Source: Hydrogenophaga sp.
Lineage (GTDB): Bacteria > Pseudomonadota > Gammaproteobacteria > Burkholderiales > Burkholderiaceae_C
Length of the DNA: 34,046 bases
Direction: 5' to 3'
Assembly: GCA_030696525.1 (NCBI GenBank)
Contig: JAUYSB010000172.1
Location: forward strand, 1-34,046
In this document: one piece after another, positions 1 to 34,046 of the stretch
Numbering within the stretch: position 1 is the first letter of the stretch
Layout of the letters: each line of letters starts with the position of its first letter
The notes under the pieces: model-generated
Seen by the model: the letters and a program-made list of their open reading frames with translations, nothing else
What the model was told of the DNA's origin: nothing
The model's database searches: none
Program-made: the position numbers and the translations under genes

Positions 1-109
1 CGACCACGGTTTGACGCCACGAATCGCAGATTTGAAAGTGAACAGGAAAGTCAATGAAATCAACGATCTACCAACACCACCTCCGCGCCAGTGCTAGCTT
101 TTCGTACCG

Positions 110-1396
110 TCACTTATTGCACTGAAAACGAGGAGACCCCGTGCCGGTGTTCAGATCTTCTTTGAGAACGACAAGGGCCGCCTCGACATCACCTTGGGCT
201 TCGAGCTGCTCGAGGTGCATCCACTCGAGCGTGAAGAGCTGGGCGCTGTCGCTGAGCGAGTGCACATCGTGGAGGGCCGCCATGTACTTGGATGCCGACC
301 GTCCCCCAACCGCCTTGCGGCGCGCCAACACCTCGTCCTTGGCTTGCCGCCAGGCCTCTTGCAGTTTTTGACGGAAGCGGGCGAGCGCGGCCGCGCCCAT
401 GGCCACCTCCACCGCGTTGGTGTCAAAACACCCGAACGGGTCTTCCAGCCGCAGCTTCAGGTAGGCCGCCCCAAAGGCCGCCGGTTGGGGACCATTGGCC
501 TGCACAGCGCTGACCCAGCGCGAGGCAATAGCGCGGCACAACTCCCCCACGTTGCCATAAGAGTCGTCGACCTGTTGAAACGCTGCCCAGGTGCGCCGCA
601 TGGCGTGCTGTGTCAAGGCCAACGCACCTGCTGGATCGGTTTTCAGAGCGCGGTCCAGCAACGGCAACACAGCCTCGGCCCGTTGGACGTACTTGCCGCT
701 CTGGCTGGCGGGCACAAAGCTGCGGCCCACCGCCAGCATCTCGGTGACCAGCGTTTTGTGTTCGGCCACCGACGTCACCGGTTGGTCCAGGCGCATCCAC
801 TGGTTCAGCTCTTTGGCAATGCCTGCATCCCGGTTGGCCAAGTCCATCAGCTTGGCCGCCAGCTCATTGACCGGGCGCGCGTTCAAGAACGTTTCGAGGG
901 CTTGGTGCTGCGCGGCTTCTTTGCTGATTTGGCGCACAGTGCGTTCAGCGAGGGTCGGACTCGGTGTGGGGGCGTCGGCTGCAATCTCTGTGGAACCTCC
1001 TGAGCGTGGCGCACCCAGCAGGTTCCGCCAGACCATGGCCAGCGCCACCTGGTGTTTGCAGAAGGTGCCGTCTTCAGCGTGTGGACAGTCACAACCACCA
1101 ACGACAGAGCCTTCCTTGACCCTTACTTCGGTGAGGTAAACATCGGTGCCGATGATTTTGGCGTGGATGGCGGGGGTTGCTCCACCCTCCTGCGCGATGA
1201 CGGTGATGGCCTTGGAGGTCACATAGTCTTTGGCGCGACCAAAAACGGCCTTGCCGGCGAGACTGCGCAAAGCGGTATCGCTGAGCGCCTCGATCAGTTC
1301 CTGGATCACTTCGTCCGTGAGCGCCCCATTGGGAGCACCGCTGCGTCTTGCATCGGACGCCGCGTTGTCAGGTGCCCCGGGCAGCGCATCGGTCAT
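110..1396 (-). CDS. SWIM zinc-finger domain protein
   Basis: 428 aa ORF containing a SWIM-type C-x-C...C-x-H motif (GGCDCPHAEDGTFCKHQVALAMVW). Confidence 0.85.
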   Translation of the reverse strand: MTDALPGAPDNAASDARRSGAPNGALTDEVIQELIEALSDTALRSLAGKAVFGRAKDYVTSKAITVIAQEGGATPAIHAKIIGTDVYLTEVRVKEGSVVGGCDCPHAEDGTFCKHQVALAMVWRNLLGAPRSGGSTEIAADAPTPSPTLAERTVRQISKEAAQHQALETFLNARPVNELAAKLMDLANRDAGIAKELNQWMRLDQPVTSVAEHKTLVTEMLAVGRSFVPASQSGKYVQRAEAVLPLLDRALKTDPAGALALTQHAMRRTWAAFQQVDDSYGNVGELCRAIASRWVSAVQANGPQPAAFGAAYLKLRLEDPFGCFDTNAVEVAMGAAALARFRQKLQEAWRQAKDEVLARRKAVGGRSASKYMAALHDVHSLSDSAQLFTLEWMHLEQLEAQGDVEAALVVLKEDLNTGTGSPRFQCNK

Positions 1397-1419
1397 TTCA
1401 ATGCGACCTCAAAACAGCA

Positions 1420-1680
1420 TCAATGCGGCGGGGCATCGTGACGCAGCACATCGGATTCGGCGGGCTCCGCGAGGTCATCCAAGGTCAACCCGTACTCGAC
1501 CATCCGCGCCTTGATCTCCTCGATGGCTGCGGCCCGCTCTCCCTGCAGATCGCGCTCGAATGTGGCAAAGAAAGCGCTGGCTTTGCCGATCAGATCGTTG
1601 AAACGCTGGTCGTTCAGGGGTTCGCTGCGGGTGGGCGCCAGTGGGCGCTTGATTGCGGGGCGATCGGACTTGAATCTCAT
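1420..1680 (-). CDS. Small protein, possibly related to the H-NS N-terminal oligomerisation region
   Basis: Likely start at MRFKSDRPAIKRP; helical ...IGKASAFFATFERDLQGERAAAIEEIKARMVEYGLTLDDL resembles the H-NS family N-terminal/linker region; no C-terminal DNA-binding motif seen. Confidence 0.45.
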   Translation of the reverse strand: MRFKSDRPAIKRPLAPTRSEPLNDQRFNDLIGKASAFFATFERDLQGERAAAIEEIKARMVEYGLTLDDLAEPAESDVLRHDAPPH

Positions 1681-1963
1681 CGGATACAGGTGGGGGGCAC
1701 CGGGGGCGGGCACAGCGGGGACAATGGGGCTGCAGAGGGCCTTCAAGAGGTTGCGCTGACGATGCGGCGAGAAACGCAGGGCCATGTGTCGATGGCGCAC
1801 TGTGCGCTGGCAAGGCGGCTGTGGCGCGATGTCAGGAAGTCGGTGCTCAACATGACAGCGCCATTTTACGTGGCCGCGCCGAAGCGATGCGGGACGAAGC
1901 GACGCGAGCGAATCGACACTGGTTCAACGGATCGATTCGGTCAATGACATCTGTTTCAGGCCA

Positions 1964-2266
1964 TCAAGCGCCGGAGGTTTCCACCGGTGTGGTCATGACC
2001 TTGGCGCCCGAGAAAATGCACTCCAGTTTCTCGTTGATGTAGTCCGACATGAACGGTTTCAGCGGCAAGGTCTTGCCGTTGTGCACATTGCATTCCGAAA
2101 AATCCACCCCGTCGTTGTGCGCGAGCTGGCAGGCCGAGATGTACTCGTTCATCAGACCGGCGAACTCGATGAAGGGGTGGTTGCCGATCTTGAGGGCGCT
2201 GCTGTAGAAAGCGTCGGCGGTGCGGCGCATTTCGAGCAGCGCCTGCTCACGTTCATGTGTGTCCAT
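1964..2266 (-). CDS. Hypothetical protein (100 aa)
   Basis: Clean ORF MDTHEREQALLEMRRTADAFYSSALKIGNHPFIEFAGLMNEYI...; plausible composition. Confidence 0.6.
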   Translation of the reverse strand: MDTHEREQALLEMRRTADAFYSSALKIGNHPFIEFAGLMNEYISACQLAHNDGVDFSECNVHNGKTLPLKPFMSDYINEKLECIFSGAKVMTTPVETSGA

Positions 2267-2593
2267 GTGGGATGGCGTGCTGGTGATGGGATGGAGGCGT
2301 TGCTGGCAGTGTGACTGAACTGAGCGTGGTAACCGAACGTAGTGACTGAGCGTGATAGCTGACGGTGGTACCCGACCGTGTTCAGGGCGACCACAAGTCG
2401 CTTTGCGAACTGTTCCGGTGGTGATGGTAGCTGAGCGCCGCTATGCTGCAACCGTTATGCGGCAACCGGGTACCCAGATCAGAGGTCACGATCGTTCGCC
2501 TGACATGCCCCACATTTGTGCATTCGAATGTTGATGGCGATGCGGCGGGTGGTCTGCTCGGTTGAGGTGGTGCTGCGGTATAACCGCGGCGAC

Positions 2594-2803
2594 ATGAATT
2601 CGGATTCGCCCCACCCCGCCAACCGCTGCCACTTCTGCGCGGCCACCAGCTACCACCACCTGATCGCCCGAGACTCAGCGGGCGTCATGCGCCGTACCGC
2701 CACCCTGGTGTGCGATGGGTGTGGACGGCAATTTGAAGACAAAGACGCCTGGCGTAACGGAACAGGTGTGCCCGGCACATCGCCAGAGCCTAGTAGGCCC
2801 TGA
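2594..2803 (+). CDS. Small zinc-ribbon protein
   Basis: MNSDSPHPANRCHFCAATSYHHLIARDSAGVMRRTATLVCDGCGRQFEDKDAW: two CxxC pairs. Confidence 0.6.
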   Translation: MNSDSPHPANRCHFCAATSYHHLIARDSAGVMRRTATLVCDGCGRQFEDKDAWRNGTGVPGTSPEPSRP

Positions 2804-2910
2804 AGGCTGGGTGCTGCTGGCCCTTGGCCCTTCAGCCTGAACGCATATTCCCTCTCCAGCCCTGCCCTGCCCCGTCTTGCATCCGTGCGCGTTCCCGTAC
2901 CTTCCCCGCC

Positions 2911-3477
2911 GTGAGCCAGTTTCGACAACGCCTGATCGCACCGGTGTCGCGATCTGCCGACCCATCGATCAACGCCTGGTTGTTTGCCGGAGGGTCTCTG
3001 ACCGCGCGCCTGCGCGCCCACGGCGGGGTGGAGGTCGTCGTGGTGAAGCAGGGAGCTTCCGGACTGTGGATGGCCGAGCAGCGGGATCTGAACTGTCGTT
3101 GTGGCTACGCCCGCGAGGTGGTCCTGCTGCTCAACGGCCGAGTGGCGGTGTGGGCACGCAGTGTGACACCGTTGCCCGCGTTCCATGGCGCCTGGAAATC
3201 GTTGGCAGGTCTGGGGACCCGACCGCTGGCCGAATTGCTGTTCCAGGGCCGGGCGTTGGATCGGGATGCCCTGGTGCCGCATCGTCTCGCACGACACGGC
3301 CCCGTGTTTCGCTGGGCGCAACAGTCCACCACGGCGGTTGGGCACGTTGCAAACGCGTTTGCGCAGCCCACCTGGGGACGCAGCTCCGTGTTTTGGAGCA
3401 TGGGCCAGCCGCTGCGGGTTTTTGAGGCATTTGCACCGTGGGTCACGCAACTGCCGACACCACGCAAGCTCCCCTGA
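2911..3477 (+). CDS. ubiC: Chorismate--pyruvate lyase
   Basis: GTG start in ORF 2824..3477; ...LTARLRAHGGVEVVVVKQG...REVVLLLNGRVAVWARSVTPLPAF...GTRPLAELLFQ...GRSSVFWSMGQPLRVFEAF matches UbiC family motifs. Confidence 0.8.
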   Translation: MSQFRQRLIAPVSRSADPSINAWLFAGGSLTARLRAHGGVEVVVVKQGASGLWMAEQRDLNCRCGYAREVVLLLNGRVAVWARSVTPLPAFHGAWKSLAGLGTRPLAELLFQGRALDRDALVPHRLARHGPVFRWAQQSTTAVGHVANAFAQPTWGRSSVFWSMGQPLRVFEAFAPWVTQLPTPRKLP

Positions 3478-3496
3478 CAACGTTAGGCCTGCTGGT

Positions 3497-5287
3497 TCAG
3501 ACCAGCTTGGCGTTCAACCACCCACGCAGGCTGTTGAAGAAAGCGATGGCTTGCGCTTGGTCCAGGTCCTCCGTGGTGAGCACGGCTTCCCGCAGTCGTC
3601 CCTCTTTCAACAGTTGACCCCTGCCCACCCCGGGCAAAAGCCCACAGCTCAACGGCGGCGTGAGCCATTCGTCGTTCAACTTCAGCGCCACATTGCCACG
3701 GGTGAACTCGGTCAGCTCTCCCGCCTCGTTCCACAGCAAGGTGTCAAAGACGCCAACGTCTGAAGGCGCAAACGCGTCGTAGTGGGCCCTGCGGGTGGTC
3801 TTGTGCCGGAAGAAGTCGCCATCTGATCCTGCAACGGGCCGTGTTGCCAACTGCACTGTGACTTCTGCTGGCGAGGCGTCCAGCGCAAACGCCTGGGCTT
3901 GCACCTGACCGTTGCGGTGGCTGAGCAGTCGAACACGCCACTCGCCTAGAGGATGCCCGTCCACCAGATCGCGCAGAGCCTGCTGCAGGGCGCTCTCATC
4001 CCGTACAAAACCAAAGTGCTCTGCGCCCGCGTGCATGCGGCTCAGGTGCTGCTCTAGGTGGATCAACATCCCTTGGCTCAAGCGCAAGGTTTCCAGCAAC
4101 TCAAACGGTTGACTGGCTCGTTCCGCAAAGGCACGCTTGTGGCGCCACTCGGCCCATTCTTCGTTCGCGGTCGCGTCGCTGGTGATGCCGCTGCCCACGC
4201 CGTAGTGGATCTGATGGCCCCGCTGCACGAGGGTGCGAATGGGCACGTTGAAAGTCGCCGCACCGCCTGGCTGTATGACCCCAATGGCGCCACAGTAGAC
4301 GCCACGTGCTTGTGGCTCCAGCGCAGCGATGTGGGCCATGGCCCGCACTTTGGGCGCACCGGTCACCGAACCACAGGGGAACAGGGCGTGAAACACGTCG
4401 ACCAGCCGGGTGCCGTTGCGCGTGCGCGCTTCGATGTCGGACGTCAATTGCCAGACCGTGGGCCAGGCCTGTGCGTGAAAAAGTTGTTGGACCTTGACCG
4501 AATGGGCTTCGGCCACGCGAGATACGTCGTTGCGCAGCAGGTCCACGATCATGACGTTTTCTGCGCGCTCTTTGGGTGAGGCCAGGAGCTTTTGCCGCAG
4601 CGCCTCGTCTTGCTCAGGGGTGTGGCCACGGGGTGCGGTGCCTTTCATGGGCGAGCACAACAAGCGGTTGTCTCGCCAGTCGAAGAACAACTCAGGGGAA
4701 ACGGACAGGATGGCACCCTCCCCACCCAGGTCGGCGAGGTAGGCGGCGTACGCGTGGGGTTGGGCCGCACGCAGCCGGTCGAACAGGACGAGGGGATTGC
4801 CCTGGAAACTTCCGGTTTGACGGGCGGTGAGGTTGACCTGGTAGAGCTCGCCCTGGGTGATCGCGTGTTGGATGGCCTCGAACGCGCGGTCGAAGGCGTT
4901 ACGGTCTTGGGTGTTGTCCCAATCCACCGTGCTTTGGGCGTGCGCAGACACATACCACGCTTGCGCGGCGACGTCGTGTTCCAGCGGCTTGTCGTAGACA
5001 TAGAAACGGGCCAATGGACCGTCGCCCGGATCCACAGGGTGCGTCTGATACGCCCGGTCAAAGGCAGGCGCCGCGTCATAGTTGATGTGACCCACACACC
5101 AGGCTCCTGCACGGGCGAGTGCATCGGCTTGCTCGACCACGGCGATGACCACATCCAGGGCACGAGCGATCAAGCACTGTTGGGGCTGCCCAAAGGCCAG
5201 GTGCAGGGGGGAAGTGTGTGCGTCGGGAGCGCGGAAATCGATGAGGGCGCTGGGATGCAGCGGATCGTGATTGGCAGCAAATTGCAT
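3497..5287 (-). CDS. pabB: Aminodeoxychorismate synthase component I fused to 4-amino-4-deoxychorismate lyase
   Basis: Chorismate-binding motifs (VNLTARQTGSF, SPMKGTAPRG, ERAENVMIVDLLRNDVSRVA, CGSVTGAPKVRAM, GVGSGITSDATANEEWAEW) followed by PabC-like aminotransferase IV domain (FDTLLWNEAGELTEFTRGNVALK...PPLSCGLLPGVGR). Confidence 0.9.
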   Translation of the reverse strand: MQFAANHDPLHPSALIDFRAPDAHTSPLHLAFGQPQQCLIARALDVVIAVVEQADALARAGAWCVGHINYDAAPAFDRAYQTHPVDPGDGPLARFYVYDKPLEHDVAAQAWYVSAHAQSTVDWDNTQDRNAFDRAFEAIQHAITQGELYQVNLTARQTGSFQGNPLVLFDRLRAAQPHAYAAYLADLGGEGAILSVSPELFFDWRDNRLLCSPMKGTAPRGHTPEQDEALRQKLLASPKERAENVMIVDLLRNDVSRVAEAHSVKVQQLFHAQAWPTVWQLTSDIEARTRNGTRLVDVFHALFPCGSVTGAPKVRAMAHIAALEPQARGVYCGAIGVIQPGGAATFNVPIRTLVQRGHQIHYGVGSGITSDATANEEWAEWRHKRAFAERASQPFELLETLRLSQGMLIHLEQHLSRMHAGAEHFGFVRDESALQQALRDLVDGHPLGEWRVRLLSHRNGQVQAQAFALDASPAEVTVQLATRPVAGSDGDFFRHKTTRRAHYDAFAPSDVGVFDTLLWNEAGELTEFTRGNVALKLNDEWLTPPLSCGLLPGVGRGQLLKEGRLREAVLTTEDLDQAQAIAFFNSLRGWLNAKLV

Positions 5288-5668
5288 GCGCGGATTGTGC
5301 ACAGGGACATAACTTGCCCCGCTTAGAATCCGCGCCAATTTGGCGCCAAGCCGAAGGTGTGTCCTGTCCAGGGATGGCGCCTTCGTCGACGGTCGGCCGC
5401 GCAGTTGGTGTTCATCCGCACCACACGCGAAGCGTCTTGCCAAACAACGGGATGGCGATCACAGCCCGTTTTACGTCCGCTCTCAGATCCGCCCTCATAA
5501 CCGCCCTCATATGCGGGCCTGAGCGCACCTGATGGCACGCCGTGTGTGCCTCTTGTGCGCGTTGCGCCCGTGTCGTGTGCTCGCCATACACCTTCTTGAC
5601 TGGTCTTGCCTCCACGAGGGGGACGGTGTCCTGTGTACCAGTCGGTTTGACCATTTGTTCTTTTTGGT

Positions 5669-7255
5669 TTGATTGTGAATTCCCATTTCGACGTACTCAT
5701 CATTGGCAGCGGTCTCGCAGGCCTGTCAGCCGCGCTGCACCTGGCGCCCACCCACCGCGTGGCGGTGCTGACCAAACGCACCATGACCGATGGCGCCAGC
5801 AACTGGGCCCAAGGCGGCATTGCCGCTGTGCTGGCTGAAGGCGATAGCCTGGCTGACCACGAGCGCGACACGCACGTGGCCGGTGCCGGTTTGTGCGACA
5901 TCGATGCGACCCATGCGACGGTCGCTGGCGCGCCGGACGCCATCCGTTGGCTGCAAGACCTGGGCGTGCCGTTCTCAGAAGAAAACGGCGCTTTGCACCT
6001 GACCCGTGAAGGGGGGCACAGTGCGCGGCGCGTGGTGCACGCGGCCGATGCGACTGGTGCGGCCGTCATGGCCACGCTGGTCGAGCGGGTCCGGGCAACG
6101 CCGTCCATCACCGTTCTGGAGCACCACACCCTGGTGGACTTGATTCTGAGCGATAAGCACGCCGAGCTTCCGGGCCCACGGCGCTGCCTGGGTGCGTACG
6201 TCCTGGATGAGGCCAAAGACCGTGTGAGCGCCTTCACGGCCGGACACACCATCTTGGCCACGGGCGGCGCGGGCAAGGTGTACCTCTACACCAGCAACCC
6301 GGACACGGCCACCGGTGACGGCATTGCCGCTGCCTGGCGTGCCGGCTGCCGGGTGGGCAACCTGGAATTCATCCAGTTCCACCCCACTTGCCTGTACCAC
6401 CCGCACGCCAAGAGCTTTTTGATCAGCGAGGCGGTGCGCGGTGAAGGTGGGCAGCTCAAGTTGCCGCCGTCGCACGGTGGCCGGCGTTTCATGCCCGAGC
6501 ACGACGAGCGTGCCGAACTCGCACCCCGTGACGTGGTGGCGCGCGCCATCGACGCCGAAATGAAAAAACACGGCCTCGACTGCGTGCACCTGGACATCTC
6601 GCACCAACCGCCCGAGTTCTTGACAGAGCACTTCCCCAACATCCTGGCGCGCTGCGCCGAGCTGGGTATCGACATCACCCAAGAGCCCATCCCTGTGGTG
6701 CCGGCGGCGCACTACACCTGTGGGGGCGTCATGACGGACCTGGCTGGGCGCACCGATGTCGGCAACCTGTATGTGCTGGGAGAGACGGCGAACACCGGCT
6801 TGCACGGCGCGAACCGCTTGGCCAGCAACTCGCTGGTGGAGTGCATGGTGTTTGCGCAGGCAGCGGCTGCGGCCATTCGCGAGTGCCCACCGGCGGAGGT
6901 TCCCGCTGTGCGCCCGTGGGATGAAAGCCGCGTGACCGATCCCGATGAGCGCGTGGTGATCTCCCACAACTGGGACGAGCTGCGCCGCTTCATGTGGGAC
7001 TACGTGGGCATTGTTCGAACTGACAAGCGGCTGGAGCGCGCAGCCAACCGCATTGCCTTGCTGCAGTCGGAGATTCAGGCCTTCTACGCCGAATTCCGGG
7101 TCAACCGCGACTTGCTGGAGCTGCGCAACCTGGTGCAGGTGGCCGAGCTCATCGTGCGCTGTGCCCAGCACCGCCACGAAAGCCGTGGCCTGCACTTCAA
7201 CCGGGATTGGCCCAACCTGTTGCCGCAAGCCCTGCCGACGGTGCTCAAGCCGTAG
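5669..7255 (+). CDS. nadB: L-aspartate oxidase
   Basis: FAD-binding [85 protein letters not shown]; 528 aa. Confidence 0.96.
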
Positions 7256-7525
7256 CTTCGGGGATTTTTACGTTGGCTTCAGCTGCCGCTGCTGTGTGGT
7301 CCAGAAGGGCTGGCGCTGCCGCGCTTGTTGATCGAATCGACATTCCAAGTCTACGAACGAAGCTGGTCCAGGACTGGCTGCCCTCCCAAGGCCAAATCGC
7401 GTGTGTCGCAGCGAGCCATCAGCCGCCCGGCTCGCCGGGTCGGTGGCAACCGCCTCCGCAACCGCCTTGCATGATGTCAACTCGGGCGCAAGATTGGCAT
7501 CACATTGGATCTTTTGGAGTAGACT

Positions 7526-7612
7526 GCGGCCACCTCGAAAGAGGGACGGGCTTGGTCGCCCGGTAGCAAAGGCGCAGCTGCCGCGCGCCTCTCAACGAGT
7601 CGGCGGCTTTTT
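7526..7612 (+). promoter_or_regulatory. Candidate structured RNA with alternative pairing and terminator
   Basis: CCTC-GAAA-GAGG (7533-7544), CGGGC/GCCCG (7547-7551/7558-7562); GCCGC (7580-7584) can pair with GCGGC at 7526-7530 or with GCGGC at 7603-7607, the latter followed by TTTTT. Confidence 0.45.
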
Positions 7613-7651
7613 ATATTCCCAGGCTGCGCTGGGCACGGTTCCGTTTCGGCG

Positions 7652-7750
7652 GGGCTGTGCGGGACTCTCCGAAAGGAGGGTGCCGGCTCCTTTGCCCGGT
7701 CGACCAACCTGCACAGTCCTGCCACCCTCTCTTGGTCGAGGGGGGGCAGG
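7652..7750 (+). promoter_or_regulatory. Candidate structured mRNA leader (three-way junction plus terminal hairpin)
   Basis: P1 GGGCUGUGC/GCACAGUCC (7652-7660/7711-7719), P2 CUCUCC-GAAA-GGAGGG (7665-7680), P3 CCGG/CCGG (7683-7686/7696-7699), then CCUGCC.CCCUC/GAGGG.GGCAGG (7718-7729/7738-7750), ending ahead of an SD-like CAGAGGAG. Confidence 0.6.
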
Positions 7751-7777
7751 TTCTTCACCTGTCGCAGAGGAGCCATC

Positions 7778-7975
7778 ATGGCTGACAACATCTCCAACCC
7801 AGCGCAACGCGCTATCTTTTCCCTCGCCCTCATCCAGTTGCGAGGCCAGGACGAAAGAGTCCGGCGTCGTTTCCCGAACAAGCTGCCCCCTCCCTCACCA
7901 AGTTACGAACTGACCGCCAGCCGGTTCGATTTCGCCATGCGGCCTTTGGCCGTGTTGGAAGCTGTGGCGTTTTGA
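7778..7975 (+). CDS. Small protein of unknown function (65 aa)
   Basis: ATG 6 bp after GAGGAG; MADNISNPAQRAIFSLALIQLRGQDERVRRRFPNKLPPPSPSYELTASRFDFAMRPLAVLEAVAF. Confidence 0.6.
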   Translation: MADNISNPAQRAIFSLALIQLRGQDERVRRRFPNKLPPPSPSYELTASRFDFAMRPLAVLEAVAF

Positions 7976-7984
7976 GGGGGAACG

Positions 7985-8224
7985 ATGAACTACCAGATCA
8001 CCGAGGAAGAGATTCAGCGGGTCGAGTCCGCGCGCGCGCAATTGCGCATGGTCTGCGGCTTGTTGACGGCTGTAGGCAGCAAAGCTGACGCGGACACGCC
8101 GTGTGGCCCTGAAGACTTGTACGAATTCATCTGCGCCCAGGTGGACACACTCTCCGCCGTGCTGGATGCGACCAAACAGCGTTGGAAGATAGCGATAAAA
8201 GGCAGCCCCGACGGCGATGATTGA
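7985..8224 (+). CDS. Small acidic helical protein of unknown function (79 aa)
   Basis: Starts 10 bp after the preceding ORF; MNYQITEEEIQRVESARAQLRMVCGLLTAVGSKADADTPCGPEDLYEFICAQVDTLSAVLDATKQRWKIAIKGSPDGDD. Confidence 0.65.
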   Translation: MNYQITEEEIQRVESARAQLRMVCGLLTAVGSKADADTPCGPEDLYEFICAQVDTLSAVLDATKQRWKIAIKGSPDGDD

Positions 8225-8286
8225 ACGCAGGGGGGCTACTCACAGATGGCGCCTTGCCAGTGTTTGCACTGCTGCGCTGGCTGGCT

Positions 8287-8637
8287 TTAGTTGGGTCTGT
8301 CATACCAAGCATCTTGGAGTTGACCCACTTGAGCACGGCAAACGTAGGCCCACTGCCCAAGCCAAGCTTCGAACGCTGCCCGATCTTCCTCTGTCGCACT
8401 GCCGCGGCGAGCCAAAATGAACCCGCAGTTCGCCCCACCACAGAGGGCAAGAGCGCGAGGTTCGATGACCTCCTCCAGCAGCTTGTCGATGAAACGTTCT
8501 TTTACTTCCACCGACGGGACCTCTGACCAAACGAGGTCGTACTCAAAGCCAAAGGTTTGAAATTCCCCGATGTGCAGCTTCTTGCGAAGGCGTCTGCTTC
8601 GGGTTCGCTTGGGCGGCGGCAGCAGAAGTTCATCCAT
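8287..8637 (-). CDS. YggL-family (DUF469) ribosome-binding protein
   Basis: RSRRLRKKLHIGEFQTFGFEYDLVW...ERFIDKLLEEVIEPRALALCGG matches YggL architecture. Confidence 0.8.
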   Translation of the reverse strand: MDELLLPPPKRTRSRRLRKKLHIGEFQTFGFEYDLVWSEVPSVEVKERFIDKLLEEVIEPRALALCGGANCGFILARRGSATEEDRAAFEAWLGQWAYVCRAQVGQLQDAWYDRPN

Positions 8638-8896
8638 GTGTGCTCTTTGAAGTTATGCGATCGACATGTCCTGCAGCCATGCAAGGCGGCACAGGGCTCT
8701 CAGATGGAGTGCGATACCCGTGGTCGCTACTCGATCCGGTTGGATGCTCAAACCTGGTTGGCTCGTGCTGGGAGCGGGCGCCTCGGGCACGTCGTGTTGC
8801 CGTATGGCCGCGTTAAAGCTGCCGGCTCATTCTATGCAACCGCTGCAGGTGAATACATCGATGAAAGGATTGGGTAGATACAGGTGCGTCACACAA

Positions 8897-8972
8897 CGCC
8901 ACGAAAGCCGCGGCCTGCACTTCAACCGGGATTGGCCGAACCTGTTGCCGCAAGCCTTCCCGACCGTGCTCA
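8897..8972 (+). pseudogene. Partial duplicate of the nadB 3' end
   Basis: 76 bp matching 7172-7247 at 71/76 by hand alignment; encodes [26 protein letters not shown]. Confidence 0.85.
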
Positions 8973-9189
8973 CTCCTTGGTCTTGAAGCGTGGTACCTGC
9001 GCCGGGTACGGCGCAAGCGTTTCAGATGTTGAGCGGCAATGCCGGAAATGTTTTGCGCCGCAGTTACCACTGCAGCACACGCTCTTTTGAGGCTCGCTCA
9101 CTGGCTTCGCAAGGCTCAGTCGAAGCGAACGTAAGCACCGCACTGGGATCGGCGCTGCCCAAAATCGGTGCCGTCGCGATACTCAAAAA

Positions 9190-9223
9190 TTGACTGTTAA
9201 CCGGTTAACGGGTAAAATAGAGC
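9190..9223 (+). promoter_or_regulatory. higBA promoter/operator
   Basis: TTGACT (9190-9195), 17 bp spacer, TAAAAT (9213-9218); perfect palindrome GTTAACCGGTTAAC (9196-9209) in the spacer. Confidence 0.75.
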
Positions 9224-9493
9224 ATGCCGATTCAATCGTTTTTGTGTCCCGACACTCAAGCTCTCTTCTTGACTGGCAAGAGTCGCCGGTTTGCAAATAT
9301 CAAGAACGTGGCTGAAAGAAAGTTGGTACAGCTAGACGCAGCGCCATCCGTGAACTTCATGAAAGCTCCCCCTGGCAATGACTTGAAGGAATACGACGGA
9401 GCTTGGCATGTGCGGATAAATGACCAGTGGCGACTTACATTCAAGTGGGGAGACAGTGGACCCTACGACGTGCTGATCGAAGATCCGCACTGA
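9224..9493 (+). CDS. higB: HigB-type (RelE superfamily) toxin
   Basis: ...SRRFANIKNVAERKLVQLDAA...LKEYDGAWHVRINDQWRLTFKW; followed by HigA. Confidence 0.88.
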   Translation: MPIQSFLCPDTQALFLTGKSRRFANIKNVAERKLVQLDAAPSVNFMKAPPGNDLKEYDGAWHVRINDQWRLTFKWGDSGPYDVLIEDPH

Positions 9494-9538
9494 TTTTGCA
9501 TCGAGCGAATCAAGTCCCTGCACAGAAAAGGAGTGCAA

Positions 9539-9844
9539 ATGTTCAAGAACGGTATGAGGCCAGTTCACCCTGGCGAGATCTTGCTGGAAGACTACATCAA
9601 GCCTTTGGGCGTCAGCGTGCGCGCTGTGTCCATTGGACTGTGCATCCCCTACTCGCGTCTCAGTGAAATTGTGAAGGGCGAACGTGGTGTGACGGCAGAC
9701 ACCGCCCTGCGCCTCGAACGCTATTTTGGTAGCGAGGCGATCGGCTGGCTGAACCTGCAGGCCGCCTATGAGTTGCGCACGGCCGAGTTAGAGCGAGGTA
9801 AGGCAATTGCACGTGAAATCAAACCCTTGGCGCTTGCGGCCTGA
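9539..9844 (+). CDS. higA: HigA-type XRE antitoxin
   Basis: MRPVHPGEILLEDYIKPLGVSVRAVSIGLCIPYSRLSEIVKGERGVTADTALRLERYFG. Confidence 0.9.
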   Translation: MFKNGMRPVHPGEILLEDYIKPLGVSVRAVSIGLCIPYSRLSEIVKGERGVTADTALRLERYFGSEAIGWLNLQAAYELRTAELERGKAIAREIKPLALAA

Positions 9845-9904
9845 TCCCAACGCTGCGATTCGTTGAGGATTCTGGTCTAGGGTTCATGCGCATTGGCATG
9901 GTGC

Positions 9905-9958
9905 TTCAGAAAATACAGATACCAATTTCGCTTTCGATTGTGTTCTGTATTTTCCGAA
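9905..9958. repeat. 15-bp imperfect inverted repeat
   Basis: TTCAGAAAATACAGA (9905-9919) / TCTGTATTTTCCGAA (9944-9958), one mismatch, 24-bp spacer. Confidence 0.8.
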
Positions 9959-10133
9959 ACCGTCTCGCTCACGCAACCGATGGATCTTCGGCATCAGTCG
10001 CCCATGGTGGACATAGCGCCGGCCTCTGACGGACGAGTACGTTTCGGGGGTGGGTGCGATCGAGGTCGGCAGGGTTGCTTTATCTGTAAGGCATTCTAGA
10101 CAGGCGAGCTGCAGAAAACTACCATGCGCAGCT

Positions 10134-10796
10134 ATGCCCGGCACCTCGGAAATCACATCAACGGTGGACCAGCAGCTTCTGCTGCAGCTAGGTGCGCGGC
10201 TCAAGCGTGTGCGACTTCAGCAAGGGTTGACGACGATCCAGATGGCTGAGCGGGCGGGGTTGTCACGGATGACCCTCCGGTCCATCGAGGCCGGTGAACC
10301 CACGCCAACCATCGGCAGTTACGTGCGGGTGATGCAGGCGCTGGGGGTGTCGCAGGACCTCGCATTGCTTGCGTCCGGTACCGAGTCCGTTTCGAAGCGC
10401 CGCCAGGGGGCCTTGCTTGGCTCTAAAAAGCTTTTGATTTCCGTCAGCCACGCACGGCATGAGTTGCAAGACCTTCAAAGCTTGGTGTTGCACCAGGAGG
10501 CGGTGCGTCTTGTGAAGCAAGACCCTGCCCTGCTCCAGCGCGCTATCGACACGCTGAATCGATGGCGGGCCACGACAAGTTCACATTCCTAGGCGTTGCT
10601 CGACGAGTGGTCCACCATATTGCAGCGTCGGGCGTGGCGACGGGCTCTCGCGCATACCGGCCGCGCCCAGCAGTTGCGCCAAGCGTCACCGCTGACGGTT
10701 CTTTTGCCTGATGAAACCCGCCGCCGGATTTTGGCGGAAGTTCGCGATCTCAAATCCGGAGTGCGTGTGACTGTCCCAGCCACCCCCCGCAGTTAG
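10134..10796 (+). pseudogene. XRE-family regulator interrupted by one in-frame TAG
   Basis: HTH in 10134..10592 (LGARLKRVRLQQGLTTIQMAERAGLSRMTLRSIEAGEPTPTI); TAG at 10590-10592, same frame continues open ALLDEWSTILQRRAWRRALAHTGRAQQLRQASPLTVLLPDETRRRILAEVRDLKSG to 10796. Confidence 0.65.
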
Positions 10797-10838
10797 TGAG
10801 GTGTGTGGCGTGACCCAACCCGCTGACTGAACGCCTCA

Positions 10839-11174
10839 TCAGAGTGAGAGCTTGACAACTATCGCCAAGTCGATGACGAGGAGTGCTGCGAGCATCCACT
10901 TCAAATGGGTGATCCCTTTTTGGATGGTGTCAAAGCCAACCTTTGGGGCCAAGGGGCCGTCCTCAAAGCCTTTCAGGCGCACCGTTGCACACTGCTCCCA
11001 GGCCTCGATTCTTGAGGTCAAGTGGTACTCAAACGACTGCAAATCGCTGCGACGCACAACCCCCTGACCCAGCACGTCCGCCAAGTGTCTCGACTGCACT
11101 TGTGCCTGTGCTGAAGGTACACCCGCTGTTTCAAGCTTCTTGGCGTAGTCGAGGGTGTCGAACGGAATGCTCAT
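10839..11174 (-). CDS. Small coiled-coil/membrane protein (DUF1640-like)
   Basis: MSIPFDTLDYAKKLETAGVPSAQAQVQSRHLADV... with one C-terminal TM helix (WMLAALLVIDLAIVVKL). Confidence 0.6.
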   Translation of the reverse strand: MSIPFDTLDYAKKLETAGVPSAQAQVQSRHLADVLGQGVVRRSDLQSFEYHLTSRIEAWEQCATVRLKGFEDGPLAPKVGFDTIQKGITHLKWMLAALLVIDLAIVVKLSL

Positions 11175-11275
11175 GCGCTCATTCCTGGCAAGATCACTTC
11201 GATGCTGATTTTGAGTATCACGTGGCCCTCGCTTGACGCTTCAGTAGCCGAACTACCCGTGTGCCCTGTCCAGCC

Positions 11276-11506
11276 CTATTCAGGGCTTTTGCCTTCACTG
11301 GGTTCAGTGTTGATCCGATGTCTCAAGTCCTCAAGGTACTTGGTAAGGGCATCGATCCAAGGCAAGCACAGGCTCAGCGCCATCACGCAGACAACGAAGG
11401 TGACCATGCCCCAATACAGTTCCATTGTGTCAACCCGGTTGGCGTGACCCATCCGGGTCACTTGTGGAAAAAGGAGGGTACTACTGTTTGACTGCATGCA
11501 CGTCAA
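11276..11506 (-). CDS. Small predicted membrane protein
   Basis: MELYWGMVTFVVCVMALSLCLPWIDAL hydrophobic segment; overlaps the start of nothing on the same strand. Confidence 0.4.
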   Translation of the reverse strand: MTCMQSNSSTLLFPQVTRMGHANRVDTMELYWGMVTFVVCVMALSLCLPWIDALTKYLEDLRHRINTEPSEGKSPE

Positions 11507-12408
11507 ACGGCCCCACCGTGCTTGACGGCAACCAGGATCTCTTTGACACGCTCGCTCCCATAGGCAGACTGGGCCCAGTCAAACGGTGCCCTGCCCGTCA
11601 GCATGGGATGCGGGCTGGTCAGCCAGGCCGAGGCCGTGTCGGCTGATTCAAAAACATCAAGAGCCATCTGGTTCATCTCCAACAAGCGCAGCACGCACTC
11701 CGCGACTGGCACGGCCAGCTTGTTCCCTATGATGGCCACTCGCTGTGCCGCTCTGAGGTCAAGACCCACCAGCTTGGCCAGTGCACTTGGCGTCACGCCC
11801 AGGTATTCGCCCAGTGGCTCCAGAATGGCGCCTGACAGACCGTGCGTGATGATTGAATACCCCATGGCTGAGGTGAGGGGCGCGAAGCTGTCCAGACTCA
11901 CCGACCGCTCAAGCGCAGCGGTTTCACCGGGCGGCGTTGCTGATGGGGGCTGAATCGGAGCTGCAGGGGACCCGAGAAGCGTTTCCAGCGACTTGCGCGC
12001 TTCGGCGCGCAGGTCGGTATTCGATGGGAGGTTGTCCAGCAAGAGCATGACCTTGGCCATCCCCTGCGGCGTGGCGGACGCCATTTCGGGACTGAGCCCG
12101 TCAAGCTCTTCGCAGGGGGTGTCAAGCCAGCGCCGCGCATGCTCCCAAGAGTGGAACCGGGCGTATGCGGCCTCGTCCAAGTCCATCAAGCGATCATGGT
12201 CGGGGCTGCCAAATTCCCGCCCTACAGGGGCCGCGTTCAGCCAGTTTTCCTCTTTCGTCATCTGGGACCTCACTGACATGGGGCCGGCTTGTTGCGGTGC
12301 ATGACTTTCGCCAATGGTATTCGCTGCAGTTGGTGTGGCGCGGTCGAAGAGAACGTTCGGTTGAATACACGCCGGGCAATGGTCAGTAGGCATTCTCCCG
12401 CACGACAC
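11503..12408 (-). CDS. Protein with C-terminal DUF2384 (MbcA/ParS/Xre antitoxin-like) domain
   Basis: VPVAECVLRLLEMNQMALDVFESADTASAWLTSPHPMLTGRAPFDWAQSAYGSERVKEIL resembles DUF2384; N-terminal half has a second similar segment (SWEHARRWLDTPCEELDGLSPEMASATPQGMAKVMLLLDNL). Confidence 0.65.
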   Translation of the reverse strand: MSCGRMPTDHCPACIQPNVLFDRATPTAANTIGESHAPQQAGPMSVRSQMTKEENWLNAAPVGREFGSPDHDRLMDLDEAAYARFHSWEHARRWLDTPCEELDGLSPEMASATPQGMAKVMLLLDNLPSNTDLRAEARKSLETLLGSPAAPIQPPSATPPGETAALERSVSLDSFAPLTSAMGYSIITHGLSGAILEPLGEYLGVTPSALAKLVGLDLRAAQRVAIIGNKLAVPVAECVLRLLEMNQMALDVFESADTASAWLTSPHPMLTGRAPFDWAQSAYGSERVKEILVAVKHGGAV

Positions 12409-12508
12409 TGGACAGGCGCGAGTAGGAACGTCCAGGGGGCATGCAGGGGCGTGTAGAGACGTGCCACGTACGTTGGAATCCCACCGCAGCCAAGCCGGCT
12501 CGTCGACT

Positions 12509-13051
12509 TCAGGTGGAAGCTGCGTTGCAAAGGCTCTCGATGTCGGTTCGCACCGTGGCGTTCTTGAGCATCTCTTCAGAGACCTCTGCGATCACTTCCG
12601 GGTATCGCGCGCCTTTGGCTGTCTCGTACAAGTAAACGCGCCTGCCTGGCGAAATCGTCGAATCACAGGACCAGATCGCCTTTAAAGGCTCCATCTGCCA
12701 CTGGCCGCTCTCGTTGACATATCCGGGAGACACAAGCGACACCGATTTGAGCCGAATTTCTTTTGACTCGTGCTGCTTGATCACACTGTCCAACTCGGCT
12801 GTCGTGGAGAGCATGAAAGTGCTCGTGTACTCAAAATCGTCGTCCTCCTCCCCCTTGTGGGCGAAGTCGACCCAGAAGAATGGGGCATGAACTGCCAACT
12901 GGACAGCGACCCAGCGGTCCTCGCCAGGAAAAAAAACCTTGGACATGGGGTGCCGGTGCGGCTCGTGTGTGCAAAACATGCGGTCGTAGTCCTCAAAATG
13001 AACACTATAGATTGTAGCCCTATAGGGTTCATGCTGACGTAATCGAGGCAT
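12509..13051 (-). CDS. Hypothetical protein
   Basis: MPRLRQHEPYRATIYSVHFEDYDRMFCTHEPHRHPMSKVFFPGEDRWVAVQLAVHAPFFWVDFAHKG...; start position uncertain. Confidence 0.6.
   Translation of the reverse strand: MPRLRQHEPYRATIYSVHFEDYDRMFCTHEPHRHPMSKVFFPGEDRWVAVQLAVHAPFFWVDFAHKGEEDDDFEYTSTFMLSTTAELDSVIKQHESKEIRLKSVSLVSPGYVNESGQWQMEPLKAIWSCDSTISPGRRVYLYETAKGARYPEVIAEVSEEMLKNATVRTDIESLCNAAST
12999..13031. promoter_or_regulatory. Candidate operator (12-bp inverted repeat)
   Basis: TGAACACTATAG (12999-13010), 9-bp spacer, CTATAGGGTTCA (13020-13031), one mismatch; lies between/within 5' ends of divergent genes. Confidence 0.65.
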
Positions 13052-13364
13052 GTCCTCGCCCAAGCCACCTCACAACCACTTTCACCTCGCTTTGCGCACG
13101 GTCAGGCTCGCCAAGGGCTTGTCCCAGGAGGATTTTTCGCTGGTGTCCAGCCGGACCTATGTGAGCAGTCTGGAGCGGGCGCAAAAGAGCGCGACGCTGG
13201 GCAAGGTCGATGAGCTCGCCGAAGTGTTGGGTGTTCACCCACTGACATTGCTCACGCTGGCCTACGCCGAGCGAGGCGATCCTGCCCGGGTTGACAGCAT
13301 CGTCAGCCGGGTTCGGCGTGAGTTGGCGTCAATGCAGGGACACGACGCCGAAGCGGCCGACTGA
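13050..13364 (+). CDS. XRE-family HTH regulator
   Basis: LALRTVRLAKGLSQEDFSLVSSRTYVSSLERAQKSATLGKVDELAEVLGVHPLTLL. Confidence 0.85.
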   Translation: MSSPKPPHNHFHLALRTVRLAKGLSQEDFSLVSSRTYVSSLERAQKSATLGKVDELAEVLGVHPLTLLTLAYAERGDPARVDSIVSRVRRELASMQGHDAEAAD

Positions 13365-14446
13365 CTTGGATCTCGCCGGTAATTGCGGAGGTCAAGTTTT
13401 TCTCACCTCGTGGGGCCATCGTACCGGAACGACGCCTAGGGCCATCCAATCCGGACCGTCAGGTTCGGTGGCGGCCCGCAGAGCGTCGGGCCTCCTCGCT
13501 TCGGCTCAGTCGTTTGTATTCCTGCCGAATGCCTGTTCCTGCACCGGTGATGGGAGCAAAGTACAAACGTATGCTGTGTTTGAAGACACGTCGGAGGTAA
13601 GCCAACTCAATGTGCAGGTTTGAAATCATTAAACGCATGAGACTGTAAATGAAAGTTATGAGTGGCTGGTTACGATAGCCGCAATAGACTGAAGGGTCTA
13701 CTGCCATCTCCTCTGGGTGACTCCGTTCATGAAGGCTAAAAAATATTTGGCAGCAGGAAATTACATGCTGTTGAGATTCAGTGGAGGGCAAAATTTCAGC
13801 AGAATCGAGGTCGACAAATAGGTGGTTTATAAAATGTTTGCAGGTTAAATATCAATCGATTCGGAGGTCGGGCGGATATTGACGAAGGAGCTTGCCTTCA
13901 TTGATTACGTTTTTAATTGATTCGACTGCCAATAATGCCCCTTGTTCGTCTGTAATCAGAGGGCCAGTCTGTTTCTGAAATATACTCGAAGCCTTGATGC
14001 TGTTGACACTGGATTGATGCTGAATCTAAACTCTGGATACACGTTGATAGTCATGAGGCTTGATGCTGGGAGCAACCATCGAACTCAACGGTCAAGCGTG
14101 ATCTGATTATTAATAGATCTGTTCTGGTTTTCATTGGCCATTGCTGAATCGCTGGACGATCGTGTGATCATGTTAACTTCTCGTTGATAAGAAATCACGT
14201 AATTCCGTACTTGCGCGCCTTTTTGCGAGGCGTAGGCGGCAATTGGCAGGGTGCGCAATTTTTATTCTTGGGTCGGTCTATGGTCGTCCATCAAAATCGC
14301 AAAAAATACTTTCGGGGGCGGGCCGCAGGTTTGGAGACAAGGCTTTCATAAATCTATCTGTGGAACTATGAGTGTCCTTGAGTTTTGAATATGCAATGCG
14401 AAACCAATATATTTCCTGAGTCCAAAAATACATACTGGACAACTAG

Positions 14447-15636
14447 GGATGGTGTTCAAAACCCCGGTCAAGCCCGGATGGTGTGAGCGAGGCATGGCAG
14501 GAACAATGGCGTCATGACCCAACAAGACCTTGGCCTGAACCTGAGCACGCGGCGCACGCGCAAAGCGGTGTTCCTTGATGAGATGAACCTGGTGGTGCCG
14601 TGGACGGAATTGCTGTCGTTGATTGCGCCGCACGCACCACGGGCCAAGACCGGACGCCCGCCCTTTGAGTTGGTGACGATGCTGCGCATTCATTTCCTCC
14701 AGCAGTGGTTCGGACTGAGTGACCTGGCCATGGAAGAAGCCTTGTTCGAGACCACGCTGTATCGCGAGTTCGCTGGCCTCTCCAGCGTTGAACGCATCCC
14801 CGACCGGGTCAGCATCCTGCGCTTTCGCCACTTGCTCGAAGAACACCAGTTGGCGCCTCAGATACTGGCTGTGGTCAACGCCACCCTGGCCGACAAAGGC
14901 TTGATGCTCAAACAAGGCACGGTGGTGGACGCCACCTTGATTGCCGCGCCCAGCTCGACCAAGAACCAGGACGGTGAGCGTGACCCCGAAATGCACCAAA
15001 CCAAGAAGGGGAACCAGTGGCATTTCGGCATGAAAGCGCACATCGGCGTGGACGCCGATTCCGGGTTGGTCCACACCGTGATCGGCACGGCCGCCAACGT
15101 CAACGACGTGACGCAGGCCAGTGCGTTGGTCCATGGCGAAGAAACGGATGTGTTCGCTGACGCTGGCTACCAAGGCGCGGCCAAGCGAGAGGAAGTCCAA
15201 GGCATCGATGCCAATTGGCATGTGGCCATGCGCCCGGGCAAACGCCGTGCGTTGGACAAGGACAGCCCCATGGGCGCTGTGCTCGAGCAGCTTGAACACG
15301 TCAAGGCCCGAATCCGGGCCAAGGTGGAACACCCGTTCCGTGTCATCAAACGGCAGTTCGGGCACATGAAAGTGCGCTACCGGGGACTGGCCAAGAACAC
15401 GGCGCAGCTGCACACACTGTTTGCGCTCTCCAATCTGTGGATGGTGCGGCGCCGGCTGTTGCAAGGGCTTCAGGCATGAGTGCGTCTGCACGCGGCCAGA
15501 GGGCCACCATCGGCCAGAAAACGGGTAGTGAAAACGCACAAACTGCGTGGAATTCACCGAATTTGGGCCGCGCTGCTTCATGTCGTGGCAAACCGCCCGC
15601 TATCGGCTGGCACCAAACGTGTTTTGAACACCATCC
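14447..15636 (+). mobile_element. IS5-family insertion sequence (complete)
   Basis: Terminal inverted repeats GGATGGTGTTCAAAAC (14447-14462) / GTTTTGAACACCATCC (15621-15636), flanked by CTAG at 14443-14446 and 15637-15640. Confidence 0.95.
14514..15479 (+). CDS. IS5-family transposase
   Basis: 321 aa; ...GTVVDATLIAAPSSTKNQDGERDPEMHQTKKGNQWHFGMKAHIGVDADSGLVHTV...VFADAGYQGA...VEHPFRVIKRQFG (DDE). Confidence 0.95.
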   Translation: MTQQDLGLNLSTRRTRKAVFLDEMNLVVPWTELLSLIAPHAPRAKTGRPPFELVTMLRIHFLQQWFGLSDLAMEEALFETTLYREFAGLSSVERIPDRVSILRFRHLLEEHQLAPQILAVVNATLADKGLMLKQGTVVDATLIAAPSSTKNQDGERDPEMHQTKKGNQWHFGMKAHIGVDADSGLVHTVIGTAANVNDVTQASALVHGEETDVFADAGYQGAAKREEVQGIDANWHVAMRPGKRRALDKDSPMGAVLEQLEHVKARIRAKVEHPFRVIKRQFGHMKVRYRGLAKNTAQLHTLFALSNLWMVRRRLLQGLQA

Positions 15637-15879
15637 CTAGGAATTGCAAATCAAATGCATTGATTACATTGGCCAGCCGACCGCTATCCCACCGCCAGTC
15701 GCACGCTGCGCGATACCACTGGCCAGCCGACAACTGCCCGCTAGGGCCAAAACTACCATCACTGAAGTGAACGAAAGAGCAATGCGCAGCGGTTGTTTGC
15801 GGAGTCGAAGCCATGTGGGCGAAAAAAATCAGCGCTCATTCATACTGTTCACGAGACTAAGATATACTAGGCTTGATTG

Positions 15880-16023
15880 CCATATATTATATGGATCTAC
15901 CATATAGATCACCTTGCAATACCTGCGTATGGTCACTAGTCCCCCTGAAGAGCGCACATTTTGGCTGAGTGGGTGATTCAAAGGGGTTGGATCATTGGAT
16001 TCATTTTTACTGATATGAATCCA
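15880..16023. repeat. Cluster of AT-rich inverted repeats (candidate oriT/protein-binding region)
   Basis: CCATATA-T-TATATGG (15880-15894), GATCTA-CCATA-TAGATC (15894-15910), TGGATTCAT-10nt-ATGAATCCA (15996-16023). Confidence 0.6.
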
Positions 16024-16175
16024 CCCCATAAATTCTGATGTGCTTGTTGTCGCTCAGTGTTATAGGTGAATCCATATGATATGACGGCGTTGTATGGTAT
16101 GCATTTGCTAGTAATCCCGTCGCAACCCCTCTCTTTCCTAATGGATGAAGGGGTGAATTCCTATCCAGTAACCAT

Positions 16176-16718
16176 ATGAATGAGACCGAAAATGAACTGC
16201 AGCACTACCAAGATGCGATTGCGGGGATGGAAGCATGTATTACCTTCCTCTTCGACCAAGCGCAGGCGGTGTCTAATGCCTACCTCGAAGAGGTAGCCGA
16301 CCTGGATAGACTCAACAGCAGGGCTGGTCTTCGCAAGATGGGGGTAGGCATCCAACTGTCCTGCACGCGTAAAGGCAACCACCTTGACTTGAAGTGGACG
16401 GGTGTGAAGTGGTACGGATCTAAAGCCTCTCGAACTTCAAAATGGATAGCCATCACCAAAACTAAAGAAAAACAGTGCTACACCATTGAGCGGCTTCGTC
16501 CATACGCACAGGAATGGCAGATAGAGTTGATAAGGGAGACCGAGGAGAAGCTTACGCGAATACGAAGAAAGGCAACGCATGTTGTTGCAGCTATTACAAA
16601 TATGCGAAATGCAATTCGAGTTTTCAATGCAGATGAGGATGTAAAAATCGATGCAATGCTGTATGAGGCCGAAAGAGCGCGACTGGAAGATGTTGGAGTC
16701 GGGCGGCACGAGATATAA
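16176..16718 (+). CDS. MobI-like conjugative-transfer accessory protein
   Basis: LFDQAQAVSNAYLEEV...LDLKWTGVKWYGSKASRTSKWIAITKTKEKQCYTIERLRPYAQEWQIELIRETEEKLTRIRRKATHV resembles MobI of SXT/IncA-C elements. Confidence 0.55.
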   Translation: MNETENELQHYQDAIAGMEACITFLFDQAQAVSNAYLEEVADLDRLNSRAGLRKMGVGIQLSCTRKGNHLDLKWTGVKWYGSKASRTSKWIAITKTKEKQCYTIERLRPYAQEWQIELIRETEEKLTRIRRKATHVVAAITNMRNAIRVFNADEDVKIDAMLYEAERARLEDVGVGRHEI

Positions 16719-16775
16719 GAGTTCGTGCCCAAGGATTGTTGCAAGGCGGTCATGAAATTCTTGTTTGAGTTGCCT

Positions 16776-16818
16776 GCATGAATTGTCAAATGGTTATTTT
16801 GACAATTCATGCTTTTTT
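16776..16818 (+). terminator. Rho-independent terminator
   Basis: Perfect 15-bp inverted repeat GCATGAATTGTCAAA (16776-16790) / TTTGACAATTCATGC (16798-16812) followed by TTTTTT. Confidence 0.8.
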
Positions 16819-17407
16819 GGTGTATTGATTGCTGAAGTACACCAAATGCTCGAGCCTGTTGTAAGAATGTTTCGATGGGCTTGGTTATTGCTGTCTACAT
16901 AGGATAGTAAGCGCGTGCGCTTGGATGCGAAAAACATGCGTTTACATCGCTGGCTTTGTTGTGCTTCGACGCGAGGCGATGTGCGCGACAGCATCTGTGG
17001 ATCTGGTTTTGCCCCAGCCTACGAAATTCATGTCAACGCACCAATCATCAATCACTGATTAAAACTACGGTCGACCTTTAGAGCATGACTTGCACAGTTG
17101 AGACCTAGTTGGAGATGGCCGTCTCAAGAGTGCAGCCTGTCGATTCATTTGCAGTGGTTGCTCTGCCCGCTCGTCTGTTTTTCTAGCCGCTCTTTTGAGC
17201 TGCTGATCAATATGTCAAACCACTACACTGAAATGTTTGGGCTTTGAGTGCTATGGGTGGGCTGCTTAATCGGTCCTGAACTATTCATTTCACACCCCGA
17301 CTGCGCGTGATGCCGGCGAGCGCGGGGTGCCCGCCAGCCAATTCCGCAGTAGCTGCCACCGACTCTGCTGTACGCCGGCCACCGCGCACAGACGCAAATA
17401 GAGCCGC

Positions 17408-17627
17408 CGCAAGAAGGGCATCGACCAGGCGGCCATGCGCGGTGCGCTCGAAGCATGTGGCAAGGTGAGCGGCGTGCTTGCGGACAGCCTGGAGAAGACG
17501 ACCATGAACCGCGAGCACCGCAATCTGCTGCTCGACGGCCAACTGGTTTTGATTTCGCCCTACGACCCGAGCGCGGGGTTCAACGTCGGTAACGCCATGC
17601 AGCGCAACAAGCTGATCTACGCGCTGC
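17408..17627 (+). pseudogene. Internal fragment of a DprA/Smf-like gene
   Basis: [70 protein letters not shown]; in-frame TAG at 17399-17401 upstream and abrupt loss of DprA-like sequence downstream. Confidence 0.75.
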
Positions 17628-17773
17628 CATCCCCACGCCCACGGGCGACACCGTGGTGGGGCTGCGCAGGTGCTGGAGCGCTCACAAAGACGGTGATGAC
17701 TCGCCACCGCACAGACATTGGGGGGCAGAGTTGGCCAAGATGGGCCTGCAGCCCCTGCTTCACCGCCGTCACC

Positions 17774-18172
17774 GTGGACGAGCCCCACAGGCATGTTGAA
17801 GTCGAGTTGATCGAACATCTCGCGCCATTCGAGAGTGACGATGATGCGGACTTCAAGCCCCTATCGGAAAAGGGTCGCGGGATCATTGTGTCCGCAGGCC
17901 GTGCCCTGCTCGCAGAAATGGAGAACATTCAAAACACGGCCATGCTCCATGACACCGAGACCTACGACGCGGGCTGGGATGAGGGTCTGCAAGAGGGGCT
18001 TGCAGAAGCACGAAGATTCCAAGAACGCCTGCAAGTCGCTGAGAAAGAGTTGCCCGAGCTGCGTCGCAAGCCCCCGGTTGTGGCAAGCCCCGCCAAGCCT
18101 GAGGCGATTCAATCGCTCGCGCTCAGTGAGCGCATGGGGGCTTTGCTGGCACCTGTTCAGGCACCTGTCTGA
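17774..18172 (+). CDS. Hypothetical protein (start uncertain)
   Basis: 3' part of ORF 17435..18172: [53 protein letters not shown]...; possible GTG start at 17774. Confidence 0.45.
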
Positions 18173-18208
18173 GAGTGCCTGTCTGAGAAAGCCTATCTGA
18201 CGGCGCCT

Positions 18209-18655
18209 ATGACCGAACCACGAAGCAAGGCCTTTGAAGCGGCCGAAATCTCGGATACCTTTACCTTGCTGGAGCAGTGCGCCGCGTACCTCAGGTGCAT
18301 GCCCCCCGTGCAAGTGACCCTGGAGATGATCCGAAAAATTGAGGACCACCTTGCACAGCCAGAGGTCTTCACCGCCCAGCGGCTGGGCAGCTTGAACTCA
18401 AAAGTGATGGAGTTGCGCCACCAGGTGCGCACCGCGCGCAACTTCGCGCCGTCAGGCACCCCGCTCTTTGAGGTGGAAGTTCAAGGCAATCGCGTGCGAG
18501 TGCGTGTGCACGAGGCCTACCTGCAAGAAAGCGGCTCCCCAGCAATGCACCAGGCCAACGCCCTGAAACTCATGGACATGCTCGCGTCAGGTGTTGAACT
18601 TGAGGTGGTGGTCGATGAGAAAGCCACCGCCCAGCGCATGTGGAGCGAACCGTAG
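18209..18655 (+). CDS. Hypothetical protein (148 aa)
   Basis: MTEPRSKAFEAAEISDTFTLLEQCAAYLRCMPPVQVTLEMIRKIEDHL...; co-directional with neighbours. Confidence 0.65.
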   Translation: MTEPRSKAFEAAEISDTFTLLEQCAAYLRCMPPVQVTLEMIRKIEDHLAQPEVFTAQRLGSLNSKVMELRHQVRTARNFAPSGTPLFEVEVQGNRVRVRVHEAYLQESGSPAMHQANALKLMDMLASGVELEVVVDEKATAQRMWSEP

Positions 18656-18678
18656 CTAAAGCGCTGGGTGCTGACACA

Positions 18679-19368
18679 ATGACTCTTCACATGGAAAAGC
18701 GCCCCTCTCATACGCGAACTCAGTCCGTCATCCGGCATGCCTGGGCGCTGCCAATCCTGCTTGCTGCAGGGGGCTTGTCCAGCAACCTGTGGGCGCAGGA
18801 TCTGGTGCGATGCACCGCGCCAGATGGGCGGGTCTCCTACGAGCACACATGCCCGAAAGGAAGCACGGCACGCGGAATGTTCGGGCGCGAGATTCGAGCC
18901 CCAGAGCCCCCGAAAAAGAAAGCGGGCGAGCCCAACATTGACTGGCACGCACAGCCAAGGCGAACCGCCAAGCTGATCGAACCCTTTACCTACAAGTTGC
19001 CGGGGCACATCACGGACGCCGAAGGTGAAGTGACCGCAAGCTGCTACTGGCGCGGGAAGATCACCGGGGTGGGTCGCTATTGCGGCGACAGCCATGCCGA
19101 TCTCACGCGGGTGAAATACGGCTCTGAGCACGGTGGGTCCGATTTCTTTTCGTGCAAAGACGGCACCGCCTGCAATGTTCAGCGCGTATGCGGGGACAGC
19201 GGGCCGGGGTCGGACCTTGCGCAAGTTCGCATGGACTTCATGGGCCCCTACATGAAGAAAACCGATGCCTATTCGGAGGTCGTTCGAAAGTTTGAACAAG
19301 CTGTGAAAGCGTGCAGCGCATTTCTCCCTACCGTGGGGGAGGAAGCGCGACGGACGTACAGACCTTGA
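18679..19368 (+). CDS. Exported protein with DUF4124-like N-terminus
   Basis: Signal peptide-like HAWALPILLAAGGLSSNLWAQ followed by DLVRCTAPDGRVSYEHTCPKGS; multiple Cys. Confidence 0.6.
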   Translation: MTLHMEKRPSHTRTQSVIRHAWALPILLAAGGLSSNLWAQDLVRCTAPDGRVSYEHTCPKGSTARGMFGREIRAPEPPKKKAGEPNIDWHAQPRRTAKLIEPFTYKLPGHITDAEGEVTASCYWRGKITGVGRYCGDSHADLTRVKYGSEHGGSDFFSCKDGTACNVQRVCGDSGPGSDLAQVRMDFMGPYMKKTDAYSEVVRKFEQAVKACSAFLPTVGEEARRTYRP

Positions 19369-19541
19369 GGGCGCCTATGCGGACGCCAAAATTATTCGCC
19401 GACTGCTGCATCACCTGGTACTGGCGATACAAGCGCTCAACAATCGGCTTGGCCTCTTCGAGCATCGGCTGTGGGCCGAAACTGTCTTCGAGTGGATACA
19501 GCCGCACCCGCATGTAGGGTGACAAAACAGTGGCCGTATCT

Positions 19542-19748
19542 TCAAGCGAGGCGCTTGTCTCTTCGAGGTGCGCGAGCCAGAGCAGGCTTGGCATTGGCGT
19601 CTTGTCCAGTAGCGTGTGGAATGAGCCCCTCGTGACCAATCCCTGGATCGTTGGCATCAACGCCACACAGAGTGTCGTAGTCCGGCCCAGCAACATTGGG
19701 GGCATGCCAATCGACAACCCCGTCGATAACAACGCCAAGCACCTTACT
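19542..19748 (-). CDS. Small hypothetical protein
   Basis: MSKVLGVVIDGVVDWHAPNVAGPDYDTLCGVDANDPGIGHEGLIPHATG; overlaps another open frame (19328..19738 -), so exact extent is uncertain. Confidence 0.45.
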   Translation of the reverse strand, partial: SKVLGVVIDGVVDWHAPNVAGPDYDTLCGVDANDPGIGHEGLIPHATGQDANAKPALARAPRRDKRLA

Positions 19749-19778
19749 CATTTGAGCTGTCATGGATGGGCTTTTCTC

Positions 19779-20048
19779 TCAAATTTGGATCAAGGCCGGA
19801 TTGACCTCGATGCCATAGTGAAGCTGCATCAACTCGCAGAATTTCTGCCAGTCGTCTGCGCTGGGGGCGACATGGGTGCAGTGCAAGCATTGGTCCGCGC
19901 CGTCCAACTGTTCGGTGACTGTGGTGTGCACATCAAGCCCGAAACGCTCTGAAAACCGCCCTACTGTGGACCCGTCCAGGTCGTGCACCCAAACGGTTGA
20001 GCCATCAGCGCTCACCTGCACTTGGTCTGCGTTGAAGATCTGTTCCAT
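19779..20048 (-). CDS. Hypothetical protein (89 aa)
   Basis: MEQIFNADQVQVSADGSTVWVHDLDGSTVGRFSERFGLDVH...; plausible composition. Confidence 0.6.
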   Translation of the reverse strand: MEQIFNADQVQVSADGSTVWVHDLDGSTVGRFSERFGLDVHTTVTEQLDGADQCLHCTHVAPSADDWQKFCELMQLHYGIEVNPALIQI

Positions 20049-20118
20049 TGTTTCCCCTCTGAGGAGTCAATCTGCCTGAACGACAGGAAGAGCGACAGGA
20101 AACCAGTTGCGGATATCG

Positions 20119-20592
20119 TCATAGTCTTGGTGCTTGCCCATGATCGCAACCAGTGCAACCTGGTGATTCATCGTGTTCAGGTAGCACCCTCGCCAGGTGT
20201 GGCGTCCACAGCGCAGCATCGAACGACGCCCTGAACATGTTTTCCCAGAAGCCGAAGCTCAACTCAGCGATGACCTTTCCCGTGGATGTTGACGAAGGCT
20301 TGTTCCGAGCCTCGTCGAGGGCATCCCGTCCACGCTGCGGCAAGCTCAGATAGAAGCCCTGAGCCCATGGCCAATTGGTGCCATGCAGTGTCTTGAGAGC
20401 GTCGTCTACAGCGTTACGAATAACCACCTCGCAGACCGAGATAGGGGTCAGGAGCGCTGCGCCTAGTTGCCCGTTCCAGACGTACAACTCAAGGGCTTTG
20501 TCTAAGGAGGGTGGGTGGTCCTGCAGTGCATGGAGGTAAGTCAAAACTCGGGGCGGGGACAGGGCTTGTCGGACAGAGATAGAGTTAGCCAT
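20119..20592 (-). CDS. Abi family (Abi_2/AbiF-like HEPN) protein, probably C-terminally truncated
   Basis: LSPPRVLTYLHALQDHPPSLDKALELYVWNGQLGAALLTPISVCEVVIRNAVDDALKTLHGTNWPWAQGFY...GKVIAELSFGFWENMFRASFDAALWTPHLARVLP; then unrelated tail EHDESPGCTGCDHGQAPRL. Confidence 0.75.
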   Translation of the reverse strand: MANSISVRQALSPPRVLTYLHALQDHPPSLDKALELYVWNGQLGAALLTPISVCEVVIRNAVDDALKTLHGTNWPWAQGFYLSLPQRGRDALDEARNKPSSTSTGKVIAELSFGFWENMFRASFDAALWTPHLARVLPEHDESPGCTGCDHGQAPRL

Positions 20593-20635
20593 GCAGTGCT
20601 TTGCGCAATCGTTATTAACGGTGTATACTAAGTTC

Positions 20636-20715
20636 ACGAGCCGCTAGGGATCGGGACGCAAGTCTCCCTTAGGGTCAAATGAGTTGAAAAGGCCCGCGCA
20701 AGCGGGCCTTTTCTT
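20636..20715 (+). ncRNA. Candidate ~80-nt small RNA divergent from the Abi gene
   Basis: Promoter TTGCGC (20601-20606) - 17 bp - TATACT (20624-20629); hairpin GGGAC-GCAA-GUCUCC; terminator hairpin GGCCCGC-GCAA-GCGGGCC + TTTTCTTTT. Confidence 0.6.
20687..20715. terminator. Bidirectional intrinsic terminator
   Basis: AAAAGGCCCGC-GCAA-GCGGGCCTTTT, with U-tract potential on both strands; sits at the end of the minus-strand hip operon. Confidence 0.85.
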
Positions 20716-20876
20716 TTGTGTCGTCAATTCTCACTTCTCGTAGCGCTGGGCACCAAGGCAAAAGCTTCGCGCTGTGCGTGCATCGTCCAGTCTGCGGTGA
20801 TGCGAGCCATCGAGCGCAGGCCTACTAGGAACCGCACGTAGGCGCCCACCACCGAGGTCTGCCCCGCTGGTGGCCA

Positions 20877-21398
20877 TCACTTGGCCTCGGCCCCCATCCG
20901 CTGGCGCACCAGCCAAAGCACCGCACCCACCGGCCCCATCACCACCATGGCGGCGTACAACGTGTCGTGAGCCACAAGCCCCATGAGAGGATTGGCCTGC
21001 GAGAAGGGGGCAAACGGCCTCATGTCCGCATGAATGAGCCCATCGAGCACCAAGTGGCTGAAGGTGCCAAGGAAAGCCCCCAGAGCGGCCACAGGCCAAG
21101 TGCATGACAGGTGCACACACAGCCAGCTCAGTCCGTAATGCCGCGCTTCAGCGTTCCAGCGGCCTGCAAGCGGCAAAACAAGCCAGCGGCTGCACCAGGT
21201 TGCCAGCGCCGCGATGGCCACGGCTCCAAGAATCGTGTGGCTCCAGCCGTGCAAGTCGCCCTTCCCCAGCAGCATGCGCACACCGGGCTCAATGTCGATG
21301 AGCACCTGAGACAAGCCAAAGGCGATCAGGCTCAGCCGGTTGCCAGCAGCGGCCTTTGCTGCGAGGCCAAATCCCATGTGAAAAGGTGTGAAGGGCAT
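20877..21398 (-). CDS. YdjM-like/DUF457 inner-membrane protein
   Basis: MPFTPFHMGFGLAAKAAAGNRLSLIAFGLSQVLIDIEPGVRMLLGKGDLHGWSHTILGA...GTFSHLVLDGLIH. Confidence 0.8.
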   Translation of the reverse strand: MPFTPFHMGFGLAAKAAAGNRLSLIAFGLSQVLIDIEPGVRMLLGKGDLHGWSHTILGAVAIAALATWCSRWLVLPLAGRWNAEARHYGLSWLCVHLSCTWPVAALGAFLGTFSHLVLDGLIHADMRPFAPFSQANPLMGLVAHDTLYAAMVVMGPVGAVLWLVRQRMGAEAK

Positions 21399-21404
21399 CG
21401 CTTG

Positions 21405-21731
21405 TCACTCGCTTTCGTCAGCATCAAGAGGCTCCCCGTTTTCTGCAAGGGTTTGTGCCTTTTGATTGGCGGTACGGCGATGGAATGACGGCTTCTGAAA
21501 GATCACCGAACTGCCCATTTCATCGAGGTTGTCGGCCTCATCCAGATCTGGATCAGCGCTGACAGCCCACTCTGGGTGCAACTTCAACACCTCGGCCACC
21601 AGTCGCGCAATTTCTGCCTGAGTCACGGGAGGAAACTGCGCCTCCCGCAATGAGCGCAAACGCAGCGCCAATGCGGTTTGCAATGGACCCAAGGGCCCCC
21701 TCTTCCGCTCGTTTTTCGTTTTCTTCGTCAT
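21405..21731 (-). CDS. Hypothetical protein (108 aa)
   Basis: MTKKTKNERKRGPLGPLQTALALRLRSLREAQFPPVTQAEIARLVAEVLKLHPEW...; follows hipA by 20 bp. Confidence 0.65.
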   Translation of the reverse strand: MTKKTKNERKRGPLGPLQTALALRLRSLREAQFPPVTQAEIARLVAEVLKLHPEWAVSADPDLDEADNLDEMGSSVIFQKPSFHRRTANQKAQTLAENGEPLDADESE

Positions 21732-21750
21732 GGCGTGTGTGTCATAGGAA

Positions 21751-23085
21751 TCAGGTCGCCCCGCCAGATTTGGGCAGTCGCTTGAGCAAAGACGCAATGG
21801 CCGGTGTGCCCTCGAAGTGTTGCAACAGTCTTGCCTTTTGGTCATCGAGAAGACCTGAGGCTCGGATCAGATCGGGCCAGGCCTCGTAGGCTTTGCGCAC
21901 CGTGTTCTTGATGAGCGCGTTCACCTGCGGCTCCAGCAGCCCTGGCACCGCGTTGCACAGCAACCGAACAACGCCGGGGGTGATTCGCGCGTGCTTGGGT
22001 GAGTCGGCCGTGAATTTCAAGGCGTGTCCCCTGCCTGTGAGGTACGCGGCATAGGCCACCACGTCATAGGCCGGGGACAACTCGGGGGTGGTGCCATCGC
22101 GGTAGAGAAGCCCGTAGTTTTTGAGGTGGCCATCGAAATTCCCCAGCAAGTCGTTGACCACCATCCGCCGCAGCATTTCGTGAACCGCTGGCACGCCAAG
22201 CCCCGGCGTTTGCATCAGCACGTTGAGGATGTTCGCGTAGCTGGCCCGCTCGTGGCTGTACTTCTCACCTGGTGCGACACCCAGAATTTGGGCGAAGTCT
22301 TCGCAGTGAAGGTGCCGCTTGCCATCCCGGTCAAATCGACGCACCGCCAGGAACAGCTTTCCGTCCCCCAGCACGTAGGGCTGGTCGGCCTCGATTCTCT
22401 CAAGCGGCGCCAGTGCCACCTCGCACACGTCCACACCCGCAACATCGGCCAGCCGCATGGACAGCTCTTCTACTTGGGGCAGCAGCGGGTACTCGACGGT
22501 TGGGAGCTTGGCGATGATGTGCACCCCCTTGGCATCCCTGGTTCGAGCAACGTAGCGCCCGCCTGGGGCCTGCACAAGGGAGAGTTTGGGCTGAACACCA
22601 GAGAGCGATGTGGCCTCGGGCAGCGCCACGGGTGTGACGGTGGGCTCCAGCGCGTCGCTGTTCTGGGTGACGATTCCCGCCACGCTCTGCGGGTCCAGAG
22701 GCGCCTGCTCGACGTAAACCGCACCGGGCAGATCGGTACCGCACACGCTAAGCAAACCAAAGTCGTCGCCCTTGTCCACCCCGCCGATCTGCTCCAGATG
22801 CCGGCGCAGCGGCCCCTCGGGCAACAGATTCCAGAAGAAGGCAGGGAGCCTTTCACCTTCACCGTTGAAGAAGGGCTGGGCCGCGTATTCGGCCAGGAAC
22901 ACGGCGCGCACCTGGGCATCCTGCACGCGAGCGTTGAGGGACAAGATTGGAGCTGCGGGATCGCTCCAGAAACCCTGATCCGGCACCAGACGCGTGATCG
23001 CACCTGCCCCGGTGCCGTACTGGAACAAAACCCCAACCAATCGCTTGCGAGGACCAAGGAACACGTTGACGGCGCGGTATCGCAT
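21751..23085 (-). CDS. hipA: HipA-family serine/threonine kinase toxin
   Basis: SLSGVQPKLSLV, FAVRRFDR-like LAVRRFDRDG, LLGNFDGHLKNYGLLYRDG, LSPAYDVVAYA. Confidence 0.93.
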   Translation of the reverse strand: MRYRAVNVFLGPRKRLVGVLFQYGTGAGAITRLVPDQGFWSDPAAPILSLNARVQDAQVRAVFLAEYAAQPFFNGEGERLPAFFWNLLPEGPLRRHLEQIGGVDKGDDFGLLSVCGTDLPGAVYVEQAPLDPQSVAGIVTQNSDALEPTVTPVALPEATSLSGVQPKLSLVQAPGGRYVARTRDAKGVHIIAKLPTVEYPLLPQVEELSMRLADVAGVDVCEVALAPLERIEADQPYVLGDGKLFLAVRRFDRDGKRHLHCEDFAQILGVAPGEKYSHERASYANILNVLMQTPGLGVPAVHEMLRRMVVNDLLGNFDGHLKNYGLLYRDGTTPELSPAYDVVAYAAYLTGRGHALKFTADSPKHARITPGVVRLLCNAVPGLLEPQVNALIKNTVRKAYEAWPDLIRASGLLDDQKARLLQHFEGTPAIASLLKRLPKSGGAT

Positions 23086-23130
23086 GGGATTGGGTCTCGT
23101 GTGGCTGCTGGTGAAAGACTGTGGCCGCGC

Positions 23131-23904
23131 TCAACAGCCGCAAGCCACGAGTGCGCACGCGTTGGAGGATGGGCGTGGGTACATCAGGCACGGGGCCGTC
23201 ACAGCCTCAAGGTAGCCGTTCTGTAGGTAGTCCACATAGTCCTTGACCAGGGCCAGCACCTCTTGTCCTGTTTCAGGGCTCGCCCAACCTTCATGCGGGT
23301 CATCATCCTGCAGATCTGGGCAGAAAACCTCGTACCAGCCACCCCCATCTACTGTCTCGATGACGATGCCGTGTCTGTGCGCAAGGGATTTTGCTTTGGC
23401 CATGGTCTGGGCGTTTCGCCGGATTTCGTGGGCCACCGTATCGACTGGAGCCTGCTGCGGCAATGCGTCAACGAAGAGACACGCCTCAACAACCTCATGT
23501 GGATGCGGCAACTCATCGAGCGATACCGCGCGATGGGTCAAAGAACACTGGTACCGCTCGCCCAGCAGGGTGCCGTAGTGCCGCCCAAAAACAATGATGG
23601 CATGCCGGGTGGCGAACAGATCGGCATTGCGCTGAACCCACTGCCCAGCACTCACAAGCCCCGTGCCATCGTCCCTGAAGTTGCGAAACGTCAGCGAGCA
23701 CCCAACAGAGGTGAGGGCTTCCCATAGGTGCCTTTCACTGACCCCTTTGATGCTGCGATCGCCACTGACCCCACGGATGATCCGAGCCGCGTGGTCCGTG
23801 CTGATGCCAAGCACCGTCGCCATGGCCGTAGGCCCACAAAAGCTGTTCTTGCCCGTTACCGGGTGAAGTTGTGGTGACATGGGAAGGCTGCAGGACTGCT
23901 TCAC
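23131..23904 (-). CDS. Predicted papain/C39-like cysteine peptidase-fold protein
   Basis: NSFCGPTAMATVLGISTDHAARIIR (Cys-Gly-Pro) and downstream HAIIVFGRHYGTLLG; GTG start overlaps the hipB TGA (GTGA). Confidence 0.55.
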   Translation of the reverse strand: MKQSCSLPMSPQLHPVTGKNSFCGPTAMATVLGISTDHAARIIRGVSGDRSIKGVSERHLWEALTSVGCSLTFRNFRDDGTGLVSAGQWVQRNADLFATRHAIIVFGRHYGTLLGERYQCSLTHRAVSLDELPHPHEVVEACLFVDALPQQAPVDTVAHEIRRNAQTMAKAKSLAHRHGIVIETVDGGGWYEVFCPDLQDDDPHEGWASPETGQEVLALVKDYVDYLQNGYLEAVTAPCLMYPRPSSNACALVACGC

Positions 23905-24227
23905 CGATGGTGCTCGCTTGCCCCGCTTTTGGTCAGGAAGGTAGCTCTGGCCTGGACGAGCCGCTCCACATCGGACACCACGGTGCGCGGCGCCTGCGGG
24001 GGAGCTGCAAGCGATTGGGCGGCATCCTTGGGCAGCAGCACCAGCTCAAGCCCCAGCTCGGAGGCCAGGGCCATCGCGTTGGTGAGCCTGGGCGCAGTCT
24101 CCCCGGCCAGAATCTGGCGCACCGCCTGCGAGGTCAGCCCCGTGCGCTGTGCCAGGGCGTTGGCGGTCAGCTTGCGGGTTTTCTTGGCGTTGGTGAGGGC
24201 AGCGGCGAACTCAGCAAGGGTGCGCAT
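23901..24227 (-). CDS. hipB: HipB-like XRE antitoxin
   Basis: MRTLAEFAAALTNAKKTRKLTANALAQRTGLTSQAVRQILAGETAPRLTNAMALASELGLELVLLPK. Confidence 0.85.
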   Translation of the reverse strand: MRTLAEFAAALTNAKKTRKLTANALAQRTGLTSQAVRQILAGETAPRLTNAMALASELGLELVLLPKDAAQSLAAPPQAPRTVVSDVERLVQARATFLTKSGASEHHR

Positions 24228-24247
24228 GATAAGTAAACTGTCGTTTT

Positions 24248-24284
24248 CGTCGAAGACGCATGTTGAGTATTGTAGGCTTCGACG
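24248..24284. promoter_or_regulatory. Candidate operator upstream of hipB
   Basis: CGTCGAAG (24248-24255) / CTTCGACG (24277-24284), perfect 8-bp arms, nested within TAAACT...AGTTTA. Confidence 0.5.
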
Positions 24285-24375
24285 GCATGAATGGAATAGT
24301 TTAGTGTTGTTTTTCCCAAAAAAGCCACCTAACCTAATCTGGTGGTGTCGGTCGCATATACTGACAACTGAAACA

Positions 24376-24460
24376 TTGGCATACCTGACCGAAAGGCAGG
24401 GACGCAAAGCCACAGGCCCTCAGTCAAGCGCACGCGCTTGACCGGGTAGCTGGGTTGCCT
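24376..24460 (+). promoter_or_regulatory. Cyclic di-GMP-I (GEMM-I) riboswitch
   Basis: UUGGCAUACCUGACCGAAAGGCAGGGACGCAAAGCCACAGGCC...GUCAAGCG-CACG-CGCUUGAC-CGGGUAGCUGGGUUGCC: GNRA-capped P2, invariant GGGACGCAAAGCC, extended P3, GGGUAGC.GGGUUGCC; P1 GGCA/UGCC. Confidence 0.9.
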
Positions 24461-24553
24461 GACCTACACGGGTCAGCTTGGAGTCCTTGCGTCTCGCCCT
24501 GCGTCATGTGCCAGTGGGTCACCCATCGTGCACAAAACCCACGGACCGATTCC

Positions 24554-24907
24554 ATGACGACTCCAACGCTCCGCCTCAGCGCTTTGACCCTTCTCCTGGC
24601 CATCAGCGCCACGCTTGCAGGCTGCAACCAGCCCCAAGCGGCTCAAGCCGCCCAAGCCGCTGCTGCGCCAGCTCTGCCAGCCATCGATCAAGCCAACCTC
24701 TGCGAGGTCAAGGGTTGGCAGCATGACGTGGTGGCTCAGTCCTGCAAACCGGGTCAGAAGGTGATCTACCTGCCCGACTCCTGGGGCAATGAGCAATTGC
24801 CGGTGATTTTTGCGGCCGTCAACTGCGACATGCGGTACTCGGTCACCATCACCAAGGGTGCCGTGGCATGCATCTACTCCCCGATGACCCCTGCAAAGAC
24901 CTCGTGA
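24554..24907 (+). CDS. Small lipoprotein
   Basis: MTTPTLRLSALTLLLAISATLAGC lipobox (LAGC); downstream of the riboswitch. Confidence 0.75.
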   Translation: MTTPTLRLSALTLLLAISATLAGCNQPQAAQAAQAAAAPALPAIDQANLCEVKGWQHDVVAQSCKPGQKVIYLPDSWGNEQLPVIFAAVNCDMRYSVTITKGAVACIYSPMTPAKTS

Positions 24908-24924
24908 CTCGCCTCAGCACAGCC

Positions 24925-25278
24925 ATGAGCACTGACAACGTCACACCGACCTCATCGAGCCCCGCGCCCATGCCACCCAAGACCCCAACTAGGCCCCGCC
25001 GTGGGGCGCTGCGGATGCTGCGCTACGCACTCTGGCCCGCCCTGCTCGTCGTGTCTTTCCTGCTATACGAGCGGGGGCTTGAGCTGGCCAGGGCAGCGGG
25101 CTGCAGCCTTGGAGAGACCTGTGTGTCTGGCGCTGGCCTGGAGGCATCCATGTACGTCGCTTCTGCCGTCCTGATGTGGATGGTCCTTGCGATCTACCTG
25201 GTTGCACTTCTTCTCTGGAAGGTGTGGACGCTGGCGTTCTCGCGCACGAGCAACAAGCCCTCAGGTGGCGCGCTCTGA
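24925..25278 (+). CDS. Predicted two-TM membrane protein
   Basis: MSTDNVTPTSSS...RYALWPALLVVSFLLYERGLEL...MYVASAVLMWMVLAIYLVALLLWKVWTLAF. Confidence 0.6.
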   Translation: MSTDNVTPTSSSPAPMPPKTPTRPRRGALRMLRYALWPALLVVSFLLYERGLELARAAGCSLGETCVSGAGLEASMYVASAVLMWMVLAIYLVALLLWKVWTLAFSRTSNKPSGGAL

Positions 25279-25319
25279 AAACCCCTCAGTTCGAAATCTC
25301 ACAAGTCAACAAACCAAGC

Positions 25320-25694
25320 ATGAGAAAAGTCATCTACCTCACCGTGTATCTGATCGCCCTGGCTTTGGGGCCTGTTCTCGCCGTCCTTGGCCTGGTGATG
25401 CATTTCTACGCAGCCACCGCTTTCGGCGTGATCTGGTTTTTGGTGCTGCTCGGAAAGTTGCTGTTCGCCATCAAAGACGGGAGAGAGTTCAAAGCTCTCA
25501 TGGACAAGTACAAGCAAATGAACTTTGGCTGGTACAAGGCGACCTACCCGAATCACGCACATGCCAACGGCGTCTCATGCCACTCGTGTGGCGGACGGCG
25601 CATCCACGTGCGTTCGCTGCGGGAGCACACCTACACCCGCGAGCACTTCTGCACCCAATGCGGAACCGCCCTCTACTACTCGCCAGAAAACTGA
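25320..25694 (+). CDS. Membrane protein with C-terminal zinc ribbon
   Basis: MRKVIYLTVYLIALALGPVLAVLGLVMHFYAATAFGVIWFLVLLGKLLFAI...VSCHSCGGRRIHVRSLREHTYTREHFCTQCGTALYYSPEN. Confidence 0.7.
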   Translation: MRKVIYLTVYLIALALGPVLAVLGLVMHFYAATAFGVIWFLVLLGKLLFAIKDGREFKALMDKYKQMNFGWYKATYPNHAHANGVSCHSCGGRRIHVRSLREHTYTREHFCTQCGTALYYSPEN

Positions 25695-25773
25695 TGCGGT
25701 CCATGGCCCAGCAGATCCCCCTCGCCGTCGCAGCACGAGGAATTGGGAGCCAGTCAAACGCCGGAGCGCGAAA

Positions 25774-25794
25774 AAGCCCGCACGAGGCGGGCTT
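25774..25794 (+). terminator. Hairpin, probable terminator
   Basis: AAGCCCGC-ACGAG-GCGGGCTT, downstream of the 24554-25694 cluster. Confidence 0.6.
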
Positions 25795-26388
25795 CAGAAA
25801 TTTGGACGTGGACACTTACGCGGTCCACGTTACGGCACATTCACATGCAGGAGCGCCCTTTGGTTTTTCTCGTCGTGGGAACTCGATGTTCGACGTGCCG
25901 CCGTGAGATTCGGCTTTGCCTGGCCAGGCAACTCGCAGCATGTTCTCTGCGAGCAGCAGCCTTCATTATATCATGATATGAAAAAAAGGTTCGCATGCGC
26001 GGGCTGGACACACGCCAGGCCACCCCACCCTCCTCCTTGCCTCATCCCTTGTGTGGGAGAACTTCGCAGATCGCTCCCCGGACAAGGCGCCGTGTTACAG
26101 CGATTGATGGTGTCGCCACCTCGGTGGCAAATGTGCCTGGCCCAGCATCCCGGCGGCTTGTACACAGTAAGGCAGAGGGTTCGCGGCGGAGCACGTTGAG
26201 TTCAAAAGTTGTATCGAGGGCACCCAGTCAGGCTGTCCGCATTGGCTAGACTGACCTGCCGATGTACGCAGGCGAGCGCGCATCCAGCCGCATAAACAGT
26301 CGAGAGTGTCCGACGTGCTCGGTAGGAGTCGTCTAGAAACCCGGTGTCGCCGAGGTGTTCTTGACCAGGCTCAGGTTTGCTTATAAAG

Positions 26389-26402
26389 TCCGTAAAAACG
26401 GA
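26389..26402. promoter_or_regulatory. Candidate HipB operator
   Basis: Perfect inverted repeat TCCGT-AAAA-ACGGA 26 bp upstream of hipB2 ATG, next to TTATAAAG. Confidence 0.55.
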
Positions 26403-26427
26403 AGCTAATGGCGAAGTCACCTCCTTT

Positions 26428-26754
26428 ATGAAACATTCACCTGATCCAGCGATGCTTCCCTACGAGGTGGAGGAGGGTTTGAGCACACTGGGTGAGCGAG
26501 TCAGTGCTGTGCGTCGAACGCTGGGATGGACGCAAGAGGATTTGGCCGCCAAGGCGGGCGTGAACAAGAAGACGGTCCTGAATGTGGAGCATGGCCGGCC
26601 CAGCGTGGGCATCGGGCACCTGTTGAACATTCTGTGGGCCTTGGATTTGATTGGTGAACTCCTGCCGGCGTTGGCCAAGCTGGGGAAAACCGATGAGGCC
26701 GTGAGCATGCTGGAGCGATCACTACCAAAGCGGATCCGAGGGCCGCGCCAATGA
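26428..26754 (+). CDS. hipB: HipB-like XRE antitoxin (second locus)
   Basis: LGERVSAVRRTLGWTQEDLAAKAGVNKKTVLNVEHGRPSVGIGHLLNILWALDL; stop overlaps hipA ATG (ATGA). Confidence 0.88.
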   Translation: MKHSPDPAMLPYEVEEGLSTLGERVSAVRRTLGWTQEDLAAKAGVNKKTVLNVEHGRPSVGIGHLLNILWALDLIGELLPALAKLGKTDEAVSMLERSLPKRIRGPRQ

Positions 26755-27968
26755 GTGGCACCTTGAAGCCGGTGTGGGTGTGGCTCCCCGGGCAGGTACA
26801 GCCTACTCAATGTGGCGAATTCGAGTTGCAGGGGCAAGTCGGGCGGTTCCACTACTCGGCCGATTATCTGAAGCGTGGCGATGCAGTGGCACTGGACCCC
26901 CTGCACCTGCCCTTGAAGCGCTCTGAGTTCTGGGCCAGGGAAACGCGGCAAGAAGGCTTGTTCGGAGTGATCCGTGACGCACGCCCGGAGGGCTTTGGGC
27001 TGGCGTTGTTGGAAAAGCGCCATGGCCGCGAAGATCTGGGCAACATGGAGATGTTGGAGTTGGCAGAAGGCGATGGCGTCGGTGCGCTGGAGGTTTGCGA
27101 CAACATCGAGCGCAAGACAGCCTTCAAAGCACCGAACCTGAACCAATTGCTGAATGCCTTGCGTGACCTGCCCGATGAGCGTCCCAGCAGCCAGGCCGCC
27201 CGCGCGGTGCAAGGCATTTTTGGAACGAGCTTAGGTGGGGAGCGGCCGAAGTTGACCGTGGAACACCAGGGGCAGCTTTGGATTGCCAAGTTACAGGACC
27301 GTGGCGATGGACCCAACAACCCATTGCGAGAGTACGTGGCCATGACGCTGGCCCGGGAGTGCGGAGTCAATGCGGCTGAGGTGGAATTCCACCTTGAAGG
27401 GCATCGTCAGGTGGTTCTGGTCAAGCGATTTGACCGGGACGTCCTACCTAGCGGGGGCGTAGAACGACACCTTTATGCCAGCGCACACACCTTGCTGCGA
27501 TTGGACAAGGAAGTGGCCGGTGCACGCAATCGTTCGTTTGTCGTGCTCGCCCATGAGCTCCAGCGTTGGTGCGCCCGCGCGGGCGTGGATATGTCGGCAA
27601 TGAAACATGAGTTGTGGCGCCGCGTTGCACACAACTCGTTGTGCGGCAACTTCGATGACCATGCGAGGAACCACGGCTTGCTCTACAGAGCTGGGCAGTG
27701 GGGGCTGTCACCTGCGTTTGACATTGCCCCGTACCATAAGCCGTCCGGTATCCATGCACTCAGTGTGACCAAAAGCGGCGCGCGCGCGTCCAGTCTGGGC
27801 AACTTGCTTGAGTTCGCTACGCTGCTGGGAGTGGATAAAGATGAAGCCCGAGACCATCTGCTCAGTCACCAATCAATGCTGGCCAAGCGATGGCCTCAGG
27901 TGGTGGAGAGTGCGGGGTTTTCACCAGAAGCACTGCCGTACCCTGCGCAGACGTGGTGGGCTGCTTGA
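26751..27968 (+). CDS. hipA: HipA-family kinase toxin (second locus)
   Basis: GTSLGGERPKLTV, VVLVKRFDRD, SLCGNFDDHARNHGLLYRAGQWGLSPAFDIAP. Confidence 0.93.
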   Translation: MSGTLKPVWVWLPGQVQPTQCGEFELQGQVGRFHYSADYLKRGDAVALDPLHLPLKRSEFWARETRQEGLFGVIRDARPEGFGLALLEKRHGREDLGNMEMLELAEGDGVGALEVCDNIERKTAFKAPNLNQLLNALRDLPDERPSSQAARAVQGIFGTSLGGERPKLTVEHQGQLWIAKLQDRGDGPNNPLREYVAMTLARECGVNAAEVEFHLEGHRQVVLVKRFDRDVLPSGGVERHLYASAHTLLRLDKEVAGARNRSFVVLAHELQRWCARAGVDMSAMKHELWRRVAHNSLCGNFDDHARNHGLLYRAGQWGLSPAFDIAPYHKPSGIHALSVTKSGARASSLGNLLEFATLLGVDKDEARDHLLSHQSMLAKRWPQVVESAGFSPEALPYPAQTWWAA

Positions 27969-28200
27969 AAGTCCGAAGTGCAGCGGGAGCTGCCGGTCAC
28001 CGCCAAAGTTTCCGCTCACGGCCTATGCCACCTTGCTGACACCCTGGAAGGGTCGATTCGACCGACCCGGGCGTCCTGAATAGGCCTAAATCCGACATCG
28101 CTTCCACAGCGTGTGGTCCGCCGCTTTCAGGAAGCTTCAGATCCGATTGACTGCGGAACGGGGTAAATTGGACGCATCCACAACCGACCCAGAGCCTCCG

Positions 28201-29262
28201 ATGGACAAAGCCAAGTCTCAAGCATTCATGATGAAGGTCGTGGCCGACCTCGCCGCGGCCACGACGGTTTCGCTGGTCCACGTGGGTGACCGGGTGGGGC
28301 TGTTTCGGGCCATGGCCGGCGCCGGGCCTATGAGCCGTGAGGCGCTGGAGCAGCGCACCGGCATCCACCCCCGTTATCTGGAGGAGTGGCTGGCCGCCAT
28401 GTTCTGCGCCGGCTATGTGGAACACGACGCTGATGCCGACACCTGGCAGCTTCCCGACGAACACGCGGTGTTTTTTGCCGATCCTGGGCAGGAGCACTAT
28501 CTGGGCGGCTTGTTCAAGGGGGCACCAGCGCTGGCTGCCATGGCGCCCCGGGTGGCCGAAGCGTTCGAGACCGGTCAGGGCATACCCTTCCAGGCCTACG
28601 GCGAGGCCGGGCCCCTGGCCATTGAACACATGAACCGCGCGGTCTACGAAGCGCGCCTGGTCACGCACTGGCTTCCGGCCCTGCCCCAGGTCTTGCAGCG
28701 CCTGCAGGCTGGCGGCAGCGCCCTTGACGTCGGTTGTGGCACCGGTGTCATCCCCATCCTGCTGGCGCGGGCGTTTCCGGCCGCACGCGTCACCGGTCTG
28801 GACGTAGACGCGCGCTCCATCGAGATCGCGCGCGAGAACGCGCGGCAGGCCGGGGTGCAAGAGCGGGTGCAATTCGTGCACCAGAGTGCGGTGGCGCTGG
28901 AGCCTCAAGGCGACGGCTACGACCTCATCTCCACCTTCGACGTGGTGCACGACCTTCCCGACCCCGACGCTGTGTTGCGCCGCATTCGAGACGCCCTGTC
29001 GCCGGGTGGCACCTACCTGATGGTGGAACCCAAAGTGGCCGAGCGTTTGCAGGACAACGCGGCCAACCCGTTTGCGCGCATGCTCTACGGCATCAGCTGC
29101 CTGCACTGTGTGCCCACCAGCCTGGCGCAGGGGGGCCCCGGCTGGAGCGCGTGCTGGGGTGAGACGCGTGCGCGGCTCGCGGCGCAGGAGGCGGGTTTTG
29201 GCAGCTTCAAGGTCTTACCCATACGCAACCCTACACAGGCGTTTTTCGAGCTGGCGGCCTGA
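28201..29262 (+). CDS. SAM-dependent methyltransferase
   Basis: ALDVGCGTGVIPILLARAFPAARVTGLDVDARSIEIARENA; N-terminal winged-helix-like dimerisation region. Confidence 0.9.
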   Translation: MDKAKSQAFMMKVVADLAAATTVSLVHVGDRVGLFRAMAGAGPMSREALEQRTGIHPRYLEEWLAAMFCAGYVEHDADADTWQLPDEHAVFFADPGQEHYLGGLFKGAPALAAMAPRVAEAFETGQGIPFQAYGEAGPLAIEHMNRAVYEARLVTHWLPALPQVLQRLQAGGSALDVGCGTGVIPILLARAFPAARVTGLDVDARSIEIARENARQAGVQERVQFVHQSAVALEPQGDGYDLISTFDVVHDLPDPDAVLRRIRDALSPGGTYLMVEPKVAERLQDNAANPFARMLYGISCLHCVPTSLAQGGPGWSACWGETRARLAAQEAGFGSFKVLPIRNPTQAFFELAA

Positions 29263-29267
29263 CGTCG

Positions 29268-31820
29268 CTATTGGGCATCCTGCAGGGCTATTGCCAGGGT
29301 GAAGATGCCGGCCTCAGTCATGGTGCGGCCCTTGACCCGCCACTGCGCGACCACGGCCGGTCCCAGGATGTCGGTGACCCAGGCCTGCGCCTGTTCACCA
29401 GCCCACCGGAAAACCGGCAGGCGCTGCATGGGTTCGGGCACATAGGCGGTCTCGGCGTAGCCCAGCAGCAGGCAGGCGGTGCGGGGACGGTTTTCGCGCA
29501 TGGCCAGCAGCGCCAGCACCTCGGCGGTAGGGCCTTGGTAACGCATGGCGCCAGCCGCAGTCCATACCGCCGGGACCAACTCTCGCGCGCGGGCGGTGTC
29601 GCCCCTCCGGAGCCAGCCCAGCAGCAGCAGTATTTCCACGCCGGTCGCCAGCGTGTGGGCCAGCACGCGTGGTTGCCGTGCGCGCGCGGCCTCGCCGCGC
29701 TGTACAGCGTCGGACACACGGTCGGCCATGAGCTCCAAGTACATCATGAGAAGGTCGTGCTGCAGCCGGCCGCCCCGCCCAGCAGTCAGTTCGATACTGG
29801 CCTCGCCAACAGCCAAGGCTTCGTCGTATCGTCCTTGGGCATTCAGGTGTGTGATGCGGGCGTACTGCCGGAGGTAGCGAAGATCGGCCGGCCAGGAGGG
29901 GTCTTCAAGCGCCTCCATCCTTTCTAGCGCCAGGGTGTTCACATCGGTCTGCGCTTGGCCGCTGAGCACGCTGGCCGCGATGGCCAGTGCGCGGTATTCA
30001 CCGGCCCGGTGACCGTCCTGGTGAAACACGTCGGCAGCCGCCAGGGCCGCATCATGGGTGCCAGACTGGCCAATCGCGATCCAGAACTGCGCCCAACCCA
30101 GGTGCCAGCGCGCTCTCACCCCGGCCGACGGGTGGTCGTGGACATGAGCTTGCGTGCTGCGCCACACGGCCAGACGTGCTGCGTGGCGCTCGACCAGGGC
30201 CTGGGCCAGGCCAGGCGCCATCTCCACGGCCTGCTCGGGCGCGTTCACCAGTGCCCACTCCAGTGCGGCCTGGCCGTTGTCCGCCTCGGCGATGGCCTCG
30301 GCGCGCAGGTTGGACGCCGACGCCCTGGCCCACAGGTGGCTCTCGAATATGCCCGCCAGCACATCGCGCATCGCCATCACATGGCGCTCGCGCGTGGCCC
30401 GCTCCTCGCCCGATGCCGCCAGCAACTGGCGCGCGAAGGCGTGCGGGGTGTCGAGCAAGCGGTAGCGCGGCGGCTCGCCCACGGGCGGCGCCACCAGCGA
30501 ACGGTCCACCAGGACCGACAGCGCGTCCAGCACCTGCCATGCGTCGATGGTGTCGTCGTGGCACACCTGCTGTGCGGTGGGCAATGAAAACGGACCGACG
30601 AACACCGCCAGGCGGCGGAACACGGCCTGCTCTAGGGTGGTGAGCAGTCCGTGAGTCCACTGCAGGGCCGCCAGCAGGGTGTGCTGGCGTGCGGGCGCGC
30701 CGGGCTCGCCCAGGGTCAGCAGGCGAAAACGTTCGCCCAAAGCGGCGTCCAGCTGCGTCAGGGTGAGCGCGGGCACGCGGGCAGCGGCCATTTCAATAGC
30801 CAGTGGCAAGCCGTCGAGTCGACGCGCAAGGCTGACCGCCGCGCGCACGTTGTGCGAATCCAGCACGAAGTGGCGGTCACCCGCGCGCACCCGGGCCATG
30901 AACAGCTGCACGGCGGCGCTGTCGGAAGCATCGGCAACGCCGGCATCGGGGTCGGGCAGTGCCAGCGGTTCCAGGCGGTAGACCTGTTCTGCCCGCAGGC
31001 GCAGCGGCACCTGGCTGGTGACCAGCAGATGCACACCGGGCGCCGCCTGCCGCAAGGTCTTGGCCACCCGTGCCACTTCATCGACCAGGTGTTCGGCGTT
31101 GTCCAGCACCAGCAGCAGGCGCGATGCAGCGAGCGAGCGACCCAGGGCCTCGTGGGCATCACCGCGCGGCAGGGTCAGGCGGGTGGCAGTGGCGATGGCG
31201 TCCACCACTCCACGCGCGTGCGTTTGTGGACCCAGGTCAACCCAGGCGCTGCCATCGGCGAAGGCCGGCGCGCACTGGGGCATCACCCGAGCGGCGAGTG
31301 ATGATTTGCCCACACCGCCTGCGCCCAGCAGCGTTACCAGCCCATGAAGTGGCACCAACGAGCGCAGTGCTTGAATGTCTGCTTCGCGCCCTATGAGCGA
31401 GGCGAGGGGCTCGGCCGCCTTGGTGACTGGCGCAGGGGTGCCGAGCTCCGCTTCCAGCGGCGCGGTAAATCGGTAACCGCGCCCTGGCACGGTAGCAATG
31501 GCGTCAGGCCCCAGCAGCTTGCGCAGCGCCATCACATGCACCTGCAAGTTGTTCTCCTCCACCACCAGGCGCGGCCACACGATCTGTAGCAGCTCGCCTT
31601 TTGTCACCACCCGTTCGCGCCGCTCGACCAGAGCGGTCAACAGATCCAGCGCGCGGCTGCTGAGCTTGAGGGGTTCGCCATCGCGCACCAACTGGCGCGA
31701 CGCCGCGCGCAGCTCGAACGGGGCAAACCGGTAGACAGGTTCCACGGTGTCTCGATGGTCAGGGACGACCCATTGTGCGCAGCGCCCAGCGCGTTGGCAA
31801 CAAAGACCCGGTGACGCCAT
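29268..31820 (-). CDS. Winged-helix DNA-binding / ATPase / repeat-domain transcriptional regulator
   Basis: OmpR-type DBD (LKLSSRALDLLTALVERRERVVTKGELLQIVWPRLVVEENNLQVHVMALRKLLG...VPGRGYRF), Walker A GAGGVGKSSLA, Walker B-like LLLVLDNAEHL; likely true start about 31745. Confidence 0.88.
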   Translation of the reverse strand: MASPGLCCQRAGRCAQWVVPDHRDTVEPVYRFAPFELRAASRQLVRDGEPLKLSSRALDLLTALVERRERVVTKGELLQIVWPRLVVEENNLQVHVMALRKLLGPDAIATVPGRGYRFTAPLEAELGTPAPVTKAAEPLASLIGREADIQALRSLVPLHGLVTLLGAGGVGKSSLAARVMPQCAPAFADGSAWVDLGPQTHARGVVDAIATATRLTLPRGDAHEALGRSLAASRLLLVLDNAEHLVDEVARVAKTLRQAAPGVHLLVTSQVPLRLRAEQVYRLEPLALPDPDAGVADASDSAAVQLFMARVRAGDRHFVLDSHNVRAAVSLARRLDGLPLAIEMAAARVPALTLTQLDAALGERFRLLTLGEPGAPARQHTLLAALQWTHGLLTTLEQAVFRRLAVFVGPFSLPTAQQVCHDDTIDAWQVLDALSVLVDRSLVAPPVGEPPRYRLLDTPHAFARQLLAASGEERATRERHVMAMRDVLAGIFESHLWARASASNLRAEAIAEADNGQAALEWALVNAPEQAVEMAPGLAQALVERHAARLAVWRSTQAHVHDHPSAGVRARWHLGWAQFWIAIGQSGTHDAALAAADVFHQDGHRAGEYRALAIAASVLSGQAQTDVNTLALERMEALEDPSWPADLRYLRQYARITHLNAQGRYDEALAVGEASIELTAGRGGRLQHDLLMMYLELMADRVSDAVQRGEAARARQPRVLAHTLATGVEILLLLGWLRRGDTARARELVPAVWTAAGAMRYQGPTAEVLALLAMRENRPRTACLLLGYAETAYVPEPMQRLPVFRWAGEQAQAWVTDILGPAVVAQWRVKGRTMTEAGIFTLAIALQDAQ

Positions 31821-31928
31821 GACCGGGTCACCCCGGCTAATCAGGATTCAGGAATTTTCAGCCAAGCCCCAATGACGGGCAAGCAGCCATGGGCGACAGT
31901 GATCCCACCCTCGACACAGGAGACTTCC

Positions 31929-32321
31929 ATGGATTTCAGAACCGTAGCCACTCTTGGCGCCTTGGTGACTCTGCCCTTCGGGCTGATGTTTCTTGCCACA
32001 CCAGCACAGGCAGCCGCTTTGTACGGCCACGTGGCATCGGAGGCCTACACCCTTTTCATGGGCCGCCTATTCGGCGTTCAACTGTTGCTGTTTGGCGGTG
32101 CGCTCTGGGCCCTGCGCGGGGCGCGTGAGGCAAACGTGCAGCGCACAGCGGCCATGGCCTTGGCCTCGTTTACCACACTGGGCACGGTGGTGACCGCCTG
32201 GGGCGTGCTCTCGGGCGCGGTCAACGCCATGGGTTGGACCAGCGTGGCCGTCTATGGGTTTTTCATCGTGGCGTGGGGACGCGTGGCACTGTCGGCCGGA
32301 CAGACCCGCGCCGCCGTGTAG
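31929..32321 (+). CDS. Predicted integral membrane protein
   Basis: MDFRTVATLGALVTLPFGLMFLATPAQAAALYG...; about four hydrophobic segments. Confidence 0.7.
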   Translation: MDFRTVATLGALVTLPFGLMFLATPAQAAALYGHVASEAYTLFMGRLFGVQLLLFGGALWALRGAREANVQRTAAMALASFTTLGTVVTAWGVLSGAVNAMGWTSVAVYGFFIVAWGRVALSAGQTRAAV

Positions 32322-32344
32322 CCGTGTTCGCCGGAGGCGTCCCC

Positions 32345-33289
32345 ATGTTTGATCGTCGCGTGTGGTTCTTGGTGGCGGGTTCGTGGCTCGCCGCGGCGGG
32401 CGCCGTTGCGCAGCCGGTGCCATTCCAGGGTGGAGAGGTGTTGAGCTTTGATGCCCCGCAGGTCGTCGGCCCGCCCTTGAAGCTCAAAGGCTACCTGTGG
32501 AAGCCGACGACGCCGCCCAAGGGTGCAGTGGTATTGATGCATGGCTCCGGCGGTTGGAGTGCGCCCCGGGAAGGGCACTACGGTGAGGCGCTCAGCAAGG
32601 CTGGCTATGCCGTGCTGGCCATCGACAGTTTCGGTGCCCGTGGCCTGACGGACACCACGGAACAGCAGGCCAATCTGCCGACGCTCTACATGACCAAGGA
32701 CGCGTTCGCCGGGCGCAGGCAACTCATCGCCTTGGGGTACCCGCCGGAAAAACTGGCGGTGATGGGCTTCTCGAAAGGTGGTGGGGTGGCCCTGCACGCC
32801 GCCGACCGCAATTTCCTGCCCGAAGAGCAGGACCGCTTCGCGGTGGGCATTCCGGTCTATCCCGGCTGCAATGTGCGGCTCAGAGAGCCGAAGCTCGCGA
32901 ACAAGCTGTTTTTTGCGCTGGCCGAGAAAGACAACTACACCGGCACCAAGATATGCCAGGACATTGCCGAGGACTACCGCTCGCGCGGCGGCGACATCGT
33001 GGTCAAGGTCTATCCGGGCGCATTGCATTCATTTGACAACGACCCTGCCATCGGGCGCGAAACCTATCTGGCCCGGGCCCACAGCTACCGGGACTGTATG
33101 GTCTACCTGGAGCCGGATGGTGCCTACACCTATGCCGGCAAGCGCTATCAGGACGGAGACCTCTCCATCTACCGGGACATGGCGCGCACCTGCGTGAAGA
33201 TGGGCGTGTCCATTGGCGCCAACGCGCAACAAAAGGCCGCGTTCACGGCCGACGTTATCCAGTATCTCGATCAGACCCTGGCGCCTTGA
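32345..33289 (+). CDS. Dienelactone hydrolase-family alpha/beta hydrolase, exported
   Basis: Signal peptide; GAVVLMHGSGGW, GFSKGGG nucleophile-elbow-like motif, ALHSFDN. Confidence 0.8.
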   Translation: MFDRRVWFLVAGSWLAAAGAVAQPVPFQGGEVLSFDAPQVVGPPLKLKGYLWKPTTPPKGAVVLMHGSGGWSAPREGHYGEALSKAGYAVLAIDSFGARGLTDTTEQQANLPTLYMTKDAFAGRRQLIALGYPPEKLAVMGFSKGGGVALHAADRNFLPEEQDRFAVGIPVYPGCNVRLREPKLANKLFFALAEKDNYTGTKICQDIAEDYRSRGGDIVVKVYPGALHSFDNDPAIGRETYLARAHSYRDCMVYLEPDGAYTYAGKRYQDGDLSIYRDMARTCVKMGVSIGANAQQKAAFTADVIQYLDQTLAP

Positions 33290-33344
33290 CGGCGCCAGTG
33301 AATTGGCGTTCATCTGCAGCTTCTTGATCACACAGGAAGTCACC

Positions 33345-33731
33345 ATGCACGCCATCGAGAAAAAACTACGTGACGGCTATGCCGCCATGGCCCGGGGTGA
33401 CGGGGCTGCGCTGGCTCAACTGCTCGCGTCCGATGCGACCTGGCACATCCCCGGCCACAGCCTGCTGGCAGGTCAGTACCAGGGCGCCGAACAGATATTC
33501 CGCTTCTGGAAGAAGGTGGCCGCCCTGTCGGGTGGTGGCATGCGGCTTGAAGTGGTTGACGTACTCGCCAACGATGAGCGGGGTGTGGTATTCGTCATAG
33601 GACGAGCACGTCGTGAGGGCCGCGAACTGGAGGAGCGGGGCTTGCACGTCTACCGCTTTTCCAATGGCCTGGCCATTGAGGGGCGGTTTTACTACGAAGA
33701 TCAAACGGCCTATGACGCCTTCTGGTCTTGA
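33345..33731 (+). CDS. NTF2/SnoaL-like protein
   Basis: MHAIEKKLRDGYAAMARGDGAALAQLLASDATWHIPGHSLLAGQYQGAEQIFRFWKKV. Confidence 0.8.
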   Translation: MHAIEKKLRDGYAAMARGDGAALAQLLASDATWHIPGHSLLAGQYQGAEQIFRFWKKVAALSGGGMRLEVVDVLANDERGVVFVIGRARREGRELEERGLHVYRFSNGLAIEGRFYYEDQTAYDAFWS

Positions 33732-34025
33732 GCGCTATGGTGGCTCCGAAAGCTTCATAAGTGATGCGTTGGCATTCCTAATGACTACATCGATTGACGC
33801 CGTACCCTGGGGTAGCGGACAGCCCGAACGCTAGCCGGTGAACGTCTGGTTTGGACAGAGCTTTTTTATTTCGGCGCTCAGAGGTGGATGTCTGCAACCA
33901 GCCTGCGGACTAAACCGCTCGCGCGGTAGACGCTCCGGCTACGTTGGTGGCGTTTCGTTGCGCCGGTGATTCTGCGATGTTGGCGGTCGAGGCAATCCGC
34001 CTCGGTCACCGACAGGAGCAGGATC

Positions 34026-34046
34026 ATGGACGTTTCCACCCCGACC
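34026..34046 (+). CDS. Start of a gene running off the window
   Basis: ATGGACGTTTCCACCCCGACC preceded by CAGGAGCAGGATC SD-like sequence; too short to identify. Confidence 0.35.

Follow-up and report, generated by a model that had tools for sequence, protein, structure and literature searches.

A candidate RNA antitoxin family encoded head-to-head with AbiF-like HEPN ribonuclease genes, with a copy beside a truncated toxin gene in Hydrogenophaga sp.

Abortive infection proteins of the AbiF type are HEPN proteins for which partner RNAs have been described. One such system, AbiF/AbiFr (PbAbiF-ncRNA, PDB 8VZ6), was reported by Zilberzwige-Tal et al., as cited in PMC12373285 and PMC12737573. In C. 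difficile phi027 and phiC2, binding of the HEPN toxin AbiFCd by the RNA antitoxin RCd22 has been experimentally established, and RCd22 is encoded upstream of abiF on the same strand and is partly co-transcribed with it (PMC12373285). Furthermore, the HEPN domains of Cas13 have been phylogenetically linked to AbiD/F (PMC12165695). AbiF-type HEPN RNases are proposed ancestors of Cas13, which raises the question by which path their RNA partner passed from inhibitor to guide.

We analysed a stretch of 34,046 nucleotides from Hydrogenophaga sp. (contig JAUYSB010000172.1), hereafter the window, in which a preliminary description made from the letters alone had placed an Abi/HEPN-like gene and a divergent small RNA. 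The features of the locus are the following.

20119 to 20592, minus strand: Abi-like ORF of 157 aa, with its ATG at 20592 and its stop at 20119
20180 to 20592, minus strand: 5' part (residues 1 to about 137) of a truncated AbiF-like HEPN ribonuclease gene, from identity to the Malikia spinosa contig L031
20067 to 20186, minus strand: 3' end of a ykgJ-family (cysteine cluster) gene in another frame, joined to the abi fragment, from tblastn
20601 to 20629, plus strand: predicted small RNA promoter, TTGCGC (weak -35, 20601-20606), 17-nt spacer and TATACT (-10, 20624-20629), from the sequence
20636 to 20718, plus strand: predicted small RNA of about 83 nt, with 5' and 3' ends inferred, from the fold and identity to Malikia spinosa
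20638 to 20682, plus strand: conserved two-helix core (P1, internal loop, P2 hairpin with a GCAA loop, tail), from a match to covariance model R2
20686 to 20713, plus strand: intrinsic terminator GAAAAGGCCCGC-GCAA-GCGGGCCTTTTC, 12 bp and G+C-rich, then a T-rich tail, from a terminator scan

Elsewhere in the window, a c-di-GMP-I riboswitch (RF01051, 56.7 bits) lies at 24368-24462 on the plus strand, at the start of ORF 24455-24907, and a C4 antisense RNA (RF01695, 51.8 bits) at 7642-7729 on the plus strand suggests prophage sequence. On the minus strand, a HipA-like kinase ORF (21751-24413, 153.9 bits) and an HTH ORF located farther upstream likely form a second toxin-antitoxin module.

The abi gene of the window is broken. 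Malikia spinosa contig L031 carries an intact HEPN relative of about 214 aa with the RNA head-to-head; the window fragment is about 60-65% identical to it across residues 1 to about 137, and the homology of full-length relatives to the window ORF ends near residue 137. Past this point the ORF reads ykgJ-family sequence out of frame, up to the stop at 20119. The junction lies at about 20179-20196, and the ykgJ part encodes a YkgJ-family C-terminus (60.6% over 33 aa to Acidovorax temperans pEP1, tblastn, E 5e-9). The end of the window protein is foreign sequence and the HEPN catalytic motif R-(N/H/D)-x3-H is absent from it; lacking R-N-x3-H, the window gene therefore encodes no active toxin. The minus-strand Abi-like frame of the preliminary description is thus present, although it is not an intact gene. 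The window protein gave no match to Pfam PF07751 (Abi_2), and a partial match, restricted to residues 34-78, to PADLOC PD-T4-5 (PDLC04038, 29.2 bits). A second abi copy was not found in the assembly of the window, which is 80% complete.

The intact homologues keep the catalytic motif, in the form R-N-R-I-A-H-H, in nearly all cases with few exceptions. Their PF07751 scores straddle the gathering threshold of 25.6, with 21.5 for the Malikia protein, 27.2 for L187, 31.1 for L032 and 41.6 for L055. The AlphaFold model of the Malikia protein has a pLDDT of 95.2, and its sole confident PDB match by Foldseek is 8vz6, the PbAbiF dimer with its ncRNA (probability 1.00, TM 0.60, with a modest E of 0.0095); this comparison concerns the intact Malikia model. 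The relationship is found by fold comparison alone, since a sequence profile searched against the PDB retrieved no relative, 8VZ6 included, and its ribosomal S3a matches are noise. PD-T4-5, a family of phage-defence proteins, is the best defence-family match in PADLOC for the intact homologues (58.6 bits on the Malikia protein, partial) as well as for the window fragment, a weak assignment with a profile 309 positions long against about 215-240 aa for the homologues. To our knowledge no RNA accompanies PD-T4-5.

On the plus strand, the sequence and spacing of the TTGCGC-17-TATACT promoter are as first described, but its strength does not rise above chance: it has 8 of 12 consensus matches, a score equalled by 25% of shuffles, and it is absent from the list of a stricter promoter scan. 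With such a promoter the RNA could be doubted from the window alone. The promoter is nevertheless credible because the distance of 8 nt from its -10 to the core agrees with most relatives, where the -10 generally lies 6-12 nt ahead of the core. The compact structured RNA with its GGGAC-GCAA-GUCUC hairpin is there as described, and so is the strong terminator (20686-20713), whose G+C-rich stem has 12 bp. For the 83-nt RNA the predicted folding energy is -40.8 kcal/mol (z -3.9), a value that none of 200 shuffles equals; this z is partly owed to the terminator, and comparative evidence therefore weighs more. The idea of two promoters with overlapping -10 regions found no support: in the abi direction nothing in the window scores better than shuffles do, and over 22 loci this direction averages 7.3 matches against 7.5 in shuffles, which amounts to nothing.

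The relatives settle the matter: the RNA unit of the window, with its -10, two-helix core and terminator, is real. Indeed, 71 of 83 bases of the RNA (86%) are identical between the window and Malikia spinosa, while identity on the flanks is about 69% for the coding sequence of abi and 55% for the promoter; the terminator is also present in Malikia spinosa. A blastn search of the RNA against relatives and plasmids returned matches to terminator hairpins only.

The divergent RNA element is shared by the intact relatives L035, L036 and L037 (41-46% identical to the Malikia protein). It also accompanies plasmid relatives from Marinobacter, Pantoea, Burkholderia, E. coli, Xanthomonas, Zymomonas, Pseudoalteromonas, Pseudomonas, Psychrobacter, Novosphingobium, Rhizobium, Roseovarius, Sphingobium and Rhodococcus. 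The RNA thus stands beside homologues in alpha-, beta- and gammaproteobacteria as well as Rhodococcus, usually with a strong sigma-70-like promoter: predicted RNA-direction promoters at homologous loci have a mean of 9.7 matches out of 12, where shuffled sequences have 6.8. Divergent promoter-plus-terminator units were detected upstream of 22 of 58 abi homologues versus 7 of 569 control ORFs, by a scan so strict that many units visible by eye were missed; same-strand units upstream of abi homologues numbered 0 of 58. The gap from the RNA core to the abi start has a median of 34 nt. As to gene neighbourhood, the abi genes of L066, L068, L070 and L073 adjoin parA on IncP and Xanthomonas plasmids, including P. 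aeruginosa pMATVIM-7, and an abi homologue adjoins a cas9-like gene on a Marinibacterium plasmid (L186:2291-3618).

Two covariance models were built, both with the window and Malikia sequences left out. The first, R1 (13 sequences), matched upstream of abi on the opposite strand at homologous loci, and found nothing better than E 2.3 on 704 kb of control contigs. It scored the window RNA at 7.2 bits, behind six unrelated places, and R2 (22 sequences) was therefore built with intermediate members added. Over the whole 34-kb window R2 ranks 20638-20682 on the plus strand first (15.3 bits, with an E of 0.07 that is weak alone), and on the Malikia contig the site homologous to the window core also ranks first (17.8 bits, E 0.003). 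These E-values are modest, and it is the position of the window RNA and the Malikia intermediate that would tie it to the family.

In the R2 alignment (A7), 92% of cells pair, and changes at both partners are seen for 8 of the 10 pairs. Double-change cells number 36, where shuffles give 12 +/- 3, and sliding the partners makes the signal collapse; A7 is fitted to the structure of the model, and the slid and shuffled controls leave some shared ancestry. The same picture emerges from A6, an alignment made independently with MAFFT. In viral contigs the pattern GGGCGCAAGYCTCCC occurred in 105 stretches; among the 80 loci examined, abi homologues were absent and R1 gave no match better than E 2.3, and the stretches were therefore taken as chance. 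The pattern GGTCAAATGAGTTGA occurred in 44 stretches of viral contigs. As judged from sequence comparison, the RNA forms a previously unmodelled family, predicted to be structurally conserved and lying head-to-head with AbiF-like toxin genes in many bacteria and plasmids. Conservation of the RNA next to abi homologues, a point on which the preliminary description had staked its proposal, was thus found, with covariation of the RNA beside intact homologues.

That description had also named the Rfam abiF model as a check. RF03085 gave no above-threshold match in the window, at the RNA or elsewhere, or at the homologous abi loci, while in the positive control phiC2 a match on the strand of abiF reaches threshold (37.6 bits); Rfam abiF was rejected for the window RNA. 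Weak sub-threshold Rfam matches (STnc320, CRISPR-DR28, leaders) merely resemble terminators. At L222:1501-1537 (G742:C17) there is a true Rfam abiF RNA (56.3 bits); another, weak copy lies about 100 nt away, and no abi gene was seen within the 3 kb listed.

Some relatives carry other divergent hairpins upstream of abi. In Rhodobacterales and viral-contig relatives (L032, L190, L201, L056) the hairpin is differently shaped, of the type CCCCGCGA-CAGCC-GAAA-GGUCC-UCGCGGGG. In the more distant relatives L038, L042, L043, L055, L060, L191, L203, L206, L213, L214 and L216 abiF-like hairpins are seen, by eye only, with a CCUCU segment, a closing stem and often then a U-run; RF03085 gave no above-threshold match to these CCUCU hairpins where tested.

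When R2 was run over 33 and then 399 genomes, it matched the RNA beside abi and, in addition, three copies with no abi found nearby. One (G211:C1:63703-63748, L275:1501-1546) has 53 nt identical to the plasmid type of L037, no abi in 7 kb and no recognised terminator of its own. Another (G335:C1:4011993, L289:1501-1547) has a terminator and no abi in about 1.5 kb on each side, and the last is a weak copy (G1003:C19:326908, L286 near 2409, E 0.035). Such toxin-less copies, one of them sharing 53 nt with a plasmid type, suggest an antidote that acts in trans. The window resembles them functionally, the RNA being kept and the toxin gone.

In our view the RNA probably serves AbiF-type HEPN RNases as a type-III-like antitoxin, in a divergent version that is invisible to Rfam and was left in the window beside a dead toxin. 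Computation shows the conservation and covariation of the RNA, its divergent linkage, the promoter asymmetry, the AbiF fold and, in the window, the loss of the toxin. According to this reading, the RNA belongs to a family of structured small RNAs whose genes lie head-to-head with those of short AbiF-like HEPN ribonucleases (about 215-240 aa). If AbiF/AbiFr and RCd22/AbiFCd are a guide, a strong promoter of its own would supply the RNA in excess, and the RNA would bind the HEPN dimer and block the RNase centre; once the RNA is lost, for instance with the plasmid or when a phage takes over, the toxin would be freed. In the window, recombination with a ykgJ-family gene has cut the toxin gene and removed the catalytic motif; the RNA alone is therefore likely functional, either as an orphaned antitoxin or as a relic of recent origin. 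Equally, a functional RNA next to a dead toxin could be a remnant in decay. The divergent RNA/HEPN pair first proposed is supported for the family, through an RNA conserved and covarying beside intact homologues and the PbAbiF-ncRNA fold, and not as a working pair in the window, where the toxin is truncated.

Other roles for the RNA have to be weighed. The window RNA does not overlap the abi ORF. The short gap between core and abi, with no abi promoter visible in it, leaves room for an abi leader that runs antisense through the RNA gene, and the RNA could then be a type-I-like regulator silencing, by leader pairing, an abi mRNA that starts beyond the RNA gene. We consider this unlikely, since antisense pairing needs no conserved, covarying P1 and P2 helices or loops across classes, RNA copies occur with no abi found nearby, and the protein is folded like a toxin that RNA neutralises. 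As a cofactor or guide, the RNA would activate or direct the HEPN nuclease as crRNA does for Cas13. The link of Cas13 HEPN domains to AbiD/F (PMC12165695) and the form of the RNA, a short hairpin with a single-stranded tail, agree with such a role, but there is no variable guide-like segment beside the core and there are no repeats, and the published AbiF RNAs neutralise (PMC12373285), which makes it very improbable.

An equally slim chance is given to divergent transcription as such repressing abi, with a -35 that can overlap the abi start and the RNA as an incidental product: a strong promoter does adjoin the abi start, but the covariation, the conserved core and the abi-less copies would be left unexplained. 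A dead toxin gene, a weak promoter and a modest R2 score are what one would expect if the window hairpin were a chance structure or a non-functional intergenic terminator beside a pseudogene. We judge this the least credible reading, because identity to the Malikia RNA is 86% and lower on both sides, the predicted fold is retained, and the top R2 match in 34 kb falls in the expected place and on the expected strand.

Starting from the RNA antitoxin as the preferred reading, a wider and tentative proposal, which we find plausible without giving it our favour, is that of a large Rfam-invisible family of divergent RNA antitoxins with short AbiF-like HEPN RNases in Proteobacteria and some Actinobacteria. 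Its RNAs would also spread or persist toxin-less, as stand-alone antidotes against addiction or abortive infection by toxin-bearing plasmids, and the window would be an orphan in the making. Transcription, binding, neutralisation and the antidote role of toxin-less copies are what we infer here, and the toxin-less copies offer a direct test of trans-acting RNA antidotes. Moreover, the divergent architecture and the many plasmid copies (P. aeruginosa, E. coli, Xanthomonas, Zymomonas) provide testable comparative material, and annotators could find toxin/antidote pairs missed by both Pfam and Rfam. Divergent members may already be known to the authors of AbiF/AbiFr.

Type III antitoxin RNAs of the ToxIN kind consist of tandem repeats; unlike them, the RNA region of the window or of Malikia yielded no direct repeats. 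AbiF/AbiFr has in common with the intact relatives a HEPN protein of the same predicted fold with the R-N-x3-H motif kept, and with the loci described here a small structured RNA; it differs in that the RNA here has another architecture and a divergent gene, and that the toxin is truncated in the window. AbiFCd/RCd22 likewise combines an Abi_2/HEPN protein with an adjacent RNA of about 100 nt that has its own promoter and terminator, but RCd22 contains two abiF motifs, one of which reaches the Rfam model, whereas the RNA here is divergent, single-core and unmatched by RF03085. Finally, the RF03085 abiF RNA and the new family are both short hairpin RNAs associated with Abi_2 genes, and what sets the new family apart from the RF03085 consensus is its two-helix core with UCCC and GACANANGA segments.
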